Shown one piece after another: positions 1 through 64,000 of a DNA stretch of 64,000 nt. Source of the stretch: Apophysomyces variabilis (taxonomy: Eukaryota > Mucoromycota > Mucoromycetes > Mucorales > Mucoraceae); the NCBI GenBank assembly GCA_002749535.1, contig MZZL01000138.1, forward strand, positions 372,001-436,000, written 5' to 3'. The position numbers were made by a program, and so were the translations under genes. A model generated the notes under the pieces. It searched no databases. It had not been told where the DNA came from and was given only the letters and a program-made list of their open reading frames with translations. Within the stretch, counting starts at the first letter, position 1; every line of letters begins with the position of its first letter.

Positions 1-1099
1 TATCATCTTTAACCCAAAGCTCCACTCCAGGGTGAAGGAAGCCAAATGCTTGCGGAGGAAGATGAGGAACAACTAATTTTCAAACGCTCTTTTAGTGACC
101 GGATACAACCATAGTAATTCGGAATTTACCATCATGCCCATTGATCGTGCGTTGCAGTTTGATGCCGGTTCCAGCAAAATAGTAGGCAAATTCAGGATTG
201 CCAACGCGAGGACCGCCTAATTAAACGGTGAGATTTACATGAGAAAACGAATATTGCTCATACCATATGTGTAGATGCTTAGGTTATTTTTGCTGAATCG
301 TGTATCACGTTGGTACAGATCTAGAGCAGCCAGGATAGCCAGGGCTCCACCAAGGGAATGGCCAGTAACGACAACCTTGTATTTTGGATATTTATCCAAC
401 TGTTTTCGCATTTCCATAACGACATGCTCTGCAACTTCTTTATATGCTTTGTAAAAGCCGGTGTGGACCTTGGCACCAGATACTGGGGTATATTGAGCGA
501 GAAGAAATTGGAAGTCCTGGAATTATTGCGTTAAAACTGATTTTGAAAGGCATATGGAGCAGGAAACAATTACTTACAGCAGCAAAATTACGAAGAGAGC
601 TTGTGCCTCTGAAGACGAGATTGATCTGCTTTTTTTTATCACTTCGGATAATATAGCCGGTAGTGTGATAGGTACGGGAAGAAAATGCAGTGACAATCTT
701 TGCATCAGGCACAGTACTAGCACAATTCTTACAATGCCACTTTCCACCTGGTGCAACCGAAGGGCAGTAAGCATTGCTTGACAAGTAAGTGTAATGGGTC
801 AGTTCTTTGACGTGGTTTGCTGTTGCAGTTGCAAAAAGGCTCCGTGCTTCTAAGGCATCTGGAAACGCAGTGGCGTTCAGTGCCATACCTCCTTTTTGTT
901 GGATATGAGGAGGGAGTTTCCCGTTCTTTTGCATCGCTCTTCGTTCAGCTTCCAGATCAGCCTTGGGAAACCGAGCAGGAAGTGCAGTACGTTCCGCAAT
1001 AATTGGAGGGAGAACATCTTTCACCGGAGCTGCCACACCTGGGGTAGCAAGGAGAGAGAAACCAAACGCAATGGCGGACAGAAGGATAGTGGCTTTCAT
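1..1099 (-). CDS. secreted triacylglycerol lipase (class 3, Rhizopus/Rhizomucor type), 3' end off window
   Basis: Extracellular lipase that hydrolyses triacylglycerols. The ATG at 1099 starts a signal peptide (hydrophobic run ILLSAIAFGFSLLATPGVAA) followed by a propeptide-like basic segment. Mature-domain landmarks seen are the oxyanion-hole region LVFRGTSSLRN, then the nucleophile elbow GHSLGGAL (Ser, near 345-365), then GPRVGNPEFAYY, and NGHD joined by splicing to VVPHLPPQAFGFLHPG, which carries the presumed catalytic Asp. The catalytic His and the C-terminus lie beyond base 1. Three GT-AG introns are needed, roughly 509-576, 228-274 and 77-143; with them the frame is continuous and no stop remains. 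The order and spacing follow the Rhizopus/Rhizomucor lipase family, in which the propeptide acts as a folding aid. A TATA-like element sits about 70 bp upstream. It is cut only by the window edge, not visibly damaged. Confidence 0.93.
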
Positions 1100-1164
1100 C
1101 TACGATTAACGGAACGTGGACTGCAACTTCACAGGTATTGCAATTCCTCGTTAGAAAATAATGC

Positions 1165-1172
1165 TTTTTATA
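1165..1172 (-). promoter_or_regulatory. TATA-like element of the lipase gene
   Basis: TATAAAAA read on the minus strand lies about 66-73 bp upstream of the lipase ATG, a usual place for a TATA box with a short leader. This is position and sequence only. Confidence 0.4.
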
Positions 1173-4018
1173 ATCTCACACTTCAAATCAGTAGGTCATT
1201 GGATAGCGGAAGAAGCGCTTAACGTCGACCGTAATAAACTAACAATGGTGTTCATGTGCATGGATAATTTCCATATTTCGTACTACTTGGCACTTTTGAA
1301 CGCGCTAACTTTTTGTTGCAAGCAACTTGACGCGACAAAATAGAAAAGCCATTCCTGTGATTCAAATTCATTGAACGATCATGTCGCACAACATGTATAA
1401 CATTGTACAACAACTCCAATTGCTGCCATTCCATCTTCAATTGGTCTAGCGCGAAATACCTGTTTCCAAAAGCTAAAAATCTACTGACCGCAAGGGAACA
1501 AGGGCAAAAAGGGGCTAAAAATCTCAATTGCCGTAGGATCTATGCAAGAAGTATGAACATACTTTAGACGTTATCTCTAAAGAAGAAATACACCAAAAAA
1601 TGGCGTTTTACGTAAACTTATCTATTACCCCATTCTGTTTGCGTCAAAATTTCGGAGTTAGAATTCCCGATCGTCGGTGTCCCTGATGTACTACCACACT
1701 CCGAGTCAGATATACTCGCAACTCTAATTTAACCTCGTCTGTTTGTGCGACAGCGGAGTGACGCTGTACGATCGTATTGATCAGCGATCACGAACTGTTT
1801 CATTTTTATTAACCACGAGGAGACAGGAATCCTGTTCCGACACTATATACCCGCCTCTTCCTTTCCAGGCCAGTTGTCCGGATGTTGTATATAATAGGAC
1901 AACTCAATATTGTCAATAATTAATGTAAAAGTGTAAACATAAAATGTCCCTAGTCAGTAGTTGAATCCTTAACTTCTATATCCTTAACACATAAAAGTAC
2001 TAGACATTATAGCTTACTTGTTTTAGACTGTATGGTTGTACTAAGCAGTCGGTCATGTCTATGCTCCGTTACTTGAGAATCCACCGTTTCCATCAAAGCT
2101 GCAGCTGTGACTGTGCGTCAACGCTAGGTCGTGGGAGAATTTTAGGATTCGCACAGATAATGATTACTAGTTCTTAAGAACGTGCCCTTCATACACTAGG
2201 TAGAAAAAGAAGTGTTATAGATAAGGAAACAATGATAGCTGGAAAATTTATATTTAGCAATCTACTCTCCTTCTATTATGGAAGATTTGGTCTTGTCAGT
2301 ACCAATGTAGTTAAAGCGGAGTGCATTCAAGGCTTAGAGAACAAATGGTGAATTCACCAGTCTCGAATGGGGCTCACCGCAAAACAGATACACACTGTGG
2401 ATGCCTATAAATGAAGCAACTGCTATGTTCAGGTGGCTAACGCGCACAAATCCACCGTTATAGTAGCACAAATATGATTCTGCAGAACGTGAGAAAGTCA
2501 AAAGCATACAGACTGTACGTATATTCGAAAAGGAAGCCATTAAAGAATGGTTCTTTTACACGGCTTTAACAGTGACACCTGCAACACCACCGCTAATCAT
2601 TAGGTAGTGGCTTACTAATAAGGATAATGGAAATAGTTCCCACAGGGAAAGCATAGTAGAATTGCTTATTCTGCTTTCTAAGGGTTTATGCAGTAATATG
2701 ATGATTCCAACGAGTATCTAATCAACAGCATTCTTTTGATATGATTATCAATTCTGTGGTCATGTATACCTCATAAGTCTATGTTACATTTCTGCATTAT
2801 ATCCTCAGTGAGGGAGTCTGAAGCGTTGTTACGACGTAGATGCAAGGCAATAGTCAACTGGGTACAGCTATTCATTGGCTCTCGTAATGGAAGACTATGA
2901 TACACTTTCTGAATGTTGTTCATTGGTTTGATATAAACTGCAACGATGTGTTCCTGGGAAATTTCCTGAAAGAAACAAAATGCATTAATAGTGACACAAC
3001 AGTGAAAGAAAAACTCTGATATACAGTCTCCCTATGTGTGTAACCCTCGACGTTATTTATGTAGCGGTATTACCGCGATATACGAAACGTGTAGAGCTAA
3101 AGACCCTGAAGCCGCGATATTCCCGATTCTGTCACATCTGCTACCATAAACAGCAAATGTATGCGGAATAGGCATCGTTTTAACTTTACTCTTTCGCTAG
3201 CAATAAAAAGCCTCAATATTGGTCAGCGTCCTGTACCTCAAATGGCATTGGTGAACTTCGTTTATGTTTCACTACAAATCTAACGTATGAACGGTAGGAG
3301 ATAGGTGGCTCAGCTCTTCTTAATGAATGATCTTTGTCTTAAGACAAGAACGTCAGGACAGTGTAGAATTTAGATTATTCTAAGAATTTTGTATCACGAT
3401 GCGCTACTCAAAAGAAATCACGACATAAGCATGTATACTCCGTAGTTGGTAGCCTTTTAAAATGATTGACGTTACCTTATGTTCAGTAAATAGACAACAT
3501 CAATCCGCCTTTGTCATAAAATGGAATTTGTCAAGGGTGAGTCGAATCCATGTAGAACCGATCCATAACAATTACTACAGCGTTTATGGAATCCATAAAA
3601 ATAAGGTATGGTTCCGCACTTTTGACGGCATTGCTGGGAAATATTTTTGATCTGGATGAATAAATACCATACTAAAGCATTGAACTGTCACTGCCGTTCG
3701 TATCATGCTGCATCAACAGTTTGTCTGCATGGATGAGCAAATATAGTGAGATTACAGGGCCGCCTTGCCCAATTACGATCGATATCTGCTGCGAATGGTA
3801 TATGCGGGAATTTCCGGAACGAACAAATAAAAAACAGTAGCCTTCCTCATACGATTGCATTCTTTTCTCAATCACTTTGACGTCTCGCTAGGAAAAAGGC
3901 AAAGGAAAGCCCAACAAAACGTGCAGGTGCCTTATTGCAGGCACTGCAATAGATCAAAATTGTTTTGTAGATATTATTTTCTTTTTTATTCAAACCATAA
4001 GCAACATATATTATGTTA
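1173..4018. other. gene-poor stretch between lipase and EMC10
   Basis: About 2.8 kb with only short open frames (longest about 68 codons) on either strand, none with recognisable domains or plausible exon joins. It is AT-rich with no clear repeats. It may hold an ncRNA or very decayed element, but I see nothing I can support. Confidence 0.5.
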
Positions 4019-4943
4019 TTATCGCCTCTGCTGTTGCTGTTGCTGTTGTGCCTGTTCTGAAGGTGGGTTTGCCGAAGAGATAAAGAGAAGAGCACCAGCC
4101 AAAAGAAGGTACCTAATAATCCAGTTGAGTGATCCCTTCCATACAGCGGTAAAAGCAAAATTGTTACCAATATTTCTGAAAGAAAGTTTTCTCAGGTTCT
4201 TCTTCCTTTTCCTCATATTCACTTTGCGCTTCAGTTCTGGTAGCAGGCCGCTTTGGTTGCTGAGGTCTACCCAATAGTATCGGTCTGAAATATACATGAG
4301 CTCAAGATGAGATATCCTCATTTTTATCCCTACTTTGGTCCCTCAAGTGCTTTTTTTACGGTGACACTGCTGGAGAAAGGCTTGGTTGCCAATGGTAGCT
4401 TTTCGACAATCATAAGTGCGCTGTGATAAGCGGAGTAGTAGCTTTACCTGAACTTCGTTAGTACATCCGATTCCGTCTGCGAAATAATCAACGTGATATA
4501 CGTTGTTAGCATTGTCCACATGCACTTTGAACTCGTCCTTCCATCCGCTCGCAATTAACTGACACTATGAACGCTTTAATGGATCGTATCCTACCGTGAT
4601 AAAATGCTCACATATTTCACTGATGATAGCATAATGTTGCCGCTGCGTTCGTCCTTCACTTTGACCTGATACAGTGCCTGTGGATCGCTCACTTCGAATT
4701 GAACTTCGTGGGTAGACACATATACTGGTTCTTGGTGCAGATTAATAATTTCACCTCGTTTTTGAAAATGCTCGCCCTGCTTATGATACACAGACAACTG
4801 AACCAAGGTAACTTTTTCAGTTCAAATTGCAAAAATTTTGTTTAGACCTCAACCTTTTCCTGTGCCTTTACTCCGAGATTCAAGACACATAAGTAAATAC
4901 ACAAGTAAAGTGGAATCGCTTTTAAAAGGGATGAATGAAGCAT
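4019..4943 (-). CDS. EMC10: ER membrane protein complex subunit 10 (EMC10)
   Basis: Subunit of the ER membrane complex, which inserts transmembrane helices into the ER membrane. The ATG at 4943 opens a signal peptide (MLHSSLLKAIPLYLCIYLCV) ending near AQEKVE. Joining six exons gives a lumenal domain with LSVYHKQGEHFQKRGEI, LIASGWKDEFKVHVDN, NVYHVDYFADGIGC, VTVKKALEGPKPILLGRP, an acidic linker (SEYEEKEEEPEK), the family-typical TFFQKYW, then one C-terminal helix (YLLLAGALLFISSA) and a short Gln-rich tail with seven Q. Five introns are inferred, all GT-AG; the fourth splits the codon for the Lys of EGPK. The ordered match to EMC10 (KRGEI, HVDN, EGPKP, FFQKYW before the helix) is good. The whole gene is within one kilobase and nothing is missing. 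Confidence 0.85.
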
Positions 4944-5555
4944 GCTTTGGATAGTAGGGGCTATTAGACACGAAAGACTCACGGTAAGTTGAATACCTCA
5001 CAAGTCTTCGAAGAAAAAGCGCGAACAGCTATATAAACCTGTATCATCATAAGAGTTTAATGGAATTGTGTAAGATAATTTGAGAACTTCTATCGAATGA
5101 TGCACATGGAAAGAGAGCTTACTGTTGCAATGAAGGATGTAGATAAGTATCAACTAAAGCAATAAGCACTCGATTTTGAGGTGACTCGCGAGCACGATCG
5201 GAGTTACAAGTGATTGATGGTAATGCATCTGTGAATAACGGTTTTCTGTTCATCGCATGGATCAAGTGCACATAATACAAGAATAATCCAAAAACATGCA
5301 AGGCAAAGTCGCTAGTATGCCCACAAATAATATATAAAAGCAATATTCGCCTTTCAACCCAAGCAAAAGCGCGTCACCAACCATCCTTAACCCAGAGTAC
5401 ACTTGTTTTTACTCATATGAACGGCAAATGCATGTTCAGTAAATTTAGACTTGTCCTATTTATTAACATACAAGATATCCGGAACGCAATTTTAGAAACA
5501 AGTAAATTGGTAGCAATGGAATACACTATGATCGCTCAGTTGCAGTACAGGCAAA
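4944..5555. other. intergenic, EMC10 upstream / BZZ1 downstream
   Basis: About 600 bp between the EMC10 start and the BZZ1 stop. One 74-codon frame on the minus strand (5119-5343) has no similarity I recognise. It presumably holds the EMC10 promoter and BZZ1 3' end. Confidence 0.5.
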
Positions 5556-8289
5556 TCATTGATCGCAGCTAACGTAGTTCGCAGGGAAAATGCCAGTCTT
5601 CCCATTGAGGACACCTACAAAATAAAAATCAGCAATTACCTGAAGTTAGGCTCATTGAATTGAGTATGACGAAAACTCTACCTTCCCACCAACCACTATC
5701 ATCCTTTTTGGTCACAATGACCTTGTCACCTTCTCGGATGTTCAATTCATCGCAATTGACAGCTTCAAAGTCATAGAGAACAGTAGCATATTCACAAGGT
5801 TGAGAATAGTTATTATCCTGAGATGCTGTTTCTGCTGGCAATACTACGTTCTGACTTTCGATAAAAGAGGGCTGAGCAACTGGAGCGTGTGTATCCATTT
5901 CAAGGTAATTAGCAGGCACCAGGCCAACTTGACCGTTATGGTTTTCAGCCTAATGATTGTTAATATCGTGTCTCACCCATTCAGATCCTGATGTATATAT
6001 ATCTAACCTTGACCCAGCCAGATCCATCTAATATAGGTACATTCATTATATCTTCGTTGCCTCATCCTTAAAACTGTATATTAACTTACCATCGGGTTCT
6101 ATTACAGTAAGTCTGCTGCCCTCCACCATTGTCAACTCCTCCTCATTCTGTGCTTGATAGTCATACAAGGCAACAGCGCTGGAGAGAACAGCTGGAGACT
6201 GTTCTACGGTTTCTTGAGCAGTATATGCTTGCGTATTTACCAAAGATGGAGCACTGCTAATAGCACCATTCTTTTCAGGAGCCTTGGATATACGTTTGCT
6301 CGAAGATGACAATGAAAAACTAGATGAAGGCTGACGATTGATCTTTCCTTTGGTGCGCGAGCAATTAAGTGCAACTTTCATCTCGCATTTTGCGTGACAG
6401 TTAAATCCACAGGCTGCATAACGTTTGTGTTAAAGAGAGAATTAGAAAGCAAAGTAAAGGAGCCGATGGTTTTTTACTTACTTTTACATGTTAGGCCTTT
6501 GTTTGAGAGACCCCAGATGGTATTGCCACAGTAATCACATGTTGTAGGCATTGTGAAAGATGACGACTTAAAGTCGTGAGTTTGAGCTCTTAAACCTTCG
6601 TCTATTTGATTCTGATATATTGAGTGCTTGTTTCTCTTTTACCTGTATCATGTTTCTTTCATTACCTCCTATGCTTTGAATTATCACATCCACTTCACTT
6701 TTGACACGAACTTTTTGTGTTGACAGTAAGGTGATATGACGTGTCACATTTAGAAGACGCTAGCGAATCGATTAATGCAACAGAAACTGATACATCGTCG
6801 TACCTCTTTTAACGTGTCATATTCGGGTGAGGATTTGTCGGCAGATTCAACAGCGGCTTCCAGCTGTGCAATCTCCGATGACCGTTGTGATAACTCATCG
6901 CCTAGGGCATCTAACAGCTTACGATCTTTAACCAGTTTGTTGTTCAAAAAAATCACTGCCGAATCATTGACAACTAAGGTACCATCCTAGATATAATATC
7001 ATTCCATATTTAGACTCCATGAAACCCGACCATGACACCTACTCGGTCAATAACTATATCACCAGCATTGGCTCCTCCATTCCATGGTAAAAATGTGAAC
7101 TGTACGTTTGTCAATGGCTCGCTTGGAGTACCGGTTTCTAAAGCCTGGCGAGTGAAGACGCTTGCATCCACCGCAGGGTCAATCCTTTTGACAGATTCTG
7201 CCGCCCTTTCATAATGCCGCTGTATGGACGCCAAAGTACGTACTTCAATGTCGATATACTTGAGCAATATATCTTGTTGTACCAATATACGAGTACTATC
7301 CAATTCTTGCAATTGCTATAGATGGATGAGCAAATTAAGAATAGGTATATAGGGTGCGATTTACATCTGCCAGAGTTGGAAGGTCTTCTTCTTCGTACTT
7401 TGTCCTTTCTGCATTGGAGATACCCAGGGATAAAATGTACACGTTCTGGGACCGATAAAAAGAGCACTGTTAGACCTACCCATGTTTGCAATTATAAATA
7501 TCCACCTTGCTATTGTTGCATTCAAGTATGGATTGCTCAAGCTGTCTTTGATACTGGCATAGATGCGATTTTTTTAAGTTCATGAATTGCATAAATCATG
7601 CATCAATCACCTTTTCTTGGTCTCCAGTCCCTTTTGATAGCTTTGCCTTGATATTTTCCGTGGCTGCACAACGATCGTCATAAGTTTGTTTCGCTTTATC
7701 CTTTTCGAGATAGGTCTTGTCTCGTTCAGACTTCAGTTTTTGATAAAAGGCAACGTGCTATAAGGTAGTATAAAGCTAAGCATGGGTGGGTGCTAACAAA
7801 CTTTATGTTCCACCTTTTTCCTAGCTTCTTCTTTTCTGTGAGCAGCAGATTTTAGAGCTTCAGCCACAGAATTGCTAAGTTCGTCAGCCAGTTGATAGCG
7901 AGTTCGTGCTATCGATTCTGTGTGTGTCACTAGGCTGGACCATGCCGCCGAAGAGGTGCTAAAAACAAAGTCCGTCATATTTCAGGGCAGCCAATTATGG
8001 CTGCTTACCTTCCAGTTTCGCTCCACTCTCCATCATTTCCAGTTGTTTCGTTGGATGAAGCTTTTGCATTATGTTTGTACTTTTTAGCTAGATTTTCCAT
8101 TTTCTGTGCATATTCTCGCTCAATGCTGGCTCTTTCTTTCACAAAGTTCCGATACTGATTTAAAGAATGTATGCCATTTTCCACATATTCCAGGATGGTC
8201 GGCACCCGATCCTACGGATCTCTGAGATTATTGATTGCTCAGTTAGCTTTCCTAAAGCTACTTGCTCTTAAATCCGTGCCAAATGTCAT
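5556..8289 (-). CDS. BZZ1: BZZ1-type F-BAR / C1 / double SH3 actin-endocytosis protein
   Basis: Membrane-curving adaptor that recruits WASP-type activators to endocytic actin patches. Domain order after splicing: F-BAR/FCH (MTFGTDLR | DRVPTILEYVENGI, YRNFVKERASIEREYAQK, long helices with AAWSSLVTHTESIARTR and KLKSERDKTYLEKDKAKQTY), a coiled-coil stretch near 6750-6956, a C1 zinc domain (CDYCGNTIWGLSNKGLTC ... CGFNCHAKCEMKV, about 6370-6550), SH3-1 (AVALYDYQAQNEEELTM) and SH3-2 (ATVLYDFEAVNCDELNI ... SGWWEGR ... GIFPANYV) at the C-terminus. This is the order known for fungal Bzz1. Many small introns are needed; the first is best read as a GC-AG intron (8210-8263), which alone restores the frame between MTFGTDLR and DRVPT. 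Exon joins inside the helical part are less certain than the domain calls. Confidence 0.88.
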
Positions 8290-9327
8290 TGTTCTCTAAA
8301 GAATGGTAAAAGTGCCGAGCGACGAAAATACCCTGCTGACGTCTGACCGCTCACACGTACCCCGACAGCGCGTCCTTAATTCTTTGAGAGGATTCCCATA
8401 TACCCGTTCGGTCAAAAAAATTATATCGCTCTTAGAAGCATAGCTTTTTCCAAACAGCTGAATAAATCTATAAGCCTTTCTAACTTGACCTCATATATAG
8501 CTCTCTTGAACGTGAATATGCTCTAAACTGCACTTTAGTAACGAAGGTATATAGTACCTAAAAATACATCAAATGTATGTTAGAGATACATTGTTTCCTT
8601 TGCAAAGATCTGGCACTGTAGTAAGATCCAGTAAAGTAAATAATGTATGGTCGATATGGAAAAAGTATACTATCGTTTGCTCCAGTGACAATCCTCTGAA
8701 TAATACTAGCCAAACGGCAAAAGAAATTGTAGATCGTTGACGTCTTGGGACGGCTCCCGTGGGGTCATTAACATACATAATTACAGTGGGCAAGAAAATT
8801 GGAGCTGTATGTAGATACACACTTTTGCGTGGTAGGGGTGGTTAAAACGAGAATAGGTGGAAAGGCAGCCCGTCAGAGCATAAAGACAAGACCATGACTA
8901 CTTCAATCAAAAAATGGCTTTCTACTTCGTCGATGCTCATAACAACATATAATATCCTACTATCATTTTGTGTACTTTTTCCACCTGTGGCGCATCGAAC
9001 ATAAGTAAGAAGCGTCAAGGCAATTTAACAGATTATGAGCAAGTGACCCAATAATAGGGTCGGCGCCTATATGATAAAATTGGTCTACCTTGGAGATGGA
9101 CGGTACCTCAGGTGGGGGCAATGAACCTAATAAACGGTATGCGACATGAAGTTTAACACAAAATGTCCTGTCCGGACAAAGAATGGTAATTAGATTCTGG
9201 ATGCTGAGGTATTTCCATTACTGCCGGTGGTGACACTAATTAAGGTTTAACATGAATGCACCGGCTTCAGACAGCTTCCTCCCATTTTATTTTATTTTTT
9301 TTTTTTTTCCCTTTGTAAATAGCGTTT
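8290..9327. other. divergent intergenic region BZZ1 / unknown gene
   Basis: About 1 kb between two diverging starts. A T-rich tract (about 9286-9310, broken by single A and C bases) lies just ahead of the plus-strand gene and is promoter-like. No supported gene. Confidence 0.5.
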
Positions 9328-10818
9328 ATGGACGGCAATGCGGTAGAACTACAAAAGAAGACATCGCTAGTTAAGGCACATGTCAGCACTAACAGCAACA
9401 TGGAATCACCAATAAAGTTCAAAAATCACCACGATCGCTCTCTGCTTTTGCAGGACGAACCCGGTCGTTTGCAATTGCTCAAAAGTAAGCATACAGTTTC
9501 ATTAGTATTTATGGATTCCATATCAATCAATTAACTGCAACAGATGCTCAGTCTTGCAATGAGCGTGTTTCTGCATGGTCCATGAACAAATCTGTTGATG
9601 TTACTATCACGCTCAATACACCTCGAACGCGCCGGTTTATTGCGCGACTGTCGAGTGCTTCTGAGAATTTACCTACATCATCATACCCCATATCACCAAT
9701 GGCCATAGCAGAATACAACAAATCCCCCGTAAATTTATCAACTCACGAAGGCGACGGACAGCTAGCTATATCCCAGGAGCATTTATGTAGCGATCAACGT
9801 TACTTAGCTACGGAATGTGGATTGCCTTTGTCGTCTATATACAATTCTTCCCGACGATACCCGCTGCGCAATACGGCGAAACGTAGAGAATACCACAACA
9901 CACGGCATGACAACTCACTCTCCGATAGCACAGGAAACGAAGCAGCTATCAAAGCCAAACGGCGGAAACTCTCGCACTATAATACCACCATTATCCCCAC
10001 GGCAACGGGCTGGGACACTGTGGCAACCAATACGATCGATGAGGATGCCAGCGATTCATTCCAGCCTACTAAATCCAGTTCACCCATTCATAAAATAAGT
10101 TTGGAAGACATGATGCCAGTGACGATAGGAAAACCGGGACGGGTACCTACCAGGCAAAGACGCCCACGACCGTCTTCTATCACTGACAAGTTAAGCCGAC
10201 TTGTTCATGAAACGGATTCGAATTTAGACCTTAGCTACCATTCTGTCCTGCCGCATTACGAAGAGAGTCAATCAGGATCAACGGATACCACCGACAGTCT
10301 ATACAGATGTACCGATGAGCCTTCGAGCGATGAGATGGCAGTCAACAACAGTTCACAAACGGAGCATTCTTATGTCGAATCAGGACAGGATCCTTGCTTC
10401 ATGCAAAAGGAAACTGATAATCTCCATTCAATCGAAAGGTAAGCGATTCACACATATACAACACATAAATGTATCTTAATGGCATGAATTTAGCGGAGGC
10501 GAGGAAACGGTGAAATCTGTGGACATTAGATTTCATCAACAGGAACAATCACAGTTGCCATACGAAATCGCACCTGTACACTTGGATAATCATACGCAAT
10601 CCTTGCTACCGGCAGGAATGACGAACGATGGAACGTTTGACAGGATACCAGACCCACACAAGGGCATGGAAATGGATGTGGAAGAGCAAACGTTTCCTGA
10701 TAGTGAATGTGCATCTGAATCGCTTCCCTCTGCACAATCTTCAGAAACCACTGCAGTAGCGAAATCTTACACAGCTAGAATCATCGAAAAGCTATCTCGA
10801 CTGATACTGGGATCATAG
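9328..10818 (+). CDS. hypothetical basic/serine-rich protein with a repeated KLSRL motif
   Basis: Not recognised. Exons 9328-9484, 9544-10438 and 10494-10818 join in phase to 458 residues. The protein is low in hydrophobic residues and probably mostly disordered, with Ser/Thr-Pro sites (NTPRTRRF, SPIHKIS), basic patches that could be nuclear targeting signals (KAKRRKLS, RQRRPRPSS) and RRYPLRNTAKRRE. A short motif occurs twice: SITDKLSRLVHE in the middle and RIIEKLSRLILG as the last residues but one. Composition suggests a nuclear or chromatin-associated factor, but this is inference only. The start was chosen as the first ATG after the T-rich tract; an inner ATG (NMESP) is possible. Confidence 0.7.
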
Positions 10819-11012
10819 ACGAAAATTCTGTAAAGACGAACAAATTGTGTGACGCAGCCTGCACTAGGTCAAAGGCAATGTATTGTCATCCGGCTTGTGA
10901 AATGCAATATGAAGGGAAAAAATATATATGCAAAATTTACAATTTAAAAACAAACAAGAAGGAAACCGATCCGACTGAGGCGGAGAAAGAAAGAGGGAGG
11001 GAAACACTGTTA

Positions 11013-12387
11013 TTAGCCATTGTATCCCACCAGATAGCCCATAATGTTAGAAAGGCTCACAATGCCGATTAATTTGTTGTCCTGATCCACCACGATTAAC
11101 CGATATACACGCTGCTTCCTAATCGTACGGAAGATAGAATGAAGTGTGTCATTCAGCGTACAAGTGTGGACACCTGGATAATTCTGTAGTATTCGCGTCC
11201 CATCACACATTAGTCAAACGTACTGGCCTTTTAGTTGTCTCTATACCTTTGGTCGGGCTTCCAGCGCTTCTCCAACCGGTACGTCCAGCTCATTGTATTT
11301 CCCGGTTCTTGCTATACTCTATTTCAATATCGTGCGAATCAGTCATGGTATTTGGTAAAGATTAAAGCAAGCTAGGTTTCCAGTACCATGACATCCACCG
11401 TTTCATAAACATTCAGTACTACACCTTTAAAAAAAAGAAGACATCAAGAGAAAGATGATGAGCTTCTGCCTCAATTCTCTCTTTGTCTTGTTCTTTATCT
11501 TACCGTTTTCATCTATAATCGGAACGGCGCTTATTCCATGATCCACAAACTTATTGATCACTTGGATAACTGGGGTCGACATGGATGCGGTTGCAATGTT
11601 CTCATAGGTACCAATCTTAAGTTCAGACAGCGGTTGCCGTAATGCCCTTGAGCTTTTAAACTAGTAAAAACATTAAGCCGGTAAGAAAACAAACAAGCGT
11701 TTTCGACAATTTAAATCTTGAATAGGGCTTACATTGACGGCGATAAATTTTAAGATACGGTACTGAGTCAGGACACTGACAATCATTTCAGTGTTTGTGT
11801 GGGGATCTCGGTCTAGAAGTGGAACACGGTGGACTCTGCTTTCAGCTAAAAGTCGGCAGGCATCGTACAAGGTCGACATGGGATCCATAGAGACAAGTTG
11901 AGGCGCTAGTGAGCGAACGCGTTTCTCGATATCGCGCAAATGTGATATTTCAAATCTTTCAATTTCGCCAAGCGCTTCTTCCACAGAGGCATGGGTATAG
12001 TAGTATTGGATAAGGTTAATAAAGTCGGAAACGGCTAACATGCCTGCAAACGTCTGTGTTTCGCTATCCCACAAAGGTGCCGAGACGATGCCTAAAGAAA
12101 AATGGTCTCCGTATGAGTTATTCTCAGTCGCGAGCATTGTCTAACAAAGGATAACCACCATTTTGGACTAATGCAGCAAGCGCTTTCTTCACCAGCATGC
12201 GAGTGTCGAAAACGATAAGACGGTAGCTCACAGGCAGCACATCGTAGGCTGTATGTTCTTTCAAGAATGATCGCATAAGCGCCTGGATGTCGCCAGTATC
12301 TTCTAACGGTGAAGCAGAGGAGCCTGTGGAATCACCGTCCATACTATCTTGTAACGGCTCGCTCGACGCTGTCAGGGGGAATGCCAT
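11013..12387 (-). CDS. SNF4: SNF4, gamma (nucleotide-sensing) subunit of SNF1/AMPK
   Basis: Regulatory gamma subunit of the SNF1/AMPK kinase; its CBS domains bind AMP/ADP/ATP and report energy state. The ATG at 12387 opens a Ser/Asp-rich leader (about 30 residues), then SFLKEHTAYDVLPVSYRLIVFD, VKKALAALVQN | GIVSAPLWDSETQTFAGMLA, DFINLIQYYY, and further CBS units: DPMSTLYDACRLLAESRVHR, GTYENIATASMSTPVIQV with HGISAVPIIDENG, and a last one with LHSIFRTIRKQRVYRLIVVD and GIVSLSNIMGYLV. The stop is at 11013. Three or four GT-AG introns are inferred; the first, donor just after the G of AAT-G, restores the invariant NGIVSAPLWD. It is close to yeast Snf4 in architecture and shows no damage. Confidence 0.93.
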
Positions 12388-13214
12388 GAGAAAAAGAATA
12401 AAGTATACTTTGAGAAGAAAGAGATAAGAATAAAAATGCGGGTCTCTTCGGTAGCAGACCTTTTGAGGAGCGGAGGACGAACGAACTCAAAAACCCAATC
12501 ATTGTGTGACTGGCTTTGAAATCTCAAGCATCAGCATTTTTAGCAGTGGGATTCGCGCCGCATGAAGGCTATTTTTGCGTTACCTAGATTTTCTTTGTTA
12601 CCTGCCACTTATCTCTTACTGCGGAAGATGCGTTGTCTTCAGTCAATTGTTTTGTTAAAAAATGTTATATATGCCGTGATTTACCTATGGTTATCATCGT
12701 ATTTCATAGCATATGTTGTATGTGATTAAACTACATAGATGAGCATGATCGTGGTATTAATCAGCAGTGTGTCATAAAATTCTATATTGCAAAGATGCAA
12801 TATGTCTCAGTGAAAACAATGAGAATCTGAGTCTTTCTTGTTTGCGTGCCCAACTTTTATCTGTTGATAATGTCGCTTTTCTGTTTTGTCGAACTCTTCT
12901 CTCTCTATGGTCTGGGTAATGAAAAGGTCAGAGCCAAGTAAAACAGGTTAGATTTTTTTTAAATTGTGGTTTGGATGCATGTACCTTTTCCTAAATATTG
13001 GGGTTCTATGGTTTTTGCATCCGTAATCTACCTAAGATGCTATAGAACGTGTTTGTCTGCAATGTTCCCCAAATATGGACGTAATCACTGAGTAGCGGGA
13101 AATTCGTAGCTTAAAAAAAGCATGCTTCATCAATCGTCTGTTTAATTATTGCGTAAAAATTTCAGGACAGAACTTTTTCGTCTCACACACCCTACACGCC
13201 CTCTTTTTCTCGTC
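12388..13214. other. divergent intergenic region SNF4 / unknown membrane protein
   Basis: About 830 bp with no supported gene; presumably promoters for both diverging genes. Confidence 0.5.
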
Positions 13215-13898
13215 ATGAATCATCAAAAACAGCCTGAATGGACGTACCAACTAACAGAGAATCTGATACGACCCGCCGAAAGACAACGACAGAACCCTTC
13301 TATTTTGGTTTCTTCCTTACCCTCAAACGCTACCGTCTTTCGCCATCCCAACTCTTCCGATGCCGACGCATCATTCGGTCAATACATTGACAGTCAGTTT
13401 CACGAACAAGGTTCTGTACTGAAAAGTCGACTTGCGGCTGAAGACAATCAGGGACATTTACAAGTCCCTCAGGAAAAAGAATCGAATAATAGCAGCCATC
13501 CTCAGAAAGCGGTACCTGAGGAACCGTTACCTACACAACCCCCAGCGGTCGATTCCTTCTGGAAAACACTTGCACATGATCTCCAACAACATCGACCAAA
13601 ACAATATAATATGGATTATCATCCTTCAGGCCATGTGGACGAAAAGCTACCGTGGTGGGTAGCTCCGAATGATGACAATGAGGATGGGTTCTATTCAGTG
13701 GGTGCGCTTCTTTTCCTTTTTGGTTTTATCTGCCCACCTTTATGGTGGCTGGGTTCTTTCTGGCCCAGGAAGGCGCGTGAACAAGGTGGAAAGATGGCAG
13801 AAAGATGGCAAAAACTGAATCGATACATGTCCGTTGGATTCAGTATCATTCTAATCGTTGCCATTATTGTTGCCGCTGCTATGTTAAGTAGAAAGTAA
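13215..13898 (+). CDS. hypothetical protein with two C-terminal transmembrane helices
   Basis: Not recognised. A single exon of 227 residues. The frame is open further upstream but the ATG at 13215 (MNHQKQPEWTYQL) is the first ATG and fits a normal leader. Residues 1 to about 150 are polar and Gln/Pro/Ser-rich, likely cytoplasmic and disordered. Then come PWWVAPNDD, a first helix (GALLFLFGFICPPLWWLGSF) ending in WPRKAREQ, a polar loop with a small duplication (KMAERWQKL, from an 11-bp DNA repeat) and a second helix (VGFSIILIVAIIVAAAML) with a short basic tail. The aromatic PPLWWLGSFWPR motif is likely the family signature; similar tails occur in uncharacterised fungal proteins, but I cannot name the family. 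Confidence 0.75.
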   Translation: MNHQKQPEWTYQLTENLIRPAERQRQNPSILVSSLPSNATVFRHPNSSDADASFGQYIDSQFHEQGSVLKSRLAAEDNQGHLQVPQEKESNNSSHPQKAVPEEPLPTQPPAVDSFWKTLAHDLQQHRPKQYNMDYHPSGHVDEKLPWWVAPNDDNEDGFYSVGALLFLFGFICPPLWWLGSFWPRKAREQGGKMAERWQKLNRYMSVGFSIILIVAIIVAAAMLSRK

Positions 13899-14928
13899 AA
13901 AAAGCAGAAATCATCATGCGCTGGTTCGTTTGTTTCTTTCTCTTTTCTTTTTCTTCATTTCATGCATTTCATGTATTATGTATTTTTTTACCCTCACAAA
14001 TAATACCATTACTCCTTCTATCCTTGCTGCCAGACAAAATAAAATAAACTAAACCATTTTTTTATATGCAAGAAAATGCTTGCAAAGATGAACTACGTCT
14101 GGTACGAAATGGTCGATCTATTCTATTATTACGTACCGTGATAGATATAAAACTGTGGTCAATAACTTGACGAAACAGGTAACTCCCCGGACCACTTTGC
14201 GTTGTTCTCGGATAGACACATCCTGAAGCTTCCATTGGCTATGAAGAGAGCCAAATCAAAGTAGAAAAGGGAGTTAAATAGCTTGATTTATACACGTTCA
14301 TTTTGAAGGTATCCGCACAATTAACCTGCATGGGGACCGCATGAATTTGGTTTCTTTTCTTCAAGAAGAACTTAATGTTTTTGTAGGCAATGCGTAAAAA
14401 AAGCATAGAAGTTGACGGCTGCATGAAACAATGAGAATCACAGGATCTCCTTGCTATTGTTTACTAATGACTGGATAGGGTAATGCAGAGCGTAACACAA
14501 TGAAGTAATTTTGGGCTTTGTTTGCATTACGCAATCAGAAGGGCACTCGCCTTCTCTTGCTTCCTTTTCTATAGCTGCGCACAACCGTTGCATTGCTCAG
14601 AAAACATTGAGTGTATTTATCCAAGGATATGAGTCGACATGTATGAGATCGATTCGAGTTAGGAAAGACTCGTTGTTACTCGTGTTCCATTTCCCTTTCA
14701 AGGCCTGTGAGTGACCGAGCTGTAATTACTCAATCTTTCGATATCTCCTTCGAACTAAAAAGTAATATGCAATCTTGGTATATAACAAACGGATTGGATG
14801 AGCAATTGCATATTTACTAGATGGTATATCATACTCTTTGTATAGTTAACAATAAAGACAAAGGGTGTGGCCAATACAGTGAGATAACTGATTAGAGGGA
14901 CAAGCATTTCCTAAAGCTATTTCCAAAA
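13899..14928. other. convergent intergenic region
   Basis: About 1 kb between two 3' ends. T-rich runs at 13930-14000 may serve as the 3' UTR and poly(A) region of the upstream gene. Short frames at 14239-14424 (-) and 14511-14714 (+) show no features. Confidence 0.5.
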
Positions 14929-17076
14929 CTAGATCCCATCAGGTTTTACTGGTTGCAAAGTGTGGAAAGGGATTTGGCCGTCAGGCTTGCTAGATTCAAG
15001 GTCCTCAATGACGTTTCCTGCGTTCGCTGGATCGGTCGGAGTCATGATGAGGGTGGTGGAGGGCGTATGGTTTCGGCCGCCCTGTCTCAGGTGATAGTCG
15101 TTGTAAGGCGGAGCTGGGTTTTCGAAGAAAGGGACGTTCTCTATGCGCACTTTGTTCTCTGTCTCGCTATAGTAATGGCTGCCCTCAAGGTTGCTATGGA
15201 GGACAGAAGGTGCTTCTGGACTTGCCGGATCGTTATGGGTTCTTTGGTAAGATGGCTCCTCTTTGTTATCGTTCAAGTCAGACGATGCAGTGGTCGTCAG
15301 AGCTTGATGTTTTTGCTGCCGTTTTCTTCGGATTAGGAAAAACACGATAAGCCCTGCAATGGCGCCGCCCTAATTGAATATTGAAGGGTCAGACAGGAAT
15401 GCCATTCCAGGAAAAGAAAACTTACACCGACAACTACGCCAACAACAACGCCCACAATGAGCCCAACATTGTTGCTGCTATCGTCAGATGGCACTTGAGT
15501 AATTTGATCATATAAGCCATCTGCGCGGTATAGACTCGTCCATTTCCAGTGTACAACATCCATCACGTGGAAATCGTTTCTTTCTTGACCACGACTATCC
15601 ATACCAAAAAGAATAAGCATCGAGTTGTTGTGTAAGATGGCTATATCCGAAAACAGATCAATAAGTTTCTTTCACCTTGCCTTGTCCTGTTCTTTGTGTG
15701 AACCTACCTGAATGTCCAAAACGAGGGCCAGCCCCTTCCAAAGGACCCAGGTCTGTGATTTGGGTCCAGATAAAATTGGTAGTGTTCAAAGTATAGAAAT
15801 AATCATCCGCTGTCGCTCGAGGATCATCAGGATCGCCTATATCCGATAAGCCACGTTTAGTGAATCTAACCTAGCTATGAAAAAGCATCTCGTCTTACTT
15901 GGAGCAGCACCACCATAGATCGCAATTAAGTCAGAATTTGGCACTAGCAGACAACAATCATTAATCTATGTCTTTCGCACGATTTCCTATTTGCTTACAT
16001 TGGACGGCTGTATGGTATTGTCTTGGAGTTGGCAACTTGTCTCCGTTGGCTGTGTTTAGTGTCCATGCAACTTTTACCGTGTCGAAAGTCAATATGTCGC
16101 TCATGCGTGCCGGATTCAATGTGTAAGGGTTCGGAAATGCCGGGGCGGTTTGATTGATGGAGCTATCCATAAAGGCATTGTATCCTCCGATATAATAGAT
16201 GATGTTGTTGTCACTCGACATCGTAGCTGTGCTTCCGATACGTCGCACATTTTGTGGGAGGTAAGTGACACGACTGACTCCCTGCCACATGAACTAAAAA
16301 CAAGTTTCGTTTTCCGGGTTCACTTTGTCTCCGCTTGTTTTTTTTGTATATCTTACCGAAGCATCGATGATCGAGAACGCATCCCAATAACCAATACCAT
16401 TAGGGTATCCCGTAGCTTTCTCACTGTAATAAAAATTAAATTCATTCTTTACAAAATATGGAAAAGGAAGAATAAGACCTACCTCACGCCACCCCATACC
16501 CAGATACGGTCACTAGCATCTAACGCAGCCAGTGCTCCACGTCTAGAAAAAAGGAGTTCGAAGGTTAATTTCAAACGATCTCGGTGTGAAGGTAGTTACA
16601 CTTGGTATGTTTTTGTATCGACCGTTGTCCAGGTATCTGTATCTGCGTGGTATACTGTGGTTTTGTTGACTAGAGGTCTGGTATTATTTTGTCCGAGACC
16701 ACCATAAATCAGATAACCTGTGACGCGACGAAGAGGTACTATTGGGAACAAGCAATTCTTTTCCAGCTGAAAATTTTGGCTTGGAAGAGCAGTCCATTGA
16801 GTATAAGATGTCGTAACATTAAAATCCTTAGAAATATCGAGGGAATAATGGTCGTTCAAAGATTGTAGTGTAGTGCCTCCAATCGAACTACGGCCTCCAT
16901 AGCAATAGATCTTTTGGCCAACAAGAGCACAGCCTGTGACAGAAGAGAAGGATAAATTTCATAAAGTTCCTAGTAAAACGGTAGCTTTGTGTGAGCATAC
17001 CTCCGTTGAATCTCGTTCCTGGTGTAACAGCAACAACACAGGTAGCTGCTGATAGCAACAGCAGACTAAATTTCAT
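14929..17076 (-). CDS. kelch-repeat type-I membrane protein
   Basis: Secretory-pathway protein with an extracellular kelch propeller. The ATG at 17076 begins a signal peptide (FSLLLLSAATCVVAV). Kelch-type blades are visible in several exons: GYLIYGGLGQNNTRPL with YHADTDTWTTV, IIYYIGGYNAFMDSS with LTFDTVKVAWTLNTANG and PTPRQYHTAV, and a later one with VVHWKWTSLYRA. A membrane helix follows (NVGLIVGVVVGVVVG spliced to GGAIAGLIVFFLIRRKR) and a cytoplasmic tail of about 135 residues, polar, Pro/Asn-rich, ending QPVKPDGI. At least six short introns are needed; one interrupts the membrane helix. The ligand or role is unknown; kelch propellers often mediate binding, and such proteins recur in Mucoromycota. 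Not an enzyme by anything seen here. Confidence 0.85.
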
Positions 17077-17199
17077 ATCAATGCTGGAGAGAGAAAGATT
17101 ATTTGGGAATATAAAGAGGAGAAAAAGGAAGCGGAGAGTGACCGGCTGAGCTGCGTAGAAATATAACCTGGCTTAACCTATATTGTTACACTTGGGCTT

Positions 17200-20045
17200 G
17201 CTATTTTTTAAATGAATCTTTGCGCGACTCTACGCAACATGGTTGTGCAACCGGTGAGAGTAATGGCTAGGGCTGCATTGGCATTACTGCTCTTTGGTCG
17301 TAAACGCCTGTCGAACTGATGGGCACTCTGAATTCACGCATGACAAAGCTCCGTTGACATTGAAGCTTTTGTTTTTGTTGATCAATGGTTCTGGTGGCCT
17401 TCGGAATGTTGGATGAGCTCATAGCAAAACGTGCAAGTTTTTCATGTACGAAACTCGTTATGCACTGGAAATACTATCGATGCTCTTCGCGCATCCGCTT
17501 GCCCCACATGCATTTCCCTTCAGCGGACTAGCTATGTCGGTAACACCTCCCCCAATGCACATCACAAAGGATGCGCTATCGCCTTTTGCGGTATCGTGAA
17601 CGAACTTTCTTTAGCAGCTAGCAAGTCGTATGCTCTTTTGGTTGCTAAATGCTGGGTGAGTGCTCGCTTAAGAGAGCATTTTGGATGGTGAAAATCACGG
17701 ACTGGTTCGCCAGCAAGCCGTCCGAACCTATTGCAACAATAAGCTACTCTGATGGCAAAGTATTCATCTGCCTTGTATTTCTTCTGGTCCTGAAAATATA
17801 TGCATGGACTGTTTGGAAAGTATTTTTCTCGCAGAGACAATTGTAGCTTCTGCAGCTGTGATTATACAGGTGAGCGATTCTGTCTAGCCTTTGTCAGGTC
17901 AGAATATGCATCCATTCTCGTTCTTCTGTGTCTAGTTCTCTTGTACATATTTTTCGCATCGAGAACAGATTTGTTAAACTGTTTGAAATTTCCTGTGTTG
18001 CAGAGACTTTTGATTCCAAGTTTCTGATCGTTGTTTCAACAGACTCGAGGTTCGCCTTATTTGCAGCGATGGAGCGTGTCTCTTGACATAGCTCGTTGGC
18101 TATCACCGTTATTAACCCGTCGTTCTGCGTTTCCTTTCGCACTGAGAAACGACTGCATGACGACTCGATTCGATAAGAGCCCCATCTAGAATGGCGACAT
18201 TTCTATCCTTGATACTAATTGATTTCCGAACCTCAATCCCTGTTCCTTGCAGTATGTTCCAACATGTGCAAATCGAAAAAGGATCCCGGAACTTCGTGAG
18301 GATATTTACGAGTCTTCTGATACGGAAGTTATTGGGCGCGAAGGCGAACATTGCAGTTGTAATGCATCTATGTGATTAACAAACGTCTCGTAAACGCTCG
18401 TTTCATACCGGTTCATCAAGTGGAGCGTAGTGGAACTGACAAAGGATACATCATTCTATTAAAGATATCGTAACCAGCGACATGCAATATGGAGCTGACA
18501 AGGAAAAAGAATGGAATTTGTAGGAAAGGTGGAACTTGTCGTTGCCACCAGTTTTCTTTTCTCGACTCTAATGGTCTATGTAGTAGTTTCTTCGGCGTCT
18601 TTTTTAAACTTTCGATTTGACTCGGTGAGGTTTTTTTAACCATCATCGCCACTATCGACTGCTATGTTCTTCTTCGTCTGTTGCTTGATCTTCACTATCG
18701 CTCTCCCTATTACAATTGACATTATCCAGAAAACTCGCAAGTTCTTCAGTGCTGAACCAACTTTCTCAAGCCCACAAAGGTTGTATCACTCTGCACAGTA
18801 TGATGTTCCAGCTGCTGTTACGTAATACCACTTTTTGATAGTAGTATGCGGTCTACATCCCTTTTCAAACCGTACCCTGAAGACTGACCCAGCTCGTTCG
18901 TCTGCTTTGCTGAAAGTCAATTAGACAGGTGATATAGAGATCTAACTTCTGTCTTCTGTAATTAGTTATTGACAAGTCCTTCGCTAGTCTCGCCACACCT
19001 GTTTCTGTCTTTTATTCCGCGTCTTGGCGGATAGATCTCCTTTCTATCGGGATTCTTCTTTTCTTTGATTCCTTTTCTCTGACGCATGTTTTGTGATCAT
19101 TTGTGTATTTTCCTTCTTGTTGATAGGCAAGATGTAAGCCGACTATGATTCATAGAACATATTCCAAGAGCTTTAACAAATCTACTTCACTGTAAATATT
19201 GCCAAGATTTGCAGCATACGTGCGGGTCTCAGTAGCAATAAAATTTGTCAGATCTGAAGAGGATTTTAACAAGTCTAGATGTGGGGAGATTGACGCACAG
19301 CCCATCCCACAAAGAACGTACACTCAACCTTTGCTTTCTTTTCGAGTTTGCGAAGATGGTCTTGCAGATCGTGTTCAGGCGGTGACACCAATATGCAGTC
19401 TTGATGGTCCAAAACGTCCTTATCCCAGAAGTGAAAGTTTTTCGGTAACAAATCAGCAATGCGGAACTTGTTCAACTTATTTGCCGCAGAAGATCGCTGT
19501 GCATAGGCTTGGTCATCGTCTGCAACGTCAGCAATGGTATCACTTAAATCCACAGTAGCTCTATGGACTATACCCGTGACAATTTTCTTCTCGTTCTCAC
19601 TGAGGTCTGAACGGAATGTCCTTTGTAAGGATAGTTAGCATGTGCGTATTTTCTTCTTTTCTGCGCTCGCTGCATTCATTCTCTTAGTCACTTGCCTCGT
19701 CAGTCTCCACGTCAGTCTCCACATCACCTTTAACGCCCGCTCTTTGATCACGCACCGTTTTACTTTTGGTCTCTTGTTCTTCCTCTTTATCCGCGACGCC
19801 TTGTGTAACATATCCATACATATGTCAAAGCGAGCGGGTTGCAACACATGCCATTCCTCAATGGCGTTGAAATTCCTTCCTAAAGTTTTCTGGAACGTTT
19901 TAGGATGCATGCAATTTTCCATAATGGTTGTGCGCCCTGTGTACACTCCTCTGAGGGGTCTCTTATCGTTGGTAATGTAGTGCCGGTTTTGTTTTCTGTT
20001 CGTACCCGATGTAGTTTGGCTTTCGGTATCTTTTGCTTTGTACAC
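17200..20045 (-). pseudogene. decayed mobile element with a TnpB/Fanzor-like C-terminal zinc ribbon
   Basis: Minus-strand remnants in three frames, with many stops. The 3' part reads NEFRT-stop-KTCTFCYEL (17459-17415), then after a frameshift CVNSEC (about 17340-17323), then after a second shift NANAALAITL (17285 downward). This follows the order DE(F/Y)xTSxxCxxC ... CxxxxC ... NRDxNAAxNI of TnpB, IS605 OrfB and eukaryotic Fanzor proteins, with the RuvC Asp (RD) already lost. Just upstream is a Gly-rich GGG...KGN stretch like their IGDG...KG segment. More upstream open pieces (17562-17840, 19275-19553, 19635-20045) may be earlier parts of the same protein, but I could not match them to domains. 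There is no intact frame, so it is inactive. The boundaries are guesses. Confidence 0.42.
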
Positions 20046-20940
20046 TCAACTTTGTACTTTGCAACGTAGGACGTCAGAACATGGATTGATATGGTTAACT
20101 AAGTTCGCAGTGCTTTTGAAATCTCCAAAGCTGGAAAGCGGCTTTCCGGAATATATAAATTGATATCGTGAAAGATAGCTACAGGAGTTGGATCGTGCCC
20201 AACCTTCGTTCTCGCCGTGCGGCAACAGTATTTCAAGTATTATGCCTTGTTAACGAGTATGGACTGCTACTGACAAGCAAACCAAAATTTTTTTTATCAC
20301 AGGTTCAAAGCGATACGATCGTTCTCGTCCGCAAGAGGTATGCTACAGGTGCCCTTGCAGGCTCGTTCTGCTGCTAACAACGTATCTTCTGCTTTCAAAA
20401 GTCCATCCTCAGAATACTAGATTTTGTCTACAAGCAATTTCCTGTTCAGCATGCTATCGTGCCAAGCAATGGCAAAAAAAAAATTCAAGCTGTTTCCACT
20501 CCCACGTATCGGGAAAATTAACGTTAATTTCCATGTATCAATAGAACAACTGCAAGAACTGATTTATCTGAATCAGTAATTAATATCGTCGGTATATTAG
20601 AGCATGTTCTGTTCATAATTTAAAATGAGAAAAGAGAATCAAGGGGAATGGCGGAACAGGATCACTAGGCCTATCACCTTCGTCCGCTTGTATTTGATCT
20701 ATGGCTTCCGTTTAGAGAGATAAAAATCAATTCTTGTCTGGAGCCAAAAAAAATTGCAAACCGCTATGTAGATAGGTAGGTTGATGATTACCTCATATTC
20801 AATTTAGTTCAGCCAATCCAAAAGCCTGACACCTTTTCTTTCTGCTATCGCATAAGTCATACTATCAAGAATACTAGCGTTTCTGTTGATACTCAATCTC
20901 CCTTCGATGTATCAGTTTCCTGAGTCCACTGATTGACCTC
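20046..20940. other. unassigned stretch between two relic-like segments
   Basis: About 900 bp with a 69-codon plus-strand frame (20168-20377) of no recognisable type. It may belong to the decayed element to the left; nothing definite. Confidence 0.4.
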
Positions 20941-20943
20941 TCT

Positions 20944-21258
20944 TTAGCTGTACGTTGCTGGTACCATACGGAAAAAGAATTTACGGAGAGCATAAGCCCA
21001 CGAGTTGTTTTCCATAACCTGAGCACTGGCGGTTTGAACGATGGCATAGATGTGGAGAGGTTTTGGCGAGTTCCGTGTTTTTACAGTTATGGGCAAATAT
21101 GCCATATTAAAGGGTGAACGACCGTCAACAAGGATCAAGCTAAGTACGATTAGAGAAGTGTCAACAAAATGAATCAGAGAAGTCTTTCTGTTAGATTGTT
21201 CGTCCGTGCGATACTCTATGTCCATCAATGTACGCCTGCGTACCACAGAATGGGACAT
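20944..21258 (-). CDS. hypothetical open frame, possibly a relic
   Basis: A 104-codon frame (MSHSVVRRRTLMDIEYRTDE ... ALRKFFFRMVPATYS) whose reading frame remains open upstream on the minus strand to about 21330 (EDVYTYTYEEYNLSDVNI), so it may be the 3' exon of something longer. The amino-acid composition is protein-like, but no family is recognised and no upstream start with good context is seen. It could be a further piece of the neighbouring decayed element or a small host gene. Confidence 0.3.
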   Translation of the reverse strand: MSHSVVRRRTLMDIEYRTDEQSNRKTSLIHFVDTSLIVLSLILVDGRSPFNMAYLPITVKTRNSPKPLHIYAIVQTASAQVMENNSWAYALRKFFFRMVPATYS

Positions 21259-21556
21259 TTCGCATACCTTCTCCTGATTGATGTTAACGTCAGAAAGATT
21301 ATACTCCTCATATGTATACGTATATACGTCTTCCGTGCGGTAACTGTCGTCATGTCAACTTGTCACTTCTCATACGAAGAAAAGGAGGAGCGTAATCTGG
21401 AAAGAGATGCAAAACTCAAAAACCTGATAGTTCGGCCCCTAAGAAAGTCAACACGGTTTGCGCTTATCACGGATCCAGAAGATGGGTGAAAACCAGGAAA
21501 CTTTTATGTAGTGTGTAAAATGCAAAAAAAAAAAAAAAAAATAAAATGTGGAAATT

Positions 21557-22320
21557 GGGGGGGGGGTATTTACATATGGAAGTAACAAAGAAAACCAGCA
21601 AATGATGGAAATAGACTAAACAGGGATGGTTTAAGTTCACAAATGGTGGAATGACACTAGACGGTTTAAATGCTCTGCCTTGACTGAAGATTTGCGTTCT
21701 TTGGATGGGATGGACTTTGCGAACTGTTTCAATGAGATCGTCATGCTGGACATGGGGGGTTTATCTTGGTGATCTTCGTTTGGATCGTCCTCAATATGGC
21801 TTGAGAGACTGTTACAGCTTTTGGTTGTTCGTAGATGGCGTTCACGAAGATAAAGTGGATCGATATCAGACTGTAAGAAAGCCATGGTGAAATGAGTAAA
21901 AAGAAAGAAAGCAACAAGAAGTTGAACTTGATTCCAGAGTGTCTGAGCTGAAATGATTTACTTTTATAGTTTTCATTTTGTGCTCGGAACAAGCCAGGCT
22001 CGAATAGACCAGCCCACGTTCCAGGCCCAAAAATAGCATGTCATATACCCCCGATTCGGCTAGTTTCAGCCCGTCCAACAAAATCATTTTGAATAAGCTG
22101 AGGCCGATCATTTGACTGCATACACTCTCTAGCACTTTCGAAAGTCAGCTGCAGAAGTGGACGATGTCACTGAAAACAGAGAGAAAGAGAGTAAAGAGAA
22201 AAAGCATTCGATTTCAATCAACCTTCCCTCTCTCGCTTTCATTGGATATTAATGGCTCACCCTTAAGGTTGGGTTAATATCTCATTGACATCATGAACCC
22301 TTCACTATGGGCCCCAAAAC
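21557..22320. repeat. copy 1 of a 764-bp direct duplication flanking the N gap
   Basis: Starts with a run of ten G and ends at ...GGGCCCCAAAAC directly before the Ns. By eye it is identical to 22565-23328 at a constant offset of 1008. Preceded by an 18-A-type run (about 21522-21540). Best read as the end of the left contig overlapping the start of the right contig. Confidence 0.95.
21637..21885 (-). CDS. hypothetical protein, 3' exon (copy 1)
   Basis: An 82-codon frame (MAFLQSDIDPLYLRERHLRT ... LVSFHHL). Read without the first codons it may be a last exon: a splice acceptor (CTTACAG) precedes SDIDPLYLRERH, and two upstream donors are in phase with it, one after KMKTIK and one after KLAESG. 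Upstream coding-like segments extend to about 22140, but the start is not resolved because the copy ends at the gap. No domain recognised: acidic/basic polar protein with SSHIEDDPNEDHQDKPP. Since the duplication is probably an assembly artefact, this and the copy at 22645-22893 are likely one gene. Confidence 0.4.
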   Translation of the reverse strand: MAFLQSDIDPLYLRERHLRTTKSCNSLSSHIEDDPNEDHQDKPPMSSMTISLKQFAKSIPSKERKSSVKAEHLNRLVSFHHL

Positions 22321-22564
22321 NNNNNNNNNNNNNNNNNNNNNNNNNNNNNNNNNNNNNNNNNNNNNNNNNNNNNNNNNNNNNNNNNNNNNNNNNNNNNNNN
22401 NNNNNNNNNNNNNNNNNNNNNNNNNNNNNNNNNNNNNNNNNNNNNNNNNNNNNNNNNNNNNNNNNNNNNNNNNNNNNNNNNNNNNNNNNNNNNNNNNNNN
22501 NNNNNNNNNNNNNNNNNNNNNNNNNNNNNNNNNNNNNNNNNNNNNNNNNNNNNNNNNNNNNNNN
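22321..22564. other. assembly gap (244 N)
   Basis: Unsequenced run of N between two identical flanks. The flanks suggest the true gap is negative, meaning the contigs overlap and nothing is missing. Confidence 0.98.
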
Positions 22565-23328
22565 GGGGGGGGGGTATTTACATATGGAAGTAACAAAGAA
22601 AACCAGCAAATGATGGAAATAGACTAAACAGGGATGGTTTAAGTTCACAAATGGTGGAATGACACTAGACGGTTTAAATGCTCTGCCTTGACTGAAGATT
22701 TGCGTTCTTTGGATGGGATGGACTTTGCGAACTGTTTCAATGAGATCGTCATGCTGGACATGGGGGGTTTATCTTGGTGATCTTCGTTTGGATCGTCCTC
22801 AATATGGCTTGAGAGACTGTTACAGCTTTTGGTTGTTCGTAGATGGCGTTCACGAAGATAAAGTGGATCGATATCAGACTGTAAGAAAGCCATGGTGAAA
22901 TGAGTAAAAAGAAAGAAAGCAACAAGAAGTTGAACTTGATTCCAGAGTGTCTGAGCTGAAATGATTTACTTTTATAGTTTTCATTTTGTGCTCGGAACAA
23001 GCCAGGCTCGAATAGACCAGCCCACGTTCCAGGCCCAAAAATAGCATGTCATATACCCCCGATTCGGCTAGTTTCAGCCCGTCCAACAAAATCATTTTGA
23101 ATAAGCTGAGGCCGATCATTTGACTGCATACACTCTCTAGCACTTTCGAAAGTCAGCTGCAGAAGTGGACGATGTCACTGAAAACAGAGAGAAAGAGAGT
23201 AAAGAGAAAAAGCATTCGATTTCAATCAACCTTCCCTCTCTCGCTTTCATTGGATATTAATGGCTCACCCTTAAGGTTGGGTTAATATCTCATTGACATC
23301 ATGAACCCTTCACTATGGGCCCCAAAAC
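22565..23328. repeat. copy 2 of the 764-bp direct duplication
   Basis: Begins with ten G immediately after the Ns and matches 21557-22320 base for base as far as I can read; the sequence continues beyond CAAAAC into unique DNA leading to the NIC96 3' end. Confidence 0.95.
22645..22893 (-). CDS. hypothetical protein, 3' exon (copy 2)
   Basis: Same frame as at 21637-21885. In this copy the upstream sequence is continuous to NIC96, so if the gene starts within the 300 bp before the NIC96 stop it would have to be small (under about 250 residues). No domain recognised. Confidence 0.4.
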   Translation of the reverse strand: MAFLQSDIDPLYLRERHLRTTKSCNSLSSHIEDDPNEDHQDKPPMSSMTISLKQFAKSIPSKERKSSVKAEHLNRLVSFHHL

Positions 23329-23632
23329 AAAAACAGAAGGTTCGTGGGAATAGGTCAGGGTACAGGTTGTGGTGCAGTATGTTTTTCTTTTTGATGAAAT
23401 GACATATAGATATGCAGCAATTTTCCCCTTTCTTTCTTGGTTCCAAACACGGGATGAAAAATCGATAAAAACAATGAGGCAGTCAGAACAGTTTCTGACT
23501 CTGAAAAATTGTTGCATTCAAACCTCCTTTTCTGCAATAAAACATAGTTTGACTCCTGTAGGACATGTAAAACGTAACTCTTTTTTATTCGGCTTGCGGA
23601 AAAGAAGAACACGGTTATTCTCCTCTTCCATT

Positions 23633-26600
23633 CTATGGAAGTGCTCTCTGGATATCCGAGGTCATCATCATCTCAGCCCTGAAATGGAAAACAACTTAAT
23701 TACACCAACATACATAAATAAATCACCACATACCTGTTCAATTTAGTAATTGTGTCTGCAGGAATCTTAAATTGGATCGTGCCAACAAAGGAAAGTAGGG
23801 CCCGCACGTGCTCTTCAAGGCTTGCAATAGTCTAAACCGGAAAACAAAAGTGTGTGTAAATAAGCAAGAGAACATGCAATACTAACCTGGTGTGCCGATG
23901 CTCCCAGATTGACTCTGGACAGAGTATAGGTCCTCCAAAGCTTGTATAACATATCCATAACCATCACCAATAGATCAGGAATACTTTTGCTAATAGTGTT
24001 CTCAAGGTGCGCAAAGTTATCAGCTGCTTGCTGCACTTGTATCATGTTGTCATGTAACGGGATCACACCAGTCTGGTATACGAGCTGCAGAGATTGTTCG
24101 TAAAGTCCTTCTTCATACAATTTACGCGCTCGAAGGAACTGAATAAGTAGCCTCGTCGTGTATTTCTTGGAATCATGAATGATAGCACCAATGTGTTGCT
24201 GACGTTCGTACCGTTCAAGTGTAGTCCGTGCAAAGTTTATAACCTCATCCTTGGCTGTCTCTTGTGGTGTTGCGGCACGTTCAACTGCTTGTTGTTGCAA
24301 TGCATCTCCCAGCTCTTTGTTAAGGATATCAATCACTTTGTTATAATCCTGTCAAATCATTCCTGTTCAGCTTGCTTAGTCAGTAAAATTATACGCCCTA
24401 CCCAGGTCAACTCATAAACAGCCACTGCTTCCACATATCGACCTTCCAGTTCGCATTTTTCAGCAATAGGCATCAAAAGCGCTTGTGCATATTCATTTTC
24501 ATCAGAGATGCCAAGAAGATCTTTGTAGTGATCTATGTATCCAGGCTGGTAAAATGAAGGTTTGGGTCAGCAAGATCCTACGAGGCACCATTTAAGAATG
24601 ACTTACTTCGCGATTGTATTCGCTTGTTTTGCTGCCAAGAAGGGCTTTAAACTCCTTAGATGTCAATAATAGATCTCGAATGTACATGTAGCAAACACTA
24701 GTCATATCACAGCCAGTTGCTTCTCGGCAATCGGAATACAATGTCAGAAGGAATAGATACTGAAGAGCTTGACGTGGGTTGGAGGTGGAAAACAGTCGGA
24801 TGTACTGATAGATAAGACGCGCAAAATTTAAGCTGACTCTGCTATCATCTTCCAGGATCACTTGAGAAACCATGTCGTTAGAACAACTATATTAGAATCG
24901 ATGGCCTCTTACATAAGTCGATACTGGCTGTTAAAGGTTGTGCAGGAATCCTCAGTAGACCGTAGTATACAAGGGCGATTGCAAAGTGAACCGCCTCGAG
25001 ACGCGTTTTCTCATGTTTATATAAGTAATTCACCGCCTGTTGTAATGATATTATGAGCTTCGCACAAAAATCCGCTACCGATAACTTACGCGCTCAAATT
25101 GCAGAGTTAACAATAAAATCTTAAAGTATGTCCAAGGACTAACACTGTTGGGATCGAAGCGAGCAGATCCAAATCTTACAAACAGATTTTGAAGATCGCC
25201 TAAATGGTAGCGTTCATGTTCGAATTCTTCAATCTGGGTACGCTCACGAACCAACAAAAGCTTTACGGGAAAACGTGAGATAGCGTTGTAATAGATTTTA
25301 CTTCTCTACCTGTAGCCAAACGAAGTCCTCTGTTATTTTCACGTCTTCCGGTAAACTCTTCTTGTTCATTTCACATCTTCCTATGATTTTGAACAGAAGA
25401 AGTTTGTACCGATCAGCTTTTTGTGAGCCATATTCCAGTCGTTGATAATCTGCCAAGATAGCTGTACGTGCAGCTTTTGACAATCTGTGTACATCAGGGC
25501 AATCAGTTCCTGATTTCTAATTAAGCTGGAAACTTACCGTCTCTCAGGATTTGACATATATTCTTCAAAATATCCCGCAAAGCTCGGCTCAGATTGAAAC
25601 AAATTACGGTTATTAAGCACGTAATCCAGTGCCAGATTGGCATGTCCACTGCGAAGGAGCAAATATGTAAACGTCCAGATGGGCGTCTCTTCGACAATCT
25701 TTTGCATATAGAAAATTTCGCGTTAGAGCCCCTTGAATCCGAAGGGATACTGCTTACTTCTAAGTTTGGATCTGTCCATCTTGAATTCTTTTTGAATTCA
25801 ATGTTCATAAACGCGCGAATGCGATGAGCAATCGATGGTATGCCTCCAATTTTTGCTTCTGCTGCATTTTTCAATAAGACATCATCCACATACTGCATAT
25901 ACCTTTATGCTCATTAATACAGCAAAATCATTTCAGGTGGACCTACTGTTTCTCAAGCCATGCTCTGGACGCTGCAAGTAAAGATTGCCGAGCTTCGACA
26001 GCCGCAACACTGTTTTGTGGTTGCTCAAGATATTTTCGTATAAAGCATCCTTGTCGTCGTTCGTCACCTGTTGCATCAGATTCACCAACCAAAGTGTTCA
26101 ATAATTGCCATGCATTAATTGCCTTTTCGGAAGACTTGTCAAACAAAATAAGCATTCTTCTGTTTGTTCGTTTTCATCTTACTCTATTTTGCTCAACCGG
26201 CAGGGAAAGTTTTTCGAAAGCATTAATCACTGCAAAGTCTTTTCGCTGAAGTCGTGCCTCGTTGAGCCCCATTACCACACGCGCGTACTGTGCCATATGC
26301 TCTTCTTGCGCCTTTGTCTTTGCTGCAGTCTATGATAATCGTTCAGTATCGATTATTTCAACAAGTGGTCCACTCTTGCCTCGTCTTCATCGAAACCATT
26401 TGCAAGAGCTAAGACCTTGTTATCCTGATAATGATCCCATTCTTCAAGTATATGTCGCTGTGTATTTCTCCATTCTGCGTCCATAACACGATCCACAGTA
26501 TCTTCGAAATCATCATGCGTCTACAATGCATGTTCTGTCAGAATATCAGGCTGAAACAGAACTTGTTGCTTACATGTCGTCTACTTTCTTCAACAGTGCT

Positions 26601-27023
26601 AATAATAATTCGTTCATGTTCTTCGCGGAGAAATTTCTATGGTTCGGTTCAACTAAGCAACGCCATGCATTTTCCACGTCCTTGCATTACCTCCACGTCT
26701 GTGCTTTGGATCCTTTCAGTACGTTCAAACGTTGTTGCAGCATTAATCGCATCGAGATTTTGCGAAACGTCCTGAATTTTGATGCCGTTTTGGGCTAAAA
26801 AATAATGACTATTCCGGATAAGTGGTTGGATCGCGCGTTTTGAACACGACGCTTACGCTTTTGCATGGTGTTCTTGTTCAGCTTTATGCGCTTTCGATAG
26901 TAATTTCGTTTCAGAGTCTATCTGCGGAAGTTCTCTTTTAAGAGTTGGCACTTCCTCTCCTGGTGACGGCGAAACTAGGAGTTTCGAATTCTCGTAAAGC
27001 TGTTTGAACACGTTGCTTGCCAT
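23633..27023 (-). CDS. NIC96: nucleoporin NIC96 (Nup93 family)
   Basis: Linker nucleoporin of the inner ring of the nuclear pore. ATG at 27023 (MASNVFKQLYENSKLLVSPS), then VPTLKRELPQIDSETK, AQNGIKIQDVSQNLDAINAA, and a long all-helical domain: VNTLVGESDATGDERR..., YMQYVDDVLLKNAAEAKIGG, MSKAARTAILADYQRLEYGS, DPNSVSPWTYFKILLLTLQF, QALQYLFLLTLYSDC, ending in TLSRVNLGASAHQ, IASLEEHVRALLSFVGTIQF and AEMMMTSDIQRALP. The order and the characteristic ISVYLLTQF-like helices correspond to fungal Nic96. More than a dozen short introns are needed over 3.4 kb; I checked the first and last joins, and the middle is by similarity. No internal damage seen. Confidence 0.85.
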
Positions 27024-27751
27024 CAAAGAAGACGATCAGTTACAGTTTCCCATCCCGCAAAAGCAGTATTTTTGACTGTTGATTTTCAAAGCATTCAGCC
27101 AATCAATTCGCGAATTGATTCTTTGAGGCGACTGGGCAAACGGTAAGAGTTTCTGCCCTGGAGCTGTCTTAAGCTCACAGGTCATAAGGTGCAAATATTG
27201 ACCAGAAACATTAAGCCAGTAGGAATGGATATAATTGTATGATAGAATTTTGTTCTGTTTATGTTCAGCTAAATTGATATAAACCTCTTACTGTATTTAT
27301 CAGCCGCTCCTCAGCGTAATGGATTCAAATCCTGAATAGCCAACTCGCGAACCAGCCGTGCTATGTTTCATTGATAGCCATTATTGTGACCATTGCTAAC
27401 TAGAGGTAGTTTTGCACAAACGTAGATAACCGCCGCTTCATACCAAAACACTGTATAAAACCACTATTGGCAAGAGCACTTATCCTAGTTTCTATTTGTC
27501 AAAAGCTTCCTATGAGATGTCCCCAACAAAACCCATCTCCCCACAGAAAAGTGCTGCCTGAAAACTACAAAAGAGGAAATCAATAGCCTTTTATAACACA
27601 GATATACGTGTGCTACAATGAACGATCGAGAAAAAGTCACCTCGCAAAAGCATATAATCATTTTACTGACGTCATGGCCCCCATCTTAATTCACAAATCC
27701 AATCGAAAAAGCAGTGACACAAGGTCTTATTTCTTTTCTTGCCCTCTCCTC
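27024..27751. other. divergent intergenic region NIC96 / lipoyl synthase
   Basis: About 730 bp between diverging starts with no supported gene. The plus-strand frame leading into the lipoyl synthase ATG is open from 27608 and may be leader. Confidence 0.5.
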
Positions 27752-29257
27752 ATGCTGCCATCACGATCCGTTTCCCGGTTATTGATCAATGGTGCTCGCC
27801 AGACGTCTGTTGTTAGACCGGTAGCGGTCTTGGTAGGCTCGACATTTGGTCACTGATTGATTACGGTGAATTGACTCATTGGTCCAAACAGACACAACAG
27901 CTTCGTTCCCACGCAACTACTGTGTCAGACAAGCCTTCTCCCCCTTCTTCGTCTCAATCATCAAAATCCAAGTTGGCAGCTTTGAAGGCTCGTTTGGCTG
28001 CTGAGGACGCAGCTGGTTTGGATGAATTTATAAATCCTGGTTTCGAAAAGAAATTATCCCCTACCGAAGCATTGGAACTGAGAGAAACCGTCCTACCGGG
28101 TACCAAAGTAAAAACAACCAAACTGTAAGCCATAAGCATTCCAGAGTAGTGTAGAATTTGCTTCCTTTTTTCACACCAATCCTCTTATTCCCGTTTTATT
28201 TAGGAAGCAGCCACGGTTACCAGATTGGCTGAAAACAGAAATTCCGGCGGGTGAAAACTTTGGTCGGATCAAGAAGGATCTGCGTGGTTTAAAACTTCAT
28301 ACCGTCTGCGAAGAAGCTCGCTGTCCAAATATTGGTGATTGCTGGGGCGGAGGTAAAAAGATAAAGATCATGGAGCGATAAACGGTAGGATTTATCGTTG
28401 TGGATTCCGTTAGGTGAACATCAAACGGCTACCGCCACGATCATGCTCATGGGTGACGAATGCACTCGCGGATGTCGGTTCTGTTCAGTCAAAACGAACC
28501 GTAACCCTAAACCGTTGGATCCGCATGAACCTGAACACACAGCCGAAGCGTTGCGACGATGGGGCCTTGATTATGTTGTTCTCACCAGCGTTGACCGTGA
28601 TGACCTGCCCGATGGTGGTTCCGCTCATTTTGCGGAAACCATCACTAAGATAAAGGCAAAGTAAGGCATTGATAACCTACAATTTAAATGATGACACTCA
28701 TCCATCTCGTCAGAGCTCCCCATATCCTCGTCGAATGTCTTACAGGCGATTTTGGTGGATCATTGGAGTGTGTGGAGAAAGTCGCCAAGTCTGGTTTGGA
28801 TGTCTATGCTCATAATATCGAAACCGTTGAAGCTTTGACACCTTATGTCCGTGATCGTCGTGCTGGTTTCCGTCAATCACTCAGTGTCCTAAAGCATGCC
28901 AAATCCGTCCGGCCTGATCTGATTACCAAGACATCTATTATGCTTGGATGTGGTGAAACAGACGATGAAGTGTTGCACGCTCTGGAAGAGTTGAGAAAAA
29001 TCGATGTTGATTGCGTGACCCTTGGCCAGTATATGCGCCCTACGAAACGTCACATGAAAGTACATGAATATGTGACACCCGAGAAATTTAAACACTGGGA
29101 GACAACAGGCATGAATATGGGTTTCAAATATGTAGCTAGTGGACCTCTTGTCCGATCTAGTTATAAGGCAGGCGAATTTTACATTAGCAACATTCTGAAG
29201 CAGCGTAAGAGCTTAAGCCTCCAGACCAGTGCCGAAGAGAAACGGAAAACTTTATAA
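27752..29257 (+). CDS. LIP5: lipoyl synthase, mitochondrial (radical SAM)
   Basis: Inserts two sulfurs into octanoyl-protein to make the lipoyl cofactor of pyruvate and 2-oxoglutarate dehydrogenases and the glycine cleavage system. The start chosen at 27752 gives a mitochondrial presequence ([20 protein letters not shown]); an upstream in-frame ATG at 27674 (MAPILIHKSNRK) is an alternative. Domains: [17 protein letters not shown], auxiliary cluster motif [12 protein letters not shown], radical-SAM motif CTRGCRFC, then [58 protein letters not shown] and the near-terminal [10 protein letters not shown], where Arg-Ser-Ser gives the serine ligand. Four introns: after VAVL, within codon L of KL|KQPR, within GG|GEHQ and within KAK|APH. 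All clusters are intact. Confidence 0.95.
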
Positions 29258-29706
29258 TAGATTCCCTTATCTTTGTTTTATTCACATTTCTTTCTTCTTG
29301 TTAGTAGTACCTTTTGTATATTTTTTCTTTTTGCCTTTGCCTAGAACGCGACTAAAACTAGTCATTCAGATATTGTTTCTCTTGTAAATCTCTCTCGACT
29401 AGATGGATAAAGTACATGTGATGGTAAGAAATGAAGACAGTCCGCATAATTTGCTTGTGAATCAATCCAGCACGATAATGATGATAGTGTGAGAACTGGT
29501 GTAAGTTTGGGAATTGTAAAAATGCCTTACACCAAGCTTTCGGCGCGCCGGGCCCATTTGAGCCTAAGGCGGTATCAGTGGGACCCACAAGTGTACACAC
29601 GTATTGTAAATTCAACAAACAAAAGGGCGTTTCAAAGCTTTAAATATCAGGAGTGTGTGCTGCATTTTCCTTCTCATTTATCCTTTTTCACTTTTTCTTT
29701 ATTACC
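29258..29706. other. intergenic region downstream of lipoyl synthase
   Basis: About 450 bp; T-rich 3' tail of lipoyl synthase, then promoter-like sequence ahead of the small open frame. No other gene seen. Confidence 0.5.
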
Positions 29707-29859
29707 ATGTCACTTATCCTTACCATCACCAAATCCTTACAGTATCTAGCGATAGCTGCGATTGCACCGGCCTTGATGTTCCTGATGTTTGACCTGTCCG
29801 TTTATCTCTGTCGTCAGTTGGTTCCTTCCCATCGTAACCTTCTTTCAAGGACCATCTAG
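29707..29859 (+). CDS. possible 50-aa single-pass membrane protein
   Basis: ATG in the context ACCATGTC opens a 50-codon frame with one clear hydrophobic helix (YLAIAAIAPALMFLMFDLSV) followed by a basic, hydrophilic tail (CRQLVPSHRNLLSRTI). The frame is also open upstream for 18 codons that are Phe-rich and probably leader. The helix plus positive tail, good start context and independent position between two genes on the same strand favour a real small protein, but no family is recognised and chance cannot be excluded. Confidence 0.4.
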   Translation: MSLILTITKSLQYLAIAAIAPALMFLMFDLSVYLCRQLVPSHRNLLSRTI

Positions 29860-30134
29860 ATCAAGCAGGTGTTGCTTTTTCGATCAAAGCATTTCTTCTC
29901 CTCAAGGGGCTTCTTTCAAAAAAGCAGGGCTAATCTATCAATGTATATGACTGGGAAAACAAACCTTGCCATTGTACTGCCAAACAATCAATAAAGTCAA
30001 TTGGTTTTTGGGGCGTCGAACACGTGAGTTCCTTTTTTATGTCAATCTTGCTGACGGAAGATATCGGCGGCATGAAAGACAAGAAAAAGAAACAAACAGA
30101 AAATGTGATTTTTTAGCCCTCTTTCTCCTGATCC

Positions 30135-31111
30135 ATGTCTGATAAACTTCCTGCTCTTCCCAATTTCAGTCGCTTATCGGAACGTGTGTGGCGAGTTTTA
30201 GGTCTTAATCCCGGCCAATGGACTCTTCAAGGTAAATCTCGTGCTACATGAAGCTATCCACGGTGTTAAAGTTCGTCCTAGGAACAAACACCTACCTGGT
30301 TGGTCTTGGCCCGCAAAAAATATTAATTGATTGTGGGGAAGGTGAACCCGCTTATCTACCCCTGCTTCTGGATTCTCTCCGGCAGATATCGCCTGATGCT
30401 TTTATATCCGATGTAGTCATTACCCACTGCCACGTTGACCACTGGCGTGGCCTGAAAGATGTTTTACCTGTCTTTGAGAAGGCGAAAGTTCACAAATACC
30501 CCTTGCCATCAGGCTGTCATGACGAAGAGGATCATATGCTTGGATTTCCTATCATCGAAGTCCATCCGTTACATGACAACCAGCTACTACAGCTCCCCAA
30601 TACTACCCTTCGCGTCATTCACACACCAGGCCATGCAAAGGATCACTGTGCGCTGTGGTTGGAGGAAGAAGGGGTGCTGTTTACGGGAGACTGTGTCTTA
30701 GGCCATGGAACGGTGGTGTTCGACGATCTACATGAATATATGACCTCCTTACGAAGAATGAGTACATTCCACCCCACAAAACTGTATCCTGGTCATGGCC
30801 CTGTAATTGAGGATGGCATGGAAAGGATCAAACAGTACATAGAACATCGGGAACAACGCGAAAAGCAGATCATAAGCTTAATGCTACAAGATCGGAGCAA
30901 ACATTGGACAGTACTTGAAATGGTAGACCATCTGTATGAAGGCTACGATAGCCGTATGTACGCCGTGATCATACGCCAGGTTGCATTACATATGCTAAAA
31001 CTGGAGGTGGATGGAAAGGCAAAACTTGTCGACGGCTCTTCCGGGTATGACAAAACCAATGTTTTCGAAATGATAGACAAATCGTGGTGTTATATGGCAG
31101 CTCGGTTATAG
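30135..31111 (+). CDS. LACTB2-like metallo-beta-lactamase-fold hydrolase
   Basis: MBL-fold hydrolase of the LACTB2 group, whose animal member is a mitochondrial endoribonuclease; substrate here unknown. Two exons (30135-30231, 30282-31111) give 308 residues. Residues seen: GTNTYLVG, the metal motif HCHVDHWRG (HxHxDH), HTPGHAKDHCALWL (third-metal His), LFTGDCVLGHG (bridging Asp), YPGHGPVIEDG, then a C-terminal helical domain with IEHREQREKQII and WTVLEMVDHLYEG, which is the winged-helix-like end of LACTB2. There is no evident mitochondrial presequence (MSDKLPALPNFSRLSERV). All metal ligands are present. The gene lies on the same strand as the small frame before it, about 275 bp apart. Confidence 0.9.
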
Positions 31112-32688
31112 AAAAAAGCTGCTTGCTTACCTTCTAGGGGAAAATGTGTCTTTCAATGGCAATTGGTATGGTTACCAGTAACTGATATGTAAAACATACA
31201 AAAACAACAAAAATGTACTGCTTGTTAAAGCAGAATAAATTCTCGGTGGCCAACGACGTCTCTATCTCATGATATTTTACAGTTTTTGCACAGCAAGATG
31301 CTATGGTGAGAAATTCAACCGACACTGGCCACCTCTTCCTGGGACCTGGATCGGCAGAGTAGGGCATATATAAGTGCTGTCTGTAATTATGATAACAATT
31401 CCATTGCTTTAACATACTTTCCATGGAAGATATTTGTCAATTGTTGCCACCAATAGTTTGCTTCCTCGCTCTTTGCGCTTCAAGGACTCGCCAGTAAAGA
31501 ATCTCCTCTTGCAAGAAGCTGGTATATATAGTGCTCGACGGTTACTTTTGCATTCTTCTTTGCTAAAGCATATGTGTGCTTTCGTTAGCGAGGATATATC
31601 ATCGAAGGTGTTTGCATGGTTATGGATGCCAGGCTATTTATGTGATGTCTCGTTGCTTAAACCAGTTAAATAGCAGAGAAAATCCAGAAAGACCACACTT
31701 CCTTTTATCCAAGATAATGATAATGTCTGACTGTACTTCAGCATGCCTGCCATTGAGAGGGTTTAACGCTCTATATGCAGATTCTCAGGATGGTAAATAT
31801 CTGGCTGAAAGACTCTGCTCGATTCCACAGCTGCTATCAAAGCGGTACGTATCGGAAAGCTGCTGTGTCTGTGCTTGCTGTTTGACCAGGCAACCAAATT
31901 AGGTGAATCGCCGATTCTCTTATGTGTCGTTCATAGCTGACAGTAAGGGTCACTTTACAGGGAACGTCAACTACGAAAATACAGTAACAGCAGTAAAACC
32001 TTCCGTCTCTTCTCCTTGCGCTCCATTGAATAAACATTACCGCAAGCTGCAGAGACTATACCAGACCTGATGAGGATTTGGATTATGCACAGTAAAAGCG
32101 AGTCTCTTCCCTTCCGAAAGTGGGTATTCTATTACAGCATTAAAGAAAATGTCATGCACAGTCAGGGTAAAGTTGTCTTATTCCCTGACGCAAAAGTAGG
32201 TTCTAAGTGATGGCAAGAATTACCTTGTAAAAAACTTGTAGTTCGACATAGATTGAATCTGATGATAAATATCCGCGTTTGATGTAGGATGGCAAAGGTA
32301 TTAGTATTTGCTATTTTATCTGTACTGATAAATGGTTCATCAGGACAGAGGTGTTCCCGAGCCATTCTATTTACAGTAAAGGACAGTTATTCCATGGATA
32401 TAGAGCCTAGTGATGTAACATCCCTCATGCCATTCAGATGTTTAGACTTACTGCTCTGGTTATTAGCTATCAAAGTCCATTCCATCTGCTTTGGTTGGAA
32501 TCGAAAACCGCATAGATAAGGCATGCGTAGGGCTGGTGCGAAGGGTCGTAGAGATCATCCACAGCCGATGAATGGCTTGAGGAAAGTCGAAAAACCTATA
32601 AGAAAAAGGGAGAAAGAAAAGAAGAGGAATCTGCCTCTTTTCACTCTTCCCTTTCTTTGTGAAGGCAAGATAGTTTCCGACGAAATGC
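31112..32688. other. unassigned 1.6-kb intergenic stretch
   Basis: Several frames of 60-108 codons on both strands (for example 31434-31673 and 31576-31902 plus, 31837-32037 minus) have no recognisable family or consistent exon joins. I see nothing I can support as a gene. Confidence 0.45.
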
Positions 32689-34245
32689 ATGATTTTGCTA
32701 GTCAAGACCAACCGGCGGCCGCGTAGACTTTTTGTTCCGCTTTTCTCAGTTCTCATTTCCTGTATCATGCTATCGTATAATTCTGTGCATCCAAAAGATG
32801 TGCCTATAAAGCAGCGGCATAAGCGTGCCACTCTGATCAGCCGCGCATCAGCAAAAAATGGGCCCATGCCTGATTGTTCCGATTGTACGTTCTTCAGACC
32901 ACTTTATAAGAACAGCACGTTTCTTCTTCGCATGATTCTGAAACAGAATGTTCCCAGCACGATCGGTTTAGGGAAATGGATACGCGTCGAGGTGGAACTT
33001 GTTACAGAGATGGGTTTGCCGCTTGAGCCCTGTTTGGCAAAAAGCTGCAACTTCGTGCTGGACTGCGCGGTATTAGAAAAAGACAGGATGGGCAGCTGGC
33101 AGGTCGATACGAAGAGCATAAATCTCGTTGTCCGACGTCTTACTGGAGATCCTTGGGGTACTGACTGGTCCAGAGCGGATTGGCCAGGGTTCTACGAACA
33201 CTCACAAGGCGGATTCGAGTTTAAGATGTTGCAGAATACCTTTGACGATGAAATACAGAATGATCCGATCTATATCTATATACGCTCGTCACCCAAAAGG
33301 CGGGGTCTTTCAACCCCGCATGTCCTTCCACTTGCCATCGGTCCTATATCGTTTAAGGCTTCCTCCCTGCCAGAGAAAACCAATGTCCATTCAGAACCAG
33401 GTGTAGGACAATCACAACAAATCCATCGTGTGTTGGGCTACACAGTGGGACAACAATTGAAATACTTTTTAGTGAAGGAGCGCTGGGGTTGTGGCACACC
33501 TGGAAAGCTATGGGATGCAGCATTGGTATTAGCTAGCATGTTTGCCAAAGCTTGCTCTCAACACCCAGATTGCTTCAATGGAAGACGCATCGTTGATATG
33601 AGTGCTGGGTAGGACATGTTTGAAATGAAATAGGCATTCTGAGTGTCTTTTGACAGAACGGGCTTTATCGGGCTATTTATTGCGCATTTGTTGAAAGTGC
33701 ATCAAGCCAAGCAAATACCAGATATTACGCTTACTGACCTTGCAGAAGCGCTGAGACTGATCGAGGAAAATCATGATCTTAACACCAACGGGTCTTACCA
33801 ACAGTTAGCTAATATAGAAACGCTAGCCTGGGGAAAAAAGTCTCATGCCGAACGCGTCAAAAAATCACAGCATATTGATATCGTCATTGCATCGGATCTT
33901 TTATACAACGTCTGTGACTTTGCTAGCATCGTTTCCACTCTTACAGATTTGAGCACCCCGGGGCGTACAGTGATCTATTTGGGGTACAAGCGCAGGGGCT
34001 TCAAGGGCAAAGACGAGGCAGAATTCTTTCGTCTGTGTAAACCATACTTTTATATTTCGCATGCCAACGGCCCTCAGAAACACTTGGTTGACTGGGAAAA
34101 GCGAGCTGGTTGCCTTTCTATCGATTGGCATACTGGAAGTCATAGCTATGCACCTGAAACAATACATATTTTATCTGGATTGCTCCGGGAACAAGGCATA
34201 CGAATTTACAGATTGGTACGCCGGATGGATGGCCAGACTCTGTGA
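32689..34245 (+). CDS. family-16 (METTL21-like) methyltransferase with N-terminal membrane anchor
   Basis: Two exons (32689-33608, 33657-34245) give 502 residues. The start MILLVKTNRRPRRLF precedes one hydrophobic segment (LFVPLFSVLISCIMLSYNSV), which with the basic flank looks like a type-II signal anchor. Residues about 60-240 form a domain I do not recognise, beta-rich by its look (FLLRMILKQNV, WIRVEVELVTEMG, WQVDTKSINLVVRRL). The C-terminal half is a Rossmann methyltransferase of the protein-lysine type: VKERWGCGTPGKLWDAALVL, SAGTGFIGLFIA (motif I), LTDLAEALRLIEEN, HIDIVIASDLLYNV (motif post-II/DxxY), TVIYLGYKRRGFKGKDEAEF. Motif I is SAGTG rather than the common GAGTG. Location and substrate are inference only. 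Confidence 0.82.
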
Positions 34246-34951
34246 ATATCTTTAATTAAGAATATCAGTGACCATCCCCGTCAATTTATGAATAATAATC
34301 CCTAGGCGGACTTTGAACGCAATAGCTTGTGGTGTAATTATTATTTTACAGTATGCTGCAGGATATAGAACGTTAATCATTTCGATAGGAGTTGGCTTCT
34401 TGTCTTTTCATCATACAAACTGTTTAAAACGTATATACTACGACGGAACTGCAATGAATTGCTCTTACTGTATCCAGTAACGCAAGGAATCACCCTGAGC
34501 CATCCTTCCTGAAGCTGTTCGTGACTTCTAGAACTTATTTATGAACAACATGATTCCAATGAAGTTGACGTTGCTAGCACGGTAATAAAGAATGATTCTA
34601 AAATTGGATATATGATAGGAAAAGCTGAATGTTGCTGGTTTGTGCCTTGACACACAACACTGCCTCTATCCGGATATTAATGCGTCAATTGCATTTCGGG
34701 AACAAAGTGCAGATTATTAGGAAGTCTATCCCTTTGTCCCTATGAAATAGTGTTCTTCATAAGCTGATAGTATTTCAATAATCTCATAAAGATAGCATAA
34801 TAAAGGAATCGAGATGATGCGTAGAAATAGCAAAGTGTAGTGTATGGGATGTCAGAAGCAATCTTATGCGTCCAACCATGCTTTATTTTTGCTCGCTGTT
34901 ACGTCCGCAGCTAGACAGTAGTAGGTGTAAACTCAAATGTCTTTATACAGT
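34246..34951. other. convergent intergenic region
   Basis: About 700 bp, AT-rich, between the methyltransferase and ATP2 3' ends. No supported gene. Confidence 0.5.
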
Positions 34952-36708
<1,757 letters not shown>

Positions 36709-37517
36709 TTCAACAGGGAAATACAAGCGACCGAGCGCGCCCCACGTCGAAACTTTTTGTTTTCTCGACGGGGACGCTCTGAAAGGAACCCCAGTCACTT
36801 GCCAAGGTGACGCAATCCATGATTTTTGGCGCTCGGTGGCGGGAAAAAAATTTTTGGTCTCGTTCTCAAATTTTATCTTTTACAATGCATTAAAAAAAAG
36901 CTTTAACTAATGCCAGTTCATTGTCCAGTAGACAATATGTCGGTTAAACACGCTGGTCTCCCCTGCTCACCAATATGTCAACCGTGAGGAAAGGTTGGCT
37001 GAATAAAACTTTATAGCATATCAACTTGCTATTTTGTTCACTGTGAACGCATAGAGTAATAACCTAGAGCCACAGAAAGGTTTTCCTTTCTTCCGGATTG
37101 CATGGAAAAATGACTCAAACCGTCTTATTGTTTGTCTTACGATAGCTACCTTGACTTCTGACGATGCATGCCATAGGCAGATGAACCAATGCTTCTTTGC
37201 TTTTCACTCTCGACATGAAAGTAGGCAAAAGACAACCTTAGTTATGTTTATGTTAGAATCAATTGCACGAGATGTGTGAAATCTGATTTTGCTTTTGTGA
37301 AACATACAGCAGATGGTCAATACAATTGAAAAAAGCAAGGCCATGCTGGTTTATCTAAATCCAAGGATGTTTATTGTTTTTATTTCTAGATTTGATGAGG
37401 CAGATGATCGTTCATGGTAACACAACAAGGATACTGGCTGACGAACAGGTCAACAGATGTGAGCCTTCTGATGTTTCTCCTTTCTTCTTTCTCCTCTTTC
37501 TCTCATTATATACGTAT
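36709..37517. other. divergent intergenic region ATP2 / unknown gene
   Basis: About 800 bp expected to hold the strong ATP2 promoter. No gene supported. Confidence 0.5.
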
Positions 37518-38726
37518 ATGGCGTTGTTTGACCTGATAAAGCTAAGACGACGGAAACTCCGTAAAGACGCTTCTGGACGGATGGTGTCAAGCACTGTTGA
37601 TGCCTCTGGAATTCTAGTAAAACCGTTTCCACCACTTGAAATAAGAATCAAATCCCCTTCTGATCTCCTTGATTTCGCTGGCCATCCGCAGTTATCTAGA
37701 ACGGTTACTACGACGTTGGATACGATCAAAGATACACCATCAGCTGCAATACAACCCGATCCATCATCACCACCTGTTTTATTGATGCCAAAACCAACAA
37801 GGGCAATTACACCTACTCGACGAGTGCTGAATGCTGGAAATTATGACAAGACATTAATTGAAGATACAACTTCAAGCATAGAATCTGCTGAGAGATCACC
37901 GTCAATTCTACAGGTATCGCGAAATCATGCGTCGAAATGCATTCAATCTGAGCCCCTGCAATCGTCCGAACCAAGGAATGGTGCATTATCGAATTTGGCC
38001 GCAAATAGTTCCAACCCTTCCGAAACGATTAATCCTGGTCTTGATGGCTCGCACAGCAAAAATAAAGGACGAATGGAATCAAGCCATCTTATCGAACTTT
38101 CGCAACAATTGGATGATCTTCGTCAAGAAAGGAAACGCTGGGTAAAACGGGAACAACAGTATCGACGACAACAAGAGCAGCTTTTAACCACAATCGAGCA
38201 CCTTCAGAGGCTTTCCATGAACCACAAAAAAGTTCGTTCAAGATCACTCTCGTCGAAGAGCAATATATCATATTCAGAAGAAGAAAACGGTACGGAAAGC
38301 GATTATGATAGTAATTGGTGCTATTATGACAGCGATATCAGCCATCCATGGATGTCTTGGGATTACTCAGTATCCCCCTGGTATCATGGGAATCTTGACA
38401 TACATCAAAAGCCGTTTCCATCCTACAATACCTCTAACGTTCCGAGTGAACCATGTAGTGCATCTAGATCCAATTTCGAGGAATCAGATGAGGAGTATGA
38501 GAATGATAACATTTGGGACATATTTGGGTATCCATATCATCAGTTTAACGGAAACCCGCATGCTTGGGCTCTGTATTTTCAACCGACTGTTCCATATTGG
38601 TATGAACGACAACCTGTTTCTCGACAAAAACAGGAATTGCTTGCAAAAAAGCATAATTTGTATAAGCAGAGGCGAAAAGACTCCCTCCGTCGATCATCAA
38701 GTTACGAGCTGTTTCGTTCTCGGTGA
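37518..38726 (+). CDS. hypothetical coiled-coil protein
   Basis: Not recognised. A single exon of 402 residues from ATG 37518 (MALFDLIKLRRRKLRKDASG); the frame is open upstream to 37374, but those residues are Phe/Leu-rich leader-like. The first 110 residues include PPLEIRIKSPSDLLDFAGH; the middle is Ser/Pro-rich and likely disordered; residues around 225-285 form a coiled coil (ELSQQLDDLRQERKRWVKRE, QYRRQQEQLLTTIEHLQ); then a striking Trp/Tyr-rich acidic region (NWCYYDSDISHPWMSWDYSV, NIWDIFGYPYHQFN) and a basic tail with phosphorylation-like sites (KDSLRRSSSYELF). Composition suggests a scaffold or regulated adaptor; this is only inference. Confidence 0.75.
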   Translation: MALFDLIKLRRRKLRKDASGRMVSSTVDASGILVKPFPPLEIRIKSPSDLLDFAGHPQLSRTVTTTLDTIKDTPSAAIQPDPSSPPVLLMPKPTRAITPTRRVLNAGNYDKTLIEDTTSSIESAERSPSILQVSRNHASKCIQSEPLQSSEPRNGALSNLAANSSNPSETINPGLDGSHSKNKGRMESSHLIELSQQLDDLRQERKRWVKREQQYRRQQEQLLTTIEHLQRLSMNHKKVRSRSLSSKSNISYSEEENGTESDYDSNWCYYDSDISHPWMSWDYSVSPWYHGNLDIHQKPFPSYNTSNVPSEPCSASRSNFEESDEEYENDNIWDIFGYPYHQFNGNPHAWALYFQPTVPYWYERQPVSRQKQELLAKKHNLYKQRRKDSLRRSSSYELFRSR

Positions 38727-39108
38727 TTGTCGCTATTATAACGATATCAACTGCTTATCTAGGTATGCAATAGTTTATTTGATCCAGCTATGATAATAAA
38801 CGAGCATACGGTCAATGATGGAACTATTAGCACGTTAGTACAGCAATTAGGATAGGCTAAATTCAATGTCGATGTATAGAATCTCTTTATGGCGCATGTT
38901 TTATAGGCAAGTCTGCAGAATATCTGAGTAAACAAACGGTTTCACAGTTTGCCCACATTGCCTTTTCAGGTTCTTTCCATTGCAAGGTTAGGAAACAAAA
39001 ACGCCACCATAGTAGAATTGTAGCTAGTTATTATAATAATTAGAAGTAGTTTTTAATAGGAATGCAAATAAAACAAAAGCAAAAAAATGAATCTGTAAGA
39101 CTCCACAT
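38727..39108. other. convergent intergenic region
   Basis: About 380 bp, AT-rich, between two 3' ends. No gene or repeat seen. Confidence 0.5.
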
Positions 39109-42100
39109 CTACATAACGATACAGTCTGTCATATCCTTTTGCACTACCTTTCTAACGATCGGCCAATCACTGCGACAAGCAGCAAACTCAAACATGTCCT
39201 CTACCCGCATCAAACCATTGTATCGTTCCAAATCGTGAATCACATTCTTGATATCTTGAGGGGAGGATATAATGTAAAGATTGGCGAGCGATTTTAAGGC
39301 AGTGAAATATGGTGTCACCGATTTCTGACGAAGCGTCGTTATGAAATCGTAATATGCGTTCATATCGCTACAGGATCATGGTGTCCTATGTCAACAACTG
39401 CAGTGATTTACGATATCACATACCTAATATAACGGAAACCACCTTGTTCATTTACAGTTTGTGATTTTAAATGCTTGCACAATGCTCTAAAGCTCAGTGA
39501 GTAATCAATAGCCTCTCCAATGTTACCTACTCAAAAAATCTTCTACCGATCTCGCTGAAAAACAAATCCATCGTTGACTTTTCTGCAGCTCCAAATAGCA
39601 TTGAAGTATTCGTTTTCAAACATTGAATTGTATCTCGGCAGGCCTATGTCTCGTGTGAGATTGTATAAAACGGTTATACCTTACATTAGTCGGCTTTAAA
39701 TCAACAATAACATCTCCTTGCGGGTTATAATCTTCAGGGCGTTGCTTAGTGGAAAGTATAAGCTCTACCTGGGAAAGTAACACCTATCACATCCCGTAAA
39801 TACAAAGGCAAACCACACCATCATAAGCTTACCTGAATACCGCGATCCATACCACGAGCCACACAATCATCAAGAATCCTCTCGAACGATTTCTTCTCTT
39901 TGTTCACCTCGTTCATAAAGTCATGTTTGTCCACGTATTTTGTCTATGGGCTAAGTAAGTATAAGGTTTGTTTTGACATTTCTTACAATTTCCTCGTCGT
40001 AGTAAAGCTGAATCATCTGTTGGATAACATCAGCGACGTGCACTAGCTCGAAAAACTCGGTGAGCGGAGGTACATCTCCGCTATTTTGTTTAAGCGATTC
40101 CGTATCAGGCTTGTAAGTCGATAAATGTTCGGAAGCTCTAATGCCATGATTTTAATTATTCCTTCGTAAAGTCCGCTCTTTTTACTTTACCTGTCAAAGG
40201 CTGGCTTGATATGGAGGTTACCTAGGGTTTTAAGCAGCCGAATAAATATCTGTTCGTAGACTCTTTGGCTAATCTGGACGTTAACAACGGTTTCTCCTTT
40301 TTGTAGATCCTTACATTTCGGATTTCATCCTTCCTGGAAACCCAATTCTGATGAAGCGCTGTACTCGTCGTTCCGAATCCTTATTCACATGGATCAACTG
40401 CAAAGCAACTTCAAGACTTAGCAGGTTCTGTAACATATCCAGTTCATGCTGAGCATCCTCTAAGGCGTATTTGGCATCCGTATTTTTGAAGTCGGGCGAC
40501 AAAGCGGTAGGACTTTTCAGAGAATGTTTTGATGACTCAAGCGAGTTTACAGACTGTCTATCAGTGGTCGATTTGGATTGCGAGTGAACTGAGCCGTTTT
40601 TCCCGTGCCTGGAAAGAGTGATGGATGACTTGGGTGTTGAAGGCGGTGTCGACTGAGGCGAATCAATTGTGGATGATTCGGTAGCAGCAATAGATGATCG
40701 TCGTCCTGCAGAATCGTCCGTTTTATTCGAAAAAGTGCTGCTTCTCTGAAATGGTGAAGCAATTGTAGTGGCGGCAGAAGATACTAGATCGACCGGCAAA
40801 GCAATCACTTTCTTAAATGCAGATAAATAGTTCCTGTTACGCGAAAACCGAGAATGTCAACACCCTGCCAACTGACAAACAAAATGTTACCGTTTAAATG
40901 TTTCGCGTGATTGGTTACTCAACCGTGTTGTAGAATCATCTCTCCGGGCACCTGACGAATTGTTCTAAAACGATGGTTAAACGGTTAACCGTACTCTCAC
41001 ATATCGTATTTACCCATTCCTCAATTTGCTGAGCGCAAGCATTTTCTACATAAAGCTTTTCTTCATATAGATAATCGTCCAAAAATGGTAAGAACAGCTT
41101 AAACAAAAGGTTGATCCCGCGATCTCTGTCAATATGTCTGGGTAATTCTTCGTCGGTCAAAACATCCACCAATTCATAAATTGCTTCCAAAATATGGGAA
41201 ATCGTATGCAAATAAAGTCGTTCGTCCTTGCTTTGAGCTTTTCCTAGCAGTTGACCCACATATTCAGCTATCTGCGCGTCTGGTGAATAGCCAAGTCACA
41301 ACAAATAATAGGTTCTGTCGTACTAACCACATCTTCAAACACTCGATCGGCAAACATATAGTATACATCCACGCATTCGTCGAAGACTTCCGAAACCAGT
41401 TGCGACTGCTGCTTAAACTCTTCAGTAACTACCGATATAAAAGTCTTAAACGGCGTTAAATCACTGGGAGAGGTACTAAGTATGGCGTTAGCAGTCAAGA
41501 AAACCGTTGTATATCCAGGCGTCAATACACACATAAAATTGTCTTCTGGTTTGAAAGGGTTATCGTAAAAAATCGGGTGTTTTTGCAGAAAAGTTTGTAT
41601 ACACAGATTTCCGCCATTCAGCATTATCAACGCATGAGCATATGTCTGGTAATATTCAGTGCTTCATAATTCTAGCGGAATTTTTTCAACTTACTTTCAT
41701 CTCTACGGTATTATGCACGTCATACGCCACTTCAAATTCATGAAGCGAGGCACTCTCAAAATATTGACAAAGGGCATTCACTCCTTCATTAATCTGCGGG
41801 TATCTCGTACTTGGCATCAGCACTGTCGAAAAATCCTGCTGACTTCTTCACCTGTTTCCAATCATCGACGACATGGCAGTTGCCAAATCCCACCAACATG
41901 TTCAATGTTCGCCCGCACTCTTCTGGTTTAGAGCCAAAATCTTCAAGTATCTTCGATTCCTTATGCCGTTCTCTGAGACCCACATAATATGGCATCAATT
42001 TCGTGTACAGAGCCATGAATTGCTCTCTTGCTTCGCCAGTCGACTTTGCTCTTGCTCTGGCATTATAAGGGTCAGTTGATAGACCGGGTATTAAAGCATT

Positions 42101-42531
42101 AAGCGGTTTGTTGTTAATGAAAAGGGTTTCCTCTCTGTCCATGAGAGCCGAATTGGCGTTGTAATTTGCTAAAGCGATGATCAAGTTAGACCTTTCTCCG
42201 GCGACGGAGGACTCGCTTTGTTTCCACCTTTTTTATGCTATAGTCTTTTACCTAGTATTTCTTTCAATGCACCTGTATCATGGCGCAACATAATTCGTAG
42301 CTTGGCATCCCATATTTCGTCATCGTATACCAGCACCTTGAATCGTCTCGAGACCAGTGCTACATTGACCAGTGAACTGACCGGTAGATGTTGGAACACA
42401 CGTATGAGGACATCGGGGGGTAATGCTCTTTGTTTCGTCTTTTTGCTGTCAGTATGGACTACTGGTACTGGCTGAAGAGGTTCCTGCATAAAGCTGCTTA
42501 TTTCGCTGTCCTGGTCATCCAAGAAACTCAT
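39109..42531 (-). CDS. RCY1: recyclin (RCY1/Pof6): F-box plus Sec10-like exocyst domain
   Basis: F-box protein of endosome recycling and septation; the Sec10-like body links it to exocyst-type tethering, the F-box to Skp1. The start chosen at ATG 42531 (MSFLDDQDSEISSFM); the frame is open upstream but hydrophobic and unlike the family. The F-box is RALPPDVLIRVFQHLPVSSL ... VSRRFKVLVYDDEIWDAKL. After several introns come LYTKLMPYYVGLRERHKES, NMLVGFGNCHVVDDWKQVKK, LCIQTFLQKHPIFYDNPFK, TEEFKQQSQLVSEVFDECVD, HISHILEAIYELVDVL, a Ser/Pro-rich disordered insert (40480-40790, SPQSTPPSTPKSSITLSRHG), and the Sec10 C-terminus NAYYDFITTLRQKSVTPYF with RVEDMFEFAACRSDW. Exact internal joins between 39360 and 40310 were not all resolved. 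Confidence 0.85.
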
Positions 42532-43892
42532 AACAGGTAAAAAGCCAAGCAGGAAAGCTTGTTCAAGTCGGTCGGAAAACAGGAGTACGGAAAGCGGCAT
42601 TCGAAGCGGCTGTTTAATTTTGAGCTTGTTTGGTTTCACGGAAGTCTTGGGAGCGAGTAGAAAGATGATATAACAAACGGCTACGAGGTAGCAATTTGGA
42701 TATATCATTGATCTATTAGTATTTTAGAAGAGAACAGCAAAGTTAATGATGAGTCGCACCTCAGGAAAGTGTTAACAGTGGACGAAGTAGACAAACCGAA
42801 TGCGACTAGTTTGACAGGAAAAGCATTCTTCCTATTACTCTTTGTTTTGTTCGAAACGGCAATACATGAAGTAGAAACAAACAGATCTTTCATATCGCAC
42901 TTTAACTTTTATTCAGGTCAAGGTATCAAAGAGTTTGTTGATCCACCTTTTTCCCCTAACAAACTAACTTTGTCCCTTACCTCCATACTTGCATTTATGC
43001 CAACACGCATTAGCAAGCACGACTTTCCTGGTTTTTATAAAAGAACAAGCACTTGCTACGTTTCGTCCTGCCCCGAGAGCAAGTTGATAGTATACCCGTA
43101 CATCGCATGTTGGGTATGTCTCTGACTTCCCGCAAGCCTTTAAAAGGACTTTTCCTAACAGATATTTCTTTAACTTCCCTTCCATTTCGTTCCAACACCT
43201 CTGTACATCCTTCTTTTTCTTTGTGTGCTTTTTTTTTTTCAAAACGCTCTGTAAGACAATATAGTATTCTTTCCACGCTTGTTGAACTCACTCAGAAATA
43301 AGCGACTGCTACCGAACTATCTGCTCCGAAAAATTCCAACAAGGGCTGATGATTTGCGCGAACAGACCAATATAATTGATGATGCGCTTTGAAGTTATTC
43401 CAGGTTTACGCTTCAGTACCTGCAAGCATGCACTTGTCAGTCTAAGATGGAGGGGGGCATTTTTCAGACGATATATCGTTCATATACTGGAGTCGTAATA
43501 TTTCTTTTTTTGTTATTGTGTGATAGTCATTTTCCAACAAGTTATTGTGGGTTTTCGTTCAGAGTCTTCTCTGCAGAGATAAATTGATCGGCAAACCGAG
43601 TCTAAATGTCTACCAAACCATGAGGCGGTGTCAAGTCAATGAGACAAGGAATACGTTTGAATGTGTTACAGCCGTTCTTAATGTTGAAAGCACAGCATCG
43701 TAAATATTTGATACAGAGCGGTCATTTTGAGTCATACAGACTTCTGAATGGTCCCTCCCCAATTTGATTTGAGGGTTCTCTCAAGCGCGGTGTCCGAAAA
43801 CTACCTTGTGGAGTGTGACCAGGTTTCGACTCTTTCCCTCCGTTCTCCATCCCTCCCTTTTCTCCCCATCTCTTCAATACAACCATCGACAA
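42532..43892. other. divergent intergenic region RCY1 / cyclin
   Basis: About 1.4 kb. Frames of 82-118 codons (42769-43125, 43053-43301 plus; 42964-43291 minus) overlap each other and look like chance; pyrimidine-rich blocks near 43180-43240 and 43835-43875 are promoter or leader-like. Confidence 0.5.
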
Positions 43893-44991
43893 ATGACAAA
43901 TTCAATCACACTGCCACAGTTTGATCTTGCTGGTCATCCTCCTTCCGATACCATAAAAATGCTGACTGGACTTTTGGTACGCATCACAAAAACAAACGAT
44001 AAATTACACACAGCCAGTGGGGAAGGTGGGCGCCGACAATCACGCAGCTCCGCAGATACTTGTTTTCACGCGCGATCTATACCTACTATCGACATCCAAG
44101 CATATTTAGTCCGCATACTTAAATATTGCCCTTGCACAAATGAATGCTTCCTTAGTCTCCTAGTTTATTTTGATCGCATGGCTCGTAACTCCTCAGGTCT
44201 ACGCATCGACTCCTATAATATTCATCGTCTGGTCATCTCGGGTATAATGGTTGCAAGCAAGTTTTTCTCAGACGTCTTTTTTACTAATTCACGGTATGCC
44301 AAGGTAAGAATAAAATGCGACCATACACTCGCTACGAAGCGCTGTACATATGAATATATGTCAGATTCTCCGCTCTCGTGAGACTGTGAGATAAGCTTAA
44401 CTTAACTTCTTATCTGTTGTATAGGTTGGAGGACTTCCCGTTGCAGAGCTCAACGCGCTGGAGCTGGAGTTTTTGCATCTGAATGATTTCAACCTCAACG
44501 TATCAATAGAAGAGTTACAACAATACGGCGATCAGTTGCTGATGCATTGGGTACGTGAGGAGGAACGGCAAAGAGAAAAATATCGACGAAAGGGCTTGAG
44601 GACTCAATATGCAGAAGTACGACAAACGGGTCATCCGGTGGATTATCCGCCACGGTCCATGAGCGTCGACCCGTACCAGGCTCGCAGACAGTCGCTGCAA
44701 CCTTTACATGAGACCATGGCTTACTATTCCGAACGGCTTGGCGCTCATCAAAACCCGCACACTACAATGTACGACGACATTGAGCGGTCTATGGAGCGAG
44801 TATATGAAGCTAAAGGAGGATCACGATCAAAATACCCAGAAGGATGTACTGGAACCAAACAATCATCATATACACAACGACAAACATGGCATATTGAACA
44901 ACATCACCGTTTACCCACGCCTCCTCATCATAATGTGCCTTCAAAGGAAACCTACTATTATTCCCGAACCCATTTACCCAACGATTCATAA
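43893..44991 (+). CDS. PHO80-like (Pcl-type) cyclin
   Basis: Cyclin partner of a Pho85-type kinase, likely in nutrient or phosphate signalling or polarity. Exons 43893-44303 and 44425-44991 give 325 residues. The ATG at 43893 (MTNSITLPQFDLAGHPPSDT) was preferred over an open upstream stretch. The cyclin box: LTGLLVRITKTNDKL, then a short disordered insert, ARSIPTIDIQAYLVRILKYC, LSLLVYFDRMARNSSG, SYNIHRLVISGIMVASKFFS, TNSRYAK | VGGLPVAELNALELEFLHLN, FNLNVSIEELQQY. This matches Pho80/Pcl6/7 order, including the VGG(L/I) after the splice. The tail (about 150 residues) is Gln/His/Tyr-rich, disordered, and poorly conserved. Confidence 0.88.
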
Positions 44992-45573
44992 GCTGGCTAT
45001 GATACACAAGATTCGTTTTATGGTTGAAAATATTGTATGACCTTAATTTTTGAACAATCTTTTTTTTACCTAGCTTTTTACCCAATTTACCTTTACAGTT
45101 TCTGGCTGGTGTAGTTCAATGGAATCAAAAGTATGATTTAATACTAGTTATTTATCTTTTTACCTTTAGCAGCAAAGTTTTCAATATATCGCAAAAGGAA
45201 ATTCACTGGTGAGTGGTATGACATCCATTTGGTAAATCATTGTCTTACGTACATAATTTGATTCTTCGATGTACGCCAAATTTGATTCATGCTAGCCTAA
45301 AGAATTATAATTCTATGTCTTATTACTAGTGTGAGCGACCTAATAGATATCTGATACACATATTTTTCCGCCTTTTCCGCCCATAAGAAATTTTTTGCTT
45401 GCCACGTATATAAACTCTAGGAACTAGAACACAGTCGAGCTGGTTAGCTTATTGCCGGTATTTGCATTTGACCTGTATCCCCAAATTATCCTATGGCTTC
45501 GCACTGCTTTTCAATATCTTCAAGCCTCAATTTGCGTTAAAAGTAACTATCGCACAGGACCACGTGCGCCAAA
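44992..45573. other. intergenic region upstream of the WD40 gene
   Basis: About 580 bp. A TATATAAA element at 45407-45414, roughly 160 bp upstream of the WD40 ATG, may be its TATA box. No gene supported. Confidence 0.5.
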
Positions 45574-47600
45574 ATGAGGTCGCGGAGCACCAAATGGAGC
45601 ATTACCTTTCCGCCTTTTTCCTTGTCGACCTTGATGGACGCGTTGCCGAACCAACGACAGTCGTCCTCTGCAAAGGGTAGTTTAGGGGCGTTGAAGTCCA
45701 CGTCGTCATCGTTAGCAGGAGTCAATCGCGACCAACAAGTAGAGAAATTATTGAAGGAAGTAAAGCACCTTAAACAGAAAGTCGATATCCTTGACAAAGA
45801 AAACGCTGCGCTCAAAAAAAGCATTTACGACCTTTCTGCACGTTATGCTGCCTCCATTTCGCAAGGCGGACTTACCTATCGACCAGGTCCATTTGTCATC
45901 GATACTGATGCACAGCCAGGAGGAAAAGCAATGACCAGTACAGCTCAAGAAATGATAACAAAAGCAGTGCAAGAGGCTGGTGGCGATGTCGATGCATTTC
46001 GATCCAGTACGATTCCCAACGTTTTATCCTGGCTAACATGCTATTGCAGGCAAGGTCTACCCACATGATTCACGGGATGGCAAGGCTTTCCAATTACGTT
46101 ATGAGCTGAAGGTGCGTGCTCTCAAACTTGCAAAAAGCAGCTTCTAATGTGTCCTAGGGTCATACTGGTGCTGTATACACCGTAGAGTTTTCGCCAAACG
46201 GGGCACTGTTAGCCTCAGGATCGTTTGACAAGACTGTACGGATATGGGATACCGCATCTGCCCAGAAAGAGGTATGCATGACTTTGCAAGTCGCTTGGCC
46301 AAGGCTGAAAGCTTTCACTGTATAGACGATGTGTCTGAAAGCGCATACACTCAATGTATCTGATTTGGCATGGACCTCTGACTCCAGTATGCTATTATCA
46401 GGCGCATACGATGAAACGTGTAAAACATGGGACGTGGAAACCGGTAAACTTGTGAATAGCTATGAAACGGAAGGTTTCGTTCAATGTGTGGGATGGGATT
46501 TTGTCGGTAAGGGCTCGATTTAACAGGAAGTAAAATCCTCATCGAGCTATAGATTCCGACGTATTTTACTATGGCACTTCGAGAAAGGTACTTGCAATGG
46601 TTGATGTGCGGGCAGACGATGCTACAGCCATAGTGATACGAAATGATGCCATGGTCAATACATTGTACGCATCACGAGATGGGGTGCATGTAATCACCGG
46701 CGATGCCCAAGGCATGTTGAAGGTTTGGGATATTCGATCGAGTAAGTGGAAAGTTCGCTATAAATATGATGCATACCTAACGCATACCATGAAATAGAGC
46801 AGTGCATATCGTCTGTGTTAAATGACAGCGGTAAAATGCCTATCACGCATATAGCGATCGGACGACGGCGAACTGATGCAAGTCGCAGAGCTAGTATGTA
46901 TACCAAGTCCTCCTGCCTATCTGGCTAATATCTATGATTAGTTGACGATTACGACGAACCAAGATATATGGCAGTGAATAGCTACGATAACTGTTCGTAA
47001 CGTGACATTGTTTTACTATGATTGACACGTTAATAATAGTGATGCGCGTGTATGATCGCGGCATGGATCCTCCTAAATCCGATCTTCGCTTGGTCCACGC
47101 TTTGAAAGGATTCAAAAACAAGAACTGGCCTATCAAAGCATCATTTTATTGTGGCAGCGGATGTGAGTCACGTCGGCCATGTTAAACCAAGCATTAACCT
47201 TTTCGCTTTAGACAATTCATCGATTCTTAGTCGACCTACTACTACACCTACGGAGATTTATAGCAATGCAGACTTAGTTCCATCACCTGGGGAGTATCTA
47301 GCTGAATTTGCTGAACCGAAAGAGGAAAAGAGTGTACTACTCGCTACTGGAAGCGCGGATCCCTATGCTTATTTATACAACGTTGGCGAAGTAAGTAAAT
47401 CTATTGGGAACCATGTAGATCTTAAGCCACGACTGTAGGACAGCGCCGAATTGATGCAGAGACTTGAAGGACACACGGATAGGGTATATGCCGTTAATTT
47501 CCATCCTACTGAACCAATTTTGGCCAGCTGCTCAGCAGATTTTACTGTCAAGATATGGGGTCCGAGTCCCTCAAGAGGAAAGAAAAAGACAATCCTATAG
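45574..47600 (+). CDS. WD40-repeat protein with N-terminal coiled coil
   Basis: WD40 propeller; the exact ortholog is not recognised. Start 45574 ([11 protein letters not shown]) or the inner ATG 45634 ([15 protein letters not shown]). A short coiled coil follows ([36 protein letters not shown]). Blades after splicing: ELK | [44 protein letters not shown] with [34 protein letters not shown] with [25 protein letters not shown] and [25 protein letters not shown], and [19 protein letters not shown] with [18 protein letters not shown]. About eight short introns are needed; I resolved most by phase, including a donor GTACGA at about 46008. The stop is at 47600. A scaffold role (for example chromatin or RNA-processing complexes) is only inference. 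Confidence 0.82.
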
Positions 47601-48062
47601 ACAGCTCCTTCATCACTATCCTTCCCATGTATATAGCGTATCGTATTTTGTGTATTTTCTTGCAGTGTCTTTTTTTTTTATTTACCTTTTCATTTGCAAA
47701 CATTAGCACGAGAACGATTTTGATATTCTTAATCCATGACTATGGTCCTTGTGTCGTACCAAGCGGCACCACTTCCTTTTCTATAAAGTTTCGATCTAGA
47801 GCTTGGCTCTGGTCTTAATGGATATTACTGAAATCAGAGAGAAAATGATACCCTCAATAGCACCGACACACGTGCAGAGCATATATCTATGTACGTCAAC
47901 CCGTCAACACTTGGCGTCATTTACAGGTTCCATGGGTTGAAAGCAAGCTAGGGAGACCGGCTAAGTCCGCCTAAAGAAGATCTATATGATATGATTGGAT
48001 GATCTTCGCAACTTGTTTTTTATAGCCGCTCCGTCAAATTCTAATCGCGCTCTTTTAACTCG
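47601..48062. other. intergenic region upstream of MSH4
   Basis: About 460 bp between same-strand genes; T-rich 3' tail at 47640-47700. No gene supported. Confidence 0.5.
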
Positions 48063-51000
48063 ATGACATCCAAAAGTCCTTCAAGCCTATACGGTACAAA
48101 GATCAATATGAGAAGGGCAGCTACACTAAGTATGCTGTCATCTCATACATTTCTTCCTTCCAATCCTCGTAACAAAGACTCTTCGTCTACAAGCCATACT
48201 CCGTTTATCTCTACTGGTCCAGGCTTCTCTGAAAACGTGTCTCAGATGTCTTTGAACATACCTCATATAACAGCTCAGGAAGAGACAAATCGCAAGACTT
48301 CAGAAGAATGCATTATGACTGTCATGGAAGGTCGAGGCACGACAAAAGAAATGGGAATTTGCATACTTCACTTGAGCAACAATGAATGCGTCCTTTCACA
48401 AGTAAAACCTGAAGCTTTGCCTATTTAAATCTAGTCTATAACTGGATTGATAAAGATAGCAGATACGCACACATATACTTATACATTACACAAAGCTCAT
48501 CTGCATAATCCACGCAAGGTTATCTTTACCCCTTAATGTATGCTCCAACTGACAAAAGAAGGGAAAAAAATTAGATTATCTTGCCAAATACGAACGTGCA
48601 TACAGAAGACAGCATGCTATGTAAGATACTTCACAATCAGTTCCCGCGTGCATATATTGTTACTCTCGGTCAAAAGTATTTTCAAGACGATGCTGGTATC
48701 TTTATGCAAGAAGCGAGACATAACACGCGGCTTAATTTTGTGCTTGCAAAAGGAATGAAATTCATCAGCACTTATGGACTGCCGGAAAACACAGTTCCTT
48801 TAATTCTAGATTTATCCACAAAGTAAACAAGATGCAGGCTATTCATTTAGCACTAGATAATGACTGCATGTATTGCAATAGGCATTATTGCTTAGCGGCG
48901 ACTGGAGCGTTGTTCCGGTACAGATAATGTTTCCTATTTTCAAGCATTTGGCTGACATAATAGTGTAGTTATATTGCAGAAGAGAATAACATAGCGTTTG
49001 CCAAGCACGCCCTAAAGATTTCATACGAAAGCATTGAAGGTAAGGGTTGTATGAACAACCAGTGTTCCAGAGTTCTGATCTAGTTCAACCCCAAGGCGTA
49101 ATAATGATTGGTAATCTAGTGATGTTATGCTGTTTTCTGGATTCACGTTTATCCTGGACCCCAGATGCGGTTACTGCCGAAAATCTAGAGCTAACTGGCA
49201 ATATTTCGGATCCGCACAGTAAGAAGACTCTGTTTGGGATACTAAATCACACATGTACTCGTTTGGGGTCACGACTGTTGCGCATGAATATTTTACAGCC
49301 GATTAGAGACGTTGGAACAATCAAAACGCGGCTTGATGTAGTCGAAGAATTAACAGAGAATGAGGAAATGTTGTTTGCTGTGACATCGTCGTTGAGTTCT
49401 CTTCCGGATCTAGACAGTATTATTGCCGATATTATTAGATTGCCAGCCAGGCAGATGACGCACCACACCGAATCCAAGATTAATCAAGTTATCATGATCA
49501 AAACTGCACTGCAATCCCTAAAAAACGTGGAAAAATGCCTGGAAAATGCAAAAAGTTCGTTACTCTTAGAAATCAACGAGGTATGGTACTGAACATAGCG
49601 AAATCAATAACTAACAGGACGCACACGGTTAGGTTGTCAGCGACAAGAAATTGAGTATGTTATCAGAAGATGTCCATAAAAGTTAATCTACTGATTCAGG
49701 CGAATTTGCACTGCGCATCCGAGAGACAATAAACGACGATGTAGGTTTAGAAAAAACCGTCCTTGGATTACGGAATCAGCGATGTTACGCTGTCAAGGCA
49801 AGACACATGTTTATTTGTGCCTAATAACCAAGAAAAGTTAGGCTGGAATCAATGGACTCCTAGATGTTGGTACTGTCCCTACTATTTCCATTATGTATCC
49901 AGATTCATCGAAAGGTTTCGCATACATTTGGTTTGTTAGCACGTCAAGCTTACAAGGAAACTGTTGAAGACATATATGAAAGAGCTAACGAGTATTGTGG
50001 TAAACGATTTATGTACCGGATCTTACTTTCCTGACTAATGCTTGTAGAAACAACTGGGCTACAACTGAAACTCCAGTTTAGTTCCAGTAAAGGCTTCTTT
50101 TTATCGCTGTCTACTAATACTTTCGATGATAAACCTGAGCTATCACCATGTTTTATCAACATCGGGAAAACGAGAAAGCAGTGGTCATTAACTACGTTAG
50201 AACTGGTATGGAATAATTGCGACGTTCGGACTAACCCTCGTTTTCCATGTGCTGTTTTAGCTTCAAAGAAATAGACGGCTTGATGAATCTTTGGCGGAGA
50301 TATACCTCATGTCGGACAGGTTGGTTAATTGTAGCCCGGGCTTCTTTTAGCTATAATGGTGCTTCTTCAATAGCTAATCGACATACATAGCGTTGTTACC
50401 TCGATTCTAGAGGCCATTCGTAACGATGTCAGTCTGCTCTACAAGGTGTCGGAAGCCATTGCAATGCTGGATATGTTGTCGTCCTTTGCATACAAATGCA
50501 CGATGTCCAAAAACTATGGTACATTGGTAACAAAAGTTGGAGGCGGACTGAATACAGGTTTAGTTCGGCCTGATTTCACGCAGACACTTGCTATCAAATC
50601 CGGTCGGAATCCCATCTTGGATACCATTAGCACGGACGATATTATACCCAATGATACATATGCTTCTTTAGCTAGCAGTTTCCAACTTATTACAGGCCCT
50701 AACATGAGCGGCAAGACAACGTATTTGAAACAGATTGCTCTACTGACAATCATGGCGCATATAGGATCATTGTAAGTTATTAGATCACTTTACTCTCACT
50801 GAGTGCCATTTTACCTAGTGTGCCTGCAGAATATGGTTCTTTCCGTTCCCCCGACCAGGTAGGCGTTTGGAATTGGAGGACTTTGTATCTAACATGTACT
50901 AAAAAGATACTTTCCCTGTTGACCAACGGAAGTCGGGCGGAGATAGGCATATCTTCCTTTCTGGTAGAAATGACGGAAGCCGCTTATATCCTGAAAAATG

Positions 51001-51854
51001 CTACAGCCGTTAGCCTGGTGATTGTTGATGAACTTGGGCGAGGAATGTCTGATAAAGAAAGGAAACAAGGGATTGAAAGTAATACATTGTATCTTTTTAG
51101 GTACCTCGCCACATGATGCCCGTGGTATTGCTGCAGCCATCTCCGAGAACTTGATCCATACGCAGGTACCCATATTTACCGTATACAACTAGCTTTCCAA
51201 CCGGTTTATCAAGGCATACTGTTTCTTTGCCACCCACTTTCACGAACTGGTTTACTCACTGGATATTTATCCAAATGTCGTAAAACTACAGTTCGAAGCG
51301 AATGTGGTGAGTTAGTGCATCATTCTACAAGCATTTACACTAATCAACAAAAAAAAAACCAAGACCGAAGGAGAAAATAGAGATGGCGTACTTTCATTTT
51401 CTCATACAATCAAAGATGGTTCTGTGTCGCAATTTAATTATGGTACACTAGCTCCACTCTGCTTAACAGCTAATGATTTTTGTTAAGGCATCAGAACAGC
51501 AGAAGTATTAGGATTTCCCGAGGATATCATCGCTACAGCAAGACGCGTGTCTAAAAAGGTGAGCGCGAACGTAAGGATTCAAAAGTCGTTAACTCGATTT
51601 GTAGCTTCGAGGAACGGAACCCACGGCTTACTCTGATTCTAATGACGTAGCAATGGCATCCACAAAAAAGGCATTGCTCTGGGTAACATAGTGGCAACTC
51701 ACTGACTGCTTTAACCTATATCCCTTCAAAGTTTGCAGACAAAATAACGCAGCTAAAGCAATCTGCCATGGATGATGTAGCCTTATGTGAACATATTCAA
51801 AGTGTACAAGTAGAATTATCAGAAAGTATTGGGGATTCCGAAATGTATGTTTAG
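48063..51854 (+). CDS. MSH4: MSH4, meiosis-specific MutS homolog (one non-consensus splice donor)
   Basis: MutS-family protein that with MSH5 stabilises crossover intermediates in meiosis. ATG 48063; a Ser-rich disordered leader, then [23 protein letters not shown] | [54 protein letters not shown] and [20 protein letters not shown] (MSH4-type lever), [28 protein letters not shown], then Walker [38 protein letters not shown], Walker [52 protein letters not shown] and [20 protein letters not shown]. About 15 introns are needed. The one inside Walker B has donor G|GAATGT where GTATGT is expected; another is GC-AG. All ATPase residues are present if the odd intron is spliced. The stop lies in a 30-bp palindrome. 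Confidence 0.85.
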
Positions 51855-51872
51855 CTGCAGCTAAACATACAT
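51843..51872. repeat. perfect 30-bp palindrome across the MSH4 stop codon
   Basis: Half-site ATGTATGTTTAGCTG followed at once by its reverse complement with no spacer. It contains the last codons and the stop (TAG) of MSH4 and 18 bases beyond. In RNA it can fold to a hairpin; as DNA it is a two-fold site. Function unknown. Confidence 0.9.
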
Positions 51873-53399
51873 AATAAATAATTTTATGCGAATATGATCG
51901 AACCATTCCTGATTTAAAATGCGCTTTTATAGCATATTCTTACCGTTTAATATTGTGAAGCAGATGAGTATCTTAACCTATAAGCCATGCAGCTTAGTAG
52001 TCTCTCATGTACAGATGCACTTGAATAATGTAGATATATAACAGCAATTATACATATATTAAAATGACGGCTCGGGAGGTGTGCATCTAAAGCCTGCTAA
52101 ACTTGATATGTCTCAAACCCTCGGTAGTACTGTTGTTCGGTTACAACGTGCTAATGGACCATCTCAAGGATTACAGCGAAACAAAATAAAATGTACGTTG
52201 AACTGTCATCTTGTGTACGTATAGCCAACAACATCGCTACAAGATTTCTCGTATCTTTCACAGGCAATAAAGTAAGCGCAGACAAGCTACAAAAACACTA
52301 TGCATGTAAAGGCACGGCGGTTTATCCCATCTCCAGGCAATGGGTCGTCACACGAAATTGCATTGATGGAGTGATCAGATTGAGAAACATCGTACGTTGA
52401 AGAGCCGGTAGGCGACGGAGTCCATGCCTGGGCTGGAGACTACTTAGCGAACCATATGAGTGGAATTCTAGGTGAAAAAGAATTGCACTCTGTTGGAATC
52501 ACTTCTTTTTGCTATGGACTTGTGTGCGTCTCTTGCTTTTATAACTTTCATAATTACTTCTCGCATTCAAAAGACATGTGCTACTCTTTTTTAATTAATC
52601 TGAGCACTTACATTCAATATTCGTTAACACTTCTGATCCGCATTAATCTCAGCACTCTACTTAAGAAGTTAAATAGAGGTTCGTATTTTCAAATGCATTG
52701 ACTGTTTGATATTAGCCAAACGAACCAGGATGCTTGTCACCGTCATTCGAAGGAGTACGAACATCTGCAAAACTATTCCAATGAATGGTAATAACCCTAT
52801 CGGTATTAAGAAACACGAATGAATTAGGATATGTTGCTGGAAATGTTTATATGGTAAACGAATATTCATATATTCTTTCGTGATCCTTGATGCTGATCCC
52901 TAAGTAGCACATTGGTAAGTGTGGCGTCAACTAATTTGCTTTATTATTTAGCTCCAAATTTTTTGGCTGATTTGCACAGGAAGAAGCTGATAATGTTAAA
53001 TGACCTGACTATAAAGTCGACATATACGAATCCTACGAGTTTGCATATAGCAATGTCTATAGTGAAGTCAAGAATAGCGCTAATATACCTACCTTACTAG
53101 TGGAAGATTTTTATCGCATTGCGCTAGTTTGCAAAGGTGCGCTGGTTTTTCTTTAATTTGAATACGACAATTGCGTTCCCAATCGTCGGTAACAAAGAAA
53201 AATGATGTATCACCGTGGCTTTTAATTACTTCCTCTTGTTAGGATCCAAGATCTCCTTGTTTGCATTATCATTATCAATTCATTTCAAGAAGATGTACAC
53301 ATTCACAGAACTGGCAACCATGGACATCGCAATTGAGAAAAATGACATGTCGAACCTAGCTGGAAAACTTGACAACTTGCTGTTCATTTCTTGATTGCA
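51873..53399. other. gene-poor stretch, probable mobile-element debris
   Basis: About 1.5 kb without a supportable gene. Plus-strand fragments near 52080-52480 have a broken, protein-like look (QRANGPSQGLQRN, KARRFIPSPGNGSSHEI) but match nothing I know. It may belong with the decayed transposon to the right. Confidence 0.4.
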
Positions 53400-54430
53400 T
53401 GAGTCATTGTGTGTGCTGTCAGCATTGAATACGCCAGATGGTCGTTATGCAGCCCTCTTCTAGATTTATCTGACAGGCTCATCCACATCTCGCGCTCCCA
53501 AGATACCAATGTATTTTCGGACAACTGGTTGATAACTTGCTATAACACACCTGCATATCCACCTGGCTCAATTTTTATTGCCCTCCACGCTCCCGTAAAT
53601 CTTCAGGTTGGCACGATCTACGCCAATATAACTTTGCTGTCACACATTTGGAATACACAAGACTACGGTTGCCATGCTAAATCATAAGCAAACTTGTAGC
53701 GCGGTCTTCATTAAAAAGTTGCCTGGTAAATTTGCTACTATTTCTGCCCATTCCATCCGTTATTGTCTCAAGGACGCTAACATAATGTTCTGTTACCGTT
53801 CCTGTGCTCATACGCCAAGTGTCGCTTTCTCGCTTTTTCTTCCTAGCAAGCGGTTGTGGAAACCTTTAGCTAAATTTTTGTCAAGCTTGTAGCAAAAACC
53901 GCGCCTAAAATGGCGGCCGCCTGTGCTTAAGTGTTGGATGCTGTGACAATGAAAGGTGTGCCATTCTTTGACCACGCCATACTGTGCTTCATATCGATAT
54001 AGAATGCAGATTCATAAGAAAGACGCAGTTACTCCTGAAATCCATACCAGTTCTGTCCCACTTATGAACCTAGCCGAAGTGTTTTTGCACCTTTTCGGCA
54101 CTCTTCCTGTCTACATGCTGAAAGCAAGCTTTCTTACAAAGCTATGAACGGTACTCTCGAATACTTTGAATCCAATAAACGTCTAGCGCAGCTATTCAAT
54201 GACCTGTTCCAAAATTGGTGATGGATTCTCATCAATATAGTTTAGAATGACTTCCTTATGTTCCTCTTCGAAATACGCGGCAGACCCCACTTGCTTAGTT
54301 TCTCGAAGATGCTATTAGGATCCCTCTCATACTGGTTGGCTCATTTTTGCGTTCTACGAGCAAGGAATTCGCAACTTCTTTCTTGGCGAATGGGGCACTC
54401 ATGCAATTCTCAAAAGACTAGTTGAAAAAT
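53400..54430 (-). mobile_element. decayed IS630/Tc1-mariner-type transposase
   Basis: Minus-strand pieces in order, in shifting frames: GSAAYFEEEHKEVILNYIDE (54290 downward) and NPSPILEQVIE-stop-LR-stop-TFIGFKVFESTV, the N-terminal helix-turn-helix part; then ESAFYIDMKHSMAWSKNGTP (about 54020-53960), the strand carrying the first catalytic Asp in this family (DESAF; here YESAF); then AAAILGAVFA; then GTVTEHYVSVLETITDGM (53802 downward), corresponding to the GTVTxHY segment before the second Asp. At least four stops and three frameshifts are present, so it is dead. The order and wording match the DDE_3 transposases common in Mucorales. Terminal inverted repeats were not identified, so ends are approximate. 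Confidence 0.68.
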
Positions 54431-55351
54431 CTCCTTTTGTCCTGATCTGGATAAACCGTGTAATTTCGCTTGACCGATGCTACTCCGAGGACAACGTCGG
54501 TTTCAATCTTTACATATTCCGTCTGCATGTTATCCCTCTCATCCAACTTCATACGAAGACTGAATGTTCATTATAACGTAAATATTTCTATGAAGTTATT
54601 AAAGAGAAACAAAATGAGGAATTAGAGTATTGGTGCAGTGGCGACATTTACTTTTCGATTAACCATTGATTTTATTCACATATCCTGTCATTTATTTTTC
54701 GTGCCACACCACATCTATTCTTGGAATGAGGGATATCAAGTTTCGACTGGGCACAACTTCGCTTTCCGGAAAGACTGTACTTAAAACATTCAGTCTACGC
54801 TTTCTCACTGTACCTGAAAGGATGAGAATAAAATGTGATCACGGACTATATTTGTTAATTGTTAAGCAAATGGACATTAAGATTGTGCTACGGTCGGGTT
54901 CCATCAGCTCATATTGAGCTTGAATTTAGTTCTGCGTTTCTGTTCGGGTAGTGCAACTGCACGTCACACAAATAAGTTGGTGATGACGACACATTGATCC
55001 TCAGGAGGAAGACAGGAGGTGAGTAAGTGTGTGCAAGAAGAAATGAGGAATAGCAGTATATCTTGTTGATGAGACTTGGAAGTTGCAGTAGAGACAAGTT
55101 ACTATATTTAGCATGATAGCAAAGGGAAAAGGAGGAAAAATCCTCATAAACGTATAGAATGAGAACGGCAATTAGCTTTTTTTTTTCTCTTCCGCTCTCT
55201 CTTTTTTCTTCCTTTCTTCTTTCTTTCTTTCCTAATTTTCCTCTAACATATATCTGCTTAAGTTTCACTGATAGATTCGTGTCTCTTGTTTTTCTTTTAT
55301 CCGCTTTCCTCTCTCGTTTTCCTACCGTCCCATTCCTTTTGATGCCCTTTA
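54431..55351. other. intergenic region with a long pyrimidine tract
   Basis: About 900 bp. The right part (about 55170-55350) is almost wholly C and T on the plus strand and directly precedes the next ATG, as CT-rich promoter or leader elements do in strongly expressed fungal genes. Frames here (54666-54917) match nothing. Confidence 0.5.
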
Positions 55352-56990
55352 ATGCATCTTTCGAGTCAGTCCTTATTTTTCCTCCTCATCGTTATCGTCA
55401 GCTGGCTCTCGTCTAGCTTTGGTAAATCATTCTACGCTTTCGTAATTGCAATGACTAAAATAATATCTCTGTTGTCCATCAATTTGTCTTTATTATTAGC
55501 TTTTACCGGGAACGATGACAACCCTTTGTTTGCAAGTATGATGCTGTTGTACATTATTCCTTGTTCATGATTTTCTGATCGAAAACACGCACTTAGATTC
55601 TCAACCCCAACAACGATTATTTGCACGACATAATAAACACAACGCAACGAAAACCATTGCCGCTGTCACCAAATCCACTACACCAATTGCTACACCGACG
55701 AAAGTGCCCGGTCACAATGTCACTCAGATCTGGTGCAGCACATCCACCAAACATCGTCACCATACCTTAACAACGATTATTTCCTGCAAAGAAACTATTG
55801 TGTTCATTCCCGCCACAAAGACAACCTTGTCTTCGAAATCAACGACGAAAACGGGTGAAGCGACGATCACATCTTCCTCGCACCATCGCCCTCACAAACA
55901 CAAACATAAACACAAGAGTCATAAATCGAAAAAGCCTAAAAAATCGAAGCATAGTTCCACAAAAAGCGGTAAGCCAACTGATAGACAAATTTCGGGGAAA
56001 CCTACGACGACAAAGACAGTCCAATCTCTGAAAGCAACCGCTACCACAGAACTGACTACGTTGTCAACCCCGCATTCGGGATCGCGAACGCTCCCTGCAT
56101 CCCAGACTTCTACGTCTGATACGAATCCATTAGTAAGCGCTTACTCCGACGGAAACTCCAAGGCTACTCCTACAAGCTCAGTACAAGATCCAAATCAGCC
56201 TCCAAATGAAAGTTCAGACTATAGCGGAAATAGCAGCAACAACTCCGGGACAAATGGAAGCAATGACAATAAAGGCGGCAATGAAAGCAGTAATAACAAT
56301 AACAGCAACAATGATAATGACGGCGATCATAGCGATGTTAACAACAGTAGCACCAGCGGCGAAGGCGATAGCAACAGTAATGATAGCTCAGGTTCATCTG
56401 ATGCAGACGACGCTGCGGATTCACAAGACACCCCTGGATCATTGCCTTCTCCTGCCTTGGTCGGGACTCCCGCAACTACGCCAAATCACGGTGATCCTAA
56501 TAATCCCGGCAACGGAAACGATGGGATCAACGAGACACAGGCGGTCTCTGGAAGTATGAGTAACAAAGCCTTGGGCATCGGTCTTGGACTAGGCATTGGT
56601 TGCGTTGCCGCTGTTGGTTTAGCTGGACTATTGGTGCATAATCGTAGAAAGCATCAGGACCAGCAAGCATCTCGATTTACCGGTGGTGAAGATCCAGATG
56701 TCAACACGCGCTGGAGACCGCAAAGCTTTATGGGCGTTGTTGCGTCTGTCGTGGCAAAACTACCTCGATCGCCTTCCTTGCGAAGTAATGCCTCCTCAGG
56801 TCATAACAATGTCCGTGCTTCTACAGCTGGTATGGCCATTGGTACCGGCGAAGGAGCTATAGAAAGCCCTACCCATAGCTTAGGGCGGCACCCTTCAGCT
56901 GCATCCAACCGTTCGGCTGCATCCCAGCCTCCTTCGTTAGCTAGAGTGGATGAACATCAGGACTTGCATGAAGTCGACCTTCGCTACTAA
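55352..56990 (+). CDS. mucin-like single-pass cell-surface protein (wall-sensor-like)
   Basis: Exon 1 (55352-55421) encodes a signal peptide (MHLSSQSLFFLLIVIVSWLS); exon 2 (55597-56990) follows a 175-nt intron, long for this region. The product is 487 residues. The ectodomain is Ser/Thr-rich (probably O-glycosylated), with a His/Lys block (HHRPHKHKHKHKSHKSKKPK) and then a Ser/Asn/Asp/Gly-rich low-complexity region. One membrane helix (ALGIGLGLGIGCVAAVGLAG) is followed by HNRRKHQ and a cytoplasmic tail of about 120 residues with SP sites (PRSPSLR, ESPTHSL). The layout resembles fungal stress sensors of the Wsc/Mid2 style, but no WSC or Cys-rich head is seen, so the name is only by analogy. No neighbour gives further hints. 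Confidence 0.8.
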
Positions 56991-58378
56991 AAAGAAGAAA
57001 AAAATTTCACATGTGGAAAGCAGCTGGCAATAAAAGAATAGCGCGTACGAGTAGATTTTCTTTCAAGACTTTTCCCCTAAAGGTTAAATCATCATAAGTG
57101 GATCTTGTCAATGTAATTGTTAATTCTGTATGTGACATATGTTGCATTTCAAAAATACACGGATGGTAATGCCATCCTAGGCCAGAGCGTTTGGACTTCG
57201 CCTTTTATCATTACATTACGTCTAGTCCTTACCGTGCATTGGGCTGTTTCTGAGTACATCGTTTTGGGTATTACAGTTCTGAGCAGTTTGAAGTTTCACC
57301 TAATGTTGTTAGTTCCTTAAATCAAACATCCAATAGCTTTTGTACTCATTAGCTTCTTTGCGTAGATCAACATATGAATTGGACATATCTACACTTTCCC
57401 TTACAAATTCTTCTAGTTGAGGTCTTATCAAGCGTGGAACAAAGCGCTGTCATTGGGATCACTCGAGGGACCGCCGCCTTTCTCCCCATTATTAAATTTG
57501 ATTGTTATGTCCAGCATAAAAAAGACGTGCTTAATCTGCAAAAGCATTAAAAAAGAAAGAACTGATTCCGTTACTTCCTATTTTGCAACGAAGCGTCAAT
57601 TACAGTCATGTTAGCGTTTAGCACGACGACTGTTGATGCACTCAACCTTCACATCACCTAACAATAAATGTCAACATTGTGCTGGTGCGTGTGGCAATCT
57701 ATAATTTGTGATACAATTCAGTGATGTTCTATTTTCTGCTTTTGCATGTTACGAGCAATAATTGTTAAGGTGGGATGACTCCACCTTATCAGACACCTAA
57801 TCGACAAGGCGAAATCCCGGCTAATGTGCAAGACATCTTTTGCTCGTCACCGATAGCCATTTTTTCCTTTTTTTTTGCTATTTTATACCCGGAATTACTT
57901 TTTCGAACTAAGGAAGAAATAGAATCCGAGGTACCACCATGTGTGAAATCGCCTGGACCATATTCGTCAATTAGTACAAAAAGTTTGATAGCAAGTTACA
58001 CCCTGATCACAGATGGTTGTACAAATGTCTGGCTTGTAGATTGCACCAGCATCGGGCAACGTTTCAAGGGGTCGCGGTAAGGGAGGGGTAAATGGTCCTT
58101 TTATGCCGAGGAATATATGGCTCTTTGACTGCTCTGTCCCATTTCTATTTCGTAGAACTTAATGTGACTTAAAAACTGGATTTCTAGCGGATGATCTTGT
58201 TTATGTGCTTTTTTATTGACGACATGACGGGACCATCGAGACCAGTTGTTCTGGCTCTTGTGCTTCGGATGTGCCGCACGCCTAAATTTAACACGCCCTA
58301 TATTGAGTTGTAAAAAAATATGACCGCAAAGTCCGCTCATCCACTGGCGACAATGGGAAAGTCAATGGAACCAGTGTC
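56991..58378. other. convergent intergenic region, 1.4 kb
   Basis: Between the mucin-like gene and the fasciclin gene 3' end. Plus-strand frames at 57417-57614 (with CLICKSIKKERTDSV) and 57775-58080 (101 codons, one hydrophobic segment) are unrecognised and may be relics. No supported gene. Confidence 0.4.
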
Positions 58379-59668
58379 TTAGTGGAGGTATAGAACGATG
58401 GCAACTAAAATTATTGTGGGGAAAAGCGTGGTCAATGTTTTGGAACCATGAGACTTGGGTTTGTTTGTTTCCGATGCTGGTTGCAAAACCGGAACTGAGC
58501 CTAGATACCGAGTAGTTTGGCTTGGATCAACAGAGCCACCCGAGCCTACGTCTGCAGCTAACACCTTGTCCACAATATGTACAATGCCATTTCTTGTCAG
58601 GATATCAGCGCGAACAATATGAGCTGTATCTTGGGCAGATTGTCCTGTTACTACTAGCTGGCCGTTGCCGTCACGTTGAATGGATAACTGTGCATGTGCG
58701 TAGTCTGTTGGGAGAGTGATTGGCCGCGACAATTGACTTGACAAATAGATGCCATCAATGATCTCGTACTTCAAATCATGGGTAAGAATTCCAAAGGGAA
58801 GATTGCTGCCATTGGTGGCAGCCCATGCTTCGTTGTTAGGAGCAAGAATAGTCTTGTTTCTTGGTACGATAAGATTAGTAAGGTTCTGGGACGTGAGCAA
58901 CTTGTTATAAGATCTTAATTCATCCACTTGAGCAATTGTTTCGACCGTATTAACAGGAAAATCCAGGAAGTGGTCAATGACATGTATTATACCTAGGTAA
59001 GGGGTTGAAGAGAAAAAAAAGGGTGTAAGGGAAAATTAATATCAGCGTACATTACGAGGGGAGGCCAGTGCGACCATGGAAATCGGCCAGGAGGAGGGTG
59101 GATGAAACAAGATAAACACACACATACCGTTACTACATTGGATATCTTTTGTGATCACGTTCGCGGTAATGATACCGGATAACACCTGTAACGTATTTGA
59201 ATCTTGTGTGGATGGACCAGCAATTAAGCTCAAATCATCAGGGGATTCTGTGGTAAACAATTGGCGGCCCGTTAAGAGGGATTGAGCGTCATGGATGCCT
59301 GAGATAACGTGGTACATAAGGGCATGGGAGGTAGAATTTGTCTGTGTGAGGTTTAATCCACCAGCGGACGTGGCGCCTTGAATAGCTGCGTCATTAGGAA
59401 GGAAAAAGGTGATGTTTTGCTGATTAGAGAAGAATTCTTCTATAGCGGCGAATTTCGGTTGTTGCAAAGTCTTGAACAGAGACTAAGAAAAAAGAAACGG
59501 AAGAAAGATCTTGTTTAGTGGATGTAACCGAGACACAATTTGCCTGTCAATTACTTCTGCTCCTGCTGTTGCAATATTAGACCATATATTTGCACTTGGA
59601 TCTGCAGCGGCTTGTAGCTGTAACAGACTTAAGATAGTGCTCAGTCCTATGTACCAAAAGCTGACCAT
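58379..59668 (-). CDS. fasciclin (FAS1) domain protein, secreted, probably GPI-anchored
   Basis: Surface or wall adhesion-type protein with two FAS1 domains. ATG 59668 opens a signal peptide (MVSFWYIGLSTILSLLQLQA). FAS1-1: LQQPKFAAIEEFFSNQQNIT, FFLPNDAAIQ, SHALMYHVISGI, QLFTTES, then, after an intron at about 59000-59130, VIDHFLDFP. FAS1-2: ELRSYNKLLTSQNL, KTILAPNNEAWAAT, ILTHDLKYEIIDGIYLSSQL, GNGQLVVTGQSAQDT, ADILTRNGIVHIVDKVLAAD. The C-terminus has a short polar linker (SETNKPKSHGSK) and a hydrophobic end (TLFPTIILVAIVLYLH), as in GPI-anchored proteins. Two or three introns. It diverges from the glyoxal oxidase with 233 bp between starts. Confidence 0.88.
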
Positions 59669-59901
59669 GATTGAAGAAGGATTAAGAGAAAGGCGCGCGT
59701 ACCCCGCTCGTGTAAAAAAGGGCGGAGTGTTACACGAGGTCACGCTGTGTTCTAATTATACCTACTTGGACACCTTGGCCCTCGAAAATAATCACACCAC
59801 ATAATCTATTTTTTGTCTCGATTAACTCATAAAAGCACCTTCTGCCAGTGGAGCTTATTGACAGTTAACCGTCCTTTCCCTCCTCCCTAACTTCCCTTTC
59901 T
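59669..59901. promoter_or_regulatory. shared 233-bp divergent promoter region
   Basis: The starts of the fasciclin gene (-) and the copper-radical oxidase gene (+) lie only 233 bp apart, so both core promoters and upstream elements must fit here. The stretch next to the oxidase ATG is C/T-rich. No specific binding site recognised. Confidence 0.55.
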
Positions 59902-61733
59902 ATGAAAACCACACCTCTCGTTTCCATTGCAACCATCCTAGCAACCCTAGGACCTCTGCCATTTGCTCAGGCACAGGAAGCTAGAGATCTGCCCTTCTCC
60001 TGGGCTCAACCACAAAAATTCGTATCTCCTTATGCTAAGACTGGCAAAATGGAACAGCGTGGTCGCACTGGCGTCGCAGCAATGCACGCCACTCTCCTAA
60101 AGTAAATGCACTGATCTGACCCGTTTATCCATAACGAAACTCACAATGCGTTTGTAGTGAGGATACCATCATGATCATCGACAAAGGTAGCAATAAACCA
60201 AAGCGTTACCAGCACATGAAGACTCAAATCAAACTTAATTTTAGCCGAATGGAATGAGGCTCAATTCGATTCTGGCCAGAGCGCATTCTCCACTCTCTAC
60301 GACCTAAAGACAGACACTTACCGTGCACTGCATCTCGAAACCAACACGTTTTGCTCCGCTGGTGGTTTCCTCGCCAACGGAACCTTGATCAACACTGGAG
60401 GTGGTGAAAAACGCGGCCGTACCTGGAAAGCCGAACCAGGATGGCAGTCCATTCGTCACTTCACCCCTTGTACAGATGGCTCGTGCGAGTGGAAAGAATG
60501 GAAAACAGGTCGTATGACCGTTAACCGTTGGTATCCTACCGTCGAACAGCTTCCTGAAGGTGATATCATCATTGTTGGTGGTTCCACCAAGGGCACTGCC
60601 GTAAACAGAGATGAAGTAAACGTACCTTCTTACGAATTCTGGCCACCAAGAGGCCCAGATGCCGTCGATCTTCCGTTCCTCAATGAGACAATGCCGTATA
60701 ATTTGTAGGTGGAATCCCTTAAAATTCCCTTTTCTCATGCTTTCGAAATAGATACCCCTTTGTTTTCGCCTTGCCCGATGGTAATCTATTCATCTTTGCA
60801 AACACTGACTCTATCATCTATGATCATAACAATCATAAGATTGTAAAGCGTCTTCCCAAGATGCCCGGTGTTCCTCGTTCCTACCCGTTGACAAGTGGTG
60901 CAGTCATGCTCCCTCTTGACCCTGATAAGGACTACCAGCCTGAAATTCTGGTGTGTGGAGGATCTGAAGCACGAAAGAACAATGCTAAGGCTGATGCTAC
61001 TTGTGGTCGCATCAATCTTGCTGATGAAAATCCCAAGTGGGAAATGGATACTTTTGTGTATCCTCGTTTGATGCCTGACGGTGTTATCCTTCCCGATGGT
61101 ACCGTTTTCTGGGCTAACGGCTGCAAGCGTGGCTGGGCTGGTTACAACGGTCGTAACCATGATCCCACGTTTGATCCAATCATTTACGACCCAGCAAAAG
61201 CCAAAGGAAGCCGCTGGACTACTAACCTCGCCAATACCGACATCGCCCGTATGTACCACTCCGTTGCTTTGACTCTTCCCGATGGCCGCGTCTGGATCGC
61301 TGGTTCAAACAATGTCGATCCTCCAGATATCACCGCTGAGTATCCCACCGAATTCCGAGTGGAATATTTCTCTCCTCCATACTTGTTCCAGAGCGCAACG
61401 CGTCCTCTTGTCTCCCATGTGCCTCGTGTGGTCACCTATGGGCAAAAGTTTGACATCCTCTTGAACCTGGGTGATCTGGCTAAGGGCAACCCTGACATCA
61501 AGGTAGCTTTGCTCAGAACTGGATTCAGCACCCATTCGCTACACATGTCGCAGCGTTACGTTATCTTGCGCCACAAAATATCTGAGGACCTCCAGTCTGC
61601 CACCATTGAAGCCCCCCCTACAGCTCCTATTTTCCCTCCAGGCTCTGGATTCCTCTATGTGATTTGCAACGGCATTCCATCTGTAGGCGTAGAACTCTTT
61701 GTTGAGAAACAGATTAGCGATTTGGCTATATAA
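59902..61733 (+). CDS. copper radical oxidase (glyoxal oxidase type), secreted
   Basis: Extracellular enzyme that oxidises small aldehydes or alcohols with release of hydrogen peroxide. Exons 59902-60101, 60158-60186, 60245-60704 and 60752-61733 give 556 residues. Signal peptide (LVSIATILATLGPLPFAQAQ). Glyoxal oxidase N-terminal/kelch part: GVAAMHATLLNEDTIMIIDK, TLYDLKTDTYRALH, TFCSAGGFLANGTLINTGG (Cys of the Cys-Tyr cofactor), NRWYPTVEQLPEGDIIIVGG, RLMPDGVILPDGTVFWANG; the axial Tyr and a His ligand in ARMYHSVALTLPDGRVWIAG, then the C-terminal DUF1929 domain with SPPYLFQSATRP and LLRTGFSTHSLHMSQRY (His ligand). All copper-site residues expected by motif are present. The hydrogen peroxide role in wall or lignocellulose chemistry is known for the family, not shown here. 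Confidence 0.93.
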
Positions 61734-63627
61734 AAAGCCTTCGTTCATTTGTTCATCGTTCATTGCTAGTTGGTTAGATCTGACTGTGTTTATTCATTCA
61801 AAGATTGTGTTTATCATTCACTGCATTGTACCATACAAAACCGTTAAGAATAGCTATAGAAAGACATACTTCTTCAACATTGTCACTGAAAGATCGCATA
61901 GAAACCAATGACTGCGCTTCGCTTGTAAAATCGAGGGTATACATTAGATATTTTGGTTCTCGCCTGATCTTTGCGTATAAAGTTGTTTATTCGCGGCAAT
62001 GAGAAATTCAAGGTTTCCCCGGGATATTTACCGGCTTGCATTTTTGCTGCGGTTTCTGTGCCTTCACCATTGCTGAGTGTGGTATATGCTAGAGAAAATG
62101 AGTCAAAAAGAAATCGGACAATAAGATCGTCTGAGATTGACTCCAATATTTTTATTATCATTATGTTGTCACGACCATCATACATTGTCTCTTTAATGTA
62201 CGTGTATGCGTTATGTACTGTGTTGTTCTATGTATTATCCCTTATAAATGCTGTGTTGATCTACGATAATAGAGAGATGTAAAGAAAAGAGGGTAAGAAC
62301 CTCGCTCCATAGATAAAACCTTACATTCAGTTTACTAAACGATACATGTAGTATCATGGTGTCTGATCATCTTTATACTGCGCAAGGGAGATACCTACAT
62401 TACATGTAAATATGGGATGATATATACCAAATGGGGAAACTGTAGTGTAGTCTTGCTGTTGAGGAGCGTAACGAGATATTAGCTACAAGACACTGAGTGC
62501 TTCGACGTATAAGAAGTCTCGGGCACATGTATCACTAATCAATCATTATCTCTGCAAAACCTCTGTTTAGATAATGATTAGTACTTTGAACGCATATTCA
62601 ATTTCATAAAAACGATATATAGCTCATAAGAATAATACCGACGGAGTGTTTGACTAACCAATTATAAGGATTTTCATATTTAATGGATCATTCCGTGATA
62701 TCTTCCCATACGTAGGGAAATGAAAGATGTGAATTGGAATCGTATGCAGGATGAACCATTCGGAAGCAGTTACTTAGCAAAATGATCCGATGTTAAGCTG
62801 CTTGTGTCGGACATGACCGTGAGACGTACAGGTTAATGATAATTCATCCGAAATGCCGGATAGCATGATACACAAGAACAGATCTTTTATTGCTACAGAA
62901 TCTTCATCATATGAAGTCTGACCAAGTCGGTATATACCATCTTTATGTGAATTTCATGTTCACTTAAACAAGGGGCAACTTTTCGTCCCCTTTCTGAATG
63001 CACGATTTGAGTCACAGATTTTGAGAGCAGAAAAGGAAATGTTCAGAAACCGGTCGGCAGCTTAGAAAATCAGTTGCAGAGTGTGTGTTTGCTTACCATT
63101 TATTGTCTTTGATTCTACTATTCCTTCGAGGTTCGAATGAATATAACGTTTGCTAAAGCGAAAAAAATATTAATGCTTGGGAAAAAGTGAGTGTGTGTGT
63201 TAGCCAACGTGAGGTAAACAGCAGATCGATCATTCACTTGCTGTACTCCAGAGCACAGTTGACTAAGCTTCAATTACACTATCTAAGTAGATGTCCTCCC
63301 TTTTTCAAGTCCTCCATACTTGGAAAACAACTAGATAACTTATCTGTTCTTCGGAGTCGCACTTCTTGACACTCGCTAGTAGTAGCACTACATTAATTGA
63401 CAAAGCTCGGTATGGAGGACGATATGAAGCTAGAGAGGTTTCACAACGTTGTACCACCTTGCAGTTGTCAAAAGAGGACGAAATAAGCTGATGCAGGTAA
63501 CTTATCTGGAGTTTTTGATGTGGAGAAAAGTTACACAATCCGCACGATGAAGAAATAAGAGGACAAGGAGCGCCAGTATTATATATAAGCAAAGGAATCC
63601 GACTCTTACTGACAACTCAACTCAACC
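61734..63627. other. gene-poor stretch before the GDSL gene
   Basis: About 1.9 kb. Frames of 60-103 codons (61883-62185 minus, 61971-62282 plus) overlap and look like chance. Nothing supportable, apart from the TATA element near the right end. Confidence 0.5.
63580..63588 (+). promoter_or_regulatory. TATA element of the GDSL gene
   Basis: TATATATAA ends 40 bp before the ATG at 63628, implying a very short leader. Position and sequence only. Confidence 0.5.
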
Positions 63628-64000
63628 ATGGTGCCGAATCCTCTTGTTTTATTGGGCTTCATGTCAACCGTTCTGGCAGGGCTGGCAAGCGCATCAAGCG
63701 CCAGCTCTATCTCAGAATGCCCTCCACTCTCACCTCGCGCTTCTCCAGCAACTGATGCGCGTGATCTTCGACCCGACGACATCAAAATCGTTGCAGGTCT
63801 TGGGGATAGGTTAGTTAGTTGAATGGATGGCCAGTAGGAAGATACTAAATTTGTGTTTTTAGCATCATGGCTGCGTTTGCTGCCGACGGTATCCAAGGTA
63901 GCTCTATTCTGAATCTCAGCTCTTTGTACGAGATCCGTGGTGTTAGCTACGCTATGGGAGGAGGTGACGGAGCGATAACGCTTCCAAACTTTATCAAGCG
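63628..64000 (+). CDS. GDSL phospholipase B-like hydrolase, secreted, 3' end off window
   Basis: ATG 63628 opens a signal peptide (MVPNPLVLLGFMSTVLAGLA). After PRASPATDARDLRPDDIKIV comes AGLGD, then a GT-AG intron (63811-63862) whose removal completes GLGDSIMAAFAADG, the GDS block with the nucleophile Ser. The rest in view (GSSILNLSSLYEIRGVSYAM, GGGDGAITLPNFIKR) is the oxyanion Gly block typical of the PLB1-like GDSL lipases of fungi and animals. The Asn and the catalytic Asp-His blocks would be outside. The first ATG is used; the frame is otherwise uninterrupted. Together with the lipase at the other end, this is a second secreted ester hydrolase in the window. Confidence 0.87.

Follow-up and report, generated by a model that had tools for sequence, protein, structure and literature searches.

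The 64,000-nt stretch of Apophysomyces variabilis DNA analysed here (the window; contig MZZL01000138.1, positions 372,001 to 436,000) carries a dead mobile element on its minus strand, from about 21.16 to 17.21 kb. The element is very probably a decayed copy of a transposon which once encoded a very large Fanzor-like protein of the TnpB superfamily, and which would have acted in an RNA-guided manner when alive. The same genome hosts two related families, E1 and E2, made of near-identical copies; related proteins (P0001 to P0007) are found in databases.

The dead element in the window

The recognisable element, made of a 5' part and a broken gene, spans positions 17208..21164 of the minus strand. 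These limits, set by DNA similarity and by the last stop codon, denote the recognisable extent only, not the true ends. The interval 17200..20045 assigned to the element in a preliminary description was too narrow, as DNA similarity to other copies runs upstream to about 21164. Similarity is 66–80% over separate stretches, and involves copies on C115, C11, C71, C69, C78 and C95. Read in translation, the relatives on C115 and C11 are also interrupted and decayed, and no intact member of the subfamily of the window copy was found in these two or in the parts read of the other four. At C71:134080-134716, two segments distant from each other in the window lie close together and adjoin an E2 copy. 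This locus (L009) may have arisen by internal deletion within the same subfamily.

A family HMM, derived from seven relatives (P0001–P0004, P0006, E2 and E3), was run against all the 2,072 stop-free pieces of the window measuring at least 20 aa. Eleven rows were obtained. Nine are on the minus strand, from 19634 to 17287, and are collinear with the model from position 223 to 1303, neighbours overlapping slightly. The best two have E values of 5e-5 and 8e-5, calculated over all pieces; the remaining seven are weak singly (E 0.16 to 1.8). Two more rows do not follow this pattern, 37359-38723 on the plus strand (E 0.13) and 16214-16399 on the minus strand (E 0.37). The top piece scores 18.1 bits, and the nine best sum to 64.9 bits; in 40 dinucleotide shuffles of the 3.4-kb stretch the corresponding maxima were 3.6 and -1.9 bits. 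Single pieces are short and mostly weak, as a chance resemblance in non-coding DNA would produce, but this explanation has a negligible probability, being refuted by the shuffle control, the order of the pieces and the DNA similarity to other copies. The nine collinear pieces, found in different frames, match a large Fanzor-like protein, and the shuffles do not.

All parts of the broken gene lie on the minus strand. An open piece of 136 aa (19635..20045), probably the N-terminal part of the protein, has no row in the family HMM, and matches C115 (E 2e-15) and C11 (E 1.7e-7) in tblastn searches. The remnant of the N-terminal domain (RSDLSENEKKIVTGIVHRATVDLSDTIADVA; 19278..19634; HMM 223-320, weak alone), similar to E2 in tblastn (E 1e-3), continues in another frame at 19153..19323 (HMM 372-409, weak alone). 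Remnants of the middle domain are found at 18419..18661 (IPFFFLVSSILHVAGYDIFNRMMYPLSVP; HMM 665-694, weak alone) and, in two frames, at 18115..18375, where the overlapping rows 18189-18305 and 18115-18375 (HMM 747-800, weak alone) end by IKDRNVAILDGALIE, ITPHQMAVIDGDVKK in E1. A coiled-coil remnant (17897..18202; HMM 793-855, weak alone) is followed by the RuvC region preceding the zinc ribbon (RDFHHPKCSLKRALTQHL; 17565..17861; HMM 1129-1192, E 5e-5). In the window, fewer than 200 nt separate model parts 793-855 and 1129-1192, so that the RuvC-I segment expected between the two, GTDYG in the relatives, is missing. The interval 17200-18300, read in its three minus-strand frames, contains no motif resembling GxDxG or AxDxG.

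The protein strings quoted in the preliminary description are all present on the minus strand, in the order reported and in two different frames (17553-17256). The Gly-rich block GGGVTDIASPLKGNACGASG (17494..17553; GTQGTGVGLRLKGHLKRGG in E1), which corresponds to HMM positions 1202-1227 on the piece 17461-17610 and is weak alone, indeed stands upstream of NEFRT*KTCTFC (17424..17459). The latter includes the shifted-glutamate motif and the first Cys pair, with an in-frame stop; its E1 counterpart is NEHRSSQLCVYC, from residue 1149. The second Cys pair falls in INKNKSFNVNGALSCVNSECPSVRQAFTTK (17287..17418; HMM 1276-1303, E 8e-5), with NGALSCVNSEC at 17355-17323. The RuvC-III remnant SSNANAALAITL (17256..17291), aligned by eye to NRDVQAAVAIGL of E1, features Ser-Asn in place of Arg-Asp. 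Stops and frameshifts mark the copy, and no open reading frame with a complete D-E-D triad is found in it. As judged from its reading frames, the window copy cannot encode a working enzyme.

Searches for known domains were negative. Seven single pieces gave four weak and unrelated Pfam rows, all under cut-offs; a composite of the C-terminal region, in which X was placed at stops and joins, matched no Pfam family and no PDB sequence. No Rfam match was found in the whole window. Two sequences neighbouring the element may be mentioned. Segments 21557-22320 and 22565-23328 are a perfect direct duplication of 764 bp; as the two copies flank 244 consecutive N, they most likely represent contig ends duplicated on either side of a scaffold gap. 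A minus-strand gene (about 17076-14929), which starts about 130 nt past the last stop codon of the remnant, opens with the signal-peptide-like sequence MKFSLLLLSAATCVVAV and has, by eye, the look of Kelch repeats.

E1 and E2 elements and related proteins

When used as query against the 38.7-Mb genome, the C-terminal composite gave 72 matches at E ≤1, two of which correspond to the composite itself. The best non-self matches are the 12 copies of E1 (E 1.9e-14, 29% identity). Weaker matches coincide with places marked by the Pfam zinc-ribbon model PF07282, as C27:199784 (E 9e-5, 26%), and represent a weak but direct link to the known family. PF07282 rows over the cut-off were 57 out of the 150 scored (164 candidates in all), and none of the 150 is located at E1 or E2 positions: the model misses both. 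Places with equal PF07282 scores and open frames of 279 aa were noted on C27, C79, C95, C107 and C110. Apparently, several Fanzor families reside in this genome, besides the one including E1, E2 and the window copy. The number of PF07282 rows, and the fact that some weak composite matches fall on them, could indicate that the remnant derives from an ordinary Fanzor1 or Fanzor2 (600–700 aa, PF07282-positive). This origin is very improbable, given the rank of the E1 copies among the matches, the lack of PF07282 rows at E1 and E2, and the fact that the N-terminal and middle pieces of the window copy match the large family.

E1 elements measure 4,961 bp as aligned, a figure which includes a few target bases, and two copies selected for comparison are 99.9% identical. 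E2 elements are about 6.6 kb long; 16 near-complete rows at ≥96% identity were counted by the 5' end, plus partial ones, and two copies compared are 97.6% identical. Both families are young and have recently multiplied. The E1 gene, modelled in one copy (L066), has five exons separated by GT-AG introns of 50–55 nt, and encodes a protein of 1,251 aa featuring the D-E-D triad, the glutamate shifted as in Fanzors, and a zinc ribbon. The guess of the preliminary description that living copies may exist elsewhere in the genome is sustained by the near-identical, multicopy E1 and E2 families and by the open E1 gene model. Five E1-like copies (L100, L104, L107, L108, L109), 77–81% identical to each other, share one internal deletion which joins E1 positions ~877 and ~4,380–4,400 and removes most of the gene; they are an older, non-autonomous family derived from E1.

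Three protein-database searches, in each of which about 8,000 candidates were scored, identified 3, 5 and 1 proteins, the last being the query only. P0001 is the hypothetical protein EC973_007782 of Apophysomyces ossiformis, and is 100% identical (rounded value) to residues 550-1251 of E1. Other relatives were found in Linnemannia (P0002; 1,752 aa, 28% identity), Halteromyces (P0003) and Hesseltinella (P0004–P0007). None of the seven proteins has a precomputed Pfam domain, and no Pfam family, including TnpB, Fanzor and recombinase domains, was matched by the C-terminal half of E1.

According to Bao and Jurka, Fanzors are defined by the motif D-X(125,275)-[TS][TS]xx-[C4 zinc finger]-X(5,50)-RD. 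This was rendered as a regular expression in which the zinc finger reads CxxC-x(8,60)-C-x(2,5)-C. The motif is found in 7 out of 10 sequences (P0001–P0005, E1, E2), not all independent, as P0001 is the E1 protein and P0004 and P0005 are near-identical. It is missed in P0006 and P0007, which are short and probably fragments, and in the E3 copy L070, in which one Cys is replaced. Anchoring the motif at the Asp of GxDxG reduces the count to 6 of 10, since P0002 matches only from another Asp, its GTDRG being too distant. No match was found in 10,000 shuffles. The RuvC-II glutamate of Fanzors is located six residues before the first Cys pair (PMC10711439). A glutamate in this position is present in E1, as in P0002 (NEMRTSKVCIFC), P0003 (NEHRTSMICPFC), P0004 and P0005 (NEARTSMVCPYC) and E2 (TDEHRSSQTCVFC). 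RuvC-I reads GTDYG, GTDRG or GIDCG in all 10 sequences and DPG in none; according to the same source DPG is near-exclusive in Fanzors, hence typical, not absolute.

A profile of five family sequences (L058 and L059 were left out because both exons were not found) was compared with a profile of 18 PF07282-positive ORFs of the same genome. The match has a P value of 7e-8 and a probability of 94.6% (0.1% in the reversed control), and is favoured in the glutamate-Cys region because the 18 ORFs, out of 30 loci, had been kept by a glutamate-Cys motif filter. The AlphaFold2 model of P0003, obtained from a 7-sequence alignment, has a pLDDT of 49 and a pTM of 0.24, values too low for the RuvC fold to be judged. 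On these sequence data, the window element, E1 and E2 very probably belong to a very large, divergent lineage of the Fanzor/TnpB superfamily, distinct from typical Fanzor1 and Fanzor2. The interpretation of the preliminary description holds for the most part. It is retained as to superfamily and decay (stops, frameshifts), and refined as to type: the DYG of RuvC-I, the length of 1,251 aa and the lack of Pfam matches do not suit a typical Fanzor1 or Fanzor2. No description of the E1/E2-type family was found in a search of open-access literature.

Ends, insertion sites and a candidate guide-RNA hairpin

Insertion of E1 and E2 takes place next to a fixed motif, echoed by the right ends of the elements, and leaves no classical target-site duplication. 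At the left side of E1 the motif is AAATACC in 10 of the 12 copies, AAACACC and AATTACC in one each; target columns -7, -6, -3, -2 and -1 are invariant. On the right the element terminates with AGATACC; the next base is G in all copies but one of the 12, and flanks diverge beyond. The left ends of E2 (n = 11) feature GTACT (9 copies) or GTCACT (2 copies), then two variable residues (NN), then TAGGGTATAAC; right ends (n = 10) feature TTGTTATACT, then NN, then the flank. When joined, E2 ends form the inverted arms GTTATAC...GTATAAC. In 10 pairs of E2 ends, the left NN is AT seven times, and in the other three pairs (AA, AG, GT) equals the right NN. Among the seven, the right NN differs from AT in four and is also AT in three. 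The four discordant pairs do not allow a classical duplication, and a conservative exchange with a 2-bp core would fit all 10 pairs. Such an exchange should also generate an opposite class (left NN, right AT), of which the 10 pairs offer no clear instance.

Empty sites were searched with 22 joined flank pairs; 40 out of 312 candidates were scored, and other sites may have been missed. The flanks of one E2 copy (C94:2181039-2187783) correspond to two element-free paralogous places, 76–78% identical. These read ATACAAATAAATG (C86) and GTACAAATAAATG (C119), vs GTACTAA and AATAAATG around the C94 element. The junction keeps all its residues, with AA present twice. The preceding base is T in the copy with the element, and A in the two paralogues. 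A stretch of 29 nt present in both paralogues is missing at C94, 16 nt right of the junction. This single comparison agrees with E2 insertion without classical target-site duplication. C63:33959-34009 was rejected as an E1 empty site: it resembles the left flank, but its other side differs from the right flank. One E1 copy (L066:1560-1652, L082) sits exactly at the end of a repeat which also occurs near C63:33959; the terminal sequence of this repeat, GGAAACACC, is a variant form of the motif targeted by E1. The left ends of E1 vary (L066:1652-1700; L079–L081 on C95, C87 and C30), short repeats being lost stepwise in CTCAGTCCTGAGACTCA, as if through a hairpin.

The six E2 pairs in which left and right NN are identical, as a 2-bp duplication would generate, and the AA found on both sides in the empty-site comparison, could suggest that the elements are non-autonomous DDE-type transposons in which Fanzor is a passenger, an arrangement reported for Fanzor1 elements of the Mariner or MuDr type. 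The hypothesis is unlikely. The two nucleotides differ in the other four pairs, where those at the left are the AT of the element; only one side of the target shows a preference, the target motif recurs in the right end of the element, and long terminal inverted repeats were seen neither in E1 nor in E2.

Neither the resolvase domain PF00239 nor the Y1 transposase domain PF01797 was found in the whole genome at E 0.1. The same searches gave matches in 10 (PF00239) and 6 (PF01797) of 14 control genomes. The large protein of the living relatives, by its N-terminal half or RuvC domain, might then be the recombinase itself, rather than an RNA-guided helper nuclease. Inspection of E1 and E2 by eye revealed no other long gene, and the ends are precise, with a 2-bp exchange signature in E2. 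This role is unlikely, as the C-terminal half of E1 lacks a recognised recombinase domain, and copies deprived of most of the gene exist, therefore some enzyme acts in trans. Moreover, the genome searches covered two recombinase families, PF00239 and PF01797, and may miss exon-split or divergent genes.

The preliminary description suggested that the flank of the element could still show the guide-RNA end. A candidate was found in E1 and E2; matches in the window are at chance level. A hairpin, CYGTC-GCTAT-GACRG, lies about 80–110 nt before the right end in both families, and may be considered a candidate guide-RNA scaffold on the basis of its sequence. Inner stem and loop are identical in the two families. 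Two outer pairs have changed in a compensating manner: U-A has become C-G in E2 as well as in its relative L106, and C-G has become U-A in E2; in one and two other rows of ten, respectively, these pairs are broken. The pattern CNGTCGCTATGACNG marks 38 sites in the genome (12 E1, 16 E2, and 10 others all E1- or E2-like), the reversed pattern none. Invariance of the hairpin in loci L100–L109 is biased, because the loci were chosen by that pattern. Twelve diverged E1 relatives were selected irrespective of the hairpin. One match ends before it; GTCGCTATGAC is exact in 8 of the other 11 and not in 3, which is only moderate evidence of constraint, because the copies share ancestry. The folding energies calculated for five end stretches do not stand out (z -0.8 to -1.7), and those of the right ends (z -1.2 to -1.7) are not significant; 40 nt of flanking DNA were part of the stretch used for the right end of E2. 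In the window, no exact match to the hairpin was found, matches with two mismatches were 12 vs 11.0 expected, and nothing convincing was seen in a search for E1- or E2-type end motifs.

Proposed mechanism and comparison with known elements

In the reading favoured here, the protein of a living element would bind RNA made from the right end of the element, and the flanking DNA adjoining this end would serve as guide. Excision of the element would bring the motif next to the right flank, hence next to the sequence matched by the guide. The protein would cut this restored empty site beside the motif, and cutting may favour keeping the element or copying it back. Against the Fanzor-like reading as a whole weigh the weakness of seven of the nine window pieces taken singly, the DYG, DRG or DCG residues in RuvC-I, the lack of Pfam domains, the non-significant folding energies of the right ends and the compensation at only two hairpin pairs, broken in some copies. 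It is conceivable, though improbable, that the living relatives need no further enzyme, a single giant RuvC/zinc-ribbon protein and a hairpin-based RNA providing both conservative site-specific recombination and site guarding. They would then be eukaryotic single-gene, RNA-guided transposons with no separate transposase.

Prokaryotic TnpB elements insert next to a fixed motif (TAM), which recurs at their right end, and encode a RuvC and zinc-ribbon protein; a structured RNA is expected at their right end. E1 and E2 share with TnpB, IS200/IS605 and IS607 elements the fixed-motif insertion, the right-end echo, the type of protein and, possibly, the right-end hairpin, here a candidate. E1 differs in being eukaryotic and multi-exon, and TnpB is several times smaller than the E1 protein. 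In contrast to IS607 or IS200/IS605, neither a serine resolvase nor a Y1 TnpA was found in the genome. Lack of target-site duplications is another trait in common with TnpB-only, IS200/IS605 and IS607 elements, as these are described in PMC3627910.

SpuFz1, the Fanzor1 of Spizellomyces punctatus (PDB 8gkh), is the only PDB sequence matched at E ≤1 by the C-terminal half of E1, at a value (E 0.13) which is not significant. Fanzor1 and E1 proteins share the order D...E...CxxC...C(x)nC...RD, the glutamate six residues before the first Cys pair, a C4 zinc ribbon, and a eukaryotic mobile element as carrier. Most Fz1 proteins measure 600–700 aa according to PMC11423790, and E1 is about twice as long. 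E1 differs also because of the DYG replacing the near-exclusive DPG (PMC10711439) and the large N-terminal, middle and coiled-coil regions, and is missed by PF07282. MCi-2 and MCi-5 are listed in PMC3627910 as unclassified Fanzor-coding elements of Mucor without recognised terminal inverted repeats, MCi-2 copies being nearly identical in a 6-kb part. Compared on the basis of their descriptions, they resemble E1 and E2 in residing in Mucorales, in being of unknown class and in lacking recognised terminal inverted repeats. Unlike E1 and E2, according to the same source, MCi-2 has duplications of 11–12 bp and MCi-5 putative ones of 6 bp; part of a Crypton gene is present in MCi-2A, and a Harbinger-type gene in three copies of MCi-5.

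E1 and E2 are young, multicopy families. Their ends are exact, a target-adjacent motif is predicted for each (AAATACC in E1, GTACT or GTCACT in E2), and both have a hairpin of a candidate RNA. Because of these features, two questions become directly testable: how Fanzors serve the transposons of eukaryotes, and by which enzyme Fanzor elements devoid of long inverted repeats are mobilised.
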